Shown here in pieces: positions 1 through 64,000 of a stretch of 64,000 nucleotides of DNA. Made by a program: the position numbers and the translations under genes. Within the stretch, counting starts at the first letter, position 1. Every line of letters begins with the position of its first letter. The notes beneath the pieces were generated by a model that saw only the letters and a program-made list of their open reading frames with translations, did not search any database and was not told the DNA's origin. This stretch comes from Sphaerotilus uruguayifluvii (GTDB lineage Bacteria > Pseudomonadota > Gammaproteobacteria > Burkholderiales > Burkholderiaceae_C): positions 62,001-126,000 of the forward strand of contig NZ_JABSNM010000009.1 in assembly GCF_013294065.1 (NCBI RefSeq). Reading direction: 5' to 3'.

Positions 1-1
1 C

Positions 2-1984
2 GATCTGCGCGGGCTGACCGACCTGGACATGTTCTCGGCCGAGGACGCGGCCTTCTTCCGCAGCAACGACCTGGGCGCGATCGAGGTCGACGGCCTGCAT
101 GTCAACGAGGAATGGCTGACCTTCCGCGACACCGGCGAGCGCCGGCGCTACGAGGTGCTGAAGACGCCGTTGCGCGGAGACGACGGCGCCTTGATCGGCG
201 TGCTCGGTGCGGCCCGCGACATCACTCGCCAGCACCGCCAGGACGAGGCGCTGAGGCTGGCCGCGCGCATCTTCGAGTCGGCCGGCGAGTCGATCCTGGT
301 GACCGACGCCAGCGGCGCCATCGTCGCGTCCAACGCCGCCTTCAGCCGCATTTCCGGCTACCCGGCCGCGGAGGTGATCGGCCGCAATCCGCGCCTGCTG
401 CGCTCGGGGCGCCAGGGCGCGGCCTTCTACGAGCGCATGTGGCGCCAGCTCGCGCTGCACGACCGCTTCCAGGGCGAGTTCTGGAACCGCGCTCGCGACG
501 GGCGGCTGTACCCGCTGCTGCAGACGATCACGGTGCTGCGCGACGAGCATGGCCGCATCACCCACTACATCGGGGTCGGCGCCGACCTGTCGCAGCTGCA
601 CGAGGCCGAGCAGCGCTCGCACCACCTGCGCCAGCACGACACCCTGACCGATCTGCCCAACCGGCAGCTCATCGCCGCGCGGCTGCACGAGTGGATCGAG
701 GCCCGGCGTGGCGGCGATCGCGCCGCGGCGGTGTCGCTGCTGGTCATCGGGCTGGACGGCTTCAAGTCGATCAACGACACGATGGGCCATGCCGCGGGCG
801 ACCGGGTGCTGGTCGAGATGGCCGAGCGGCTGCGGGTGCTGGCGGGCGCGCACAGCTTCGTCGGCCGGCTCGGCGGCGACGAGTTCGTGGTGATGCAGGC
901 CGATGCCGGCCTCGAGCGGGTGCAGGCCGAGGCCCGGGCCTGGCTGGCGGCGCTGGCCGAGCCGATCGCGCTGCAGGGCCATGCGCTGACGGTCACCGTC
1001 TCGATCGGCATCGCGCATTTTCCCGAGGACGGCGAGGGGGCCGACGCGCTGCTGCGCCATGCCGAGAGCGCGCTGCGCGGCGCCAAGGGCGAAGGGCGCA
1101 ACACGCTGCGCCGCTACGACCCGCAGCTGCACCAGGCCTCGCTGGAGCGGCTGCTGCTGCTGTCGTCGCTGCGCCGGGCGGTGCCGGCCGGCGAGCTGCA
1201 TGCCTGGTACCAGCCCAAGCTCGATCTGCACAGCCGCGAGCTGGTCGGCGCCGAGGCGCTGGTGCGCTGGCTGCATCCGGAGCTGGGCTGGGTGTCGCCG
1301 GCGCAGTTCATCCCGGTGGCCGAGCAGACCGACCTGATCGTGGCGATCGGCGAGCGCATGCTCGACACCGTCGCGGCGCAGGTCGCGCGCTGGCATGCGC
1401 AGGGGCGCGGCTGGCTGCCGGTGGCGGTGAACCTGGGCGCGCGCCATTTCGCCGACGCGGGCCTGCCGGCGCGGCTGCAGGCGCTGCGCGATCGCCACGG
1501 CCTGCCCGCGGGCGTGCTGGAGCTGGAGATCACCGAGTCGATGCTGATGACCGCCGGCGGCGCGCCTGAGCAGCGTCTGGGCGAGCTCAGGCGCGCCGGC
1601 GTGAAGCTGTCGATCGACGACTTCGGCACCGGCTACTCGAGCCTGTCCTACCTGAAGCGGCTGCCGGTCGACGCGCTGAAGATCGACCGCAGCTTCGTCG
1701 CGGCGATCGAGAGCGACCGTCGCGACCTGAGCATCGCCACGACCATCATCGCGCTGGCGCGCGGCCTGGGCCTGACGGTGGTCGCCGAGGGTGTCGAGAC
1801 CGAGGGCCAGCGCGAGCTGCTCGAGCAGGAAGGCTGCGCCCAGGGCCAGGGCTGGCTGTTCGCGCACGCGATGCCGCCGGCCGAGTTCGAGGCCTGGTGG
1901 CAGGTCTGGGCCCCGTCGCCGGGGCCGCAGGATCACTTCGACGCGGCGGCGGCGGCCGGCGCGGCACCGAACCAGCTGGCGTAG
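2..1984 (+). CDS. PAS-GGDEF-EAL cyclic di-GMP signalling protein (5' partial)
   Basis: The frame is open from position 2 without a convincing start, so the N terminus lies before the window; the first Met is at 29. Counting from it, the protein has the end of one PAS domain (1-70), a second PAS (about 72-190), a GGDEF domain (about 200-365) with an intact GGDEF motif near nt 870, and an EAL domain (about 385-635) with EAL, ITES and DDFGTGYSS motifs intact. Both catalytic signatures look functional, so it could make or degrade cyclic di-GMP; which activity dominates cannot be read from sequence. The last 52 bp overlap the convergent binding-protein gene and encode an Ala-rich tail. Confidence 0.93.
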   Translation, partial: DLRGLTDLDMFSAEDAAFFRSNDLGAIEVDGLHVNEEWLTFRDTGERRRYEVLKTPLRGDDGALIGVLGAARDITRQHRQDEALRLAARIFESAGESILVTDASGAIVASNAAFSRISGYPAAEVIGRNPRLLRSGRQGAAFYERMWRQLALHDRFQGEFWNRARDGRLYPLLQTITVLRDEHGRITHYIGVGADLSQLHEAEQRSHHLRQHDTLTDLPNRQLIAARLHEWIEARRGGDRAAAVSLLVIGLDGFKSINDTMGHAAGDRVLVEMAERLRVLAGAHSFVGRLGGDEFVVMQADAGLERVQAEARAWLAALAEPIALQGHALTVTVSIGIAHFPEDGEGADALLRHAESALRGAKGEGRNTLRRYDPQLHQASLERLLLLSSLRRAVPAGELHAWYQPKLDLHSRELVGAEALVRWLHPELGWVSPAQFIPVAEQTDLIVAIGERMLDTVAAQVARWHAQGRGWLPVAVNLGARHFADAGLPARLQALRDRHGLPAGVLELEITESMLMTAGGAPEQRLGELRRAGVKLSIDDFGTGYSSLSYLKRLPVDALKIDRSFVAAIESDRRDLSIATTIIALARGLGLTVVAEGVETEGQRELLEQEGCAQGQGWLFAHAMPPAEFEAWWQVWAPSPGPQDHFDAAAAAGAAPNQLA

Positions 1985-2775
1985 ATCTTGTCGTAGGTGC
2001 CGTCGGCCTTGATGTCGGCCAGGCCCTTGTTGATCTTCTCGAGCAGCTCGGCGTTGCCCTTCTTGACGACGATGCCGTACTGCTCGGGCGTGAAGGTGGT
2101 GTCGCTGACGGTCTTGAACTTCGAGCCCGCGTTGTTGGCCACGTAGTGGATGACCACGCCGTTGTCGGCGACGACCGCGTCGACGCCGCCCGACTCCAGC
2201 TCCTTCAGCGCCAGCGGGGTCGACTCGAAGCGCTTGATCGCGGTGCTGTCCTTGCCGATCAGCTTGGTCACCACCTCGTCGCCGGTGGTGCCGGTCTGCA
2301 CGCCGACCTTCAGCTTCTTCAGGTCCTCGAACTTCGCGACCTTCGAGTCTTCCTTCACCGCGATCAGCTGCTGCGCGTCGAAGTAGGGCGCCGAGAAGTC
2401 CATCGTCTGCTTGCGCTCGTCGGTGATGGTGATCGCCGACACCAGCAGGTCGCGGTCGCCCTGGGCGACGGTGTTGAACATGCCCTCCCAGGGCGTGTTG
2501 ACGAACTTGACCTGGATGCCCGCCTTCTGCGCGACCGCCGAGACCACGTCGATGTCGAAGCCGACGATCTCGCCCTTCTCGTTCTGCGACTCGAACGGCG
2601 CGTAGGCGGCGTCGGTGCCGACGACGTAGACCCGCGCGGGCGGCGTCTCGGCGGGGGCCGAGGCGGCGGCGGCCGGCGCGGCCTCTTCCTTCTTGCCGCA
2701 GGCGGCCAGCACCAGGGCGACCGCCAGGGCAGCGCCGGTCTTCAGGAAACGTCGGGTGGTCAGGGAGGTCGACAT
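1933..2775 (-). CDS. Amino-acid ABC transporter substrate-binding lipoprotein (orphan)
   Basis: 280 residues. The N terminus is a lipoprotein signal ending in the lipobox LAAC with Cys26, followed by an Ala/Pro-rich linker and a family 3 solute-binding domain (about 48-270) with the typical opening VGTDAAYAPFES and a DLLVSAITIT segment. The family delivers polar amino acids to an inner-membrane ABC permease; no permease or ATPase gene is next to it, so its partner must be elsewhere. AAGGA stands 8 bases before the ATG, supporting this start. The 3' end lies inside the end of the convergent EAL gene. Confidence 0.92.
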   Translation of the reverse strand: MSTSLTTRRFLKTGAALAVALVLAACGKKEEAAPAAAASAPAETPPARVYVVGTDAAYAPFESQNEKGEIVGFDIDVVSAVAQKAGIQVKFVNTPWEGMFNTVAQGDRDLLVSAITITDERKQTMDFSAPYFDAQQLIAVKEDSKVAKFEDLKKLKVGVQTGTTGDEVVTKLIGKDSTAIKRFESTPLALKELESGGVDAVVADNGVVIHYVANNAGSKFKTVSDTTFTPEQYGIVVKKGNAELLEKINKGLADIKADGTYDKIYASWFGAAPAAAAASK

Positions 2776-2981
2776 GGAGATCCTTGGGGGGTGTCAGGGT
2801 ACCTGGCAGTTTAGGTGCCGTGCGGCGTGCCGGCCACTGTCTCAGGCAGAAGTCGTGACCCAACGCAGATTCCGTGCCCGGCATGCGGTCCGGCCGGGGG
2901 CCGTCCGAACCCGGGGCGGCCGGACGGAAAACCGTTCCGGCGTCCGCGGCGGGCGACGTGATGCCGTCCGCACGCGTCGGC

Positions 2982-3950
2982 TCACTGCACCGTGCCGCTG
3001 CCGGCCGGGTGATCGGCCGCCGGCACGAAGAGCTCGCCGGCATCGACCGCGTCGAAGCGGTACTGCGCGCCGCAGAAGTCGCAGCCGACCTCGATCTCGC
3101 CGCGCTCGGCGATCACCGAGTCGACCTCCTCGCGGCCCAGGCCGACGAGCATGCGCGCGACCCGCTCGCGCGAGCAGGTGCAGGCGAAGCGCGGCGTCTG
3201 CGGCTCGAACAGGCGCAGGTCCTCTTCCCAGAACAGCCGGCGCAGGATGGTCGGGGTGTCGAGCGTGAGCAGCTCCTCGCGCTTGAGCGTCGAGGCCAGG
3301 TGGGCGATGCGGTTGTAGCCCTCGTGCAGCCGGGCCTCCTCGTCCTCGGAGCGGACCTCGAGGTTTCCGGCGCCCTCCAGCGGCAGGCGCTGGATCAGCA
3401 GGCCGGCGGCGACCTGCTCGTCGGCGGCCAGGATCAGGCGCGTCTCGAGCTGCTCGGACTGCAGCATGTAGTGCTCGAGCACCTCGGAGAGCTGGTGCAT
3501 CGGTTCGCCGTGCTCGCCGTGCAGCGGCACGACGCCCTGGTAGGGCTGCTGGCCGGGCTGGCGGTCCTTGGGGTCGAGCGTGATGACGCAGCGGCCCTGG
3601 CGGTTCGCGTCGAGCATGGACTTCAGGCTCGCCTCGGCCGGCACGTCGCCCACGACCTTGGCGGTGGCACGCACGGCCAGGTCCGGCTGGGCCTCGGCCA
3701 CCGCCAGCTTGACCGGGCCGTCGCCCTGGATCTGCAGCACCAGCGCGCCGTTGAACTTGATGTTGGCCTGCATCAGCGTGGCCGCGGCGCTCATCTCGCC
3801 GAGCAGCTGCTGCACCGGTGCCGGGTAGCCGCCGGCCCCCTGGCGCCGCGCCAGCATCTCGGTCCAGGCGCCGGTCAGGCGCACCAGCACGCCGCGCACC
3901 GGCAGCCCCTCGAAGATGAACTTGTGCAGCTCGCCGCCGTGGATGGTCAT
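2982..3950 (-). CDS. hslO: Hsp33 redox-regulated molecular chaperone
   Basis: 322 residues. Hsp33 is a cytoplasmic holdase activated when oxidation releases zinc from four cysteines. Here these are Cys257/Cys259 (CTC) and Cys290/Cys293 (CDFC), the expected CxC-(about 30)-CxxC pattern at the C terminus. The N-terminal chaperone domain covers about 5-240. The frame is open much further upstream, but the start at 3950 fits family length and has AAGGA about 9 bases before it. It lies 62 bp downstream of the gamma-carbonic-anhydrase gene on the same strand, so the two may be co-transcribed. Confidence 0.95.
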   Translation of the reverse strand: MTIHGGELHKFIFEGLPVRGVLVRLTGAWTEMLARRQGAGGYPAPVQQLLGEMSAAATLMQANIKFNGALVLQIQGDGPVKLAVAEAQPDLAVRATAKVVGDVPAEASLKSMLDANRQGRCVITLDPKDRQPGQQPYQGVVPLHGEHGEPMHQLSEVLEHYMLQSEQLETRLILAADEQVAAGLLIQRLPLEGAGNLEVRSEDEEARLHEGYNRIAHLASTLKREELLTLDTPTILRRLFWEEDLRLFEPQTPRFACTCSRERVARMLVGLGREEVDSVIAERGEIEVGCDFCGAQYRFDAVDAGELFVPAADHPAGSGTVQ

Positions 3951-4012
3951 GGACAGGTCCTTGTTCGCAAAGAAAGGGGGGGCAGATGCGGGCGCCGGGG
4001 CGCAAGTCAAGG

Positions 4013-4540
4013 TCAGCGCTCGATGCGGCGCAGCGTGTCGCGGTGGCGCCGGGCGTTGTCGACATAGTGCGCCGCGCCGTGCTGGAAGCGCTCGGCCTCC
4101 TCGGGCGTGAGCGTCTTCACCACCTTGGCCGGGCTGCCCAGGATCATCGAGTAGTCCGGAAACTCCTTGCCCTCGGTGACCAGGGCGCCGGCGCCGACGA
4201 CGCAGTGCCGGCCGATGCGCGCGCGGTTGAGCACGATCGCGCCGATGCCGATCAGCGAGCCGTCGCCGACGGTGCAGCCGTGCAGCATGCACTGGTGGCC
4301 GACGGTGACGTTCTCGCCGATCACCAGCTCGATGCCGGCGTCGGTGTGCAGCACCGAGTTGTCCTGGATGTTGCTGCCGCGGCCGATGCGGATGCGGTCG
4401 GTGTCGCCGCGCACCACGACGCCGTACCAGACGCTGCTGTTCTCGGCCATCTCGACCAGGCCGATGACGTCGGCGCTGTCGGCGATGTGCGCCGTCTCGT
4501 GGATCTGCGGAATGTGCTCGCCGAGCTGATAGAGGGCCAT
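4013..4540 (-). CDS. Gamma-class carbonic anhydrase-like hexapeptide protein
   Basis: 175 residues forming a left-handed beta-helix of hexapeptide repeats (about 15-140) with a C-terminal helix. Candidate metal-binding histidines lie in NSVLHTD, VGHQCMLHGC and neighbouring turns, as in the YrdA/PaaY/CaiE group. That family includes zinc- or iron-dependent carbonic anhydrases and proteins with only esterase or unknown activity, so carbonic anhydrase function is likely but not proven. It is divergent from the DUF455 gene, 51 bp away, and precedes hslO on the same strand. Confidence 0.9.
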   Translation of the reverse strand: MALYQLGEHIPQIHETAHIADSADVIGLVEMAENSSVWYGVVVRGDTDRIRIGRGSNIQDNSVLHTDAGIELVIGENVTVGHQCMLHGCTVGDGSLIGIGAIVLNRARIGRHCVVGAGALVTEGKEFPDYSMILGSPAKVVKTLTPEEAERFQHGAAHYVDNARRHRDTLRRIER

Positions 4541-4591
4541 CGTCTCTCCTTGAAACGGAACGGGGCGGCTGGAGGGGGCAGAATTCTACGG

Positions 4592-5434
4592 ATGGACCTG
4601 AGACAGATGGCCCTGGGGGCCTTGTGCGTGACCGATCCGGTGCGCAAAGCATACGCGGTGCAGTCGCTGTGGGCGCAGCTCGAGGCGCGCGATCCGGGCC
4701 TGCGCATCGACGCCGCGCAGGTGCTCGACGAGCCGGCCTTCCTGCCGGGGCGTCCCGAGCGGCCGCGGCTGGTGCCGGCGGTGGAGGTGCCGCAGCGCTC
4801 GCCCTTCACGCCGGAGGGGCGCGCGGCGCTGCTGCACGCCATCGCGCACATCGAGTTCAACGCGATCAACCTGGCGCTGGACGCGGTCTGGCGCTTTGCC
4901 GGCCTGCCGGAGAAGTTCTACGTCGACTGGATGCGCGTTGCCGCCGAGGAGGCGAAGCACTATCTGCTGCTGGCCGGGCATCTGGCCACGCTGGGCCATG
5001 TCTACGGCGACTTCGACGCGCATGACGGACTGTGGAGCATGACCTGGAAGACGCGCAGCGACTTCGTCGCGCGCATGGCGCTGGTGCCGCGCACGCTGGA
5101 GGCGCGCGGGCTCGACGCCACGCCGCTCATCCAGGTCAAGCTGCGCAAGGCCGGCGACCTGCGCGCGGTCGAGATCCTCGACCTGATCCTGCGCGAGGAG
5201 GTCGGCCACGTCGCCATCGGCAACCACTGGTACCGGTGGGCCTGCGAGCGCGAGGGGCTCGATCCGGTGCCGCACTACCGCACGCTGGTGGCGCAGTACG
5301 CCGCGCCGCGGCTGCGGCCGCCCTTCAACCGCGAGGCGCGGCTGGCGGCCGGCTTCAGCGAGATCGAGCTGTCCTGGCTGGAGGAAGCGGTGCCGTCAGC
5401 CACGCCGGCCAGCGGCGGCGCGCCGGCGCCCTGA
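4592..5434 (+). CDS. DUF455 ferritin-like protein
   Basis: 280 residues of the DUF455 family, a four-helix ferritin-like fold. Glu88, Glu119/Glu120 with His123 (EEAKH) and Glu202/Glu203 with His206 (EEVGH) form the spaced Glu/ExxH pattern expected of a di-metal site. Cellular role is unknown; members are sometimes suggested to act in tRNA or metal chemistry. The start at 4592 follows GGAGGGGG (4571-4578); a -10-like CAGAAT ends only 7 bases before the ATG, so the message may be leaderless. The last 80 bp overlap the convergent acyltransferase gene. Confidence 0.88.
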   Translation: MDLRQMALGALCVTDPVRKAYAVQSLWAQLEARDPGLRIDAAQVLDEPAFLPGRPERPRLVPAVEVPQRSPFTPEGRAALLHAIAHIEFNAINLALDAVWRFAGLPEKFYVDWMRVAAEEAKHYLLLAGHLATLGHVYGDFDAHDGLWSMTWKTRSDFVARMALVPRTLEARGLDATPLIQVKLRKAGDLRAVEILDLILREEVGHVAIGNHWYRWACEREGLDPVPHYRTLVAQYAAPRLRPPFNREARLAAGFSEIELSWLEEAVPSATPASGGAPAP

Positions 5435-6740
5435 AGCGGCGGCGTGCCGCCGCGTCGACGCGGCCGCGCGGCACCGCCGAGGTCGCATGGTCGACCGGGC
5501 GTAGGACCGGCCGGGCCGGCGCGGGCTGCCGGGCCGGCTCCGACGCCGGCTCCAGCGGTGCCAGCCAGCGCGAGCGCAGCGACAGCACCGGCCGCTCGAA
5601 CACGCGCCAGGACAGCCAGCCGATCGCCCAGCAGGCCAGAGCGGTGACGGCCAGGTAGGCCAGCGCGATCGCCGGATCGGCAGTCGCGTCGTCGCCGCTC
5701 CAGCGCCGCAGCAGCGGCAGGCCGATCAGGTCGTGCACCGGCTTGTGGAAGACGTAGATCGCGTAGCTGTAGCGGCCCAGGCTGGCGAGCACGCCCGAGC
5801 GCAGCACCCGGCTCGGCCAGCCCATCAGCGCGCTGCGCGCGCGTGCCCGGTCGCACAGCATCGCCCAGCCGACGAAGGCGACGCAGCTCAGCGTCAGCAG
5901 CGTGTAGCCGCCGATCTGCGCCGTGTCGCCGAGGCGGTGGAAGCCCTCGCTGAACAGCGCCGTCAGGCCCAGCAGCAGCACGCCCAGGCGCAGCAGGTGC
6001 GCCGCGCGCCAGCGGGTCGCGCCGCCGAGCGCGCGGCCGCGGTCCCAGGCGGCCAGCGCGGCGCCGGCGGCCAGCGCATCCATCCGGCTGATCGTGAACT
6101 CGTACAGCGCCTCCGCCGGCAGGCCGAGGCCGAGCATCAGCAGGCGCAGCAGCGGGCTGGCCGCCACCAGCGCCAGCGACAGCAGCCAGATCTCGCGCAG
6201 GCCCAGCCGCCACAGCAGCAGCGGCCAGACCAGATAGAACTGCTCCTCGACGGCGAGCGACCAGAAGTGCGGCAGCGGCCCGCCCTGCGGATCGAAGGGC
6301 GTGACCCAGTTCGACAGGTAGAGCCACAGCCAGGCGGTGCCGAAGGCGGACTCGTGCGGCAGCCGCATGCCCAGCGCCGGCAGCAGCACGGTGAACAGCA
6401 GCAGCGCCAGCCAGTACAGCGGGAAGATGCGCAGCACCCGCTTGACGAGAAAGTCGCGCAGCCAGCCGGGCCGGCCCCGCGTCTCGAGCAGGCCGCGGGT
6501 GATCAGGAAGCCGCTGAGCACGAAGAACAGCTGCACGCCGATCCAGCCGAGGTAGAAGGTTTCCTTCAGCAGCGCGGCGGCGCGCCCGTGCTGCGGCGCC
6601 AGGTCGAGCACGTCGAGGTTGTGCAGCAGCACCAGGGCGATCGCCAGTCCCCTGAGCCCGTCGAGCGAGGGCAGGTGGTCGAGAGCCGTCGGGGAGGCGG
6701 GGGCAGCACGGGGGGCGTTCACGGTCGCCGATGCTGCCAC
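5355..6740 (-). CDS. Acyltransferase 3 family membrane protein (OafA/YrhL type)
   Basis: 461 residues with about ten predicted membrane helices. The N terminus has the family signature SLDGLRGLAIALVLLHN, followed by GWIGVQLFFVLSGFLITR and FWSLAVEEQFYLVWPL, the motif around the conserved active histidine region. The family transfers acyl groups to cell-surface or exported sugars in the inner membrane. The last 60 or so residues are a Pro/Arg-rich cytoplasmic tail, part of which is read through the end of the convergent DUF455 gene. No polysaccharide genes adjoin it, so the acceptor is unknown. Confidence 0.92.
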   Translation of the reverse strand: MAASATVNAPRAAPASPTALDHLPSLDGLRGLAIALVLLHNLDVLDLAPQHGRAAALLKETFYLGWIGVQLFFVLSGFLITRGLLETRGRPGWLRDFLVKRVLRIFPLYWLALLLFTVLLPALGMRLPHESAFGTAWLWLYLSNWVTPFDPQGGPLPHFWSLAVEEQFYLVWPLLLWRLGLREIWLLSLALVAASPLLRLLMLGLGLPAEALYEFTISRMDALAAGAALAAWDRGRALGGATRWRAAHLLRLGVLLLGLTALFSEGFHRLGDTAQIGGYTLLTLSCVAFVGWAMLCDRARARSALMGWPSRVLRSGVLASLGRYSYAIYVFHKPVHDLIGLPLLRRWSGDDATADPAIALAYLAVTALACWAIGWLSWRVFERPVLSLRSRWLAPLEPASEPARQPAPARPVLRPVDHATSAVPRGRVDAAARRRFRAPARRRWPAWLTAPLPPARTARSR

Positions 6741-6749
6741 AGGCCGGGT

Positions 6750-7394
6750 TCACGGCGCGCGTTCGCGCAGGCCGTGCCGCTCGCATGCGGGGTCGCCGCA
6801 GCGGCCGCAGACATGATTCCACCGGATCTTCGGCTTCGGGCCGTGCCCGCGCTGCCAGGCCGCCCAGGCCGACAGCGCCGCCTGCAGCCGGGCCTCGCCC
6901 TGGCCGGCCACCACCGAGAAGCCCAGCCCGGCACCCAGCAGCAGCCCGCGCAGCAGCCGGTCCGTCGGCGCGCGCACCTGCGGACCGTCGCGCTGCAGGC
7001 CGTCGGCGACCCAGGGCAGGTCCAGCGCCATCAGCAGCGTCAGGTCGGCCTGGCGGTGCGCGGCCAGCGCGTCCTCGTGCAGCGAGCGGTCGCCGAAGAT
7101 CATCTCGCTGTAGACGGCCGTCATCAGCGCGGTGGTGTCGGCCACCACCACGTCGACCGGCAGCAGCCGCGAGCGCCGCGCCGCCTCGATGCGCCGGCTC
7201 TGCTCGGCGGCGATCGCGGCCTGCTCGTCGGGGCGGGGCGTGCGGCCGTGGCGGTCGCAGAACTCGCGCAGGTACTCGTCGACGCAGACTGCCTCCAGCC
7301 CGTCGGCGCGCAGCCGCGCGGTCAGCGCGCGCGCCAGCGTCGACTTGCCGCTGCTCTCGGCGCCGACGATGGCGATCAGCGCGGCCGCGGTCAC
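6750..7394 (-). CDS. NadR/Ttd14-like AAA ATPase, probable nicotinamide riboside kinase
   Basis: About 214 residues from a GTG start that overlaps the pnuC stop in a GTGA arrangement. Walker A is GAESSGKST (11-19), followed by VCVDEYLREFCD and a VVVADTTALMTAVYSE segment as in the kinase domain of NadR. A C-terminal HVCGRCGDPACERH cluster could bind zinc. The adenylyltransferase and DNA-binding domains of enterobacterial NadR are absent, so this is a stand-alone kinase domain. Coupling with PnuC implies phosphorylation of imported nicotinamide riboside; that substrate is inferred from context. Confidence 0.87.
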   Translation of the reverse strand: MTAAALIAIVGAESSGKSTLARALTARLRADGLEAVCVDEYLREFCDRHGRTPRPDEQAAIAAEQSRRIEAARRSRLLPVDVVVADTTALMTAVYSEMIFGDRSLHEDALAAHRQADLTLLMALDLPWVADGLQRDGPQVRAPTDRLLRGLLLGAGLGFSVVAGQGEARLQAALSAWAAWQRGHGPKPKIRWNHVCGRCGDPACERHGLRERAP

Positions 7395-8068
7395 GGCCGG
7401 CGCGCCTGCTCGCGCCAGGCCTTCCAGCCCAGCACCGACAGCACGACGAAGACCGCGTACAGCAGCACCGTCAGGTACAGGCCCTTGTAGGCGAACAGCG
7501 CCACCGACACCAGGTTCACGCCGATCCAGGTCGGCCAGTTCTCGACATGCTTGCGCGCCAGCAGCCACTGGCCGACCAGGCTGAAGGCGGTCGGGAAGGC
7601 GTCCCAGTAGGGCACGTCGGTGGGCGTGCGGGTGTCGAGGAACCAGCCGATGGCCGGCCACAGCAGCAGCCCGCTGCCGAAGACCGGCAGCCAGGCCCGG
7701 CGCGGCAGCGCGCGCACCTGCAGCGGCGCGCCGTCGTCGGTGCCGCGCAGCCACTGCCACCAGCCCCACAGCGAGACCACCGCGAAGAAGATCTGCAGCG
7801 AGCCGTCGCCGTAGAGCTGGTAGCTCCAGAACAGCCCGAAATACAGCAGCGAGGACACGATGGCCAGCGGCCAGGCCACCGGCATCACCCGCATGTTGGC
7901 GAACACCATCGCCAGCGACAGCACGAAGGCCACCATCTCCAGCCAGGTGAAGGGCGCCTCCCACAGCGTGAAGGCCGGCACCAGCAGCGGCTGCAGGGCC
8001 AGGGTCAGGGCATCGGGGGCGGGCTCGGTCATGGTGGCGTGGGGCGGAGGCGACGGGGCCGGCATCAT
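7391..8068 (-). CDS. pnuC: PnuC family nicotinamide riboside/mononucleotide transporter
   Basis: 225 residues, largely hydrophobic with about seven membrane helices. Family hallmarks are the aromatic cluster WGWWQWLRG near residue 110 and WPTWIGVNLVSVALFAYKGL near the C terminus. PnuC facilitates uptake of NAD precursors across the inner membrane and works with a cytosolic kinase that traps the substrate; that kinase is the overlapping downstream gene. The ATG at 8032 (MTEPAPD) is an equally plausible start; neither start has a strong ribosome binding site. Divergent from glcD, with about 100 bp between. Confidence 0.9.
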   Translation of the reverse strand: MMPAPSPPPHATMTEPAPDALTLALQPLLVPAFTLWEAPFTWLEMVAFVLSLAMVFANMRVMPVAWPLAIVSSLLYFGLFWSYQLYGDGSLQIFFAVVSLWGWWQWLRGTDDGAPLQVRALPRRAWLPVFGSGLLLWPAIGWFLDTRTPTDVPYWDAFPTAFSLVGQWLLARKHVENWPTWIGVNLVSVALFAYKGLYLTVLLYAVFVVLSVLGWKAWREQARRP

Positions 8069-8169
8069 GGCATGGCGGCGCTTGAAAAAGCTTCATCGCC
8101 CGTTCCAACAACTCTCAAGCCGGCGGGCCGGCGGCGCCTCGATCATCGGCCTCCCGTTCGGGAGGAGAC

Positions 8170-9663
8170 ATGAGCGACCCCATCCATTCCACCCCATCCA
8201 CCCCGGCTGCCGATGCGGTCCCGGTGCTGGCGCGCCTGCGCGAGGTGCTGCCGGCGCACGCGCTGCTGTCGCGCCGCGGCGAGCTGACCCCCTACGAGTG
8301 CGACGGCCTGACCGCCTACCGCGAGCGTCCGCTGCTGGTGGCGCTGCCCGAGACCGAGGCGCAGGTCGCCGCGGTGCTCAAGACCTGCCATGCGATGGGC
8401 GTGCCGGTGGTGGCGCGCGGCGCCGGCACCGGCCTGTCGGGCGGCGCGATGCCGCACCGCGACGGCGTCACGCTGTCGCTGGCGAAGTTCAGCCGCATCC
8501 TGCGGCTCGACGCCGAGGCCGGTCTGGCGGTGGTGCAGTGCGGCGTGCGCAACCTCGCCATCAGCGAGGCGGCCGCGCCTTACGGCCTGTACTACGCGCC
8601 GGACCCGTCGAGCCAGATCGCCTGCACCATCGGCGGCAACGTGGCCGAGAACTCCGGGGGCGTGCACTGCCTGAAGTACGGCCTGACGCTGCACAACGTG
8701 CTGAAGGTGCGCGGCTTCACCGCCGAGGGCGAGCTGGTCGAGTTCGGCGGCGAGGCGCCCGACATGCCGGGGCTGGACCTGCTCAGCGTGGTCGTCGGCA
8801 GCGAGGGGATGCTGGCGGTCATCACCGAGGTGACGGTCAAGCTGGTGCCGAAGCCCCAGCTGGCGCGCTGCATCATGGCGAGCTTCCCCACGGTGGAGGC
8901 CGCCGGCGACGCGGTGGCGGCGGTGATCGCCGCCGGCATCATCCCGGCCGGGCTGGAGATGATGGACAAGCCCATGACCGCCGCGGTCGAGGACTATGTG
9001 CACGCCGGATACGACCTGGACGCCGCGGCCATCCTGCTGTGCGAGAGCGACGGCACGCCCGAGGAGGTCGAGGAGGAGATCGGCCGCATGAGCGCGGTGC
9101 TGACGCGCTGCGGCGCCAGCCGCATCGAGGTCAGCCGCGACGAGGCGCAGCGCCTGCGCTTCTGGTCCGGGCGCAAGAATGCCTTCCCGGCCTCGGGGCG
9201 CATCAGCCCCGACTACATGTGCATGGACTCGACCATCCCGCGCAAGCGCCTGGCCGACATCCTGCGCGCCATCGCCGAGATGGAGCAGAAATACCAGCTG
9301 CGCTGCTGCAACGTCTTCCATGCCGGCGACGGCAACCTGCACCCGCTGATCCTGTTCGATGCGCAGGACCCGGACCAGCTGCGCCGCTGCGAGCTCTTCG
9401 GCGCCGACATCCTGGAGACCAGCGTGGCGATGGGCGGCACGGTCACCGGCGAGCACGGCGTGGGCGTCGAGAAGCTCAATTCGATGTGCGTGCAGTTCTC
9501 GCCCGCCGAGCGCGAGGCGATGCTGGCGCTGAAGACCGCCTTCGATCCGTCCGGCCTGCTCAATCCCGGCAAGGTCATTCCGACGCTGCACCGCTGCGCC
9601 GAATACGGCCGCCTGCATGTGCGCCGCGGCCTGCTGCCGTTTCCCGAACTGGAGCGTTTCTGA
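8170..9663 (+). CDS. glcD: Glycolate oxidase FAD-linked subunit GlcD
   Basis: 497 residues. A PCMH-type FAD-binding domain (about 55-235) carries the nucleotide loop RGAGTGLSGGA and IGGNVAENSGGVHCLKYG; the C-terminal FAD oxidase cap follows, with HAGDGNLHP and GGTVTGEHGVG motifs. With GlcE and GlcF it forms the membrane-associated complex oxidising glycolate to glyoxylate. It is the first gene of glcDEF; its TGA overlaps the glcE ATG (ATGA), indicating coupled translation. GGAGGAG stands just before the ATG. No glcC regulator is adjacent. Confidence 0.96.
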   Translation: MSDPIHSTPSTPAADAVPVLARLREVLPAHALLSRRGELTPYECDGLTAYRERPLLVALPETEAQVAAVLKTCHAMGVPVVARGAGTGLSGGAMPHRDGVTLSLAKFSRILRLDAEAGLAVVQCGVRNLAISEAAAPYGLYYAPDPSSQIACTIGGNVAENSGGVHCLKYGLTLHNVLKVRGFTAEGELVEFGGEAPDMPGLDLLSVVVGSEGMLAVITEVTVKLVPKPQLARCIMASFPTVEAAGDAVAAVIAAGIIPAGLEMMDKPMTAAVEDYVHAGYDLDAAAILLCESDGTPEEVEEEIGRMSAVLTRCGASRIEVSRDEAQRLRFWSGRKNAFPASGRISPDYMCMDSTIPRKRLADILRAIAEMEQKYQLRCCNVFHAGDGNLHPLILFDAQDPDQLRRCELFGADILETSVAMGGTVTGEHGVGVEKLNSMCVQFSPAEREAMLALKTAFDPSGLLNPGKVIPTLHRCAEYGRLHVRRGLLPFPELERF

Positions 9664-10781
9664 TGAGCGCCGTGAAGACCCCTCCCGATGCCGCGCTGCA
9701 GCGGCTGCGCGAGTGCATCCTGGCCGCGGGCCGCGCCGGCATGCCGCTGGCGATCCGCGGCCACGGCTCGAAGGCGGGCCTGGCGCCCGACGCGGCGCGG
9801 CCGGCCGACGGCGCCGAGCCGCTCGACCTGACGCTGCTGTCGGGCATCAGCGCCCACGAGCCCAGCGAGCTGGTGGTGACGGTGCGCGCCGGCACGCCGA
9901 TCGACGAGCTGGAGGCCGCGCTGGCCGCCCAGGGCCAGCACCTGGCCTTCGAGCCGCCGCGGCTGCAGACGCCGGGTGCGCGCGGGCGCGGCACGGTGGG
10001 CGGCATGGTCGCCTCGGGCCTGTCGGGCCCGGCGCGCATGGCCGCCGGCTCGGTGCGCGACCATGTGCTGGGCGTGACGATGCTCGACGGCCGCGGCGAG
10101 CTGCTGAGCTTCGGCGGGCAGGTGATGAAGAACGTCGCCGGCTATGACGTCTCGCGGCTGATGGCCGGCTCCTGGGGCCGGCTGGGCGTGCTGTGCGAGG
10201 TGTCGCTGAAGGTGCTGCCCGAGCCGGTGGCGGGCCTGACGCTGCGCTTCGCGATGGGCCAGGCCGAGGCGCTGGCGGCGCTGACCGGCTGGTCGCGCCG
10301 GCCGCTGCCGCTGCAGGCCAGCGCCTGGCACGAGGGCGTGCTGATGCTGCGCCTGGCCGGCGCGCAGGCGGCGGTGGACGCGGCGCGGCGCGAGCTCGGC
10401 GGCGAGCCGGTGGCGGCGGCGGAGGCGGCCGCCTTCTGGACCGCGCTGCGCGACCGCCGCCATGCGCTGTGGCAGTTCGCGGCCCAGGGCCTGCCGGCGG
10501 GGCAGCGGCTGTGGCGCCTGGCGGTGGCGCCGCATGCGCCGACCTTGCGCCTGCGTGGCAGCGGCCTGATCGAGTGGCACGGCGGCCAGCGCTGGTGGCT
10601 GACCGACGAGCCGGCGGACGCGGTGCACGCCGCCGCCCGCGCGGCCGGCGGCCATGCCGAGCTGCAGGCCGGCGGCGCGCCGGGCGAGGCCCGCGCCGCG
10701 CCGCTGCCGGCGGTGCAGGCGCAGATCGAGCGCCGCCTGCGCCAGACCTTCGACCCGCACGGCCTGTTCACCCGCGACTGA
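9663..10781 (+). CDS. glcE: Glycolate oxidase subunit GlcE (FAD-binding)
   Basis: 372 residues. A shorter relative of GlcD with a PCMH FAD domain (about 20-190): IRGHGSKAGL, RGRGTVGGMVASGLSGPARM and the MKNVAGYDVSRLMAGSWG stretch typical of GlcE. The start at 9663 overlaps the glcD stop. The frame is open far upstream within glcD, but only this start gives family length. The C terminus QTFDPHGLFTRD is the usual GlcE ending. It is an obligate partner of GlcD and GlcF in glycolate oxidation. Confidence 0.95.
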   Translation: MSAVKTPPDAALQRLRECILAAGRAGMPLAIRGHGSKAGLAPDAARPADGAEPLDLTLLSGISAHEPSELVVTVRAGTPIDELEAALAAQGQHLAFEPPRLQTPGARGRGTVGGMVASGLSGPARMAAGSVRDHVLGVTMLDGRGELLSFGGQVMKNVAGYDVSRLMAGSWGRLGVLCEVSLKVLPEPVAGLTLRFAMGQAEALAALTGWSRRPLPLQASAWHEGVLMLRLAGAQAAVDAARRELGGEPVAAAEAAAFWTALRDRRHALWQFAAQGLPAGQRLWRLAVAPHAPTLRLRGSGLIEWHGGQRWWLTDEPADAVHAAARAAGGHAELQAGGAPGEARAAPLPAVQAQIERRLRQTFDPHGLFTRD

Positions 10782-10805
10782 CCCTGCATTGATCCCGAGC
10801 CTGCC

Positions 10806-12041
10806 ATGCACACCGAACTGTCCCCCGAACACGCCGGCACCGCCGACGGCGAGGCCGCCCGCGCGCTGCTGCAGAAATGCGTGCACTGCGGCTTCTGCAC
10901 CGCGACCTGCCCGACCTACCAGCTGCTCGGCGACGAGCTCGACGGCCCGCGCGGCCGCATCTACCAGATCAAGAACCTGCTCGAAGGCGAGGCGCCGACG
11001 CGCGAGCTGCAGACGCATCTCGACCGCTGCCTGACCTGCCGCAACTGCGAGAGCACCTGCCCGTCGGGCGTGCAGTACGGCGAGCTGGCCGAGATCGGCC
11101 GCCGGCTGGTGGATGCGCGCGTCGAGCGCCCGGCCACCGAGCGCCTGGTGCGCTGGGCGCTGAAGGAGGGCCTGACCTCGCCGCTGTTCGCGCCGGCGCT
11201 GCAGCTCGGCCAGGCGCTGCGCCCGCTGCTGCCCGAGACGCTCCAGGCCAAGGTGCCCGAGCGCCGCGAGGCCGATGCACGCGGCTGGCCGCAGAAGCGC
11301 CATGCGCGGCGCATGCTGATGCTGGCCGGCTGCGTGCAGCCGGCGATGTCGCCCGAGATCAATCCGGCGACTGCGCGGGTGCTCGACGCCGCCGGCATCG
11401 AGGTGGTGGTGCCGGCGGGCGCGGGCTGCTGCGGCGCGATCCGCGCGCACCTGAACGACCGCGACGGCGGCCTGGCCGACATGCGCCGCAACATCGATGC
11501 CTGGTGGCCGCTGATCGAGCGCGGCGAGGTCGAGGCGATCGTCATGAACGCCTCGGGCTGCGGTGCCACCGTCAAGGAATACGGCCACCATCTGGCGGGG
11601 GACGCGGCCTATGCGGCCAAGGCGGCCCGGGTGAGCGCGATGACGCGCGATCTCAGCGAGCTGCTGCCCGAGCTGGTGCCGGTGCTCAAGCCGAAGCTGG
11701 CGGCGGCCGCGCAGGCCGGACGGCTGGCACTGCACCCGCCGTGCACGCTGCAGCATGCGCAGAAGCTCAAGGGCGGTCTGGAGGCGGGTCTGCGCGAGCT
11801 GGGCTTCACGGTGGCGCTGCCGGCCGACAGCCACCTGTGCTGCGGCTCGGCCGGCACCTATTCGGTGCTGCAGCCGGCGCTCTCGAAGCAGCTGCGCGAG
11901 CGCAAGCAGGCCAGCCTGGCGGCGCTGTCGCCCGACACCATCGTGTCGGCCAACATCGGCTGCATCACGCACCTGCAGGCAGGCTGCGCGACGCCGGTGC
12001 GGCATTGGGTGGAAGTGCTCGACGCGGCGCTGCGCGGCTGA
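10806..12041 (+). CDS. glcF: Glycolate oxidase iron-sulfur subunit GlcF
   Basis: 411 residues. Two 4Fe-4S ferredoxin motifs near the N terminus, CVHCGFCTATCP (about 23-34) and CLTCRNCESTCP (about 74-85), then two CCG domains (CCGAIRAH and CCGSAGTYS) characteristic of the heterodisulfide-reductase-like family. It passes electrons from the GlcDE flavins to the quinone pool. It starts 24 bp after glcE and completes the operon. The stop codon sits inside a perfect 11-bp hairpin shared with the convergent ftsB end. Confidence 0.96.
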   Translation: MHTELSPEHAGTADGEAARALLQKCVHCGFCTATCPTYQLLGDELDGPRGRIYQIKNLLEGEAPTRELQTHLDRCLTCRNCESTCPSGVQYGELAEIGRRLVDARVERPATERLVRWALKEGLTSPLFAPALQLGQALRPLLPETLQAKVPERREADARGWPQKRHARRMLMLAGCVQPAMSPEINPATARVLDAAGIEVVVPAGAGCCGAIRAHLNDRDGGLADMRRNIDAWWPLIERGEVEAIVMNASGCGATVKEYGHHLAGDAAYAAKAARVSAMTRDLSELLPELVPVLKPKLAAAAQAGRLALHPPCTLQHAQKLKGGLEAGLRELGFTVALPADSHLCCGSAGTYSVLQPALSKQLRERKQASLAALSPDTIVSANIGCITHLQAGCATPVRHWVEVLDAALRG

Positions 12042-12053
12042 GCAGCCGCGCAG
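12030..12053. terminator. Hairpin between convergent glcF and ftsB
   Basis: CTGCGCGGCTG and CAGCCGCGCAG form a perfect 11-bp stem with a 2-base gap (4-base loop if the innermost pair opens). It includes the glcF TGA. No T tract follows on either strand, so intrinsic termination is uncertain; a bidirectional stabilising or Rho-assisted end is possible. Confidence 0.5.
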
Positions 12054-12063
12054 GAGGGCGGCC

Positions 12064-12357
12064 TCAGGGCGAGGCCGGCCGGACGGCGGCCTGCGGGTAC
12101 TGCACCAGGATCTCGTCGGGCTTGACCATGCCGAGGTCGTGGCGGGCCTTCTCCTCGATGATCTCGGTGCCTTCCTGGAGGTCCTTGATCTCGGCCCGCA
12201 GCTGGTCGTTGCGCACGCGCGCCTCGGCATTGCGGGCCTGCTTCTCGGCGACCAGCGCCGAGAGCTCGCGCACGCGCGGCATCCCGTTGCTGCCGAACCA
12301 GAGCTCGGCATGGATCAGCCCGAACAGGGCCACCAGGATCACGGTGATGACGCGCAT
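12064..12357 (-). CDS. ftsB: Cell division protein FtsB
   Basis: 97 residues: one N-terminal membrane helix (VITVILVALFGLIHAELWFG) followed by a coiled coil (about 28-65) and a short periplasmic tail with the KPDEILVQYP segment typical of the septum-formation initiator family. FtsB joins FtsL and FtsQ at the division site. It follows eno by 15 bp on the same strand, the usual eno-ftsB order in proteobacteria, which strongly supports the call. Confidence 0.94.
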   Translation of the reverse strand: MRVITVILVALFGLIHAELWFGSNGMPRVRELSALVAEKQARNAEARVRNDQLRAEIKDLQEGTEIIEEKARHDLGMVKPDEILVQYPQAAVRPASP

Positions 12358-12372
12358 GGCGGACGCGGGCGA

Positions 12373-13860
<1,488 letters not shown>

Positions 13861-13871
13861 TCAGCACCTGT

Positions 13872-14729
<858 letters not shown>

Positions 14730-14763
14730 GATGGGTGTGCCTGCCTGGGCGTCGGGTGGGGGA

Positions 14764-18326
<3,563 letters not shown>

Positions 18327-18464
18327 ATCTGTCTCCAGACGAAATTGTGCGAGAACCGGCCCTCTTTTCCGAGGACCGCGGCATTCTAGTCAGGCGTGCT
18401 GCGCTGCAGCAGTGGTAACTTTCCGGGCCCGTACCGATCATCACCGCCGACCGATACCGCCATC

Positions 18465-19070
18465 ATGACCGTGGACAAGCCTCATGCGCCCGCCTGCGAA
18501 CGCAACCGTGAGCCCATCCTGGCGGTGCTTCGTGCGCTGTACGCCGATCGCCGCTCGGTGCTGGAGATCGGCAGCGGCACCGGACAGCACGCGGTGCATT
18601 TTGCCGCCGCGCTGCCGCACCTGCGCTGGCAGACCTCCGACCTGAAGGCCCAGCTGCCGGGCATCTGCCTGTGGCTGGCCGACCGGATGCTGCCCAACAC
18701 GCCGCCGCCGATCTGTCTCGATGTCGACAGCGCCTGGCCGGCGCGCCGCTTCGACGCGGTCTACACCGCCAACACGCTGCACATCATGTCCTGGGCCCAG
18801 GTTCAGGCGATGTTCGAGCGCCTGCCGACCGTGCTCGACGCCGGCGGCCTGTTCACCGTGTACGGTCCGTTCCGTTATGACGGTGCGCCCACCAGCGACA
18901 GCAACGCCGCCTTCGACGCGACGCTGCGCGCGGCCGATCCGCTGCGCGGCGTGCGCGACTTCGAGGCGGTGGCCGCACTGGCCCGCGAGGCCGGCCTCGC
19001 GCTGGTCGAGGACCGCGCCATGCCATCCAACAACCGCTGCATCACCTGGCGGCACGTCGGCGCGGCCTGA
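18465..19070 (+). CDS. DUF938 family SAM-dependent methyltransferase
   Basis: 201 residues from the ATG at 18465, chosen because MTVDKPHAPACERNREPIL is the usual DUF938 beginning; the frame opens 23 codons earlier. The SAM-binding motif is VLEIGSGTGQHAVHFA (about 27-42), followed by WQTSD. No substrate is known for the family. It is divergent from panB and followed by a hairpin (19091-19119) and a long gene-free stretch. Confidence 0.88.
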   Translation: MTVDKPHAPACERNREPILAVLRALYADRRSVLEIGSGTGQHAVHFAAALPHLRWQTSDLKAQLPGICLWLADRMLPNTPPPICLDVDSAWPARRFDAVYTANTLHIMSWAQVQAMFERLPTVLDAGGLFTVYGPFRYDGAPTSDSNAAFDATLRAADPLRGVRDFEAVAALAREAGLALVEDRAMPSNNRCITWRHVGAA

Positions 19071-19499
19071 AGATCTGTGAGATTTCCTGTCCCTGAGGAT
19101 TGCCTGAGCATCCTCGGGGCCGGCGCACATCAATCCGGCTGATCCGCGCCAGACGCGCAGGAATTCACGCCATCTGCCCATCCTTCGGTCGAGGTGGTGA
19201 GATTTCCTCTCGCCACGACACCTCCCTTGCAGCCGCTTACCGCCGGTGTCGAGACGTGCGGTCACAGATGCCGGTGCCTGCTCACGAAACGCCTACAGCG
19301 TCGATACAGCCTCTTTCCAGAATCCGGGCTCGCTGACACGGCGACCCTCCAGATCGGCACTGGCTCGCCGAATAACTGGTCATTTCACCGGATTTTGCCG
19401 ATTCGAATGGCTGGAAGATGCCCTGCGACCCGAGCACCCCGTGCCTGAGGGATTGCAGCAACCGCATGTCCGCATGCAGCAGAAGTTGAGCTGAGGCCC
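19071..19499. other. 429-bp gene-free stretch with repeats
   Basis: No supported gene on either strand. It holds a hairpin just after the methyltransferase gene (19091-19119: CCCTGAGGAT / ATCCTCGGGG, 9 of 10 paired) without a T tract. It also has two copies of TGAGATTTCCT 120 bp apart (19078-19088 and 19198-19208), and is less GC-rich than its neighbours over about 19260-19420. It presumably contains the promoter of the heme-motif lipoprotein; no convincing -35/-10 pair was seen. Confidence 0.6.
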
Positions 19500-19502
19500 A
19501 TG

Positions 19503-21776
19503 ATGTCCCTTCCTTTTTCGATGCACCGCCGCCACGCCGCGCTGGCCCTGGCCCTGTGCCAGATCGCGACCCTGAGCGCCTGCGGCGGCGGCGATGCCGC
19601 CGTCGCGGAGGCCGACGCCGCCGAGACGACGAGTGCGCAGGCCCTGGCCGGCGGCCGCACCGTCACGCAGAGCGCCGCAGCCGCAGCCGCTGCAGCGACC
19701 GGCACCACCACGACCGGCACCACGACCACGGTGGCTGCCGCCGCCACCGGGACGCTGAAGAACCCGATCCTGTTCGTCACGCAGGTGCCGTTCACCACCT
19801 CGGTCGACATGGCCACCCGCCTGGCGACCTTCGCCAACCACATCCCGCAGATCCAGGTCGCGCCGCGGGGCGGCGACCTGATGATCCGCTACCCCGACGG
19901 CACGCTGCGCAACCTGACCAAGGAGGCCGGCTTCGGCATGGACGGCCTGCAGGGCGACAAGGCGATCGCGGTGCGCGAGCCCAGCGTGCACTGGAGCGGC
20001 ACGAAGGCGCTGATCAGCATGGTGGTCGGCGCGCCGACCCGCCAGTACTACGACGTCGACGCGAAGTGGCAGATCTTCGAGGTCACCGGCCTGGCCAAGG
20101 GCTCCGCCGTCAAGATCACCCGGGTGGCCAACCAGCCGGCCGCCTACAACAACGTCTCGCCGTTCTACGGCACCGACGACCGCATCCTGTTCACCTCCGA
20201 CCGGCCGCGCGGCGGCGAGGCGCATCTCTATCCGCAGCTCGACGAGTACGAGAGCACGCCGACCAACACCGGCATCTGGCGCCTGAACCCGGCGACGGCC
20301 GAGCTCAAGCTGCTCAACCACGCGGTCAGCGGCGCGTTCACGCCGATCATCGACAGCGCCGGGCGCATCGTCTTCACCCGCTGGGACCACCTCAAGCGCG
20401 ACCAGAACACCAGCGGCCTGGGCGGGGTGAACTACGCCAGCGAGGCCTCGGGCGCCGCCAGGCTGGCCAGCGCCAGCGAGGTCTTCCCCGAGCCGCTGAC
20501 CAGCAGCACCAGCAGCTACGGCACCGTCAACGGGCATGACTACAACCTGTTCTCGCCCTGGCACATGAACGAGGACGGCACCGGCGAGGAAACGCTCAAC
20601 CACATCGGCCGCCACGAGCTCGAGCCGACGCTGTTCACCCGCAGCTTCGCCGGCGACAGCGCGCTGTACGACTACTACAGCGCCGGCTTCACCGCGAACA
20701 AGAAGACCATCCGCCACGACGGGGGCATCTACCAGATCCGCGAGGATCCCCTCAAGCCCGGCACCTTCTACGCGGTCTACGGCCGCGAGTTCAACGAACT
20801 CGGCGCCAGCCAGATCGTGCGCTTCAACGGCGGCGTCGGCATGAACGCCGAGCAGATCGCCTTCACCGATGCCAGCGATCCGACGCTGGCGGTCGGACGC
20901 TACCGCTCGCCCACGCCGCTGGCCGACGGCCAGATGGTGGCCAGCTACGCGCCGAGCGTGACGGTGGGCGCCTTCCAGAACACCCGCTTCACCGTGCGGC
21001 TGCTGGACTACAACGCCACCACCGGCCAGTACGGCGCCGGCACCTCGCTGACCGGCGGCATCACCAAGAGCGTCAGCTGGTGGGATCCGGACACCAAGAA
21101 GAGCTACAGCGGTCCGCTGTGGGAGCTCGATCCGGTCGAGGTCGTCGCGCGCACCCGTCCGGCGATGAAGGTGGAGTCGGCGATGGCCGCGCCCGAGAAG
21201 GCGATCCTGACCGAGGAGGGCATCAGCGAGACCGCGCTGCGCACCTGGCTGAAGGCCAACAACCTCGCGCTGATCGTCACCCGCAACCAGACCGCCCGCG
21301 ACCGTGCCGACAAGCAGCAGCCCTACAACCTGCAGGTGCCCGGCGGCACGAAGACGGTCGGCAACAGCGGCAAGGTCTACGACATCGCGCACTACCAGAT
21401 CCTGGAGGCCGACTCGGTGCGCGGCTACACCTCGCGTCCGGGACGTCGCCCGATCGCCCAGCCGATGGCCTCGACGGTGACCGCGAAGAACGTGCCCAAC
21501 ACCTCGGGTCCGGCCGGCAGCGTGAAGATCGCCGCCGACGGCTCGACCGCGGCCTTCGTGCCGGCCAACCGCGCGGTGACCTGGCAGACCACGGACACCG
21601 TCGGCACGCCGATCGTGCGCGAGCGTGTCTGGATCACCTTCCAGCCGGGCGAGGTGCGGGTCTGCGCGTCCTGCCACGGCATCAACAAGACCGACCAGGC
21701 CGGCCGTGCGGCCCCGACCAACAAGCCCGAGGCGCTGCGTGCGCTGGTGCGCTACTGGAACACGCTGCCCAAGTGA
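19503..21776 (+). CDS. Large secreted lipoprotein with TolB-like repeats and a C-terminal heme c motif
   Basis: About 757 residues. A signal peptide ends in the lipobox LSAC (Cys27), then an Ala/Thr-rich linker. The body carries beta-propeller-like strands such as RILFTSDRPRG and RIVFTRWDHLKRDQ, and near the C terminus a single c-type heme motif CASCH (Cys721, Cys724, His725). The layout and the NHIGRHELEP stretch recall proteins annotated as HzsA-related (hydrazine synthase alpha subunit-like); that likeness is from memory and does not imply hydrazine chemistry here. TGAGG precedes the second ATG (19503), favoured over 19500. No cytochrome partner gene adjoins. Confidence 0.8.
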   Translation: MSLPFSMHRRHAALALALCQIATLSACGGGDAAVAEADAAETTSAQALAGGRTVTQSAAAAAAAATGTTTTGTTTTVAAAATGTLKNPILFVTQVPFTTSVDMATRLATFANHIPQIQVAPRGGDLMIRYPDGTLRNLTKEAGFGMDGLQGDKAIAVREPSVHWSGTKALISMVVGAPTRQYYDVDAKWQIFEVTGLAKGSAVKITRVANQPAAYNNVSPFYGTDDRILFTSDRPRGGEAHLYPQLDEYESTPTNTGIWRLNPATAELKLLNHAVSGAFTPIIDSAGRIVFTRWDHLKRDQNTSGLGGVNYASEASGAARLASASEVFPEPLTSSTSSYGTVNGHDYNLFSPWHMNEDGTGEETLNHIGRHELEPTLFTRSFAGDSALYDYYSAGFTANKKTIRHDGGIYQIREDPLKPGTFYAVYGREFNELGASQIVRFNGGVGMNAEQIAFTDASDPTLAVGRYRSPTPLADGQMVASYAPSVTVGAFQNTRFTVRLLDYNATTGQYGAGTSLTGGITKSVSWWDPDTKKSYSGPLWELDPVEVVARTRPAMKVESAMAAPEKAILTEEGISETALRTWLKANNLALIVTRNQTARDRADKQQPYNLQVPGGTKTVGNSGKVYDIAHYQILEADSVRGYTSRPGRRPIAQPMASTVTAKNVPNTSGPAGSVKIAADGSTAAFVPANRAVTWQTTDTVGTPIVRERVWITFQPGEVRVCASCHGINKTDQAGRAAPTNKPEALRALVRYWNTLPK

Positions 21777-22612
21777 GCGTGCGCGGCATGCCGGCCCGGC
21801 ATGCCCGCCAGCATCTCCAGCACCCGCCGGGCGGCCTCGCCCGGCTTTTCCATCGGAAAGAGGTGGCTGCCCTCGATCCACTGCAGCCGCTCGCCCACCA
21901 GCCGGCGGGTGGCGGCCAGCCCGGCCTGGCGCAGCTCGCGCGACTGGGTGCCCGCGAGGAAGCCGACCGGACAGCGCGGGGGCTGGCGCGCGATCAGGCG
22001 GTCGAGCGTGTGTGGCAGCGTGTCGTAGATGCGCGCCTCGACCTGGCGGTCGAAGGCCAGCCGCACGCCGTCCGCGTCGGTGCGGCCCGCCGGCACCAGG
22101 CCGCAGGCCAGATAGTCGTCGAGCACGCCCGGCGCCCAGCGCGCGAAGACCGGCTTGGCGCCGAAATGCGCCCGCGCCGCGTCGACCGAGGGCCAGTGCA
22201 TGCGCCGCCGCGCGGCGATGCGCCCCGGCGAGATCCGCGCGATCAGCCGGGTCGCCTTGGCCAGGCGCACGCTCTGCGCCCGCCAGCCGCCGACCACCGG
22301 CGAGTCCAGCAGCACCACCGCGTCGGCCAGGTCCGGGCGCTGCAGCGCCGCCTTCAGGCTGAGCACGCCGCCCATCGAGTGCCCGACCAGCACCCGCGGC
22401 CCCGGCGCGACCGGCAGGCCGCTGGCGAAGCCGATCAGCTGGTCGCGCAGCCGCGGCCAGTTGCTGCTGACCGGATGCGCCGGATCGTGGCCGTACATCG
22501 GCAGCGCCTCGACCCGCCAGCCGGCCTCGCGCCAGACCTCGAGCATCTGGCGGTAGGTGCCGGCCGGAAAGCCGTTGCCGTGGCTGAAGACGATCGTGCC
22601 GGGCGCTTCCAT
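21752..22612 (-). CDS. Alpha/beta hydrolase
   Basis: 286 residues. The fold begins with VFSHGNGFPAGTY (oxyanion region), the nucleophile elbow is GHSMGG (Ser in VLVGHSMGGVLS, about 89-100), and a C-terminal IEGSHLFPMEKP supplies the catalytic His. Substrate is unknown. The start at 22612 lies only 5 bases after the Anbu stop, so the genes are translationally close. The last 25 bp overlap the end of the convergent heme-motif lipoprotein. Confidence 0.9.
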   Translation of the reverse strand: MEAPGTIVFSHGNGFPAGTYRQMLEVWREAGWRVEALPMYGHDPAHPVSSNWPRLRDQLIGFASGLPVAPGPRVLVGHSMGGVLSLKAALQRPDLADAVVLLDSPVVGGWRAQSVRLAKATRLIARISPGRIAARRRMHWPSVDAARAHFGAKPVFARWAPGVLDDYLACGLVPAGRTDADGVRLAFDRQVEARIYDTLPHTLDRLIARQPPRCPVGFLAGTQSRELRQAGLAATRRLVGERLQWIEGSHLFPMEKPGEAARRVLEMLAGMPGRHAAHAHLGSVFQ

Positions 22613-22617
22613 CGCGG

Positions 22618-23451
22618 TCAGACGATCTTCTCGCCCGGGTGGGTGATCTTGCGCATCGTCTCGTAGCGCTCGGACTCGACCATCAGCGGGAACTCGGCCG
22701 CGGCGCCGTCGCCGCTCCATTGCGGGTGCTCGATGCCCTCGAACACCTCGCGCAGGCGCTGGCCCCAGGTGTCGTGGATCATCTTGAAGTACGGGTTCTT
22801 CTCGTCGATGCAGACGATGCGCTCGGCCTTCAGGTCGCCGTTGCGGTAGACCAGCAGGTCCAGCGGCAGGCCGACCGAGAGGTTGGACTTCAGCGTCGAG
22901 TCCATCGACACCAGCGCGCACTTGGCCGCCTCGTCCAGCGGCGTGGTGGGCGTGAGCACGCGGTCCAGGATGGGCTTGCCGTACTTCGACTCGCCCACCT
23001 GGAAGAAGCAGGTCTCGCGGGTGGCCTCGATGAAGTTGCCGGCCGAGTAGACCAGGAACAGCCGCATGCCCTCGTCGCCGATCTGGCCGCCGAAGATCAT
23101 CGAGCAGTTGAAGTCGATGCCGGCCGCGCGCAGTGCCGGGCCGTCGGTCTCGTAGACCCGGCGCACCGCGGCGCCCAGCACGCGGGTGGCGTCGAACATG
23201 CTCCTGGCGTTCCAGATCGTGATCGGCTCGCCGCCGTCCGGTGCCGGGATCTTCTCGACCTGCAGGATCTCGCGCACCGACTGCGAGATCGACAGGTTGC
23301 CCGCCGACAGCAGCACCATGCAGCGGTCGCCGGCCTTCTCGTAGACCATCATCTTGCGGAAGGTGCTGATCGCGTCGAGACCGGCGTTGGTGCGCGAGTC
23401 GGAGAGGAAGACGAGGCCGGCGTTGAGCCGGATGCCGACACAGTAGGTCAT
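22618..23451 (-). CDS. Anbu-type proteasome-like peptidase
   Basis: 277 residues of the HslV/20S-beta related family. The N terminus MTYCVGIRL would expose Thr2 as nucleophile after Met removal, and FLSDSRTNAGLDAIS matches the Anbu (ancestral beta subunit) group. Anbu usually sits beside a transglutaminase-like gene, an alpha-E protein and a circularly permuted ATP-grasp gene; none of these is here. Instead it lies between mutS and an alpha/beta hydrolase on the same strand. Substrates are unknown. Confidence 0.88.
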   Translation of the reverse strand: MTYCVGIRLNAGLVFLSDSRTNAGLDAISTFRKMMVYEKAGDRCMVLLSAGNLSISQSVREILQVEKIPAPDGGEPITIWNARSMFDATRVLGAAVRRVYETDGPALRAAGIDFNCSMIFGGQIGDEGMRLFLVYSAGNFIEATRETCFFQVGESKYGKPILDRVLTPTTPLDEAAKCALVSMDSTLKSNLSVGLPLDLLVYRNGDLKAERIVCIDEKNPYFKMIHDTWGQRLREVFEGIEHPQWSGDGAAAEFPLMVESERYETMRKITHPGEKIV

Positions 23452-23519
23452 GGGAGGGCTGCCTGAGATGTTTCGGGGAGTCGGGGAAATCGTGCGGACG
23501 GTGCGGCGCGCGGGCCGGC

Positions 23520-26207
23520 TCAGCGGCGCGGGGCGCCGGCGGCGAGCTGCTTGAGCTGATAGATCGCGTCGAGCGCCGACCGGGGGGTGAGCGTATCAGG
23601 GTCGAGCGCGTCGAGCGCCTGCCGCAGTGCTTCGGCGAGCGGATCGGGTGGCGCGGCCACGACAGCGGGCACGGGCTCCGGCACCGGCGTCGGCGCGGGT
23701 TCGGGCTCCGGCGGCGCGGCGAACAGGTCGATCTGCGGGGTGCCGGCGCTTTTCTGCGCTTCGAGCTGGTCGAGCGCCTGGCGCGCCTGGCGCAGCACCG
23801 CCGCCGGCATGCCGGCCAGCCGCGCCACCTGCACGCCGTAGCTGCGGCTGGCCGGCCCGGGCTCGATCGCGTGCAGGAAGACGATGTCGTCGCCGGACTC
23901 GGCCGCCGAGACATGCATGTTCAGCGCGTGGCGGTGCTTCGCGGGGAATTCGGTCAGCTCGAAGTAGTGGGTGGCGAACAGCGCGAAGGCGCGGTTGCGA
24001 TCGTGCAGATGGCTGGCGATCGCGCCGGCCAGCGCCAGCCCGTCGAAGGTCGAGGTGCCTCGGCCGATCTCGTCCATCAGCACCAGCGAGTGCTCGGTGG
24101 CGCCGTGCAGGATGGCGGCGGCCTCGGTCATCTCCATCATGAAGGTGGACTGGGCGTTGGCCAGGTCGTCGGCCGCGCCGATGCGGGTGTGGATCGCGTC
24201 GATCGGCCCGAGCCGGCAGCGCGAGGCCGGCACGAAGGAGCCGATCGCCGCCAGCAGCACCGTCAGCGCCACCTGGCGCATGAAGGTGCTCTTGCCCCCC
24301 ATGTTCGGCCCGGTGATGACCAGCATGCGCCGCGCCGCGTCGAGCCGGCAGTCGTTGGGAATGAAGCTGCCGGCGCCCGACTCGGCCAGCCGCGCCTCGA
24401 CCACCGGATGGCGGCCGCGCTCGATCTCGATGCAGGGCTGGGGCACGAAGTCCGGCCGGCACCAGTCGAGCGTGCGCGCGCGCTCGGCCAGCGCGGCGAG
24501 CACGTCCAGCGAGGCCAGCGCGCGGCCCAGCTCGGACAGCGCCGCCAGGTGCGGCTGCAGCGCGTCGAGCAGCTGCTCCCACAGCCATTTCTCGCGCGCC
24601 AGCGCCCGCTCCTGCGCCGAGAGCGCCTTGTCCTCGAAGGCCTTGAGCTCGGGCGTGATGAAGCGCTCGGCGTTCTTCAGCGTCTGGCGGCGCTGGTAGT
24701 TCAGCGGCACCTTGTCGATCTGCCCGGCGGTGACCTCGATGTAGAAGCCGTGCACCTTGTTGTACTGCACCCGCAGGTTCTGGATGCCGGTGCGCAGCCG
24801 CTCGCGCGCCTCCATCTCGAGCAGGAAGGCGTCGCAGTTGGACGAGATGGCGCGCAGCTCGTCCAGGTCCGGATCGAAGCCGGTGGCGATGACGCCGCCG
24901 TCGCGCAGCAGCACCGCCGGCTCCGGCGCGACGGCGCGGTGCAGCAGCTCGGCGATGGCCGCGTCCGGCGTCAGCGCGGCGTGCAGGTCGGCCAGCAGCG
25001 CGCCGTCCTCGGGCACCTGGCGACGCAGCTCGGGCAGCACCGCCAGCGTCTCGCGCAGGCCCGCCAGCTCGCGCGGGCGCACCTGGCGCAGCGCGGTGCG
25101 CGCGCTGGTGCGCTGCACGTCGCTCACCTGGCGCAGCGCGTCGCGCAGCGGCTCGACCGCGTGCGCCGCCTGCAGCACCTCGATCGCCTCGAGGCGCCGG
25201 CGCGCCGGCTCGCGCTCGCGCGGCGGGTGGGTCAGCCACTGGCGCAGCATGCGGCTGCCCATGCCGGTGCGGCAGCTGTCGAGCAGGCTCAGCAGCGTGG
25301 GCGCCGTCTCGCCCTTGAGCGTCTGGGTGATCTCGAGGTTGCGCAGCGTCGCCGGCGGCAGCTCCAGCAGCGCGTGGGCGCGCTCGACCGTCAGCGTGCT
25401 GACATGCGACAGCGCCCGGCCCTGGGTGTGCTCGGCATAGCCCAGCAGCGCGGAGGCCGCGGCGTGCGCGGCGTGCAGGTCCTGCGCGTTGAAGCCGGCC
25501 AGATGCGCGACCTTGAGCTGCTCGCGCAGCTTGCGCTCGCCCAGCGCCGGATCGAACTGCCAGTGCGGCCGCGAGGTCAGCGGCACGCCGGCCTGGCGCA
25601 GCGCCAGCGGCCGGCGCTCCTCGTGCAGCTCGCCGCTGATCAGCACCTCGGCCGGCGCCAGCCGCGACAGCCAGGCCGCCAGCTCGCGCTCGCCGCATTC
25701 GGTCAGGCCGAGCTGGCCGCTGGCCAGCGCCAGCCAGGCCAGGCCGTAGACCGGCTGCGCGGCCGGCCCGCGCATCGCCAGCGCCAGCAGCCGGGTGTCG
25801 CGGCGCTCGTCGAGCAGCTCGGTGTCGGTCACCGTGCCCGGCGTGACCACCCGCACCACCTTGCGCTCGACCGGCCCCTTGCTCGCGCCCACCTCGCCGA
25901 CCTGCTCGGCGATCGCCACCGCCTCGCCCAGGCGGATCAGCCGGGCCAGATAGTTCTCGACCGCATGCACCGGCACGCCCGCCATCACCACCGGCTCGCC
26001 CGCGCTCTGGCCGCGGGTGGTGAGCGTCACGTCCAGCAGCCGGTTGGCGCGCCGGGCGTCGTCGTAGAACAGCTCATAGAAGTCCCCCATCCGGTAGAAC
26101 ACCAGCGTGTCGGGGAAATCGGCCTTGATGCGCAGGTACTGCTGCATCATCGGCGTGTGGCCGCCCAGGCCGTCCGTGTCCGGGCGCGTCGTCGGGGTTC
26201 TGCTCAT
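23520..26207 (-). CDS. mutS: DNA mismatch repair protein MutS
   Basis: 895 residues. The N-terminal mismatch-recognition domain has [11 protein letters not shown] (Phe-x-Glu reader), followed by connector, lever and clamp domains. The ATPase domain has Walker [10 protein letters not shown], the STFMMEMTE motif and [12 protein letters not shown]. It recognises mismatches and recruits MutL. A Pro/Ala-rich linker (about 805-860) separates the ATPase from the short C-terminal tetramerisation segment. The frame runs 46 codons further upstream, but the ATG at 26207 gives family length. Confidence 0.97.
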
Positions 26208-26257
26208 GGGTGTCGGCGCGACGAAGGCGCCGTGGGCGGGAAAACCCGCCATCTTAG

Positions 26258-26836
26258 ATGGACGAAGGGGGCTTGCCTTCGGTAGCGGCAATTCGCAAAA
26301 TCTATAGGCGCATGGCAACGGAACACCATGCCCGTCTGGCCGCAATGGCCGACACAGCTGATCGCGTTAGCGGCAGCGCCCGTTTTCACTGGCTACAGGA
26401 GCGGGGATTTCCTCTCAACGGAACTCTCCCCATGTGCTCCCAAAAGGTCCAGTCTCTCCGATCCCGCGCCTTTCAGAATCAGTCCGGCTGCTGCTGGTAT
26501 TGCGGTGTCCGCATGTGGTCGTTGTCGCCGGATGAGCTGGCGAACGCGCCTGCCAAGGGGCGACAAGTCTTGCGCTGCACGGCCGAACACCTGATCGCTC
26601 GATGCGATGGAGGACGTGATGAGGCCACCAACATCGTGGCCGCCTGCGAGCGCTGCAATCACACCCGCCATCAGCGCAAGCACCCACCAGTGCCAGAGGT
26701 CTACCGCGCCGATGTGCGCAAACGCATCGCGCGGGGTGGCTGGCATCACCGGTGGGTGCACGATCTGGGCTTGATCACGAAAGCCAGGTCAGAGGATCTG
26801 CCAAGCGTTTCGCTCACGCATGCATCGCGGCGATGA
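26258..26836 (+). CDS. HNH endonuclease family protein
   Basis: Up to 192 residues; in-frame ATGs at 26312 and 26432 are also possible starts and none has a clear ribosome binding site. The HNH core is CWYCGVRM, then [11 protein letters not shown], then [15 protein letters not shown], giving two zinc CxxC pairs and the H-N-H residues. Target and role are unknown. The stretch is visibly less GC-rich than its neighbours and interrupts two ordinary genes (mutS and the DUF2252 gene), suggesting acquisition by transfer. No phage or intron sequence adjoins. Confidence 0.78.
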
Positions 26837-26863
26837 TCGAGCTTCTGACAGGAGCCCCTCCCG

Positions 26864-28102
26864 ATGGACATCATTCACCAGATCCTCGAGCACGACGCCG
26901 GCCGCGAGCCTGAGCGGCTGCAGCGCAAGTACGACCGCATGCGCGAGAGCGCCTTCGTCTTCCTGCGTGCGACCTGCGCTCTGTTCTGGCGGCGGCTGCC
27001 GGCCGGGCTGGCGCTGTTCGAGGCGGGGCCGGAGGGTGCGCCGGCGGTCTGGAGCTGCGGCGACCTGCATTTCGAGAACGTCGGCAGCTACGAGGGCGAC
27101 AACCGCCAGACCTACTTCGACATCAACGACTTCGACGAGTCGGCGCTGGCGCCGGCGAGCTGGGACCTGCTGCGGCTGCTCGCCAGCCTGCGGGTGGGCG
27201 CCGACACGCTGGGGATCGATGCCGAGGACGCGCGGGGGCTGTGCCGTGCCACTTTGCAGGCCCATGTGCAGGCGCTGCGGCGCGGCAAGGCCTTCTGGAT
27301 CGAGCGCGACGTGGCCGACGGCGTGGTCCGCGAACTGCTCGACCAGCTGCGCCGGCGCGATGCCGAGGCGTTTCTGGACAAGCGCAGCAGCGGCCGAGGC
27401 GCGTCGCGCCGGCTGAAGGTCGACGGGCAGCGCGTGCTGAAGGCGACGGCGGCCGAGCAGGATCGGGTGCGGGACTTCATGGCCGGCTTCGCGGCGACGC
27501 AGCCCGATCCGGACTTCTTCCGGGTGCTCGATGTCGAGCGGCGGGTGGCCGGCACCGGCTCGCTCGGCCTGGCGCGCTGGGTGGTGCTGGTGCGCGGCGA
27601 GGGAGGCGACAGCGGCCAGCGCCTGCTCGACCTGAAGCAGGCGGTGCCGTCGTCGCTGGAGGCGCTGCTGCCCGCGCACGGCGTGGCGCAGCCGGCCTGG
27701 CCGGACGCCGCAACCCGCATCGTCGCGCTGCAGCAGCGGCTGCAGGCGGTGCCGATGGCCTGGCTGCACGCGGTGCGCCTGGGCGACATGCCTTGCGTGC
27801 TGCGCGAGCTGCAGCCCACCGAGGACCGCGTCTCGCTCGATCGTGCCACCACCTCGCGCACGGAACTGCACGAGTTCGCCACGACGCTGGGCCGGATGCT
27901 GGCCTGGGCGCAGCTGCGCTCGGGCGGGCAGGGCGGCTCGGCAGACGCGGATGCGCTGATCGACTTCGGCGAGCGCCAGGACTGGCACGCGCCGATGCTG
28001 GAGACGGCCGAGACGATGGCGCGGCAGGTCGAGCAGGACTGGGCGGTCTATGCGGCCGCGCATGACGCGGGCCGCTTCCGGGTCGCCGCCGAGGGCGGCT
28101 GA
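26864..28102 (+). CDS. DUF2252 family protein (kinase-like fold)
   Basis: 412 residues. DUF2252 proteins resemble aminoglycoside-phosphotransferase-like kinases: CGDLHFENVG (about 65-74) and FDINDFDE (about 85-92) stand where those kinases have the catalytic HGD and metal-binding D motifs. No substrate is known. GGAG lies 12 bases before the ATG. It is convergent with the suhB-like gene, 13 bp away. The function is not recognisable beyond the fold. Confidence 0.85.
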   Translation: MDIIHQILEHDAGREPERLQRKYDRMRESAFVFLRATCALFWRRLPAGLALFEAGPEGAPAVWSCGDLHFENVGSYEGDNRQTYFDINDFDESALAPASWDLLRLLASLRVGADTLGIDAEDARGLCRATLQAHVQALRRGKAFWIERDVADGVVRELLDQLRRRDAEAFLDKRSSGRGASRRLKVDGQRVLKATAAEQDRVRDFMAGFAATQPDPDFFRVLDVERRVAGTGSLGLARWVVLVRGEGGDSGQRLLDLKQAVPSSLEALLPAHGVAQPAWPDAATRIVALQQRLQAVPMAWLHAVRLGDMPCVLRELQPTEDRVSLDRATTSRTELHEFATTLGRMLAWAQLRSGGQGGSADADALIDFGERQDWHAPMLETAETMARQVEQDWAVYAAAHDAGRFRVAAEGG

Positions 28103-28115
28103 CCCGGCCGTTCGA

Positions 28116-29345
28116 TCAGAACGGCGCGTCGCCGTCGCGGCGGCGGCTGCGGCGCGGGGCCTCGGCGGGCGCCTCTTCCTTCGGCGGCAGGTCGGCCTTG
28201 CGGATGCGGGTCGGGGCCTTGCGGACGACGACCGGGACCGGCGCGGCTTCCTCGGGCGTCGGCTCGAAGGCGGCGGCCAGCGCGGCGGCCGGCGACAGCG
28301 GCACGTCGACCGGCAGCTCGGCGGCCTTCGGCAGCTCGGCGTCCAGCTCCGGCTGGGTCGCGGCCAGGTACTCGTCCAGCGGCACCAGCTTGCCCGGCTG
28401 CGTCGGCGCGGCCTTGCGCACGGTGCGCGCCGGTGCGGCGACGCCGCCCTCGGCGGCCGTCTCGGCCTTCTTCGCGCGCGGCTTGCGGGCCTTCGGCGCG
28501 GCCTCGGCCACCGGCGCTTCCGGCTCGTCTTCCTTGATGATGCGGGTGTAGGGGCTCAGCACCTGCACCAGCTGGGCGTAGACCTTCGGCGTGGCGGCGA
28601 TGACCTCGCGCTGGTAGAGGTAGTCGGCCTCGCCGGTGAAGTTGCCGATCAGGCCGCCCGCCTCGGTCACGATCAGCGAGCCGGCGGCGATGTCCCACGG
28701 GTTCAGGCCGGTCTCGAAGAAGCCGTCATACCAGCCGGCCGCGACGTAGCACAGGTCCAGCGCGGCCGCGCCCGGGCGGCGCAGGCCGGCGCAGGCGGGC
28801 ATCAGCTCTTCCATGATCTTCAGATAGCGCTTGAAGTTGTCGCCCTTGCGGAAGGGGAAGCCCGTGCCGATCAGCGAGTCGGCCAGACGCAGGCGCTTGG
28901 AGACGCGGATGCGCTTGTCGTTCAGGTAGGCGCCGCGGCCCTTGGTGGCGTAGAACAGGTCGTTGCGGCTCGGGTCGTAGACGACGGCCTGCTCGACCTT
29001 GCCCTTGAAGGCCAGCGCGATCGAGACGGCGTACTGCGGGAAGCCGTGGATGAAGTTGGTGGTGCCGTCCAGCGGATCGATGATCCAGACGAAGTCGCTG
29101 TGCTGCGCGCCCTGCGAGCGGCCCGACTCCTCGGCCAGGAAGCCGTGGCCCGGATAGGCCTGGCGAATGGTGTCGATGATCGCCTGCTCTGCCGCCTGGT
29201 CGACCTCGGTGACGAAGTCGTTGGGCCCCTTGCTGGTCACGGTCAGGCGCTCGAGGTCGAGGCTGGCCCGGTTGATGATCGCCCCGGCCGCACGCGCGGC
29301 CTTGATGGCGATGTTGAGCATGGGGTGCAAAGCGGCTTGCGACAT
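28116..29345 (-). CDS. suhB: Inositol monophosphatase SuhB with a long C-terminal tail
   Basis: 409 residues. Residues 1 to about 262 are a complete SuhB: N-terminal [15 protein letters not shown], metal-site motifs [15 protein letters not shown] and NPWDIAAG. The family hydrolyses inositol 1-phosphate, and E. coli SuhB also joins the rRNA antitermination complex. The extra 145 or so residues are rich in Ala, Pro, Lys and Glu and end in [12 protein letters not shown], so they look disordered. The start at 29345 fits family alignment; the longer upstream frame is not needed. Divergent from trmJ. Confidence 0.93.
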
Positions 29346-29462
29346 GGGAATGCGGCTCCGGGACTCGGTTCGACGAGTGAAGTGGGTGCGAGGGGCTGGC
29401 GAAGGGAAAGAGCGGGCGCGGGTCTTGCGCGGCCACGCTGGCCTGCAACGCCTAAGATAACC

Positions 29463-29480
29463 GGACATTGTACGATGTCC
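29463..29480. promoter_or_regulatory. Palindrome between suhB and trmJ
   Basis: GGACATTGTACGATGTCC is an 18-base inverted repeat with only one symmetric pair of mismatches. It lies in the 169-bp divergent spacer, 34 bases before the trmJ start. It could be an operator or a small hairpin in the trmJ leader; no known regulator site was recognised. Confidence 0.4.
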
Positions 29481-29514
29481 GCGCCGCAAAAAAGCGCCTG
29501 AAAGGTCTTCTCCC

Positions 29515-30240
29515 GTGCCTGCCGTTCCCGATTCGACCCGCTTCGTGCTGGTCAACACCAGCCACCCCGGCAACGTCGGCTCCACCGCCCGCGCGATGAA
29601 GGTGATGGGCTTTTCCGAGCTGGTGCTGGTGGCGCCGCGCTTCGGCGACGTGCTCAGCCAGGAGGAGACGGTGGCGATGGCCAGCGGCGCGGCCGACATC
29701 CTGGTGCGCGCGCGCATCGTCGCGACGCTGGACGAGGCGCTCGACGGCGTGCAGCTGGCCTGCGCCACCGCGATGACGCCGCGCGACTTCGGCCCGCCGG
29801 TGGAGTCGCCGCGCGCCTGCTTCGAGCGGCTGGCCGTGCGGCCCGACAAGGTCGCCTTCGTGTTCGGCAGCGAGCGCTTCGGGCTGTCGAACGAGGATGT
29901 CTACCGCTGCCACGTCTGCCTCTCGATACCGACGAACCCCGACTACGGCTCGCTGAACCTGGCGCAGGCGGTGCAGCTGCTGGCCTACGAGTGGCGCCAG
30001 GCGCTGGGCGGCTTCGAGGTCGTGCCGCGCACCCGCGACGCCGCTCGCGCCGGCATCGACGCGGTGCAGGGCGCGCTCGGCCACTGGGAGCAGGCGCTGG
30101 TGCACCTGGGCTTCCTCGACCCGAAGGTGCCGCGCAAGCTGATGCCGCGCCTGAACCAGCTGCTCAACCGCGCCGAGCCGACGCTCGAGGAGATCAGCAT
30201 CCTGCGCGGCATCGCCCGCGAGATCCTGCGCCGCGGCTGA
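29515..30240 (+). CDS. trmJ: tRNA (cytidine/uridine-2'-O-)-methyltransferase TrmJ
   Basis: 241 residues from a GTG start with AAAGG about 10 bases upstream. SPOUT-fold motifs are present: [16 protein letters not shown] near the N terminus, [14 protein letters not shown] (about 121-134) and [14 protein letters not shown] in the knotted SAM site. The C-terminal extension of about 80 residues is typical of TrmJ, which methylates position 32 of several tRNAs. Adjacent to suhB as in many proteobacteria. Confidence 0.94.
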
Positions 30241-30356
30241 GCGGCGCCGCCGAAATCGCGGGTGCCCGAGCGTGGCGCTGCGGCATTGCATCACGCGCCC
30301 TACACTGGGAGGCATCGACGCGCCGCGTCGCCCCCGAAGCTCGTCACGAGTCCGCC

Positions 30357-31136
30357 ATGTTCAGCCGCCTGAAAGAAGACATCGACTGCATCCTCGAACG
30401 CGATCCGGCCGCCCGCTCGCGCCTGGAGGTGCTGACCTGTTATCCGGGCCTGCACGCGCTGTGGATCCAGCGTCTGGCGCACTGGTTCTGGGTGCGCGAC
30501 TTCAAGTGGCTGGGCCGCTGGCTGTCGCACTGGGGCCGCTTCCTGACCGGCATCGAGATCCACCCCGGCGCCACCTTCGGCCGGCGGGTCTTCATCGACC
30601 ACGGCATGGGCATCGTCATCGGCGAGATGGCCGAGATCGGCGACGACTGCACCATCTACCAGGGCGTGACGCTGGGCGGCACCTCGCTGGTCAAGGGCGC
30701 CAAGCGCCACCCGACGCTGGGCAAGGGCGTGATCGTCGGCGCCAATGCCTGCGTGCTGGGCGGCTTCACGGTGGGCGACGGCGCCCGCGTGGGCTCCGGC
30801 GCGGTGGTGACCAAGCCGGTGCCCGAGGGCGCCACCGCGGTGGGCAACCCGGCGCGCATCATCGCCGCGCAGCAGGACGCCCAGCGCGAGGCCGCGGCCG
30901 CCCGCATGGGCTTCTCCGCCTACGGCGTGACGCAGGGCGAGGATCCGGTCGCGCAGGCGATGAAGGGCCTGATCGACAACGCCTCCAGCCACGAGCACCA
31001 GATCGCGCTGCTGTGGCAGGCGATCGAGAAGCTCTCGGCGCGCGCCCGCGAGCTGCCGGCCGATCCCTGCGTGCCCGACGAGGCGCACCGCACCGAGAAG
31101 TTCGACGCCGAGCGGCTGAACCGGCTGGTCAAGTGA
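30357..31136 (+). CDS. cysE: Serine O-acetyltransferase
   Basis: 259 residues from the ATG at 30357 ([13 protein letters not shown], the usual start). An N-terminal helical region precedes hexapeptide repeats forming a left-handed beta helix: [34 protein letters not shown] and [22 protein letters not shown]. It makes O-acetylserine for cysteine synthesis. The C-terminal tail of about 70 residues after the helix is longer than in minimal SATs. A perfect 15-bp hairpin begins at the base after its stop codon. Confidence 0.95.
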
Positions 31137-31168
31137 GCCGCTGATCCGCGGAGCCGCGGATCAGCGGC
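31137..31168 (+). terminator. Perfect 15-bp hairpin directly after cysE
   Basis: GCCGCTGATCCGCGG and CCGCGGATCAGCGGC are exact reverse complements separated by two bases, beginning at the base after the cysE TGA. No T run follows, so it may stop transcription with Rho or protect the 3' end rather than act as a classical intrinsic terminator. Confidence 0.65.
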
Positions 31169-31216
31169 CCGCCGCCTTCATCCGTCGCCAAGGCGGGCCC
31201 GGCCACGCCGGGCTAT

Positions 31217-31247
31217 GTTGCATCCTGTTTCAATCTGGATCGGGATG
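31217..31247 (+). repeat. Upstream element of beta-helix gene 1 (copy A)
   Basis: A 31-base segment matching 34850-34880 at 25 of 31 positions without gaps, including the 13-base core CATCCTGTTTCAA and CGGGATG. TATGTT (31214-31219) overlaps its start and could be a -10. The element ends in the ATG at 31245. Confidence 0.6.
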
Positions 31248-32888
31248 ATGAAGGATGTCCGACGCGGCCGCGCCGCTTTCCTGGCCGCGGCCGTGCCGGC
31301 GCTGCAGCTGCTGGCGGCCTGCCAGTCCGACGAGGCTCCGGCCGGTGCCGCGACGCCGCAGGCGGTCGCCCTGACGCTGGGCGGCACGCTGCCGCTGCCG
31401 GGCGAGGCCGCGCTGGTGGAGCAGCCGGCCTGCGTGGCCTCGGGCCTGGGCACCGATCACCGCGTCGGTCCGGGCCAGACCTACGCGGAGCTCGACCAGG
31501 TGCCGTGGGAGAGCCTGAAGGCCGGCGACACGGTGCGCATCTTCCACCGCAGCTCGCCCTACCGCGGCAAGTTCATGCTCGCCGCGCAGGGCACGGCGGC
31601 CGCGCCGGTGCGCGTCTGCGGCGTGCGCGGCTCGAACGGCGAGCGCCCGGTCATCGACGGCCGCGGCGCGACGACACGCGCGGCGCTGGCGGCCTCGTTC
31701 GCCGGCAGCGCCAGCGCGATCTACCAGGCGCGTGCGGTCGTGATGGTCCGCGCCGCCGGCGACAGCTGGACGACGCGGCCGTCCCACCTGCGCGTCGACG
31801 GGCTGAAGATCGTCGGCGCGCACCCGCAGCAGTGCTTCCGCGACACGGCCGGCCTGGAGCAGGCCTACGAGCAGTTCGCCGCCTGCATCTGGATCGACCG
31901 CGGCGACCAGATCGTGCTGGCCGACAACGAGCTCGCCGGCTGCTCGATGGGCGTGTTCAGCCGCAGCACCGATGACGCCGAGGCCACGCAGACCCGCGGC
32001 CTGAAGCTGGTGGGCAACCATTTCCACGACAACGGCATCGTCGGCAGCTGGCTCGAGCACCACAGCTACACCCAGGGCCTCGACGTGCTGATCGAGCACA
32101 ACCTGTACGGGCCGCTGACCGACGGCGCGCTGGGCAACGCGATCAAGGACCGCTCGGCCGGCCTGGTGGTGCGCTACAACCGCATCGAGGGCGGCGCGCA
32201 TTCGCTCGACCTGGTCGAGGCCGAGGACTTCCCGGTCACCGCGCTGGCGCGGCCCGACTACCGCGTCACGCGGGTCTACGGCAACCAGATCCGCAAGGAC
32301 GGCGAGACCGGCAGCCTGGTCCACTACGGCGGCGACCACTACGGCAGCACGCCCGGCGCCCGCTGGGGCGAGCCGATCTACCGCGGCGGCACGCTGCACT
32401 TCTTCCACAACACCGTGCTGGTGACCGGCCGCGCGGCGGCGATCTTCCAGCTCTCGACCACCGGCGAGCGCGCCGAGGTGCGCGACAACCTGATCGTCTT
32501 CGCCGACACGGTGACGCAGCGCAGCCTGCGCATGGGCCAGTCGGTCGGCGCGTCCTGGACCACCGGCGGCACGCTGGTGCTGGGCCGCAACTGGATCTCG
32601 GCGGGCTGGCAGGACACCGATCCGTGGCACCCGATCGGCGGCGAGCTGGTGCTGGAGACGGCGCAGCCCGGCGATGCCGTGCCGCCGGTCGAGCCGCTGG
32701 CGGGGCTGCCGGCCGACAGCGGCGCGGGCTGGACGCCGCGCACCGGCCGCGGCGTGACGGGCGCGGCGCAGGCGCTGCCGGAGGCGCTGTCGGCATATCC
32801 GGTGCAGTGGCAGAAGGGCCTGGACGGCCGCTCGCAGGCGCGGGCGCTGTCCGGCGCCGGGGCGGACCTCGGCGCGATGCAGCGCTGA
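31245..32888 (+). CDS. Parallel beta-helix lipoprotein, paralog 1
   Basis: About 547 residues from 31245 (a second ATG follows at 31248). The signal peptide ends in the lipobox LLAAC. After an Ala-rich linker the mature protein has the shared block VPWESLKAGDTVRIF, then right-handed beta-helix coils (IVLADNELAGCSMGVFS, LKLVGNHFHDNG). A strongly conserved AIKDRSAGLVVRYNRIEGG and DLVEAEDFPVTAL follow, then HYGGDHYGS. Such folds are common in polysaccharide lyases and surface-binding proteins; no catalytic set was recognised and function is unknown. First of three tandem paralogs. Confidence 0.83.
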   Translation: MMKDVRRGRAAFLAAAVPALQLLAACQSDEAPAGAATPQAVALTLGGTLPLPGEAALVEQPACVASGLGTDHRVGPGQTYAELDQVPWESLKAGDTVRIFHRSSPYRGKFMLAAQGTAAAPVRVCGVRGSNGERPVIDGRGATTRAALAASFAGSASAIYQARAVVMVRAAGDSWTTRPSHLRVDGLKIVGAHPQQCFRDTAGLEQAYEQFAACIWIDRGDQIVLADNELAGCSMGVFSRSTDDAEATQTRGLKLVGNHFHDNGIVGSWLEHHSYTQGLDVLIEHNLYGPLTDGALGNAIKDRSAGLVVRYNRIEGGAHSLDLVEAEDFPVTALARPDYRVTRVYGNQIRKDGETGSLVHYGGDHYGSTPGARWGEPIYRGGTLHFFHNTVLVTGRAAAIFQLSTTGERAEVRDNLIVFADTVTQRSLRMGQSVGASWTTGGTLVLGRNWISAGWQDTDPWHPIGGELVLETAQPGDAVPPVEPLAGLPADSGAGWTPRTGRGVTGAAQALPEALSAYPVQWQKGLDGRSQARALSGAGADLGAMQR

Positions 32889-32910
32889 CCGGAACGCGGC
32901 GGTCCGCTGC
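32879..32910 (+). terminator. Hairpin at the stop of beta-helix gene 1
   Basis: GCAGCG/CGCTGC and GACCG/CGGTC pair to a two-part stem with a CT bulge and an 8-base loop; the TGA lies within the 5' arm. There is no T tract. It resembles the stop-codon hairpins after glcF and cysE. Confidence 0.4.
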
Positions 32911-33080
32911 GCAGGCCGTCACGCCGGCGGCCATCGACAGGCTCATCCCCCGCGTTCCCGGGGGCTCGTCGCGTGAACCTCTGCCTTCGGCCGCGCGGGC
33001 TGCCTGCCTAGCATGGCTGAAGGCCGTCCGCGGGGGGCGGCCGCCAAGCGGCGGCGACCGCCCGCCGGGGAACATCGGCC

Positions 33081-34805
33081 ATGCTGGAACACGCTCACGA
33101 CCTGCCGCGCGACGCACGCGGCGCCCGTTCTCTTGCCACGCTGACGGCGCTGTTCGCCAGCGCCGCGGCGCTGCTGGCCGGCTGCGGCGGCGGCAGCAGC
33201 GACGACGGCGAGGGCAGCGCCGCCCCGCGCGCCCAGGTGATGGCGGCCAAGACCGCCGGCGGCAACGGCAAGGGCAAGACCGCCCCGGCGCCTGCACCCG
33301 CCCCGGCACCCGCGCCGGCGCCATCACCGGCTCCGGCGCCGGAGACGCTGGTGTCGATGCCCGCCTGCGAGCCCTCCGGCAAGGGGCGCGACTATCCCGT
33401 CGGCCCGGGGCAGGCCTACACCGCGCTCGACCAGGTGCCCTGGGAGAGCCTGAAGGCGGGCGACACGGTGCGCATCTTTCCGTCGTCGACGCCCTATGCC
33501 GGCAAGTTCCTGATCGCCGCGCAGGGCACGGCCGATGCGCCGGTGCGCATCTGCGGCGTGCGCGCGGCCGACGGCTCGCGGCCGGTGATCGACGGCAACG
33601 GCGCCACCACCCGCGCCGCGCTGGCCTCGGCCTATGGCAGCAGCACCTACGCCAGCGACATCCACCAGGCCCGCTCGGTCATCGTCATCAAGCCGCTGGC
33701 CACGCAGGACTGGACCGCCTACCCGCAGCATGTGCAGATCGACGGGCTGAAGATCCAGCGCGCCCATCCGTCCTACACCTTCCGCGACGCCTCCGGCGCG
33801 ACGAAGAGCTACCTGCAGTTCGGCGCCTGCATCTGGGTCGAGCGCGGCCACCACATCACGCTGGCCGACAACGAGATCAGCGACTGCCAGATGGCGATCT
33901 TCAGCAAGTCGACCGACGACGGCGAGTTCGCCCAGACCCGCGACCTGCGCATCGCCGGCAACCACATGCACGGCCACGGCATCGCCGGCAGCTACACCGA
34001 GCACACCACCTACACCCAGAGCGTCGGCGCGGTGATCGAGTTCAACCACTACGGCCCGCTGCGCGCCGGCGCGCTGGGCAACTCGGTCAAGGACCGCTCG
34101 GCCGGGCTGGTGGTGCGCTACAACCGCATCGAGGAAGGCGCGCACGCGATCGACCTGGTCGAGGCCGAGGACTTTCCGGTGACGGCGCTGGCGCTGCCCG
34201 CCTACCGCACCACCCACGTGATCGGCAACCAGATCCGCAAGACCGGCGACACCGGCAGCGTCATCCACTACGGCGGCGACCACTACGGCAGCTCGCCCGG
34301 CGCGCTCTGGGGCGAGCCGATCTACCGCAAGGGCACGCTGCACCTGCAGCACAACACCTTCCAGCTGGGTGGCACGACCGCCTGGCTGCTGCAGCTCTCC
34401 ACCACCGAGGAGACGGCCGAGGTGCGCAACAACATCGTCGTCTATGCCGACAGCGTCACCCAGCGCAACCTGCGCATGGCGCAGGAGATCGGCGCCGGCT
34501 GGACCAGCGGCGGCATCGTCAACCTGGGCATCAACTGGGTGTCGAGCGGCTGGCAGGACTCGGACATCTGGCATCCGGTGCCGGGGCAGCTCAACGGCAC
34601 CGCCGCGCTGATCTCGGGCAGCAGCGCGCCGATCGATCCGGCGACCTGGATTCCGCTGGCCGGCAGCGCAGTGATCGACGCGGCCGCGCCGTGGCCGGTC
34701 GAGCTGGCCGGCCTGGAGCCGACCTGGCAGCTCGACGCGGCCGGCATGGCCCGGCCCCGCACGATCGTCGGCGCGGCCCGCGACCTGGGCGCGGTCGAAC
34801 GCTGA
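33081..34805 (+). CDS. Parallel beta-helix lipoprotein, paralog 2
   Basis: 574 residues. Lipobox LLAGC about residue 34, then a longer linker than in its neighbours containing a run of Ala-Pro pairs (about 67-90). The beta-helix part repeats the family blocks: VPWESLKAGDTVRIF, AAQGTADAPVRICGVR, ITLADNEISDCQMAIFSKS, SVKDRSAGLVVRYNRIEEG and HYGGDHYGSSPGALWGEP. Function is unknown. Unlike paralogs 1 and 3 it lacks the shared CATCCTGTTTCAA upstream element; a TAGCAT box stands at 33009-33014 instead. Confidence 0.83.
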   Translation: MLEHAHDLPRDARGARSLATLTALFASAAALLAGCGGGSSDDGEGSAAPRAQVMAAKTAGGNGKGKTAPAPAPAPAPAPAPSPAPAPETLVSMPACEPSGKGRDYPVGPGQAYTALDQVPWESLKAGDTVRIFPSSTPYAGKFLIAAQGTADAPVRICGVRAADGSRPVIDGNGATTRAALASAYGSSTYASDIHQARSVIVIKPLATQDWTAYPQHVQIDGLKIQRAHPSYTFRDASGATKSYLQFGACIWVERGHHITLADNEISDCQMAIFSKSTDDGEFAQTRDLRIAGNHMHGHGIAGSYTEHTTYTQSVGAVIEFNHYGPLRAGALGNSVKDRSAGLVVRYNRIEEGAHAIDLVEAEDFPVTALALPAYRTTHVIGNQIRKTGDTGSVIHYGGDHYGSSPGALWGEPIYRKGTLHLQHNTFQLGGTTAWLLQLSTTEETAEVRNNIVVYADSVTQRNLRMAQEIGAGWTSGGIVNLGINWVSSGWQDSDIWHPVPGQLNGTAALISGSSAPIDPATWIPLAGSAVIDAAAPWPVELAGLEPTWQLDAAGMARPRTIVGAARDLGAVER

Positions 34806-34849
34806 AGCGCAAGCCGCCGGCAAGGTCGGAGCGGCGATCCTTCGGTAAG

Positions 34850-34880
34850 TTACATCCTGTTTCAAATGGATTCGGGATGT
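34850..34880 (+). repeat. Upstream element of beta-helix gene 3 (copy B)
   Basis: Partner of 31217-31247 (25 of 31 identical). TAAGTT (34847-34852) overlaps its start at the position of TATGTT in copy A. Here the ATG at its end opens only a three-codon frame whose TGA overlaps the real ATG at 34885. Confidence 0.6.
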
Positions 34881-34884
34881 CGTC

Positions 34885-36450
34885 ATGAAGATGGATCGCC
34901 CTGGAGATCGGCACGGCCGTGGTGCCCCCGCGCGGCCGCGCCACGCCGCCACCGGTGTCGTGCTGGCGCTGCTGGCGGGCTCGCTTCTGTCGCTGTGCGG
35001 CTGCATCTCGGGCGGCAGCTCGGCCGCGGAGCAGGACGGGCCGCGGGCCCAGGCGCTGGACACGACGATCCAGGAGACCGTCGGCAGCAGCACGCTGCAG
35101 CCTTTCAGCGACTGCGTTCCCTCCGGGCGCGGCATCGACTTCCGCGTCGGGCCGGGGCAGTCGCTGGCCTCGCTCGACGAGGTGCCGTGGGAGAGCCTGA
35201 AGGCCGGCGACACGGTGCGCCTCTTCCCGTCATCGACGCCGTACCGCGGCAAGTTCCTGGTGGCGGCGCAGGGCACGGCCGACGCGCCGGTGCGCATCTG
35301 CGGCGTGCGCGATGCACGCGGCGAGCGTCCGACGATCGACGGCAGCGGCGCGACCACCCGCCGCGCGCTGGCCGGCGCCTACAGCAGCGTCGCCGAATAC
35401 AGCGACATCCACCAGGCGCGCTCGATCATCCTGATCAAGCCGCTGGCGACCGATCCGGACGCCTGGAACCGGGCGCCGTCCCACATCCAGATCGACGGGC
35501 TGCGCATCGTGCGTGCCCATCCCGACCTGAGCTTCTCCGACGCGGCCGGGGCGCAGCACCGCTACGACGCCTTCGGCGCCTGCATCTGGATCGAGCGCGG
35601 CCGCAGCATCACGCTGGCCGACAACGAGATCGCCGACTGCCAGATGGCGGTCTTCAGCAAGTCGACCGACGACAACGAGGCCTCGGTGACGCGCGACCTG
35701 CGCCTGGTCGGCAACCATTTCCACGGTCACGGCATCGCCGGCAGCGACCGCCAGCACGCGACCTACACCCAGGGCGTCGGCACGATCATCGAGTTCAACC
35801 GCTACGGCCCGCCGCGCGAGGGCGCGCTGGGCAACGCGATCAAGGACCGCTCGGCCGGGCTGATCGTGCGGCACAACCGCATCGAGGAGGGCGCGCACGC
35901 GCTCGATCTGGTCGAGGCGGAGGACTTCCCGAAGACCGCGCTGGCCACGCCTGCCTACCGCCAGACCGACGTGCACGGCAACGTCATCATCAAGCGCGGC
36001 GACACCGGCAGCGCGGTGCACTACGGCGGCGACCACTACGGCAGCTGGGCCGGCGCGCTCTGGGGCGAGCCGATCTACCGCAAGGGCACGCTGTACTTCC
36101 ACGACAACCTGGTCGAGCTGACCGGCGCCGAGGCGGCGCTGTTCCAGGTCTCTACCACCGAGGAGCGGGTGCAGGCGTGGAACAACATCGTGGTCTACGC
36201 GCCGACGGTGCAGGCGCGACTGCTGCGCACCGACCAGGACATCGGCGCGTCCTGGACCAGCGGCGGCATCGTGACGCTGGGCGCCGACAACCGCATCGTC
36301 GCCGGCTGGCGCGACGCCAGCCCGTGGCGCGCGATCGGCGGCCAGCTGGTCGGCGTCGAGCGGGTGACGACGATCGACGCGATGCCGGCCGATCCGGCCG
36401 CGCTGATCGCGCAGTCCGGCGGCCTGCTCGGCGCGCCTCAGGTGCGCTGA
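34885..36450 (+). CDS. Parallel beta-helix lipoprotein, paralog 3
   Basis: 521 residues. Signal peptide with a lipobox-like LCGC about residue 35, short linker, then the same core as paralogs 1 and 2 (VPWESLKAGDTVRLF, ITLADNEIADCQMAVFSKS, AIKDRSAGLIVRHNRIEEG, HYGGDHYGSWAGALWGEP). It lacks the C-terminal extension seen in paralogs 1 and 2 and ends shortly after the last helix coil. Function is unknown. The last 13 bp overlap the convergent mog gene. Confidence 0.83.
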   Translation: MKMDRPGDRHGRGAPARPRHAATGVVLALLAGSLLSLCGCISGGSSAAEQDGPRAQALDTTIQETVGSSTLQPFSDCVPSGRGIDFRVGPGQSLASLDEVPWESLKAGDTVRLFPSSTPYRGKFLVAAQGTADAPVRICGVRDARGERPTIDGSGATTRRALAGAYSSVAEYSDIHQARSIILIKPLATDPDAWNRAPSHIQIDGLRIVRAHPDLSFSDAAGAQHRYDAFGACIWIERGRSITLADNEIADCQMAVFSKSTDDNEASVTRDLRLVGNHFHGHGIAGSDRQHATYTQGVGTIIEFNRYGPPREGALGNAIKDRSAGLIVRHNRIEEGAHALDLVEAEDFPKTALATPAYRQTDVHGNVIIKRGDTGSAVHYGGDHYGSWAGALWGEPIYRKGTLYFHDNLVELTGAEAALFQVSTTEERVQAWNNIVVYAPTVQARLLRTDQDIGASWTSGGIVTLGADNRIVAGWRDASPWRAIGGQLVGVERVTTIDAMPADPAALIAQSGGLLGAPQVR

Positions 36451-37052
36451 GGCCTGCGCGCGGTCTTCGGCCGGAAGGCGCTGACGACCGACTCGCGCGT
36501 CTCGATGTAGGGCCCGCCGATCAGGTCGATGCAGTAGGGCACCGCGGCGAAGATGCCCGGGCAGGGCGGCTGCGCGCCCGGCAGGCCCTCCAGCGTCTCG
36601 GCGATGGACTTCGGCTGGCCCGGCAGGTTCAGGATCAGCGCGCGGCCGCGGATCACCGCCACCTGGCGCGACAGGATCGCCGTCGGCACGAAGCGCAGGC
36701 TGATCTGGCGCATCTGCTCGCCGAAGCCCGGCATGACCTTGTCGGCCACCGCCAGCGTGGCCTCGGGCGTGACGTCGCGCGGCGACGGGCCGGTGCCGCC
36801 GGTGGTCAGCACCAGGTCGCAGCGCTCGACGTCGACCAGCTCGCGCAGCGTCGCGCTGATGCCGTCCTGCTCGTCCGGGATCAGCCGGGTGACCCAGGTG
36901 ACCGGGTTGTGCAGCGCGCGCGCCATCCAGTCCTGCAGCGCCGGCAGCCCCTTGTCCTCGTAGACGCCGCTGCTGGCGCGGTCGCTGATCGAGACCAGGC
37001 CGATGCGCAGCGGCTCGGGCGGGGGCAGGGCGGTGGCGGTGGGGTCACTCAT
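36438..37052 (-). CDS. mog: Molybdopterin adenylyltransferase
   Basis: 204 residues. MoCF-binding domain with IGLVSISDRAS at the N terminus and the signature TTGGTGPSPRDVTPEAT (about 94-110). LPGQPKSIAETL supports Mog over MoaB, since this segment is typical of Mog/gephyrin G domains. It adenylylates molybdopterin before molybdenum insertion. Its start overlaps the darP stop by 8 bases, implying coupled expression. No other molybdenum cofactor gene is in the window. Confidence 0.9.
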   Translation of the reverse strand: MSDPTATALPPPEPLRIGLVSISDRASSGVYEDKGLPALQDWMARALHNPVTWVTRLIPDEQDGISATLRELVDVERCDLVLTTGGTGPSPRDVTPEATLAVADKVMPGFGEQMRQISLRFVPTAILSRQVAVIRGRALILNLPGQPKSIAETLEGLPGAQPPCPGIFAAVPYCIDLIGGPYIETRESVVSAFRPKTARRPQRT

Positions 37053-37686
37053 CGTCGTCCTCCTGGTCGTCGGCTTCGTCGTCCTGGGCGGCTGCGGCGG
37101 CGGCCGCGGCCAGCGTGGCCTTGATCTGCTGGAACAGGTCGCGATAGGCGCGGCCCTTGCGCTCGGTCGGGGCCTCGGCGCCCTGGGCGGCAGCGGCCTC
37201 GGCCGTGGCCTGGTCCTTGCGCGCGTTGCGGATCAGCGTGCGCAGCGCCTGCGCGTCGGTGCCGGGGTGCTCGCCCATCCACTGGGTGAAGGCGTCGTCC
37301 TCGGCGATCAGGCGGTCGCGCCAGCGCTCGGCGGTGTGCAGCGCCAGGGTTTCCCTGGCGCCGGGCAGCTTGAAGGAGGCCACCGCCTCGCGCAGCGGCT
37401 CCGGGTCGATGCCGCGCATGATCTTGCCGATGTACTGCAGCTGGCGCCGGCGGCCCTCGTGCGAGCGGGTGCGCTTGAGGTCGAGCAGCGCGTCGAGCAG
37501 CGACTCAGGCATGCCGACGATCGCCTTCAGGCGGTGCGCCGGCATCTCGTCGAGCTCCTTGCCCAGGGCCTGCAGGTCGTGCATCTGCTTCTTCAGCCGC
37601 GTCTTGCTGGGGCGGCCGGCGAAGTCCTCGTCCTGGAAGCCGTCATCGGCGCCGTCGTCGTGATCGAAGTGGTAATTCGGGTGCAT
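37045..37686 (-). CDS. darP: Ribosome maturation factor DarP (YjgA family)
   Basis: 213 residues. An acidic N terminus is followed by the DUF615/YjgA core (about 25-185): PSKTRLKKQMHDLQALGKE, RRRQLQYIGKIMR and the C-terminal RAYRDLFQQI segment. The family acts in late assembly of the 50S ribosomal subunit. The C-terminal tail is Ala-rich then strongly acidic (DDEADDQEDDDE). Divergent from pmbA, the common neighbour of this gene in proteobacteria, which supports the call. Confidence 0.93.
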   Translation of the reverse strand: MHPNYHFDHDDGADDGFQDEDFAGRPSKTRLKKQMHDLQALGKELDEMPAHRLKAIVGMPESLLDALLDLKRTRSHEGRRRQLQYIGKIMRGIDPEPLREAVASFKLPGARETLALHTAERWRDRLIAEDDAFTQWMGEHPGTDAQALRTLIRNARKDQATAEAAAAQGAEAPTERKGRAYRDLFQQIKATLAAAAAAAAQDDEADDQEDDDE

Positions 37687-37781
37687 GGGTGAGAGGGGGG
37701 CTCGGGGACCGCGCGGGTCGGGCTGCCCCCATTGGGGACGACGGCTATGATACGAGCGACCACCCCCAGCCCAGCCTGTCC

Positions 37782-39215
37782 ATGACCGCCAAGACCCGCC
37801 GTCCGTCCCGTTCGAAGGCTGCAGCTCCGGCTGCCGCGACCGTGCCCGCCCAGGCGCCCGAGGCCGGCTTCGCCTACAGCCGGGCGCAGTTCGCCGACCT
37901 GGTCGAGCAGACGCTGGAGATCGCGAAGTCGCTCGGTGCCAGCGATGCCGGCGTCGAGGTCTCCGAGGGCTCGGGCCTGTCGGTGTCGGTGCGCAAGGGC
38001 CGGCTCGAGAACGTCGAGCGCAACCGCGACAAGGCGGTCGGCGTGACCGTCTACCTCGGCCAGCGCCGCGGCAATGCCAGCACCTCCGACTTCTCGCCGC
38101 AGGCGCTGCGCCAGACGGTGCAGGCCGCCTACGACATCGCCCGCTTCACCGCCGAGGATCCGGCCGCCGGCCTGCCCGAGGTCGAGGACCTCGCGCTGGG
38201 CGAGGCGGCCGAGTGCCGGCTCGATCTCTTCCACCCCTGGCAGGTCGAGGCCGAGGCCGCCGCCGAGATGGCGCTGCGCTGCGAGGCCGCGGCGATGGGC
38301 GTGGACCGGCGCATCACCAATTCCGACGGCGCGGGCGTGTCGGCGCAGCAGTCGCACTTCTTCGCCGGCAACAGCCGGGGCTTCCGCGGCGGCTATGCCA
38401 GCTCGCGCCACTCGATGTCGGTCTCGCCGATCGCCGGGCGCGGCGCGCAGATGCAGCGCGACTCCTGGTACAGCTCGGCGCGCGACGTGGCCGACCTGGC
38501 CTCGCCCGAGGCGGTGGGCCGCTACGCCGCCGAGCGGGCGCTGTCGCGCCTGAAGGGCCGCAAGATCGCCACCGGCGAGGTGCCGGTGCTGTTCGAGTCG
38601 ACGGTGGCCGCCGGCCTGCTCGGCGCCTACGTGCAGGCCACCAGCGGCGGCGCGCTCTACCGCCGCACCACCTTCCTGGCCGACAGCCTGGGCCGGCAGG
38701 TCTTTCCCGAGCACATCGACATCCTCGAGGATCCGCACATCCTGAAGGCCAAGGGCAGCGCGCCCTTCGACGACGAGGGCGTGCGCACCCGCGCCCGCCA
38801 GGTGGTCGAGGCCGGCGTGACCCAGGGCTACTTCCTGTCGAGCTACTCGGCGCGCAAGCTCGGCATGAAGACCACCGGCCACGCCGGCGGCGCGCAGAAC
38901 CTGCGCCTGTCGAGCCGCCTGACGCAGGCCGGCGACAGCCTCGACGAGATGATCCGCAAGCTCGGCCGCGGCCTGTTCGTCATCGAGCTGATGGGGCAGG
39001 GCGTCAACTACGTCACCGGCGACTACTCGCGCGGCGCCGCCGGCTTCTGGGTCGAGAACGGCCGCATCGCCTATCCGGTCGAGGAGATCACCATCGCCGG
39101 CAACCTGCGCGACATGCTGCACGGCATCGTCGCCGTCGGCGCCGACGAGTACACCTCCGGCAGCCGCACGATCGGTTCGGTGCTGCTCGACCGCATGATG
39201 GTGGCCGGCCACTGA
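37782..39215 (+). CDS. pmbA: Metalloprotease PmbA (TldE)
   Basis: 477 residues from the ATG at 37782. After a Lys/Ala-rich N terminus, the PmbA/TldD fold starts near FAYSRAQFADLVEQTL; motifs include GLSVSVRKGRLENVERNRDK, TGEVPVLFESTVAAGLLG and LGRGLFVIELMGQGVNYVTGDYSRGAAG. PmbA pairs with TldD to trim modified peptides and degrade CcdA-like proteins; TldD is not in the window. TATGAT at 37746-37751 is a plausible -10. Divergent from darP. Confidence 0.95.
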   Translation: MTAKTRRPSRSKAAAPAAATVPAQAPEAGFAYSRAQFADLVEQTLEIAKSLGASDAGVEVSEGSGLSVSVRKGRLENVERNRDKAVGVTVYLGQRRGNASTSDFSPQALRQTVQAAYDIARFTAEDPAAGLPEVEDLALGEAAECRLDLFHPWQVEAEAAAEMALRCEAAAMGVDRRITNSDGAGVSAQQSHFFAGNSRGFRGGYASSRHSMSVSPIAGRGAQMQRDSWYSSARDVADLASPEAVGRYAAERALSRLKGRKIATGEVPVLFESTVAAGLLGAYVQATSGGALYRRTTFLADSLGRQVFPEHIDILEDPHILKAKGSAPFDDEGVRTRARQVVEAGVTQGYFLSSYSARKLGMKTTGHAGGAQNLRLSSRLTQAGDSLDEMIRKLGRGLFVIELMGQGVNYVTGDYSRGAAGFWVENGRIAYPVEEITIAGNLRDMLHGIVAVGADEYTSGSRTIGSVLLDRMMVAGH

Positions 39216-39243
39216 GCGGGCGGACCGGACGCGCCTCGCCGCC

Positions 39244-39666
39244 GTGCTGGCCGTCGTCGCCTGCTCGATCGCGCTGGTCGTGCTGACCACGCTGATCCAC
39301 TACGAGACGCTGCGGCAGCTGCACCGGCGCCTGCCGCGGCTGCCGCTGCCGCACCGCGCGCGGCTGGTGGTGGTGATGCTGGTGGCCTTCGTCGCCCATG
39401 CGGTCGAGATCCTCGTCTACGGGCTGGCGATGCATGCGCTGGTGCGCTGGGGCGGGGCCGGCGTGCTGCAGGGAGCGCCGGGCTCGCCGCTGGCGACCTT
39501 CATCTACTTCTCGGCCGAGACCTACACCTCGCTGGGCTTCGGCGACCTGGCGCCGATGGGTCCGGTGCGCTTCATGGCCGGCGTCGAGGCGCTCAACGGC
39601 CTGCTGCTGATCGGCTGGACCGCCTCCTTCGTCTACATCGCGATGGAGCGTTTCTGGAGCCGCTGA
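39244..39666 (+). CDS. Small potassium-channel-like membrane protein
   Basis: 140 residues from a GTG start, 28 bp after pmbA; an in-frame stop at 39196 rules out a longer N terminus. Three hydrophobic helices (about 1-20, 40-67, 108-133) and a pore-loop-like segment between the last two carry TSLGFGD (95-101), close to the TVGYGD/TVGFGD K+ selectivity filter. Likely a minimal ion-channel family (Ion_trans_2-like) protein. Ion selectivity is inferred from the filter only. Confidence 0.78.
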   Translation: MLAVVACSIALVVLTTLIHYETLRQLHRRLPRLPLPHRARLVVVMLVAFVAHAVEILVYGLAMHALVRWGGAGVLQGAPGSPLATFIYFSAETYTSLGFGDLAPMGPVRFMAGVEALNGLLLIGWTASFVYIAMERFWSR

Positions 39667-39669
39667 GAT

Positions 39670-39685
39670 GCGCATGTCCATGCGC
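39670..39685 (+). terminator. Short hairpin after the channel-like gene
   Basis: GCGCATG and CATGCGC pair perfectly around two bases, four bases after the stop codon. No T tract; weak as a terminator. Confidence 0.3.
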
Positions 39686-39709
39686 GTTGACCCTAAGTAA
39701 TTCTGCGCA

Positions 39710-39752
39710 GGGGTAAGTCTCGTGGCTGGCCGGGGGGAGGGCTTCCTAGAAT
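39710..39752 (+). promoter_or_regulatory. Control element of TRAP gene 1: GGGGTAA-N28-CCTAGAAT
   Basis: GGGGTAA (39710-39716) and CCTAGAAT (39745-39752) are separated by 28 bases. The same two words with the same spacing precede the second TRAP gene, while the spacer itself is unrelated. TAGAAT is the likely -10; GGGGTAA is probably a regulator half-site. Confidence 0.6.
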
Positions 39753-39810
39753 CGGTCCCGATCCCGATCGTACCGGTCGCTCGAAAGAAATCCCTTCAGG
39801 AGCCTTCTGC

Positions 39811-40893
39811 ATGGAACGTCGTTCATTCATCCGTCACTCCGGCCTGGCCGGCGTCCTGGCAGCGGGTGCCGCTCCGGCCCTCGTGCATGCGCAGGCCAGC
39901 ATCCGCTGGCGCCTGGCCTCGAGCTTCCCGAAGTCGCTCGACACCATCTTCGGCGGCGCCGAGGTCTTCGCGAAGAAGGTCGGCGAGATGTCGGGCGGCA
40001 AGTTCCAGATCACGACCCACCCGGGCGGCGAGCTGATGCCCGCCTTCGGCGTGGTCGACGGCGTGCAGAACGGCACCGTCGAGTGCGCGCACACCGTGCC
40101 GTACTACTTCTTCGGCAAGGACGAGACCTTCGCGCTGGGCGCGGCCGTGCCCTTCGGCATGAACAGCCGCCAGATGACGGCGTGGATGATGGAGGGCAAC
40201 GGCCTGAAGCTGATGCGCGAGTTCTACGCGCAGTACAACATCGTCAGCTTCCCGTGCGGCAACACCGGCGCGCAGATGGGCGGCTGGTACCGCAAGCCGC
40301 TGCAGTCGCTGGCCGACGTCAAGGGCCTGAAGTTCCGCGTCGGCGGCTTCGCCGGCAAGGTGGTCGAGCGCCTGGGCGGCGTGCCGCAGAACATTCCCGG
40401 CGGCGAGATCTACCAGGCCCTCGAGAAGGGCACGATCGACGCGGCCGAGTGGATCGGCCCGTACGACGACCAGAAGCTGGGCTTCAACAAGGTGGCGCCG
40501 AACTACGCCTACCCGGCTTGGTGGGAAGGCGGTCCGCAGATCGACCTGTTCATCAACACCAAGGCCTACAACGCGCTGAGCGCCGAGTACAAGGCGATCG
40601 TCGAGGCGGCCGCGGCCTATGCGCATGTGGACATGCAGGCCAAGTACGACGCGAAGAACCCGGCGGCGCTCAAGCAGCTGGTCGCCAGCGGCACCAAGCT
40701 GTTCCGCTTCCCGAAGGACGTGATGGAGGCGGCCTTCAAGGAATCGATGGCGCTGTACAGCGAGCTGTCGGAGAAGAACCCGAACTGGAAGAAGGTCTAC
40801 AGCGACTTCGCCAAGTTCCGCGCCGACCAGAACCTGTGGTTCCGCTTCGCCGAGGCCGGCTTCGACGACTTCATGCAGGCGCAGAAGCTTTGA
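39811..40893 (+). CDS. TRAP transporter substrate-binding protein, copy 1 (TakP-like)
   Basis: 360 residues. Twin-arginine signal peptide (RRSFIRH, cleavage about VHA-QA near residue 28), then a DctP-fold domain. MGGWYRKP, FRVGGFAGKVVERLGG and EWIGPYDDQKLGF resemble the TakP group, which binds 2-oxoacids such as pyruvate with sodium; ligand is inferred. AGGAG stands 11 bases before the ATG. No DctQ or DctM membrane genes are near, so the transporter is elsewhere. The adjacent second copy is nearly identical. Confidence 0.9.
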   Translation: MERRSFIRHSGLAGVLAAGAAPALVHAQASIRWRLASSFPKSLDTIFGGAEVFAKKVGEMSGGKFQITTHPGGELMPAFGVVDGVQNGTVECAHTVPYYFFGKDETFALGAAVPFGMNSRQMTAWMMEGNGLKLMREFYAQYNIVSFPCGNTGAQMGGWYRKPLQSLADVKGLKFRVGGFAGKVVERLGGVPQNIPGGEIYQALEKGTIDAAEWIGPYDDQKLGFNKVAPNYAYPAWWEGGPQIDLFINTKAYNALSAEYKAIVEAAAAYAHVDMQAKYDAKNPAALKQLVASGTKLFRFPKDVMEAAFKESMALYSELSEKNPNWKKVYSDFAKFRADQNLWFRFAEAGFDDFMQAQKL

Positions 40894-40911
40894 TCCACAT
40901 CCCTTGTGGAT
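40893..40911 (+). terminator. Hairpin between the two TRAP genes
   Basis: ATCCACA and TGTGGAT form a perfect 7-bp stem with a 5-base loop immediately after the stop of copy 1. No T run follows. It separates copy 1 from the promoter element of copy 2. Confidence 0.4.
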
Positions 40912-40918
40912 TGTCGCT

Positions 40919-40961
40919 GGGGTAATCCCCGCACGACACATCGAGCGGCGCTTCCTAGAAT
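40919..40961 (+). promoter_or_regulatory. Control element of TRAP gene 2: GGGGTAA-N28-CCTAGAAT
   Basis: GGGGTAA (40919-40925) starts a perfect palindrome GGGGTAATCCCC, then CCTAGAATCGGTC begins 28 bases later (40954). Words and spacing equal those before copy 1, so both copies probably answer to the same regulator. Confidence 0.6.
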
Positions 40962-41001
40962 CGGTCTCCTGCCTTCGGGTGAGAAACAGGAGACAAGGTT
41001 C

Positions 41002-42084
41002 ATGGAACGTCGCTCGTTCGTTCGTCATGCCGGCCTGGCCGGCGTCCTGGCCGCCGGCACCGCCCCGGCCCTCGTGCATGCGCAGGCCAGCATCCGCTGG
41101 CGCCTGGCCTCGAGCTTCCCGAAGTCGCTGGACACCATCTTCGGTGCGGCCGAGACCTTCGCGAAGAAGGTCAGCGACATGTCGGGCGGCAAGTTCCAGA
41201 TCACGACCCACCCGGGCGGCGAGCTGATGCCGGCCTTCGGCGTGGTCGACGGCGTGCAGAACGGCACCGTCGAGATCGCGCACACCGCGCCGTACTACTT
41301 CTTCGGCAAGGACGAGACCTTCGCGATGGGCTGCGCCATCCCGTTCGGCCTCAACAGCCGCCAGATGACGGCGTGGATGATGGAGGGCAACGGCCTGAAG
41401 CTGATGCGCGAGTTCTACGCGCAGTACAACATCGTCAGCTTCCCCGGCGGCAACACCGGCGCGCAGATGGGCGGCTGGTACCGCAAGCCGATCCAGTCGC
41501 TGGCCGACATGAAGGGCCTGAAGTTCCGCGTCGGCGGCTTCGCCGGCAAGGTGGTCGAGCGCCTGGGCGGCGTGCCGCAGAACATTCCCGGCGGCGAGAT
41601 CTACCAGTCGCTGGAGAAGGGCACGATCGACGCGGCCGAGTGGATCGGCCCGTACGACGACCAGAAGCTGGGCTTCAACAAGGTGGCGCCCAACTACGCC
41701 TACCCGGGCTGGTGGGAAGGCGGTCCGCAGCTGGACTTCTTCGTCAACAGCAAGGCCTACGGCGCGCTGAGCGCCGAGTACAAGGCGATCGTCGAGGCCG
41801 CCGCGGCCTACGCGCATGTGGACATGCAGGCCAAGTACGACGCGAAGAACCCGGCGGCGCTCAAGCAGCTGGTCGCCGGCGGCACCAAGCTGTTCCGCTT
41901 CCCGAAGGACGTGATGGAAGCGGCCTTCAAGGAATCGATGGAGCTCTACGGCGAGCTGTCGGAGAAGAATCCGAACTGGAAGAAGGTCTACGCGGACTAC
42001 TCGAAGTTCCGCGCCGAGCAGAATCTGTGGTTCCGCTTCGCCGAGGCCGGCTTCGACGACTTCATGCAGGCGCAGAAGCTCTGA
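41002..42084 (+). CDS. TRAP transporter substrate-binding protein, copy 2 (TakP-like)
   Basis: 360 residues, the same length as copy 1 and aligned without gaps; most differences are single residues (for example FPGGNTG instead of FPCGNTG, LDFFVNSKAYG instead of IDLFINTKAYN). Twin-arginine signal RRSFVRH. The start at 41002 aligns with copy 1 and has AGGAGA about 11 bases upstream; the longer upstream frame is non-homologous. Presumably exported by Tat and binding a related organic acid. It has its own promoter element, so it is not merely the second cistron. Confidence 0.9.
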   Translation: MERRSFVRHAGLAGVLAAGTAPALVHAQASIRWRLASSFPKSLDTIFGAAETFAKKVSDMSGGKFQITTHPGGELMPAFGVVDGVQNGTVEIAHTAPYYFFGKDETFAMGCAIPFGLNSRQMTAWMMEGNGLKLMREFYAQYNIVSFPGGNTGAQMGGWYRKPIQSLADMKGLKFRVGGFAGKVVERLGGVPQNIPGGEIYQSLEKGTIDAAEWIGPYDDQKLGFNKVAPNYAYPGWWEGGPQLDFFVNSKAYGALSAEYKAIVEAAAAYAHVDMQAKYDAKNPAALKQLVAGGTKLFRFPKDVMEAAFKESMELYGELSEKNPNWKKVYADYSKFRAEQNLWFRFAEAGFDDFMQAQKL

Positions 42085-42124
42085 TCTGGCGCTTATCGCC
42101 TGTCGGGTGATGCAGGTTCCGCAC

Positions 42125-42145
42125 GGGTGCCATGCGCTGGCACCC
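42125..42145 (+). terminator. Hairpin after TRAP gene 2
   Basis: GGGTGCCA and TGGCACCC make a perfect 8-bp stem with the loop TGCGC, 40 bases after the stop codon. No T tract follows; a likely transcript end between the TRAP genes and the peroxiredoxin-like gene. Confidence 0.5.
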
Positions 42146-42242
42146 CTGTGACTCGCTCGGCGGCGATCACACACTGGTCGCCACGGGTCGGACACCACTT
42201 TCCTTCCTCCTCCCTCAAACCCGACCCGGAGAAGGATGCGAC

Positions 42243-42899
42243 ATGAGCCTGCAACAGGAACTCGACGATTTCATGGCCCACGTGCGTACTCAGGTGCCGG
42301 CCGAGGTGCTTGCCCCCGTCGAACGCTTTTACGCCCAGGATCTGCAGTCGGCGGGGCGTTTCCCGGACGTGCTGCAGGTCGGCGATCTCGTGCCGCTGTT
42401 CGAACTGCCCGATGCGCACGGTCGTCCGGTGAGGCTGGCCGACCTGCTGGCGCGTGGCCCGGTGGTGCTGAGCTTCTACCGCGGTGCCTGGTGCCCGTTC
42501 TGCAACATGGAACTGCGCAGTCTGCAGAGGGTGCTGCCCGAGTTGCAGGCGCTGGGGGCCAGTCTGGTGGCGATCTCGCCCGAACTGCCCGACCACAGCC
42601 TGCCGCTGGTCGAGCGCGAAGGCCTGTCGTTCCCGGTGCTGACCGATCTCGGCAATACCGTGGCCCGGCAGTTCGGCATCGTGTTCCCGCTGGAAGGCGA
42701 GGTGCGCCGGATCTCGCTGGAAGTCTTCCAGGTGGATTTGCCCAGGTTCAACGGCGATGCCAGCTGGGATCTGCCCGTCCCTGCCACCTTTGTGATCGCA
42801 CCGGATCGTTCGATCCGTCTGGCCTTCTTCGATCCGGAGTTCCGCCATCGGGTCGAGCCGCAGGTCGTCGTGCAGGCCGTCCGCGACACACAGGCCTGA
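42243..42899 (+). CDS. Peroxiredoxin-like protein (AhpC/TSA family)
   Basis: 218 residues from the ATG at 42243, preceded by GGAGAAGG. An N-terminal helical segment (1-40) leads into a thioredoxin-like AhpC/TSA domain with FYRGAWCPFCNMEL; the CxxC pair Cys84/Cys87 replaces the single peroxidatic cysteine motif of classical peroxiredoxins. It may reduce peroxides or act as a thiol reductase. It opens a redox-rich island and is convergent with a LysR gene 30 bp away. Confidence 0.87.
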   Translation: MSLQQELDDFMAHVRTQVPAEVLAPVERFYAQDLQSAGRFPDVLQVGDLVPLFELPDAHGRPVRLADLLARGPVVLSFYRGAWCPFCNMELRSLQRVLPELQALGASLVAISPELPDHSLPLVEREGLSFPVLTDLGNTVARQFGIVFPLEGEVRRISLEVFQVDLPRFNGDASWDLPVPATFVIAPDRSIRLAFFDPEFRHRVEPQVVVQAVRDTQA

Positions 42900-42929
42900 G
42901 CCGCCGACTGGCATGGGGTGCGTACCGCG

Positions 42930-43913
42930 CTATGCGGTGCGATCACCGCTCCTGCAGTCCGCCGGGCGAGGGCAGCTGGCCACGGCGTCCTTCAAGAAGT
43001 CGATGAACAGCCTCACCTTGGCTGGCACATGGCTGCGGCTGGGATAGACCAGCCAGGCCCCGGCGGGCGCATCGGTGACGCCCACCTCGTGATCGGGAAA
43101 CAGGTTCAGCAGGTTCCCGGCCAGCAGGTCCTCGTCGATCAGCCAGTGCGGCAGCAGTGCCGGGCCCATCCCGGCCAGGACGAATTCGCGCAGGGCCAGC
43201 CCGTTGCTGGTCTGGACGCGTGCACGGATGGGCACCTGCATGCTGCCCCCGCCGTCGGAAGGCCTGAACAGCCAGCGGTCACGGAAGCCGGGCAGGGCAA
43301 AGCTCACGCATTCCACCTGCGCCAGATCGGCCGGCGACTGCGGTGCCGACGACTGCGCCCGCAGCCAGCCCGGACTGGCCACGACGCGGTACTGCACCGG
43401 CATCAGCGGCACCGCCACCAGACTGGAATCCTTCAGAGCGCCCAGCCGCACGGCCACATCGACACGGTCGGCCACCAGGTCCACCATCGCATCGGTGAGC
43501 ATCAGCTCGACATCCAGCCGCGGATGACGGGCGCAGAACGCCGGCAGGAAGGGCGCCACCCGGCGCAGCCCGAAGGTGTTGGAGACGCTCACGCGCAGCT
43601 TGCCGCGCACCTGCTCACCGGCATCGACCAGGGCCAGGCGCGCCTGGTGCATTTCCTCCAGCAGCGGGCCCAGTCGCTGGGTGTAATCGGCACCGGCCTC
43701 GGTGAGCACCAGCTGGCGGGTGCTGCGCTGGAACAGGCGCACGCCGAATTCCGCTTCCAGTCCCGCCACCACGCGAGAGACCGACGAGGGGTCCACGTTG
43801 CGCTCGCGGGCGGCGGCCGCGAAGCTGCCTAGCCGTGCCACGCTCATCAGCAATTCCAGATCGTTCAGGTCCATGCATTCATGTATCAGCAATTCCAGAT
43901 CGTTCAGGTCCAT
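42930..43913 (-). CDS. LysR-family regulator with duplicated N-terminal start
   Basis: 327 residues from 43913, or 314 from the inner ATG at 43874. Winged-helix domain (MDLNDLELLMSVARLGSFAAAARE) and a LysR substrate-binding domain (about 105-300). A perfect 39-bp tandem repeat duplicates exactly 13 codons over the start, so the reading frame holds two MDLNDLELL starts; which is used is unclear, and neither has a good ribosome binding site. It is divergent from an azoreductase gene that it probably regulates. Confidence 0.88.
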   Translation of the reverse strand: MDLNDLELLIHECMDLNDLELLMSVARLGSFAAAARERNVDPSSVSRVVAGLEAEFGVRLFQRSTRQLVLTEAGADYTQRLGPLLEEMHQARLALVDAGEQVRGKLRVSVSNTFGLRRVAPFLPAFCARHPRLDVELMLTDAMVDLVADRVDVAVRLGALKDSSLVAVPLMPVQYRVVASPGWLRAQSSAPQSPADLAQVECVSFALPGFRDRWLFRPSDGGGSMQVPIRARVQTSNGLALREFVLAGMGPALLPHWLIDEDLLAGNLLNLFPDHEVGVTDAPAGAWLVYPSRSHVPAKVRLFIDFLKDAVASCPRPADCRSGDRTA

Positions 43914-43923
43914 GCATTCATGT
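43846..43923. repeat. Perfect 39-bp tandem duplication at a LysR start
   Basis: Copies at 43846-43884 and 43885-43923 are identical; flanking bases differ, so the unit is exactly 39 bp. Being a multiple of three it keeps the LysR frame and adds 13 residues if the outer start is used. Confidence 0.95.
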
Positions 43924-44061
43924 CGTTCCGGCATGGCAGCCGTGTCGGGGAGCGACTGTATCAAGCCGGGAGGTATCCCTAGTCTTGCCGCCGTGATCGC
44001 CCCATTTGGTCGGTGCGATCTCTTCCACCGGCCCTCGGGCTGCCATTCAAAGGACTGCGAC

Positions 44062-44697
44062 ATGACCCATACTCCGCTGCTTGTGCGCATCGATTCGAGC
44101 GCCCGTCTGCAAGACTCCACGAGCCGTCAGCTGGCTGACGAGGTCGAGCAGGCGTGGCGCCAGGCCCACCCGTCCGGCACCGTCCTGCGCCGCGATCTGG
44201 CGCTGCAGGCCCTGCCACATCTCGAAGATGCCACCATCCAGGGCTTCTACACGGCGCCCGACGCGATGACATCCGCCCTGCGCGAGGCCACCGCCTTGTC
44301 GGATACCCTGATCGACGAGCTGAAGTCGGCGCACACGCTGCTGATCTCGGCGCCGATCTACAACTTCTCGATCCCGTCGGCGCTGAAGGCGTGGATCGAT
44401 CAGGTCGTGCGCATCGGGTACACGTTCTCGTTCGACGGGCACCAGTTCACAGGACTGGTGACCCGGCCCCGCGCCGTCCTGGCACTGGCTTATGGCGCGG
44501 AGGGCTATCAGGATCCGGGTCGGCTGATGGCGATGGATCACCTCAGGCCCTATCTGACGCAGCTGCTGGGTTTCCTGGGCATCGGTCAGATCGACGTGCT
44601 GAGCGTCGAAGGCACGTCCACCCAGCCTGAAACGGCGCAGGCAGACCGGGCCTCGGCCCGGCAGCAGATGCTGGCCCTGTTCAGCCGGCAGGACTGA
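44062..44697 (+). CDS. FMN-dependent NADH-azoreductase (AzoR-like), copy 1
   Basis: 211 residues of the flavodoxin-like FMN reductase family. RIDSSARLQDSTSRQLA near the N terminus is the FMN phosphate loop, SAPIYNFSIPSALKAWIDQV and YGAEGY are family hallmarks. These enzymes reduce quinones and azo compounds, protecting against thiol-reactive electrophiles. AAAGGA precedes the ATG. Divergent from a LysR gene whose start is 148 bp away, the usual layout for LysR control. Confidence 0.92.
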   Translation: MTHTPLLVRIDSSARLQDSTSRQLADEVEQAWRQAHPSGTVLRRDLALQALPHLEDATIQGFYTAPDAMTSALREATALSDTLIDELKSAHTLLISAPIYNFSIPSALKAWIDQVVRIGYTFSFDGHQFTGLVTRPRAVLALAYGAEGYQDPGRLMAMDHLRPYLTQLLGFLGIGQIDVLSVEGTSTQPETAQADRASARQQMLALFSRQD

Positions 44698-44720
44698 CGG
44701 CCGTCGCATCAGGGGCCGAG

Positions 44721-44747
44721 GGAATAATCCACCCGCTTGGCCGGTAT
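44721..44747 (+). promoter_or_regulatory. Putative ECF promoter before the cytochrome c gene
   Basis: GGAATAA (44721-44727) and CGGTAT (44742-44747) are separated by 14 bases. The same pair with the same spacing lies before the metallophosphoesterase gene. A transcript starting about 44755 would carry the GAGGAG ribosome site of the cytochrome gene. Recognition by the ECF factor encoded in this cluster is inferred. Confidence 0.6.
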
Positions 44748-44783
44748 CTCCGTGCATCGGTTGTCTGTCTGAACGAGGAGCTG

Positions 44784-45200
44784 ATGATGCGGATGAGGCA
44801 TGGTGCCGGCCTGATGTGCCGGGTCGGATTCGGGGTTGCCGGAGGGCTGCTGATGCTCGGAGCGGCGCAGGCTGCAGCAGGCGATGTCGAGCGTGGCCGC
44901 CTGCTTTATCAGGGCCGCTGCAGCGCCTGCCACGCGCCCGACTACCACGGCGTCGGGCCGCTGCACCGGGGCGTGTTCGGACGCGGCGCCGGCAAGGCCC
45001 CAGGCTACGACTACTCGCCAGCGCTGAAGGCGGCAACGCTCACCTGGGACGATGCCAGCCTGGATCGCTGGCTGGCCGATCCGGAGCGGCTGCTGCCCGG
45101 GCAGCGCATGGGCGTGAACGTGCCCGATGCGGCCGAACGGGCTGATCTGATCGCCTATCTGAAGTCGCTCGCACCTCGTCAGTCGCTCCGCAAGGAATAA
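44784..45200 (+). CDS. Class I cytochrome c, periplasmic
   Basis: 138 residues. Signal peptide with cleavage about residue 32, then a single c-type heme motif CSACH (Cys46, Cys49, His50) and a candidate distal ligand Met109 in PGQRM. It resembles small soluble mono-heme cytochromes that carry electrons to oxidases or peroxidases. GAGGAG fits the second ATG (44787) better than the first. Its stop codon lies inside the second ECF-type promoter. First gene of the ECF cluster. Confidence 0.9.
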   Translation: MMRMRHGAGLMCRVGFGVAGGLLMLGAAQAAAGDVERGRLLYQGRCSACHAPDYHGVGPLHRGVFGRGAGKAPGYDYSPALKAATLTWDDASLDRWLADPERLLPGQRMGVNVPDAAERADLIAYLKSLAPRQSLRKE

Positions 45201-45220
45201 ACCGCACCGTCCGCCGGTAT
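45194..45220 (+). promoter_or_regulatory. Putative ECF promoter before the metallophosphoesterase operon
   Basis: GGAATAA (45194-45200) overlaps the cytochrome c stop codon; CGGTAT is at 45215-45220, again 14 bases on. It would start transcripts about 35 bases before the metallophosphoesterase ATG and so also drive the CuA, sigma and anti-sigma genes. Confidence 0.6.
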
Positions 45221-45262
45221 GGCATGACGGGACGATCGGTTCCCTGACAAAGGAGCGAAGGC

Positions 45263-46177
45263 ATGGACATGGATCGGGACATCGGGCGGCGGCACTTCCT
45301 GCACCTGGCGGCGCTGGGTGGCGGGGTGGTGTTCGCCTCGGGGTTGAGCGGCTGCGCGGCGGCCGGCGCAGCGATGCAGGACGGGGCGATGCAGGGTGAT
45401 TTCTGCTTCGTGCAGCTGTCCGACACGCACTGGGGCTACCAGGGCGCGGCCAATCCGGACGCGCAGGGCACGCTGCGCAAGGCGGTGGCGGCGGTCAATG
45501 CGCTGCCGGTGGCGCCGGACTTCATCGTCTTCACCGGCGACCTGACCCACACCACCGACGATCCGGCCGAGCGCCGGCGCCGCATGGCGGAGTTCAAGTC
45601 GATCGTCGCCGACCTGAAGGTGCGCGATCTGCGCTTCATGCCGGGCGAGCACGATGCCTCGCTGGACCGGGGTGCGGCGTTCCGCGAGTTCTTCGGCGAG
45701 ACGCACTACACCTTCGCGCATCGCGGCGTGCAGTTCGTGGTGCTCGACAATGTCTCCGACCCCGGCGCGCGCCTGGGCGACGAGCAGCTCGGCTGGCTGG
45801 CCGCGCATCTGGCGACGCTGGATCGCACGGCGCCGCTGGTGGTGCTGACGCACCGGCCGCTGTTCGATCTGGCGCCGACCTGGGACTGGGCCACCCGCGA
45901 CGGCGCCCGCGCCATCGCGCTGCTGATGCCGTTCCGGCACGTCACGGTGTTCTACGGCCACATCCACCAGGAGCATCACCAGATGACGGCGCACATCGCC
46001 CATCACGCGGCCCGCTCGCTGATCTTCCCGCTGCCGGCCCCGCTGTCGCAGGACAAGCGCGCGCCGCTGGCGTGGGATGCCGGCATGCCGTATCGCGGCC
46101 TGGGCTGGCGCAGCGTGAATGCGCGCGGACAGGGGCTGCAGCTCGCGCTCGACGAACACCCGGTGGTGCGCGCATGA
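45263..46177 (+). CDS. Exported metallophosphoesterase
   Basis: 304 residues. N-terminal twin-arginine motif GRRHFLHLAALGGG followed by a possible lipobox (GLSGC, about residue 31). Calcineurin-like metal-site motifs in order: LSDTHWG, FTGDLTH, GEHD (in place of GNHD), LTHRP and YGHIHQEH. Substrate unknown. GGAGCGAAGG precedes the ATG. Its TGA overlaps the next ATG (ATGA), tying it to the CuA gene. Confidence 0.9.
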   Translation: MDMDRDIGRRHFLHLAALGGGVVFASGLSGCAAAGAAMQDGAMQGDFCFVQLSDTHWGYQGAANPDAQGTLRKAVAAVNALPVAPDFIVFTGDLTHTTDDPAERRRRMAEFKSIVADLKVRDLRFMPGEHDASLDRGAAFREFFGETHYTFAHRGVQFVVLDNVSDPGARLGDEQLGWLAAHLATLDRTAPLVVLTHRPLFDLAPTWDWATRDGARAIALLMPFRHVTVFYGHIHQEHHQMTAHIAHHAARSLIFPLPAPLSQDKRAPLAWDAGMPYRGLGWRSVNARGQGLQLALDEHPVVRA

Positions 46178-46203
46178 GCCGCACATCCATGAGCCGCACA
46201 TCG
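46174..46203 (+). repeat. 15-bp tandem repeat at the CuA gene start
   Basis: Two copies (46174-46188 and 46189-46203) identical at 14 of 15 positions, each beginning with ATG and coding MSRTS. Translation could begin at either ATG. Confidence 0.9.
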
Positions 46204-46596
46204 TCAAGGCGCCGGTGGCTGCGGCTGGCGCTGGCCTCGGCCGGTTCGGCTGGCGGCCTGCTGGCGCTGGGTGGATCGATGCGCTCCGCGCTGGCACAGC
46301 CCGCAGCAGCAGCCGGGCCGGTGCGCGAGGTCGAGGTCACCGCGCGCCGCTTCGAGTACCTGCCCAACGAGATCGTGCTGAAGGCTGGCGAGCCGGTGGT
46401 GCTGCTGGTGCGCTCGCTCGACTTCGTGCACGGCATGAATTTTCCGGTGCTCGGGCTGCGGGCCGATCTGGTGCCGGGGCGCATCACCCGCGTCGAGATC
46501 CCGGCGCAGCGGCCGGGCGTGATCGACTTCGTCTGCGACAACTTCTGCGGCGACGGGCACGAGGAGATGCACGGCCGACTCGTCGTGCGCGCATGA
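46174..46596 (+). CDS. Periplasmic CuA/cupredoxin-like protein
   Basis: 140 residues. A twin-arginine-like signal (SRRRWLRLAL) is followed by one cupredoxin domain. The ligand loop is Cys121-x3-Cys125-x3-His129-x2-Met132 with His86 upstream, exactly the CuA pattern of cytochrome oxidase subunit II and nitrous oxide reductase rather than a blue-copper site. There are no membrane helices after the signal, so it is a free CuA domain. The start is duplicated by a 15-bp tandem repeat. ATGA overlaps join it to both neighbours. Confidence 0.87.
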   Translation: MSRTSMSRTSSRRRWLRLALASAGSAGGLLALGGSMRSALAQPAAAAGPVREVEVTARRFEYLPNEIVLKAGEPVVLLVRSLDFVHGMNFPVLGLRADLVPGRITRVEIPAQRPGVIDFVCDNFCGDGHEEMHGRLVVRA

Positions 46597-47138
46597 CGGC
46601 CGGCGGCACGACCTCCGCCTTCGAGGCGGCCATCGTGCCGTGGCTGGACGCCGGCTACAACCTGGCGCGCTGGTTGCTGCGCGACGAGGCCCAGGCCGAG
46701 TACGCCGTGCAGGAAGCCGTGCTGCGGGCGCTGCGCTATTTCCACGCGCTGCGGGGCGGGGAGGCGCGGGCCTGGTTCCTGGGCATCGTGCGCAAAACCT
46801 GCTTCACGCATCTGGAGCAGCGTCGCGACGGCCGCGAGCAGAACGGGCTGGAGGACGATCATCTGGAGGTGCTGCAATGGTCGGCCGGGCTGGCGGGGCA
46901 GGATCCGGCCCTGCTGGTCGAGCAGTCGCAGGGGCGCGGGCGCGTCGATGCGGCGATACGTGCGCTCAGCCCGCCGCTGCGCGAGGTGCTGGTGCTGCGC
47001 GAGCTGGAGGAGCTGGACTACGCCGAGATCGCGCAGGTGGTCGGCATTCCGATCGGCACGGTGATGTCGCGCCTGTCGCGTGCCCGGGCGCAACTGAAAA
47101 TGCGGCTGTCGCCGACCGGCCAGGCCGGACGATCATGA
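46593..47138 (+). CDS. ECF-family RNA polymerase sigma factor
   Basis: 181 residues. Region 2 (about 20-75) has DEAQAEYAVQEAVLRALRYF and ARAWFLGIVRKTC; region 4 (about 125-172) has LREVLVLRELEELDYAEIAQ and GTVMSRLSRAR, the recognition helix. Its ATG overlaps the CuA stop. Followed 9 bp later by an anti-sigma gene. The paired GGAATAA-N14-CGGTAT sites before the cytochrome and phosphoesterase genes are likely targets, making the cluster self-activating; this is inferred. Confidence 0.92.
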   Translation: MTAGGTTSAFEAAIVPWLDAGYNLARWLLRDEAQAEYAVQEAVLRALRYFHALRGGEARAWFLGIVRKTCFTHLEQRRDGREQNGLEDDHLEVLQWSAGLAGQDPALLVEQSQGRGRVDAAIRALSPPLREVLVLRELEELDYAEIAQVVGIPIGTVMSRLSRARAQLKMRLSPTGQAGRS

Positions 47139-47147
47139 TGAACGACG

Positions 47148-47825
47148 ATGGACGATGACGAACTCTCCGCGCTGATCCGCCAGCAGGCCACCCGCCACCG
47201 CGCCGATGACCGGCTGCGCGCCGCCGTGCAGACCCGCATCGCGCTGCACGCGGCGCAGCAGCCGCTGTCCGGGCAACCACCGACCGGCGCTGGGTCGAGG
47301 GCGGGAGCCGGCCGGATGCCGGCATGGCGCCCTGTGCTGGCCGGCATGCTGGCCGGCGCGGTGCTGAGCTGGGCCAGCCTGACGCTGCTGCCGCCCTGGC
47401 TGTCAGACACCCGGCTGCCCGACGCGCTAGTGACCGACCACGTGCGCTCGCTGCAGCCCGGGATGCTGATCCAGGTCGCATCGAGCGATCGCCACACCGT
47501 GAAGCCCTGGTTCCAGGGCCGCATCGACTACGCCCCGCCGGTGCCCGACCTGTCGGCTGGCGGTTTCCATCTGGCTGGTGGCCGGCTGGAGCCGCTGGAG
47601 GGTGCTCAGGTGGCCGTGCTGGTCTACACCTACCGCGAGCATGTGCTGAACGTCTATGTGCGCCCTGCCGGGTCGGTGCAGGCGGCGCAGCACTGGCAGC
47701 GGCGCGGCTTCAACCTGCGCCGCTGGAGCGCGGGAGCGTTCCAGGTCTGGCTCGTCAGCGATGCGGATGCCGCACGCCTGCAGCAGTTCGAGGCGGCGTG
47801 GCGTGCCGCTCTCGGCGCCACCTGA
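47148..47825 (+). CDS. Membrane anti-sigma factor
   Basis: 225 residues: a cytoplasmic N-terminal helical segment (DDDELSALIRQQATRHR), one membrane helix (about 60-80) and a periplasmic domain with HTVKPWFQGRIDYAPPVPDL and VLVYTYREH, typical of anti-sigma factors next to ECF genes. It should hold the upstream sigma factor until an envelope signal arrives. The N terminus lacks a clear zinc HxxxCxxC motif, so a thiol sensor of the ChrR kind is unlikely. Confidence 0.85.
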   Translation: MDDDELSALIRQQATRHRADDRLRAAVQTRIALHAAQQPLSGQPPTGAGSRAGAGRMPAWRPVLAGMLAGAVLSWASLTLLPPWLSDTRLPDALVTDHVRSLQPGMLIQVASSDRHTVKPWFQGRIDYAPPVPDLSAGGFHLAGGRLEPLEGAQVAVLVYTYREHVLNVYVRPAGSVQAAQHWQRRGFNLRRWSAGAFQVWLVSDADAARLQQFEAAWRAALGAT

Positions 47826-47837
47826 CGCCGATGGATC

Positions 47838-47855
47838 GGACGGGGCGCCCTGTCC
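47838..47855. terminator. Hairpin between the anti-sigma gene and a convergent LysR gene
   Basis: GGACGGG and CCTGTCC pair (one G-T pair) around GCGC. It lies 12 bases after the anti-sigma stop and could serve both convergent genes. A T/C-rich run (47881-47892) follows at a distance, so it is weak as an intrinsic terminator. Confidence 0.35.
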
Positions 47856-47897
47856 CGTTCGCTGTCGAGGCGGTCCGGGCGCCTTCTTCTTCCAGAT

Positions 47898-48809
47898 CTA
47901 GAGCACCTCTGCCACAGCCCGAAGCCGCTTGCTGAGTCGCGGCCCGGCCCAGTCCAGGAAGGCCCGCAGCTTCTGCGGAACCAGCCGGTTGCTCGGGTGA
48001 ACCAGGTTGACGGGCGTGGGTGCCGCCTCGAACTCGCGCAGCACCGGCACCAGCTGCCCTGCACGCACGGCCGCCTCGGCCTGATACGACGCGACCTGCA
48101 CCAGACCCAGGCCCGCCACGGCCGCATCCACCGCCGATTCGGGCATGGTGGTGGCAAGACGCACGCCGATCGGGAACATGGCCTCCACGCCGGCGTCGCG
48201 GCACAGCCAGGACTTGAACGGCCCCAGGCTGGTCCAGGCGATGCAGGCGTGCGCTGCCAGATCACGCGGGTGGGCCGGCGTGCCGCAGCGCCCGAGATAG
48301 TCGGGAGAGGCCAGGATCACCATGCGGATCTCGCCCAGCGTGCGCGCCACCAGGCTGCTGTCCGGCAGCGCGCTGATGCGCACGGCCACGTCGATGTGCT
48401 CGTCCAGCAGGTTGACGACGCGATCCACCAGCTGCAGCCGCAGATCGACCCGCGGGTACTCGCGCAGGAAGTCCAGTGCCACGGGCTGCAGGTGCTGGCG
48501 TCCGAAGCCGATCGGCGCCGTGATGCTCAGCTCGCCCTTGGGCACGCGGTGCTCCCCGGTGACCACGGCATCGGCCTCGCGCAGATCGTCGAGCAGGCGC
48601 TGGCAGGTGCTGAAGTAGGGCTGCGCTGCATCCGTCAGCACGACCTGGCGCGTGGTGCGCTCGAACAGGCGCACACCCAGCGCGGCTTCGAGCTCCGCCA
48701 CGCGTCGGCTCACCGTGGGGGTCGGCAGGCCGAGTTCGCGCGCTGCGGCACTGAATCCACCTGCGCGGGCGACGGCCACGAAGGCCTGCATCGAATCGAG
48801 TTTGTCCAC
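47898..48809 (-). CDS. LysR-family transcriptional regulator
   Basis: 303 residues. N-terminal winged helix (MDKLDSMQAFVAVARAGGFSAAAR ... PTPTVSRRVAELE) and a LysR effector domain (about 90-295) containing PIGFGRQHLQP and DVAVRISALPDSSLVAR, typical of the DhcR/AaeR-like branch controlling electrophile or drug-response enzymes. It is divergent from a cupin gene and a second azoreductase, which are its probable targets. Confidence 0.92.
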   Translation of the reverse strand: MDKLDSMQAFVAVARAGGFSAAARELGLPTPTVSRRVAELEAALGVRLFERTTRQVVLTDAAQPYFSTCQRLLDDLREADAVVTGEHRVPKGELSITAPIGFGRQHLQPVALDFLREYPRVDLRLQLVDRVVNLLDEHIDVAVRISALPDSSLVARTLGEIRMVILASPDYLGRCGTPAHPRDLAAHACIAWTSLGPFKSWLCRDAGVEAMFPIGVRLATTMPESAVDAAVAGLGLVQVASYQAEAAVRAGQLVPVLREFEAAPTPVNLVHPSNRLVPQKLRAFLDWAGPRLSKRLRAVAEVL

Positions 48810-48927
48810 GCCTTCTCGGATTTCGCAACGGTGATGTACGCGCCGGACGGCTTATCGACCGGCGATGCGGCCGGCAGTATGCCTGCACTGCGCAGATCTT
48901 TCTTTCTTCCCCGATCTTGGAGCATCC

Positions 48928-49380
48928 ATGAACTTCCGCACCTTTGCCCTTGCTGCTCTCGCACTGGGCGTGGCCTGTGGCGCGGCCCGAGCGCAAGGCC
49001 ACCAGCCCTCGGTCAGCAAGCCCGTGACTCAACTTCAGTACGGCGGCACCGGTGTCAAGGACGCCAGCGGCAAGGAACTGCTCGCCAGCCCGGCCTATGG
49101 CGATCTCGGCAAGGGCCCGCACGGCACCTTCATCCGCATGCCGGCGGGCTTCGTCAGCCACGCGCACATCCACTCCGGCGACTACTGGGGCGTCGTCATC
49201 TCGGGCGTGGCCGCCAACGGCACGCCCGGCAGCACCGACGTGCCGCTGCCGGCCGGCTCCTACTGGTTCCAGAAGGGCGGGGAGACGCACGTGACCAAGT
49301 GCTTGTCGCCCAACGAATGCCTGTTCTTCATCAGCCAGGGCGGCAAGTTCGACTACGTCGTCGAGTCGATGGCGCACTGA
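48928..49380 (+). CDS. Secreted cupin-domain protein
   Basis: 150 residues. Signal peptide with cleavage about ARA-QG (residue 23), then a single cupin barrel with HAHIHSGDYWGVVISG supplying metal-binding His residues and a matching second motif around GGETHVTKC. Function unknown; resembles DUF4437-type exported cupins. GGAG precedes the ATG at 48928 by 5 bases. It is 27 bp upstream of the azoreductase and divergent from a LysR gene, so likely part of an inducible detoxification unit. Confidence 0.83.
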   Translation: MNFRTFALAALALGVACGAARAQGHQPSVSKPVTQLQYGGTGVKDASGKELLASPAYGDLGKGPHGTFIRMPAGFVSHAHIHSGDYWGVVISGVAANGTPGSTDVPLPAGSYWFQKGGETHVTKCLSPNECLFFISQGGKFDYVVESMAH

Positions 49381-49407
49381 CCGATTCCACCGAAGGTGAA
49401 TTTCCCC

Positions 49408-50049
49408 ATGAAGACACTCCTCTACGTTCAGGGTTCGCCGCGTGGCGAACGCTCCAAGACCGCGCAGGTGGCGCAGGCCTTCCTCGACAGCTACCAGCGC
49501 ACCCACCCGCAGGCCCGCATCGACGTGCTCGAACTCTGGCAGGCGCCGCTGCCGGAGTTCGATGGTGACCGTGCCGCCGCCAAGATGAGCTTCTTCGGCG
49601 ACGCGGCGATGAACGACAGGCAGCGCACGGCCTGGGACGAGATCGTCGAGATCGCCGCGCGCTTCAAGGCCGCCGACGACTATCTGTTCACGGTGCCGAT
49701 GTGGAACGCCGGCATTCCCTACCGGCTCAAGCTCTACATCGACCTGCTGACCCAGCCTGGCCTGCTGTTCGGCTTCGACCCGGACAAGGGTTACAGTGGT
49801 CTGCTCGGCGGCAAGCGATCCACGGCCATCTACGCCAGCGGCGTGTACGCCCCGGGGCTGCCGCGCGAGTTCGGCGCCGACTTCCATTCGAGCTACTTCG
49901 ACGACTGGCTGCGCTTCATCGGCATCGAGGACCGCGTGAGCGTGCGGCTGCAGCCCAACCTGCGCACACCCGACCCCGCCGGGGTCATGGCGGCGGCGCG
50001 GGCGGCGGCGGCCCAGGCCGGTCAGCGCCGGTGCCATGGGGGAGGCTGA
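49408..50049 (+). CDS. FMN-dependent NADH-azoreductase (AzoR-like), copy 2
   Basis: 213 residues from the ATG at 49408; the frame also has a GTG at 49396. FMN loop QGSPRGERSKTAQVAQAF, the catalytic-region VPMWNAGIPYRLKLYIDLL and GLLFGFDPDKGY mark the AzoR/flavodoxin_2 family. It reduces azo dyes or quinones with NADH. It follows the cupin gene in what looks like a two-gene unit under the divergent LysR. It is only distantly similar to the copy at 44062. Confidence 0.9.
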   Translation: MKTLLYVQGSPRGERSKTAQVAQAFLDSYQRTHPQARIDVLELWQAPLPEFDGDRAAAKMSFFGDAAMNDRQRTAWDEIVEIAARFKAADDYLFTVPMWNAGIPYRLKLYIDLLTQPGLLFGFDPDKGYSGLLGGKRSTAIYASGVYAPGLPREFGADFHSSYFDDWLRFIGIEDRVSVRLQPNLRTPDPAGVMAAARAAAAQAGQRRCHGGG

Positions 50050-50061
50050 TCCGGCTTGGCA

Positions 50062-50091
50062 TTGACAGTCCCGCTGACCGCCCTCTACATT
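50062..50091 (+). promoter_or_regulatory. Sigma-70 type promoter of the leu leader
   Basis: TTGACA (50062-50067) and TACATT (50086-50091) are 18 bases apart, the best -35/-10 pair in the window. The expected start point, about 50098, coincides with the ATG of the leader peptide. Confidence 0.7.
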
Positions 50092-50097
50092 CAAGGA

Positions 50098-50190
50098 ATG
50101 TCCCCGCGCCGCACGCTATCCCTGAACCTAGGTCTGACCCTGGGCCGGGATCTGCTCGTGCGCGCTGCGCCCCCGTTCGCGGGTCGCTGA
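50098..50190 (+). CDS. leuA leader peptide (attenuation)
   Basis: A 30-residue frame starting directly after the leu promoter. Seven leucines fall at residues 7, 9, 11, 13, 15, 19 and 20, two of them coded by CTA, a codon that should be rare in so GC-rich a genome. It ends 146 bp before leuA and is followed by two strong hairpins, the classical layout for leucine-controlled attenuation. With the -10 only 6 bases before the ATG, the message is probably leaderless. Confidence 0.75.
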   Translation: MSPRRTLSLNLGLTLGRDLLVRAAPPFAGR

Positions 50191-50216
50191 AACTCCCCCT
50201 GATCCCGGCAGCCCAC

Positions 50217-50232
50217 CCGCACTGACGTGCGG
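50217..50232 (+). promoter_or_regulatory. First hairpin of the leu attenuator
   Basis: CCGCAC and GTGCGG pair perfectly around TGAC, 26 bases after the leader-peptide stop. It may act as the pause or competing structure in attenuation. Confidence 0.45.
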
Positions 50233-50248
50233 CAGGGGAGTGCTCGCG

Positions 50249-50293
50249 TCCCTGATCCGTGTCGGCTTCGGCATCCCGAAGCCACGGCAGGGA
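50249..50293 (+). promoter_or_regulatory. Main attenuator hairpin before leuA
   Basis: Three stacked stems, TCCCTG/CAGGGA, CCGT/ACGG and GGCTTCGG/CCGAAGCC, give 18 base pairs with a CATC loop and bulges only on the 5' side. It ends 43 bases before the leuA ATG. No T tract follows, so it may act through Rho or by hiding a translation site. Confidence 0.6.
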
Positions 50294-50336
50294 CGTGTCG
50301 CGTCTGATCCCGACCGAATCCGACCGAGCCGATCCC

Positions 50337-52013
50337 ATGCTGAAGAACCCGTCTTCCAAGTACCGCCCCTTTCCTGCCATCGCCTTGCCTGACCGGCAGT
50401 GGCCGTCGCGCACCATCGAGCGCGCGCCGGTGTGGCTGTCCACCGACCTGCGCGACGGCAATCAGGCGCTGTTCGAGCCGATGAATGCCGAGCGCAAGCT
50501 GCGGCTGTTCGACCTGCTGGTGCAGGTCGGCCTGAAGGAGATCGAGGTGGGCTTTCCGGCTGCCTCGCAGACCGACTTCGACATCGTGCGCCACCTGATC
50601 GAGTCCGGCCGCGTGCCTGACGACGTGACGCTGATGGTCATGACGCAGGCCCGCGAGGACCTGATCGTGCGCACCGTCGAGGCCCTGCGCGGTGCCCGCC
50701 GTGCCATCGTGCATGTCTACAACGCCACCGCGCCGTTGTGGCGCCGCACGGTGTTCCGCCTGAGCGAGGACGAGGTCATGGCGCTGGTCGAGCGGCAGGT
50801 GCGCTGCCTGCGTCGGCTCACCGACGCCTGCCCCGACACCGAGTGGGTGCTGCAGTACTCGCCCGAGACCTTCTGCATGACCGAGCTGGAGGTGTCGCTG
50901 CGCGCCTGCACCACCGCGATGCAGGCCTGGGGCGCCGGGCCGGGCCGGCCGATCATCCTGAACCTGCCGACCACGGTCGAGGTCGCGACGCCCAACGTGT
51001 TCGCCGACCAGATCGAATGGATGGACCGGCATCTGCCGCAGCGCGAGCACGTCATCTTGTCGGTGCATCCGCACAACGACCGGGGCACCGGCGTGGCCTG
51101 CGCCGAACTGGCCCTGATGGCCGGTGCACAGCGCGTCGAGGGCTGCCTGTTCGGCAACGGCGAACGCAGCGGCAACGTCGATCTGGTGACGCTGGCGCTC
51201 AACCTGTACACCCAGGGCGTCGCGCCGGGGCTGGACTTCTCCGACCTCGGCGCGGTGGCGCGCACCGTCGAGGCCTGCACCGCACTGCCGGTGCATCCAC
51301 GCCATCCCTATGCCGGCGATCTGGTGCACACGGCCTTCTCCGGCTCGCACCAGGACGCCATCCGCAAGGGGCTGGCGGCACGAAGCGAAGGCGGTTTCTG
51401 GGAGGTGCCCTATCTGCCGATCGATCCGGCCGACATCGGCCGCACGTTCGACAATGTCATCCGCGTCAACAGCCAGTCCGGCAAGGGCGGCATCGCCTAC
51501 CTGATGGAGCGGCATTTCGGGCTGGTGATGCCCCGGCGCATGCAGGTCGAGTTCAGTGCCGTGGTGCAGGCCCATGCCGACACCAGCGAGGCCGAGGTCG
51601 ATGTCGACAGGCTCTGGACCTTGTTCGCCGCCACCTATCTGGCCCCGACCGCCGAGGGCGGGGCGCTGACCTGCCACGGCCACCGCTGCCATGCCATCAA
51701 TGCAGAGGGAGCAGGAGCCGCCGTGCGCGTCGAGCTGGACCTGACGCACCGGGGCATCCGCACCACGCTGCACGGCACCGGCACCGGCCCGGTGGACGCC
51801 ACCGTACAGGCCCTCGACCGCCATCTGCGCATCGACCACTTCGAGGAACGCTCCGCAAGCTCAGGCGCCGACGCCTCCGCATGGGCCATCGTCGAGATGG
51901 CCTGTCGGGACCAGCCCGGCACCCGATTTGGCGTCGGTCGGCATGCCGACATCGCCACGGCCGGCGTGCTGGCGGTACTGAGTGCAGCCGCGCGCTGGGA
52001 ACAGGTCAGCTGA
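50337..52013 (+). CDS. leuA: 2-isopropylmalate synthase (long LeuA2 form)
   Basis: 558 residues, beginning MLKNPSSKYRPFPAIALPDR as in the long fungal/actinobacterial-like class. TIM-barrel motifs STDLRDGNQALFEPM and SVHPHNDRGTGVACAE (metal His pair), then a C-terminal regulatory domain (about 430-555) that binds leucine. It commits 2-oxoisovalerate to leucine synthesis. The frame opens 26 codons earlier, but that stretch is the attenuator. Its TGA overlaps the ATG of a transposase remnant. Confidence 0.96.
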   Translation: MLKNPSSKYRPFPAIALPDRQWPSRTIERAPVWLSTDLRDGNQALFEPMNAERKLRLFDLLVQVGLKEIEVGFPAASQTDFDIVRHLIESGRVPDDVTLMVMTQAREDLIVRTVEALRGARRAIVHVYNATAPLWRRTVFRLSEDEVMALVERQVRCLRRLTDACPDTEWVLQYSPETFCMTELEVSLRACTTAMQAWGAGPGRPIILNLPTTVEVATPNVFADQIEWMDRHLPQREHVILSVHPHNDRGTGVACAELALMAGAQRVEGCLFGNGERSGNVDLVTLALNLYTQGVAPGLDFSDLGAVARTVEACTALPVHPRHPYAGDLVHTAFSGSHQDAIRKGLAARSEGGFWEVPYLPIDPADIGRTFDNVIRVNSQSGKGGIAYLMERHFGLVMPRRMQVEFSAVVQAHADTSEAEVDVDRLWTLFAATYLAPTAEGGALTCHGHRCHAINAEGAGAAVRVELDLTHRGIRTTLHGTGTGPVDATVQALDRHLRIDHFEERSASSGADASAWAIVEMACRDQPGTRFGVGRHADIATAGVLAVLSAAARWEQVS

Positions 52014-52351
52014 TGAACCGGCTGCAGCCGGTGAGCGAGTTCCACGGCGTGAGCGCGCTGGAGCGGGCTTTGAAAAATCAGGTTGGCGTCGTGCTGATCG
52101 ATGGCGGCTACACGGGCCGGCCGTTCGAGCGCGGCGTGCGCGAGATCCTGGGCGAGCAGGTGACGGTGGAGGTGGCCCGGCGCAGCGAACTGCACACCTT
52201 TGCGGTCATGCCCCAGCGCTGGATCGTCGAGCGCAGCTTCGCGTGGCTGGAGAAGAACCGGCGCCTGAGGAAGAACTGCGAGCGTTGGCTCAACACCAGC
52301 CTGCAGTTCGTCCATCTCGCCTTCCTGGCCTTGCTTCTCCGGAGATCGTGA
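52013..52351 (+). pseudogene. IS5-family transposase remnant (C-terminal part)
   Basis: A 112-codon frame. Residues from about 24 on (GVVLIDGGYTGRPFE and RWIVERSFAWLEKNRRLRKNCE) are the C-terminal DDE region of IS5-family transposases, with the last catalytic Glu in the ERSFAW motif. The N-terminal DNA-binding part and the first catalytic Asp are missing, so it cannot be active. Its first ATG overlaps the leuA stop, so the element apparently inserted or was deleted right at the leuA 3' end. Confidence 0.85.
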
Positions 52352-52439
52352 ACACGCTCTCAGGCCCTCTACCGCAACGCTCTTTGCCTTGACCTTCGTG
52401 CTCAACTATGCGGGCGTCAAGGAGCAGTGAACGGCCCTG

Positions 52440-52470
52440 GCCGCCTGGGTATCCTCTCTGGCGGCTTTTT
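52440..52470 (+). terminator. Rho-independent terminator
   Basis: GCCGCC and GGCGGC form a perfect 6-bp stem around a 14-base loop, followed directly by TTTTT. It is the only hairpin in the window with a proper T tract, and lies 88 bases after the IS remnant. It insulates leuA from the GTPase module. Confidence 0.75.
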
Positions 52471-52539
52471 CATTTGCGGAATGGGCCTGTTTTCTGATCG
52501 TTCCCTTGTTTGAGAGAGCGTGATCAAAGTCACGCCGAA

Positions 52540-52586
52540 GAGGCGTTTGACGAGCCAAGAGTCTGGCTAGACTCGTCGAGGCGTTT
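52540..52586 (+). promoter_or_regulatory. Candidate operator/promoter of the GTPase module
   Basis: GAGGCGTTT occurs twice in the same orientation (52540-52548 and 52578-52586, 38 bp apart). Between them lies the palindrome GAGTCTGGCTAGACTC (52559-52574). TTGACG (52547-52552) and TAGACT (52568-52573) could be -35 and -10, with a short 15-base spacer. No known regulator site was recognised. Confidence 0.45.
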
Positions 52587-52693
52587 CCCTGAGCTGGAAG
52601 ACTGGAAACGCATTATCACAATCCCGGGTGCCGTCTTCGAACAGCATTCACGCTTGTCGGGCAAGATCGACGCTCGTTCCCGATCCTGATTTC

Positions 52694-53572
52694 ATGACGG
52701 ATTTCTCGCAGTCATCCTCTCGTCCTCGCCTCTTCGTGCGCGCATGGCAGTTGCGTGATGCCGATGCGGGCGCGCTGAAGCTCTTCCTGAATCTGTTGCG
52801 TGGCCGGATGCAGGCCGAGTGGGTTTCCGGCGAGGACGGGCCGGTCGACCTGCTGGTCGCGCCAGTGGCGGCGGCGCCGCCGCCAGGTCAGGAAGCCTTG
52901 CACCTGCCGGGTCTGGTGCGGCTGTCGGTCGCTGCCGATGCCGCCGAGGCCGCTGCATCGCCACCGCCCGTGCTGTCGCGGCCGTTGCAGTTCGAGGATT
53001 TCGCCGCGTTCCTGCGGCAGATCGAGCCGGAACTGATCTCGACGCTGGAATCACGGCGCCCGGCACCTGCTGCTGCACCGACTCTTTCGCTTGAGCCTGC
53101 GTCTGCGTCTGCGTCTGCGTCTGCGCCGAAGCCGGTGGCGACACCGAGTCCTGTTTCCGAGCGCGCACCGGCCGCGACGGTCGAGCCGGCGACCGAGTCG
53201 CCGGCCGGTGCTCGCGTTGCGGCCCGTCCTCCGCTCGATTTGGCGCCCGGCGCTCGTGTGCGACTGCGACGCTGGCCCGATCCGGTCCAGTTGCAGGGGC
53301 GGCGCGGCCATCAACGGCTGGCCAGCCAGATCGCGTCCACTGCGCTCGAGCGCGACGATCTGCTGGCTCTGTCGGGCCTGCCGGCGGTCGAGGTCGATGC
53401 CTTCCTGGAGGCGATGCATCGCGCCGAACTGCTCGAGGTGCTGCCGCCGGAGCCTGCGGGTGCTGATCGGGCCGATGCTGGGACGCCTGCCGCGACGGAG
53501 GCTGCTCCGGAGCCTGTGCCAGGGAGCCTGTTCGGTCTGATCCGTCGCCGTCTGGGCATCGGCAATTCCTGA
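52694..53572 (+). CDS. Unknown protein of the GTPase/roadblock module
   Basis: 292 residues, not recognised. Residues 1-120 look folded (LFVRAWQLRDADAGALKLFLNLL ... FEDFAAFLRQIEPEL). Residues about 125-190 are an Ala/Pro/Ser linker containing a coded hexanucleotide repeat (ASASASASA). The C-terminal part (about 195-262) has LERDDLLALSGLPAVEVDAFLEAMHRAELLEVL, which resembles a winged helix such as the DUF742 protein of actinobacterial conservons; this is a weak analogy. The start at 52694 follows no clear ribosome site. The GTPase start is 4 bp after its stop. Confidence 0.75.
   Translation: MTDFSQSSSRPRLFVRAWQLRDADAGALKLFLNLLRGRMQAEWVSGEDGPVDLLVAPVAAAPPPGQEALHLPGLVRLSVAADAAEAAASPPPVLSRPLQFEDFAAFLRQIEPELISTLESRRPAPAAAPTLSLEPASASASASAPKPVATPSPVSERAPAATVEPATESPAGARVAARPPLDLAPGARVRLRRWPDPVQLQGRRGHQRLASQIASTALERDDLLALSGLPAVEVDAFLEAMHRAELLEVLPPEPAGADRADAGTPAATEAAPEPVPGSLFGLIRRRLGIGNS
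53097..53125 (+). repeat. In-frame hexanucleotide repeat (CTGCGT)
   Basis: Four perfect CTGCGT units and a partial fifth code alternating Ala-Ser in the linker of the unknown protein. Gain or loss of units by slippage would change linker length by two residues without shifting frame. Confidence 0.85.
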
Positions 53573-53576
53573 GCAT

Positions 53577-54170
53577 GTGTCCCGGTCCAGTCTGATGCGC
53601 GACTGCAAGATCGTCTTCACGGGCACGCCTGGCGCCGGCAAGACCACGGCCATCGGCGCGATCAGCGACACGCCGCCCGTGGTCACCGACGTGCCCAACC
53701 GCGATCCCTCTCTGGCGAAGGAGCGCACCACCGTCGGCATGGACTACGGCGAGGTGGTGATCGCCGACCTGGTGCGCGTGCGTCTGTTCGGCACGCCTGG
53801 GCAGGTTCGATTCGATTTTCTCTGGCCCATCCTCGCCCACAAGGCCATGGGCCTGGTGATTCTGGTCGACAACAGCCGGCCGGATCCACTGGCCGACCTG
53901 CGGCTCTACCTCGATGCCTTTGCCGAGCAGCTCGAGCACACCGCCTGTGTCATCGGCATTGGCCGGACCGAGTCCCACGCCACGCCAAGCCTGCAGTTCT
54001 TCGTCGACGAGCTGGTGCGGCGGGGGCGGGTGTTCCCGGTGCTGCCGGTCGATGTGCGTGAGCGTGACCAGGTGCTGATGCTGCTCGACTGCGTGCTGGC
54101 GCAGGTCGAGGCCCGCAACCGCGCCGGGCTGGGGCTGCCGGGCCTGCGCCGGACCCGCCGCGGCGGATGA
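53577..54170 (+). CDS. Small Ras-like GTPase (MglA/CvnD type)
   Basis: 197 residues from a GTG at 53577; an ATG at 53595 (MRDCKIVFTG) is equally likely. G1 is GTPGAGKTT (16-24), the G2 region is KERTTVGMDYG (48-58), and G3 is LFGTPGQ (70-76), the form seen in bacterial GTPases paired with roadblock proteins. The G4 position reads GRTE (129-132) rather than NKxD, so guanine specificity may be altered. The family acts as a GTP-loaded switch in polarity or signalling. A roadblock gene follows 122 bp later. Confidence 0.87.
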   Translation: MSRSSLMRDCKIVFTGTPGAGKTTAIGAISDTPPVVTDVPNRDPSLAKERTTVGMDYGEVVIADLVRVRLFGTPGQVRFDFLWPILAHKAMGLVILVDNSRPDPLADLRLYLDAFAEQLEHTACVIGIGRTESHATPSLQFFVDELVRRGRVFPVLPVDVRERDQVLMLLDCVLAQVEARNRAGLGLPGLRRTRRGG

Positions 54171-54292
54171 GCAGCGCCCGCCAGCGCAGGAGAAATTTCC
54201 ATTCGAGGTCGCGGGCTGCCTCGCCGCCCATGACCGCCCGACCTGATCCTTGTCCTCAACAATTCCACACTGACCACGGAAGGAAACTCAAC

Positions 54293-54652
54293 ATGGCCAA
54301 CATCAAGCAGAGCCTGGAGCAGCTGATGACCGTCGACGGCGCGATGTGCGCCGCCCTCGTCGACTCGGAGAGCGGCATGATGCTCGGATCGACCGGCTCC
54401 GGCGTCGACCTGGAAATCGCCGCCGCCGGCAACACCGAAGTGATGCGTGCCAAGCTGCGCACGATGAAGCAGCTCGGTCTGGACGATCGCATCGACGACA
54501 TCCTGATCACGCTGGGCAAGCAGTACCACATCATCCGTCCGTGCTCGCGCCAAGAAGGCATGTTCTTCTACTTCGTTCTGGACAAGGGCCGCTCGAATCT
54601 GGCGCTTGCCCGCCGCAAGGCCACGGACGTCGACCGCGACCTGCAGTTCTGA
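54293..54652 (+). CDS. Roadblock/LC7-domain protein (MglB-like)
   Basis: 119 residues forming one complete roadblock fold (about 5-105): IKQSLEQLMTVDGAMCAALVD, MMLGSTGSGVDLEIAAAGNTEV and FFYFVLDKGRSNLALARRK. Bacterial roadblock dimers act as GAPs or scaffolds for a small GTPase coded nearby, as MglB does for MglA; here that is the gene ending at 54170. GGAAGGA lies about 9 bases before the ATG, the best ribosome site of the three-gene module. Confidence 0.9.
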   Translation: MANIKQSLEQLMTVDGAMCAALVDSESGMMLGSTGSGVDLEIAAAGNTEVMRAKLRTMKQLGLDDRIDDILITLGKQYHIIRPCSRQEGMFFYFVLDKGRSNLALARRKATDVDRDLQF

Positions 54653-54701
54653 GGCACGCCCTGGACGCAGGGGCCCTGCGCGGGTTCTAGAATCCGCGCC
54701 G

Positions 54702-55628
54702 ATGAATCCTCTCTCACGGCCCGTGGCGGTGGCGCCCGTCTCCGGTCGTCCCGCCCTGTGGCCCGGTCTGGCCTTCGCGCTGATCGGGTCGATCGCCTTC
54801 TCCGGCAAGGCGATCATCGTCAAGCTGGCCTACCGTCACGGCGTCGACGCGGTGACGGTGCTGATGCTGCGCATGCTGTTCGCGCTGCCGCTGTTCCTCG
54901 CGCTGGCCTGGTGGTCGGGGCGGGGGCGGCCGGCGCTGACCCGGCGCGACTGGGGCGCGGTGCTCGGCCTGGGCTTCTCGGGCTACTACCTTGCCAGCTT
55001 CCTCGACTTTCTCGGCCTGGCCTACATCAGCGCCAGCCTCGAGCGCCTGATCCTCTATCTCAACCCGACGCTGGTGCTGCTGCTGGGCGTGCTGCTGCAC
55101 GGCCGCAAGGTCAGCGCCCGGCAGCTGCTGGCGCTGGCGGTCAGCTATGGCGGCGTGATGCTGGTCTTCGGCCACGAGCTGAGCGACCTGGGTCCGAACG
55201 TCGGGCTGGGCGCGCTGCTGGTCTTCGGCAGCGCGCTGAGCTATGCGGTCTATCTGGTGCAGAGCGGCCAGGAGGTGCAGCGCCTGGGCTCGCTGCGGCT
55301 GACCGGGCTGGCGACCACCGTGGCCTGCCTGCTGTGCATCGGCCAGTTCCTTCTGCTGCGCCCGGTGGCGTCGGTGCTGACGGTGCCGGCGCCGGTGCTG
55401 TGGCTGTCGCTGCTCAACGCCACCGCCTGCACCTTCGCGCCGGTCATCCTGGTGATGATGGGCATCGAGCGGCTGGGCGCGGCGCTGGCGGCGCAGACCG
55501 GCCTGGTCGGGCCGATGAGCACCATCCTGATGGGCATCTTCATTCTAGGCGAGCCGATGACGCCCTGGATCGTCGCCGGCACGGGGCTGGTGCTGGCGGG
55601 CGTGGCGCTGCTGGCGCGCTGGCGCTGA
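54702..55628 (+). CDS. EamA/DMT-family transporter, copy 1
   Basis: 308 residues with ten hydrophobic helices in two EamA repeats (about 15-145 and 165-305). The family exports amino acids or other small metabolites in the inner membrane; substrate unknown. The start at 54702 is favoured because TAGAAT (54688-54693) ends 8 bases upstream, implying a leaderless or near-leaderless message; the open frame upstream overlaps the roadblock gene and is not homologous. Convergent with the second EamA gene, 9 bp away. Confidence 0.9.
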   Translation: MNPLSRPVAVAPVSGRPALWPGLAFALIGSIAFSGKAIIVKLAYRHGVDAVTVLMLRMLFALPLFLALAWWSGRGRPALTRRDWGAVLGLGFSGYYLASFLDFLGLAYISASLERLILYLNPTLVLLLGVLLHGRKVSARQLLALAVSYGGVMLVFGHELSDLGPNVGLGALLVFGSALSYAVYLVQSGQEVQRLGSLRLTGLATTVACLLCIGQFLLLRPVASVLTVPAPVLWLSLLNATACTFAPVILVMMGIERLGAALAAQTGLVGPMSTILMGIFILGEPMTPWIVAGTGLVLAGVALLARWR

Positions 55629-55637
55629 CGCTGCGCT

Positions 55638-56585
55638 TCAGCGCTTCGACGACACCACGATGCCGGCGACGATCAGCACGAAGGCCGCCGCGTGGTACAG
55701 GTGCGGCGCCTCGCCGAGCAGCGCGGTCGACAGCAGCGCGGCGAACAGCGGCGTCAGGTTGACGAACAGGCCGGCGGTCGTCGGCCCCACCGCGGCCACC
55801 GCCCGGCCCCACAGCCCGTAGGCCACCAGCGACGGGCCGACGACGATGTAGGCGATCGCGGCGAACACCGCCAGCGACCACTCGGGCTGGCGCGGCCAGG
55901 CCAGCGCCTCCACGCCGGCCGCGCTGCCGGCCCAGACCAGGCCGAAGAGCGTCTGCACCAGCAGGAACTCGTGCCATTCCCAGGTCCGTGGCCGGCCATC
56001 CTCGCCCGTGACGCGCGGCCGCGCCTCGCCGCGCATCGACGCGGGCGGGCGCACCAGCAGCCAGCTGTAGCCCGACCAGCTCGCGGCCGCGGCCAGCATG
56101 AAGAGATCGCCCTGGACGAAGTGGACCTGCGCCAGCGATCGCGGATCGCCCCGGCCGAGCACTACCGCCACGCCGGCGAGCGACAGCGCCGCGCCGATCA
56201 TCTGGCCGCGCCGCGGCCGCTCGGCGAAGAAGATCGCGCCGATCAGCAGCATCCACAGCGGCATGCTCGCGGCGATCAGCGTGACGTTGATCGGCGTCGA
56301 GGTGGTCAGCGCCACGTACTGCAGCGCGTTGTACGCGCCCACGCCCAGCAGCCCGACCAGCGCCAGATGGCGCCAGCGCGCGGCGATGTCGGCCCGCGCC
56401 TGCGGCGTGGCGACGGCTCGCCGGCCGATCACCAGCAGCACCAGCAGCACCAGCGCCCAGCGGATCGCGTTGAGCAGCAGCGGCGGCACATGCGGCACCG
56501 TCATCCGGCCCACCACCGCGTTGCCGGCCCACAGCAGCGGCGGCAGCGTCAGCATCAGCACGAGACGGGGGGACAGGGCGGTCAT
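55638..56585 (-). CDS. EamA/DMT-family transporter, copy 2
   Basis: 315 residues, ten predicted helices. NAIRWALVLLVLLVIGRR, NALQYVALTTSTPINVTLIAASMPLW and the second-repeat end TPLFAALLSTALLGEAPHLYH are typical EamA segments. A hydrophilic loop of about 35 residues (near 190-225) separates the repeats and is longer than usual. Substrate unknown. ATGs at 56585 and 56615 are both possible starts; the first aligns with the family. It is not a recent duplicate of the neighbouring EamA gene. Confidence 0.9.
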   Translation of the reverse strand: MTALSPRLVLMLTLPPLLWAGNAVVGRMTVPHVPPLLLNAIRWALVLLVLLVIGRRAVATPQARADIAARWRHLALVGLLGVGAYNALQYVALTTSTPINVTLIAASMPLWMLLIGAIFFAERPRRGQMIGAALSLAGVAVVLGRGDPRSLAQVHFVQGDLFMLAAAASWSGYSWLLVRPPASMRGEARPRVTGEDGRPRTWEWHEFLLVQTLFGLVWAGSAAGVEALAWPRQPEWSLAVFAAIAYIVVGPSLVAYGLWGRAVAAVGPTTAGLFVNLTPLFAALLSTALLGEAPHLYHAAAFVLIVAGIVVSSKR

Positions 56586-56883
56586 GAGGCGGGGCTCCAG
56601 CGTCGGGCCCCGCATCCTAACCGTGGAATCGAACGGTCGTGCGGATTCGGTTCCACGCCGGCAGGCCGACTCCGATTCACAACGCCCCTGCCGGACTAAT
56701 GTGAAAAAATGCCGTCTCGGCGGGGCGTGCAGACTCACTTTTCATCTGACTGGATGATGTCGCGGAATCATCGGTCCTGCACAGTCCGCCTGGAACGCGT
56801 GGCGCACCGGCCGAGCCTGTCTCGACCGCCGGCGCCGCGGGATGTGCATGCAGTCACTTCCAGACCACAGACAAGGATCCCGC

Positions 56884-57603
56884 ATGAACACCATGGAACG
56901 GGTCGACACGCCGGCGCTCGGGAGGCGAGTGGCACCGGCAGGCACGGCGCAGGGCGTCCTGCCCGTCGAGCAGGCCGGGCCCCGGCTGCTGCTGATCGAC
57001 GACTACGAGTTCATCCGCGTCGGCGTGCGCACGATGTGCGCCTGCCTGCACGGCCGGCCGGTCGAGTGGCACGAGGCCGGCACGCTGCAGGACGGCATCG
57101 AGATCCACCGCCGCGAGGGGCCCTTCGACGCGGTGCTGCTCGACCTCAACCTGAGCGACTGCAAGGGCCTGCAGGGCCTGCGGCTGTTCATGCAGGCGCA
57201 TCCGCAGGCGCGGGTGGTGGTCTTCAGCGGCACGGTCGACGAGTTCGTCATCCGCCAGGCCCGGGCGCTGGGCGCGCAGGGCTACATCCGCAAGACCGGC
57301 TCGGCGCAGGAGCTGCAGGCGGCGCTGGCCGAGCTGCTGCCGCCGCCGGAGCGCAGCCTGGGCGTGCCGCGGCTGCCGGACCGGCTGTTTCCGCGGCTGC
57401 CGGGCTCGTCGATGTACGACCGGATCGCCGAGCTCGGGCCGCGCCACCTCGAGGTGCTCGAACTGGTGCTGTCGGGCTGCACCAACCAGGAGATCAGCAG
57501 CTCGACCGCGCTGTCGCTGGGCACGGTCAAGAACTACGTGTCCTCGCTGCTGCTGGCGCTGGACGTGCGCTCGCGCTCGCACCTGATCAGCCTGTTCCGC
57601 TGA
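56884..57603 (+). CDS. NarL/LuxR-type response regulator
   Basis: 239 residues. Receiver domain (about 34-150) with acidic pair Asp39/Asp40, phospho-acceptor Asp87 in VLLDLNL and Lys137 in GYIRKTG; LuxR-type helix-turn-helix at about 184-239 (RHLEVLELVLSGCTNQEIS ... GTVKNYVSS). The N-terminal 33 residues before the receiver are unusual and low in structure. It lies 25 bp upstream of a hybrid histidine kinase on the same strand, its likely partner. Confidence 0.9.
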   Translation: MNTMERVDTPALGRRVAPAGTAQGVLPVEQAGPRLLLIDDYEFIRVGVRTMCACLHGRPVEWHEAGTLQDGIEIHRREGPFDAVLLDLNLSDCKGLQGLRLFMQAHPQARVVVFSGTVDEFVIRQARALGAQGYIRKTGSAQELQAALAELLPPPERSLGVPRLPDRLFPRLPGSSMYDRIAELGPRHLEVLELVLSGCTNQEISSSTALSLGTVKNYVSSLLLALDVRSRSHLISLFR

Positions 57604-57628
57604 GCGGCCGCCCGGATCGGCCGCGGTG

Positions 57629-59434
57629 ATGGCCCGGGTCGCGCGTCTGGTCGTCGTCGGTCCCGGCGAGGGGAGCGGCGGCGACGATCCGGCGCAGCAG
57701 CGCTCCGAGCGCCGCTCGGTGCAGCGCCGGCTCGACGACGCCGCCTTTGCCGACGCCTTCGAGCGTGCTCCGGGCGTGCTGCTGGTGCTGGCGATGGCGC
57801 AGGTGGTCAGCGCGGTCTGGCTCGGGGCGCTGCAGCAGCGCGGCGCGGTGCTGCTGTGCGCGGCGCTGTCGCTGGGCTGGCTGCTGCTGTGCGCGCTGGG
57901 CCAGCGCGGGCTGCGCCTGACCACGGACGAGATGCCTCGGCGCGAGGACCTGCGCCATCGACGCCGGCGCTGGCAGCGGCTGATGATGCCGGCGCTGCTG
58001 ACGCCCTCGGCGGTGCTGGTCGCCGACCTGCTCTCGGCCGGGCGGGTCGAGCTCGAGGCGGTGGTCGTGCTGGTGCTGGTGTGCCTGTATGCCGCCTCGG
58101 TCTGGGCGGCGCGGCCGGTGCTGGGCAGCGCCGCGGCGCTGGGCGCGGCCACCTGCGCGCTGGTGTGCGCGGTGCGCGGCGAGTACCGGCTGGCGCTGTC
58201 GCTGGCGGCCGCGGCGATGCTGGCGCTGTGGCTGCGTCGCCAGGTCGCGGCGGTCTGGCTGCGCGCGATGCGCGCGCGGCTCGATGCCGACGATCTCGGC
58301 GCGGCGCTGGCCCGCGAGCGCGACGCGGCGGTGCGCGCGCAGCATGACGCGCACCGCTTCGTCGCCACCGCCAGCCACGACCTGCGCCAGCCGATGCATG
58401 CGCTCGGCCTGTTCGTCTCGTCGCTGGAGCGCCGGCTGCAGGGGGCGCCGGAGGAGTTCATCGTGCGCAACATGGTCCGCTCGATCGAGGCGCTGGACCA
58501 GTCCTTCGGCGCGATGCTCGACATCTCGCGGCTCGAGGCCGGCTCGATGGAGGTCAACCTGCAGCATTTCGCGCTGCGCGACGTCTTTCGCCGGCTGCAT
58601 CTGCATTTCGCCGGGCTGGCCGAGGCGGCGGGGCTGGGCCTGCGCTTCTCGCCGGGCGGCAAGTCGGTGCGCAGCGACCCGCAGCTGCTCGAGCGGGTGC
58701 TGGGCAACCTGGTGCAGAACGCGCTGCGCCACACCCGCGAGGGCGGCGTGGTGGTGGTCGCGCGCAGCACCCGCACCCACACGAACATCGAGGTCTGGGA
58801 CACCGGCAGCGGCATCGCGCCCGAGGAGCTGCCGCGCATCTTCGACGAGTTCTACCAGGTCCGCGAGGGCGCGCGGCGCCGCCAGCGCGGCCTGGGCCTG
58901 GGCCTGGCGATCGTGCGCCGGCTGGTGCGGCTGATGGGGCACACGCTGACCGTGGCGTCCTGCCCGGGGCGGGGCACGATGTTCCGCATCGGCATCGCCA
59001 CCGGCGATCTCGACGAGCTCGAGCGCGCCACCGCCGCAGCCGACACCGTGCCGCTGCCGGTCTTCGAGGCGCGCTCGATCCTGGTCATCGACGACGACGA
59101 GGCGATCCGCGAGGGCCTGGGCGCGGTGCTGTCGGAATGGGGCTACGAGGTGCATGCGGCCGCCGGCATCGGCGAGGCGATGCAGCTCGCGCGCGAGAGC
59201 GGCGGCGCGATCGACCTGATCCTGTCGGACCTGCATCTGGCCGACGGCGAGGACGGTCTCGACGCGGTCGAGAGCGTGCGCCGGATCTGCGGCCTGCCGG
59301 TGCCGGCGCTGGTCATCACCGGCGACACCACCGCCGACGAGATGCGCCGCGTCGGCGAGGCCGGCATGGTGCTGCTGTTCAAGCCGCTGCAGCCGCGGCG
59401 GCTGATGGCGGCGCTGCGGCAGATGACGCGCTGA
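57629..59434 (+). CDS. Hybrid membrane histidine kinase with C-terminal receiver
   Basis: About 601 residues. Six hydrophobic helices (about 50-205) without a large periplasmic domain, then HisKA with ATASHDLRQPMHALG (His about 250), a HATPase domain (NLVQNALRHTREGG, DTGSGIAPEELPRIFDEFYQ, GLGLGLAIV) and a C-terminal receiver (about 485-600) with ILVIDDDEAIREG and LILSDLHL. Signal is unknown. The codon before the ATG is GTG, so the start could be 57626. It pairs with the response regulator just upstream. Confidence 0.92.
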   Translation: MARVARLVVVGPGEGSGGDDPAQQRSERRSVQRRLDDAAFADAFERAPGVLLVLAMAQVVSAVWLGALQQRGAVLLCAALSLGWLLLCALGQRGLRLTTDEMPRREDLRHRRRRWQRLMMPALLTPSAVLVADLLSAGRVELEAVVVLVLVCLYAASVWAARPVLGSAAALGAATCALVCAVRGEYRLALSLAAAAMLALWLRRQVAAVWLRAMRARLDADDLGAALARERDAAVRAQHDAHRFVATASHDLRQPMHALGLFVSSLERRLQGAPEEFIVRNMVRSIEALDQSFGAMLDISRLEAGSMEVNLQHFALRDVFRRLHLHFAGLAEAAGLGLRFSPGGKSVRSDPQLLERVLGNLVQNALRHTREGGVVVVARSTRTHTNIEVWDTGSGIAPEELPRIFDEFYQVREGARRRQRGLGLGLAIVRRLVRLMGHTLTVASCPGRGTMFRIGIATGDLDELERATAAADTVPLPVFEARSILVIDDDEAIREGLGAVLSEWGYEVHAAAGIGEAMQLARESGGAIDLILSDLHLADGEDGLDAVESVRRICGLPVPALVITGDTTADEMRRVGEAGMVLLFKPLQPRRLMAALRQMTR

Positions 59435-59519
59435 GCGCCGCACGGGCTCGCCGGCTCCGGGCGGGCCGAAGTGACTTTCGGCAGATTTTTGCGGCACCGG
59501 CTCTGCCTAGACTGGCTGC

Positions 59520-60599
59520 ATGAGTTCCATCGATGTCGATGCGCTGCTGCTCCCGCTCGAGGCCTCGGCCCCCTGCGGCGAGACCGACCTGGAGTACGAC
59601 GAGGACTTCCAGGCGCTGGAGCGGGCTGCTGCGGGCCGCCCGGAGCAGCAGTACGGCGACACGCTGATCCCGGCCGAGGATCCGGACTGGGTGGCGATGC
59701 GCCAGCATGCGCTGGCCCTGTTCGGACGCGGGCGCGATCTGCGGGTGGCCGTGCGGCTGCTGCGCGCGGCGCTGCGTCTCGACGGATTGGGGGCGTTGGC
59801 GCCGGGCCTGCGCCTGGTCGCCGGGCTGCTCGAGCGGCACTGGGACAGCGTCTGGCCGCGGCCCGATCCGGACGAGCCCGACGACCATTTCATGCGCATG
59901 AACGCGCTGGCCGAGCTGGCCGACGCGTCGCTGCTGATGGCCGACATCCGCGCCGCGCGGGTGCCCGGCGACCGCACCGGGCTGACCGGCCGCCAGCTCG
60001 AGCTCGCCAGCGGCCGGGCGGCCGCGCGCGAGGGCGAGCCGGTGCCGGTGGCGGCCGCGCTGGCGCCGGCGCTGCGTGCGGCCGAGGCGGCGCAGCCGGG
60101 CCTGCTGGCCGATCTGGCGACCTTGCCGCAGCCGCTGGAGACGCTGGCGGCGGTGCTGCAGCGCCAGGCCGCCGCGCAGGCGCCGGAGCTGCGGCCGCTG
60201 CGCCAGCTGCTGCAGGCACTGGCCGCGACGGTCGCGATGGCGGGTGTCGCGCCGGGGGCGGCGATGGCGCCGCAGGCCGCCGCGACCGCGCCCGATGCGG
60301 CCGGGACCGGTGCCGGTGCGGTCGCCGCCTCGCCGGCCGCGCCGACGATGGTCGCGGTGCCGGCGCTGCCGCCGGGCACGATCACCAGCCGCGACGAGGC
60401 GCTGCGCCAGCTCGAGCGCGTCTGCGAATGGCTCGAGCGCAACGAGCCCTCGCATCCGGCGCCGCTGCTGATCCGCCGCGCCCAGCGCCTGATGGGCAAG
60501 AGCTTCTTCGAGATCGTCAAGGACCTCGCCTCCGACGGCATCGAGTCGGTCGAGCGCATCGCCGGCCTGTCCTACGAGGAGGCCACCGGCGGCGGCTGA
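59520..60599 (+). CDS. tssA: Type VI secretion protein TssA
   Basis: 359 residues. N-terminal ImpA_N domain (about 1-130): LLLPLEASAPCGETDLEYDEDF and a following YGDTLIPAEDPDW segment; an Ala-rich middle (about 215-285); then a C-terminal helical region RLMGKSFFEIVKDLASDGIESVERIAG. TssA organises sheath assembly at baseplate or tip. TAGACT (59508-59513) ends 6 bases before the ATG, so the transcript may be leaderless. It is the first T6SS gene here and follows a histidine kinase gene by 85 bp. Confidence 0.9.
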   Translation: MSSIDVDALLLPLEASAPCGETDLEYDEDFQALERAAAGRPEQQYGDTLIPAEDPDWVAMRQHALALFGRGRDLRVAVRLLRAALRLDGLGALAPGLRLVAGLLERHWDSVWPRPDPDEPDDHFMRMNALAELADASLLMADIRAARVPGDRTGLTGRQLELASGRAAAREGEPVPVAAALAPALRAAEAAQPGLLADLATLPQPLETLAAVLQRQAAAQAPELRPLRQLLQALAATVAMAGVAPGAAMAPQAAATAPDAAGTGAGAVAASPAAPTMVAVPALPPGTITSRDEALRQLERVCEWLERNEPSHPAPLLIRRAQRLMGKSFFEIVKDLASDGIESVERIAGLSYEEATGGG

Positions 60600-60666
60600 G
60601 CGCGGCCCCGCCGCGCACGCCCTCCGGCCCTCCGTTCCTTCCCCGCCTTCCTGGAGCCCGATCGCC

Positions 60667-61167
60667 ATGTCCACCAGCAGCCAGAAGTTCATCGCCCGCA
60701 ACCGCGCGCCGCGCGTGCAGATCGAGTACGACGTCGAGCTCTATGGCGCCGAGAAGAAGATGCAGCTGCCCTTCGTGATGGGCGTGCTCGCCGACCTCTC
60801 GGGCAAGCCGGCCGAGCCGCTCGCGCCGGTGGCCGAGCGCAAGTTCGTCGACATCGACGTCGACAACTTCGATGCGCGCATGAAGGCGATGAAGCCGCGG
60901 GTCGCCTTCCAGGTGCCCAACACGCTGACCGGCGAGGGCAATCTGTCGATCGACCTGAGCTTCGAGAGCATGGACGACTTCACCCCGGGCGCGATCGCGC
61001 GCCGGGTCGACAGCCTGTCGCAGCTGCTGGCCGCGCGCCAGCAGCTCGCCAACCTGATCACCTACATGGACGGCAAGACCGGCGCCGAGGAGCTGATCGC
61101 CCGGGTCATCAAGGACCCGGCGCTGCTGCAGTCGCTGGCCGCGGCGCCGCGCCCCGCGGCGGAATGA
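60667..61167 (+). CDS. tssB: Type VI secretion contractile sheath small subunit TssB
   Basis: 166 residues. The start STSSQKFIARNRAPRVQIEY, VMGVLADLSGKP and DGKTGAEELIARVI are family signatures of the VipA/TssB sheath subunit, which polymerises with TssC around the Hcp tube in the cytoplasm. It lies 67 bp after tssA and 46 bp before tssC. Length and order are those of ordinary proteobacterial T6SS loci. Confidence 0.96.
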   Translation: MSTSSQKFIARNRAPRVQIEYDVELYGAEKKMQLPFVMGVLADLSGKPAEPLAPVAERKFVDIDVDNFDARMKAMKPRVAFQVPNTLTGEGNLSIDLSFESMDDFTPGAIARRVDSLSQLLAARQQLANLITYMDGKTGAEELIARVIKDPALLQSLAAAPRPAAE

Positions 61168-61213
61168 GGCCGCGACCGCTTCGCTGATCCCGATCCACGC
61201 ACAGGAGGGCCCG

Positions 61214-62713
61214 ATGGCCGACGCACAGACCCAGACCGCCGCTCCGGCCTTTGCCGGCGTCGACTTCCAGGGCGACGACTTCGCCGCGCTGCTCGAGCGC
61301 GAGTTCCGTCCGCGCAGCGACGACCTGCGCTCCGAGGTCGAGCAGGCGGTGCAGACGCTGGCGCAGCAGGCGCTGGCGCAGACCGCGCTGGTCGGCGACG
61401 ACGTCATGCGCTCGATCGGCGCGATGATCGCCGAGATCGACCGCCGGCTGAGCGCGCAGATCAACCAGATCCTGCACCACGCCGACTTCCAGAAGCTCGA
61501 GAGCGCCTGGCGCGGCCTGCACCATCTCGTCAACAACACCGAGACCGACGAGATGCTGAAGATCCGCGTCATGAACGTCTCGAAGACGGATCTGCACAGG
61601 ACGCTCAAGCGCTACAAGGGCACGGCCTGGGACCAGAGCCCGATCTTCAAGCGCATCTACGAGGAGGAGTACGGCCAGCTCGGCGGCCATCCCTACGGCT
61701 GCCTGGTCGGCGACTACACCTTCGACCACTCGCCGCCCGACGTCGAGCTGCTCGGCGAGATCGCGAAGATCTCGGCCGCGGCCCACGCGCCCTTCATCAC
61801 CGCGCCGGCGCCGTCGCTGCTGCAGATGGATTCCTGGCAGGAGCTGGCCAATCCGCGCGACCTGACCAAGATCTTCACGACGCCGCAGTACGCCGGCTGG
61901 CGCTCGCTGCGAGAGTCGGACGACGCGCGCTACATCGGCATGGCGATGCCGCGCTTCCTGGCCCGCCAGCCCTACGGCGCGCGCACCAATCCGGTCGACG
62001 ACTTCGACTTCGAGGAGGACACCGACGGCGCCGACCACGGCAAGTACGCCTGGGCCAGCGCCGCCTACGCGATGGCGACCAACATCAACCGCTCGTTCAA
62101 GCTCTACGGCTGGTGCTCGCGCATTCGCGGCGTGGAGTCCGGCGGCGCGGTCGAGGGCCTGCCGACGCACACCTTCCCGAGCGACGACGGCGGCGTCGAC
62201 ATGAAGTGTCCGACCGAGATCGCCATCAGCGACCGGCGCGAGGCGGAGCTGGCCAAGAACGGCCTGATGCCGCTGGTGCACCGCAAGAACTCCGACTTCG
62301 CCGCCTTCATCGGCGCGCAGTCGCTGCAGAAGCCGGCCGAGTACGACGACCCGGACGCCACCGCCAACGCCAACCTCGCCGCGCGGCTGCCCTACCTGTT
62401 CGCGACCTGCCGCTTCGCGCACTACCTGAAGTGCATGGTCCGCGACAAGGTCGGCGCCTTCAAGGAGCGCCACGAGATGGAGCGCTGGCTCAACGACTGG
62501 ATCATGAACTACGTCGACGGCGATCCGGCCAACTCCTCCGAGCACACCAAGGCCGAGAAGCCGCTGGCCGCCGCCCAGGTCGTCGTCGAGGAGATTCCGG
62601 GCAATCCCGGCTACTACACCTCCAAGTTCTTCCTGCGCCCGCACTACCAGCTCGAGGGGCTGACGGTGTCGCTGCGCCTGGTCTCCAAGCTGCCGGCGCA
62701 GAAGCAGGCCTGA
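61214..62713 (+). CDS. tssC: Type VI secretion contractile sheath large subunit TssC
   Basis: 499 residues, the VipB/TssC large sheath subunit. Family segments seen include LESAWRGLHHLVNNTETDE near residue 95, GCLVGDYTFDH, MPRFLARQPYG, and a C-terminal YYTSKFFLRPHYQLEGL. It forms the contractile sheath with TssB. GGAGGGCCCGATG supplies the ribosome site. A fully conserved-looking, intact gene. Confidence 0.97.
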   Translation: MADAQTQTAAPAFAGVDFQGDDFAALLEREFRPRSDDLRSEVEQAVQTLAQQALAQTALVGDDVMRSIGAMIAEIDRRLSAQINQILHHADFQKLESAWRGLHHLVNNTETDEMLKIRVMNVSKTDLHRTLKRYKGTAWDQSPIFKRIYEEEYGQLGGHPYGCLVGDYTFDHSPPDVELLGEIAKISAAAHAPFITAPAPSLLQMDSWQELANPRDLTKIFTTPQYAGWRSLRESDDARYIGMAMPRFLARQPYGARTNPVDDFDFEEDTDGADHGKYAWASAAYAMATNINRSFKLYGWCSRIRGVESGGAVEGLPTHTFPSDDGGVDMKCPTEIAISDRREAELAKNGLMPLVHRKNSDFAAFIGAQSLQKPAEYDDPDATANANLAARLPYLFATCRFAHYLKCMVRDKVGAFKERHEMERWLNDWIMNYVDGDPANSSEHTKAEKPLAAAQVVVEEIPGNPGYYTSKFFLRPHYQLEGLTVSLRLVSKLPAQKQA

Positions 62714-62794
62714 GCCCGAGGCCCACCCCCAACCCGACCCGCGGGGCCCGGCCCCCGCATCCCTCCACACCCACGCAGCCAGAGGAAGCAAGTC

Positions 62795-63271
62795 ATGTCC
62801 ACCGATACCCACATCAAGTTCGACGGCGTCGAAGGCGAGGCCACCCACAAGGACCACAAGGGCCAGATCGAGGTGCTGTCGTGGAGCTGGGGCGCGGCCA
62901 ATGCCAGCGCGCTGGCGGGGGGCGGCTCCGGCAAGGGCAAGGGCGAGGGCCACCCCTTCCAGTTCGTGCACCTCTACGACAAGTCCTCGCCGGTGCTGGC
63001 CAAGCACTGCGCGCAGGGCAAGCACTTCGCCAGCGTCGTGCTGACCGCGCGCAAGTCCGGCGAGGGCCAGAAGGACTACTTCAAGGTGACGATGAAGGAG
63101 GTGCTGATCAACCACATCGCGCCCTCGGGCTCGCAGGGCGGCGACATCACCGAGTCGGTCTCGATGACCTACAAGGACATCGAGTTCTCCTACAAGGCGC
63201 AGGACGACAAGGGCGGCCTGAGCGGCGAGGTCAAGTTCGGCTGGAACCTCGCGACCACCGAGACGCGCTGA
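62795..63271 (+). CDS. hcp: Type VI secretion tube protein Hcp, copy 1
   Basis: 158 residues. Hcp1-family beta-barrel: TDTHIKFDGVEGEATHKDHKG, IEVLSWSWG and the C-terminal EVKFGWNLATTETR. Hexameric rings of Hcp stack into the tube expelled by the sheath. It follows tssC by 81 bp with GAGGAAG upstream. A second Hcp-family gene begins 7 bp after its stop. Confidence 0.95.
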   Translation: MSTDTHIKFDGVEGEATHKDHKGQIEVLSWSWGAANASALAGGGSGKGKGEGHPFQFVHLYDKSSPVLAKHCAQGKHFASVVLTARKSGEGQKDYFKVTMKEVLINHIAPSGSQGGDITESVSMTYKDIEFSYKAQDDKGGLSGEVKFGWNLATTETR

Positions 63272-63278
63272 GGTCGCC

Positions 63279-63752
63279 ATGGCCGCCACGGACACCTATG
63301 TCCATCTGCAGACCCGCCGCGCCGGCAAGCTCAAGGGCGAATGCATCGCGCCCGGGCACGAGGACGACATCGCGGTGCGCGGCTGGTCCTGGGGCGTGTC
63401 GGCGCAGACCGCGATGGGCTCGGTGCAGGCCACCGCGCGGCGCTCCTACCGCGAGCTCAGCTTCGTCAAGGGCGCCGACACCGCCAGCACCGGACTGCTG
63501 AGCGCGCTGGCGACCAACGACGAGGTCAAGGAGCTGAAGCTGACGATGCGCAAGGCCGGCGAGGGCCAGCAGGACTTCCTGCGGCTGACGCTCAAGGGCG
63601 CGCGCATCACTTCGGTCGTGCTCGACACCGGCAGCGACGGCGACGTGAGCGAGAGCGTCACCGTGGCCTTCACGAAGGTCGAGCTCGAGTACCTGCCGCA
63701 GCAGCGCAGCGGCCAGCGCGGAGCCAGTCATGTCTTCACCGACGAGGTCTGA
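63279..63752 (+). CDS. Hcp-family tube protein, copy 2
   Basis: 157 residues, the same family but divergent from copy 1: the opening YVHLQTRRAGKLKGECIAPGHEDDIAVRGWSWG keeps the Hcp layout (WSWG at the same place), with a different C terminus (ELEYLPQQRSGQRGASHVF). It may form a mixed tube or carry different effectors. AGGTCGCC before the ATG is a weak ribosome site, consistent with translational coupling to copy 1. The last 23 bp overlap the next gene. Confidence 0.88.
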   Translation: MAATDTYVHLQTRRAGKLKGECIAPGHEDDIAVRGWSWGVSAQTAMGSVQATARRSYRELSFVKGADTASTGLLSALATNDEVKELKLTMRKAGEGQQDFLRLTLKGARITSVVLDTGSDGDVSESVTVAFTKVELEYLPQQRSGQRGASHVFTDEV

Positions 63753-64000
63753 GGCCCCGGCCGCGGCCGACGACGCGGCGCGCCGGGTCGCCGCCGGCGA
63801 TCTGGCCGGCGCGCTCGCGAGCCTGCAGCAGCAGGTGCGTCGCCAGCCGGCCGATGCCCGGCTGCGCATCTTCCTGTTCCAGCTGCTGGTGCTGCTGCGC
63901 CAGTGGCCGCGCGCGGCCCAGCAGCTGGTGCTGTGCGGCGAGCTCGATGCCGGTGCGCTGGCGATGGTGGCGACCTGCCGCGAGGCGCTGCAGGCCGAGC
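63730..64000 (+). CDS. tagJ: Type VI accessory protein TagJ/ImpE (3' end cut by window)
   Basis: The first 90 residues are visible. After a short Ala-rich start, ARRVAAGDLAGALASLQQQVR and DARLRIFLFQLLVLLRQWPRA form TPR-like helices typical of the ImpE/SciE/TagJ family, which binds the sheath subunit TssB and helps ClpV recycle it. The ATG lies inside the end of hcp copy 2 (23-bp overlap, different frame), suggesting coupling. The rest lies beyond 64000. Confidence 0.85.
   Translation, partial: MSSPTRSEAPAAADDAARRVAAGDLAGALASLQQQVRRQPADARLRIFLFQLLVLLRQWPRAAQQLVLCGELDAGALAMVATCREALQAE

Follow-up and report, generated by a model that had tools for sequence, protein, structure and literature searches.

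A three-gene GTPase module assigned to MglA Group 3, with a single roadblock-fold partner, in a Sphaerotilus genome

Results

Gene content and layout of the module

The ORF list and sequence of the analyzed stretch of 64,000 nucleotides (the window) show three adjoining genes in the same orientation. These are X, a protein of 292 aa found as an ORF call (52694–53572, plus strand), a GTPase of the MglA family with 191 aa from an ATG start (53595–54170, plus strand), recognized by its ORF, Pfam match, alignment and tree position, and R, a protein of 119 aa (54293–54652, plus strand) that its model and fold matches place with the roadblock proteins. A three-gene module of this composition had been proposed in an earlier note made from the DNA letters, and the ORFs confirmed it. 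The note placed the GTPase 4 bp after X, a figure that rests on a GTG at 53577 and does not hold: the start is the ATG at 53595, which matches the first start of the Sphaerotilus natans ORF and lies 22 bp past the X stop. R starts at the ATG at 54293 and not at 54167, so that 122 bp separate it from the GTPase, compared with 51 bp and 92 bp at the related loci L004 and L005.

The host is a Sphaerotilus-like beta-proteobacterium, its GTPase being 88–89% identical to those of S. natans, S. sulfidivorans and a MAG. The ORFs of X, GTPase and R are uninterrupted in the source genome, in both of these species and in the MAG (L003). Identity to L003–L005 is 87–95% for R, 88–89% for the GTPase and 58–68% for X, which makes R the best conserved of the three.

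As read by eye, a leuA-like ORF and a transposase-like fragment lie upstream of the module, the fragment at 51982–52392 between the leuA-like gene and X, and two DMT-type transporter ORFs lie downstream. The nearest kinase-like ORF, also read by eye, is at 57626–59434, and the module itself contains no histidine kinase or CvnA-like protein, in agreement with the earlier note. A scan for sigma-70 promoters and terminators found 0 and 1 sites, compared with 0.1 and 1.5 expected.

Co-occurrence of X, GTPase and roadblock genes

A GTPase search of the order of the host gave matches in 23 of 250 genomes and 16 of 121 genera (E ≤ 1e-10); three of its matches had no locus and lie outside of the 35 GTPase loci (L002–L036) that were compared. 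With an iterated profile, X could be located upstream in 32 of the 35 loci, some of which come from related genomes and are therefore not all independent. In 30 loci X directly adjoins the GTPase, and in L025 and L026 about 0.9 kb separates the two; the same profile did not find X in the other three loci (L030, L033, L034). Because X is found upstream in so many of the loci, its pairing with the GTPase is not due to chance. A wider set of 28 sources included 27 with a GTPase; 26 of these had X, and 26 had a roadblock gene no more than about 2 kb off. Neither X nor a roadblock was found at L089, and the roadblock match at L072 is a short fragment. The co-occurrence on which the earlier note had staked its module was thus borne out.

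Two layouts can be distinguished. Type A (16 sources) contains a short X, the GTPase, RblA, sometimes RblB, and R, while type B (10 sources) contains a long X, the GTPase, often a protein that we call WR and take, from inspection by eye, to combine a winged helix with a roadblock, and Rbl2. In a search across the class, R was detected in 16 of 369 genomes. Among 29 R loci, including that of the window, a GTPase lies within about 1.5 kb in 18, and two more have X.

Several loci have further neighbors. PhnD-like (phosphonate-binding) genes are present at six of the 10 type B loci (L066, L078, L081, L084, L086, L088), and are perhaps a sensor part. On a plasmid of Agarilytica rhodophyticola (L102), genes for R, a BLUF-domain protein, a GTPase and a roadblock protein stand in a row, possibly a light-input version of the switch. 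On a plasmid of Thermus brockianus (L097), a GTPase gene adjoins DUF4388, protoglobin-domain and EAL-domain genes, possibly a link to oxygen and c-di-GMP. A 2.17 Mb record of Neisseria gonorrhoeae (L092) is filed as a plasmid and, judged from its size, looks like a chromosome; its X and GTPase look broken, since their matches are spread over several reading frames.

Motifs and phylogeny of the GTPase

The GTPase contains the two motifs quoted in the earlier note, the G1 P-loop GTPGAGKTT (53622–53648, plus strand) and the G3 motif LFGTPGQ (53784–53804, plus strand), both also evident in the alignment. G2 reads KERTTVGMD, with Thr in the place of the Arg finger. At the G4 position (53961–53972, plus strand), GRTE replaces [NT]KxD, as the note had stated, where relatives have TKMD. 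G5 is D-V-R (54051–54059, plus strand), an instance of the D-x-R motif of Groups 2 and 3, given as DAR in the available text of PMC4316618.

The D-x-R motif was present in all 36 rows of the alignment, and strict [NT]KxD at G4 in 9 of 36. G4 follows lineage: nine type B rows have TKMD or TKTD, the paralogue in the same genome has TQMD, and the clade of the window has GRTE, GRTD, GRME, GRLD or GRMH. We therefore rejected the idea that the altered G4 is a quirk of one gene; its variation is also noted for Groups 2 and 3 (PMC4316618).

In a tree of 46 sequences, the window GTPase joins L003–L005 (100/99), and then L006–L009 (96/92). Six Streptomyces CvnD sequences form a separate clade (100/99), the deep forks between which and the window clade are open in this tree. 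An open group of 29 rows takes in CvnD together with type B rows, type A rows do not form one clade, and the tree has long branches; Group 3 does not emerge as one clade in this tree, built without published Group 3 rows.

R and the missing RblA

The note had called the third gene product a roadblock/LC7 protein, which stood as to fold: the Pfam model Robl_LC7 did not match R at E ≤ 1, although the RblA relatives and the Rbl2 of the same genome do match the Pfam roadblock model. In the AF2 model of R (mean pLDDT 73), the best structural match is the roadblock structure 3leq (Z 10.7, rmsd 3.1 over 94 residues), and the 50 matches listed are mostly roadblock/MglB or Rag/Gtr/Ragulator entries, with three profilins. 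Judged from this model, R is a roadblock-fold protein of a distinct subfamily. It is 70–95% identical to six relatives. By eye, RblA and Rbl2 have DG at the first beta-turn, a possible counterpart of the conserved DG pair of MglB; R reads DSESG there. At L067 (6351–7682, minus strand), an R-type roadblock stands at the C-terminal end of an orphan protein that is much longer than R.

RblA was found in 11 of the 16 type A sources, and was not found in the window, L004, L005, L072 or L076. L076 leaves room for an undetected RblA, and the window, L004 and L005 leave none, because their gaps between GTPase and R are only 51–122 bp. No close RblA copy was found elsewhere in the genome, where an RblA query matched only a second Group 3 locus, and that weakly; the sole Pfam roadblock match of the genome is in this locus too. 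Beside this GTPase, the lineage thus seems to have retained R alone. The earlier description of the module as reduced is apt in respect of the absent RblA; descent from a conservon was not supported.

Domains and predicted fold of X

X, which the note described as an unrecognized protein of 292 residues, has no match to any Pfam family at E ≤ 1. Alignment columns delimit a receiver-like N-terminal domain (52721–53059, plus strand), followed by an Ala/Pro-rich linker of variable length (53060–53251, plus strand; alignments, and low pLDDT over most of its length), a winged helix (residues 187–252; 53252–53449, plus strand; pLDDT 75–85 by blocks, fold matches and column counts) and a basic C-terminal tail, SLFGLIRRRLGIGNS (53525–53569, plus strand).

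The receiver-like assignment comes from relatives. An alignment of 13 selected N-termini (A4), from which the window was left out, gave a profile whose PDB matches are receivers by name in 32 of 35 rows (best E 0.0025), and Pfam Response_reg matched 3 of the 13 N-termini at E ≤ 1 (best 0.013). For X of the window it is based on alignment, the model being of low confidence there and without a visible receiver domain. The phosphorylation Asp is present in 13/13 of the selected sequences and in 16/29 over all relatives with letters at that column, where L002, cut short at this point, is counted as without Asp. The column holds Pro in the window (LLVAPV) and in L003–L005, and the K-P of long X forms is R-P in the window. 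The acidic pair of true receivers was not seen by eye on the first strand of A4.

Whole X was modeled with a mean pLDDT of 50; most of the model lies below 50, and only the winged helix is usable. Foldseek gave nothing at E ≤ 0.001, its best E for GATOR1/SEA chains being 0.51. A second structural comparison aligned the winged helix with an RNA polymerase III winged helix (Z 9.0), with chains named in entry titles as GATOR1/SEA complex (Z 6.8–8.1) and with ArsR types (Z about 5–7); according to the warning of the tool, a Z near 8 may reflect merely a common arrangement. A 22-row winged-helix alignment matched SmtB/ArsR-type proteins, with a repeat protein and a chain of 66 residues ranking above them. 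The model and fold matches agree with the earlier proposal of a winged helix behind a flexible linker, a feature already published for Group 3 in 2014 (PMC4316618).

Trp194 in the winged helix is present in 33/33 X. Similar basic tails were seen by eye in most relatives, and the best 11-mer has a mean net charge of +2.5. A membrane-targeting role for the tail is at most a conjecture: the hydrophobic moment beat shuffled sequences (p < 0.1) in only 10/33, with p 0.47 in the window.

Assignment to Group 3 and a second locus in the same genome

Wuichet & Sogaard-Andersen (2014, PMC4316618) divided MglA GTPases into five groups. According to the available text, Group 3 is almost confined to beta- and gamma-proteobacteria, and its systems typically combine MglA with one or two MglB and a conserved protein whose function is unknown. 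By Phyre2, this protein resembles a receiver at its N-terminus and a winged helix at its C-terminus, and the authors suggested a part for it in transcription. In Groups 2 and 3, G4 departs from [NT]KxD and G5 is DAR; in Group 1, G2 contains Arg and G3 reads TVPGQ. The window fits the Group 3 description point by point: in taxon range, the closest named GTPase relatives being in Sphaerotilus, Lampropedia, Variovorax and a Lysobacterales MAG; in gene content, X–GTPase–R; and in the Group 2/3 motifs of the GTPase, with TT in G2, GTPGQ in G3, a deviating G4 and D-x-R in G5. The module is therefore almost certainly a Group 3 system, with X as its protein of unknown function. It is real, conserved and already classified, and the system as such, described in 2014, is not new (PMC4316618).

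Among the open-access papers listed, only PMC4316618 and PMC11112851 were recognized as dealing with Group 3, with experiments in one study only. A further paper (PMC5913851; Neisseria, mouse) proved not to be Group 3 work, and uses "roadblock" in the everyday sense.

The same genome contains a second Group 3 locus (L066:2549–9667), whose GTPase is 43% identical to that of the window. Its genes encode a bactofilin (PF04519, 2.2e-25), a TPR-like protein below the cut-off of its model, long X, the GTPase, WR, a roadblock protein, a PAS protein, a PhnD-like protein and a FimV_core protein (4.6e-19). A general link with FimV was rejected, since a FimV query matched in only one of 28 sources.

Snodgrassella has an mglA that is placed in Group 3, and a point mutation in its orphan mglB resulted in flares on soft agar and altered spreading and colonization; the authors read the flares as altered T4P motility (PMC11112851, available text). 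PilB exceeded its curated cut-off in 20/23 Group 3 genomes and 115/227 others of the order (Fisher p 7.5e-4, in a comparison that ignores the shared ancestry of 23 genomes from 16 genera), and some PilB-like match was present in 233/250 genomes. Because of the bactofilin and FimV-like protein of the second locus, the Snodgrassella mutant and the PilB counts, the evidence points to polarity or type IV pili as the output, and weakly so for the copy in the window, beside which nothing pointing to pili was found.

Discussion

Proposed mechanism

From these features we infer the following interactions and output, the GEF idea by analogy, and we would give the scheme as a whole an even chance of being correct. 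The GTPase would act as a GTP/GDP switch. X would bind it via the winged helix and regulate it from upstream, a GEF or localizing scaffold being the most plausible forms of such a regulator; the receiver-like domain of X would be a docking part, phosphorylation here being probably impossible. R, as roadblock partner, would control hydrolysis or assembly. As its output, the module would probably position a polar or surface machine (type IV pili, for example) or set its activity, and not control transcription directly. GEF or scaffold is our best guess for X because in conservons MfpC, homologous to CvnC, is reported to be a likely GEF and MfpD, homologous to CvnB, a GAP (PMC13343842, available text), and because the winged helix of X has a weak profile likeness to CvnC.

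Alternative explanations

X might instead be a DNA-binding output regulator, in which case the GTPase/roadblock pair would control a degenerate response regulator that binds promoters. The earlier note suggested a DNA link, as had Wuichet & Sogaard-Andersen in print (PMC4316618), and it suits the combination of receiver-like domain and winged helix, which is the layout of response regulators, the ArsR-type repressors among the structural and profile matches, the net positive charge of the whole winged helix in 26/33 X (though −2 in the window) and the altered gene expression of conservon mutants (PMC13343842, available text). The recognition helix argues the other way, with a net charge of −3 in the window and a mean of −0.76 over 33 X, compared with +0.83 over 18 ArsR proteins of the same order (p 1.9e-4, ignoring relatedness). 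These 18 passed a motif filter applied to 30 loci, 12 being dropped, and the filter requires a Ser-polar pattern, so that it favors clear DNA binders. An aromatic residue (F/Y/W) at position 237, inside the recognition helix, is conserved in 27/33 X. The acidic helix is only moderate evidence, because X (13/33) and ArsR (7/18) have K or R among the first nine residues of this helix about equally often. On these sequence features the winged helix leans to protein binding. Since it is acidic and its weak matches include GATOR1/SEA chains, the likelihood that X acts on other proteins, as GEF or scaffold, is no lower than that of DNA binding. The acidic helix speaks mildly against the DNA link, which is unproven, and we regard promoter binding by X as rather unlikely. 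That the module is decaying, the absence of RblA and of the receiver Asp meaning that the switch no longer cycles, appears improbable. RblA is indeed missing from the window, L004 and L005, with no close copy elsewhere in the genome, and the receiver position has no Asp, but all three ORFs are uninterrupted across four genomes and R, the remaining roadblock, is the best conserved gene. The lack of Asp is not special to this lineage, as 13/29 relatives also lack it.

The earlier note compared the module with conservons, X taking the place of CvnC (DUF742), and suggested that it may be a reduced switch. The partners are the same, a GTPase and a roadblock protein with a winged-helix-like third protein, and in a profile comparison with six CvnC the X winged helix gave a colinear match of 67 columns (P 7.7e-4, probability 10%). 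This likeness is weak, hhalign giving 10.2, 3.7 and 0.3% probability with three alignments, so that none exceeds 10.2%. DUF742 did not match any of seven X, and was absent among the matches listed for 22 winged-helix members (25/41 families). The module has no histidine kinase, its order is X–GTPase–R compared with kinase–roadblock–DUF742–GTPase in conservons, and CvnD is a clade of its own. We consequently dropped descent as a reduced conservon, which is disfavored by the missing kinase, the missing DUF742 and the separate CvnD clade, with the deep forks open; as a reading of the module it is very improbable.

A more far-reaching reading would make X a protein-binding winged-helix regulator of the GTPase, like CvnC/MfpC in being a GEF and akin to GATOR1/SEA. 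An ancient pairing of GTPase, roadblock and non-DNA-binding winged helix would lie behind it, tied to polarity through bactofilin and FimV. We think this unlikely; the WR protein of the sister loci, provided that it does combine a winged helix with a roadblock, would belong to the same picture.

Significance and comparison with known systems

Group 3 is a proteobacterial branch of bacterial Ras-like signaling, and the copy in the window is near-minimal, with one X, one GTPase and one roadblock protein. Its near-identical relatives in cultured Sphaerotilus make it a convenient case for deciding whether X is a GEF, a scaffold or a transcription factor. Should its winged helix bind protein, X would connect the control of GTPases in bacteria with that in eukaryotes. 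With the classification already published, what makes the module interesting is its putative mechanism and its pared-down form.

Streptomyces conservons (CvnA–D) likewise combine a small GTPase with D-x-R at G5, a roadblock protein and a small third protein, the last with weak profile likeness to the X winged helix. They differ in having a histidine-kinase-like CvnA and the DUF742 protein CvnC, and their GTPases form a separate clade. In eukaryotes, chains of GATOR1/SEA, which acts with Rag GTPases, align with the X winged helix (Z 6.8–8.1), but the best Foldseek E is not significant and a longin domain was not seen in X; Npr2/Npr3 are described as a longin domain, said to be related to roadblock, followed by tandem winged helices (PMC3521125, available text). 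Myxococcus MglA/MglB and SofG (Group 1) also pair a Ras-like GTPase with roadblock proteins and function in polarity and T4P, and SofG localization involves bactofilin (PMC5703909, available text). The GTPases differ, Group 1 having Arg in G2 and TVPGQ in G3 where the window has Thr and GTPGQ.

Closest are the systems of Group 3 itself. The Snodgrassella mgl locus has a Group 3 MglA with MglB partners, as here, but with three mglB, one of them an orphan, compared with the single coupled R of the window (PMC11112851, available text). Systems with one MglB were already known to PMC4316618. Compared with the published Group 3, as far as its available text describes it, the window has a single roadblock protein, of the R subfamily, and lacks RblA and the receiver Asp, while sharing the taxon range, the gene content, the pattern of G2, G3, G4 and G5, and the two-ended X.
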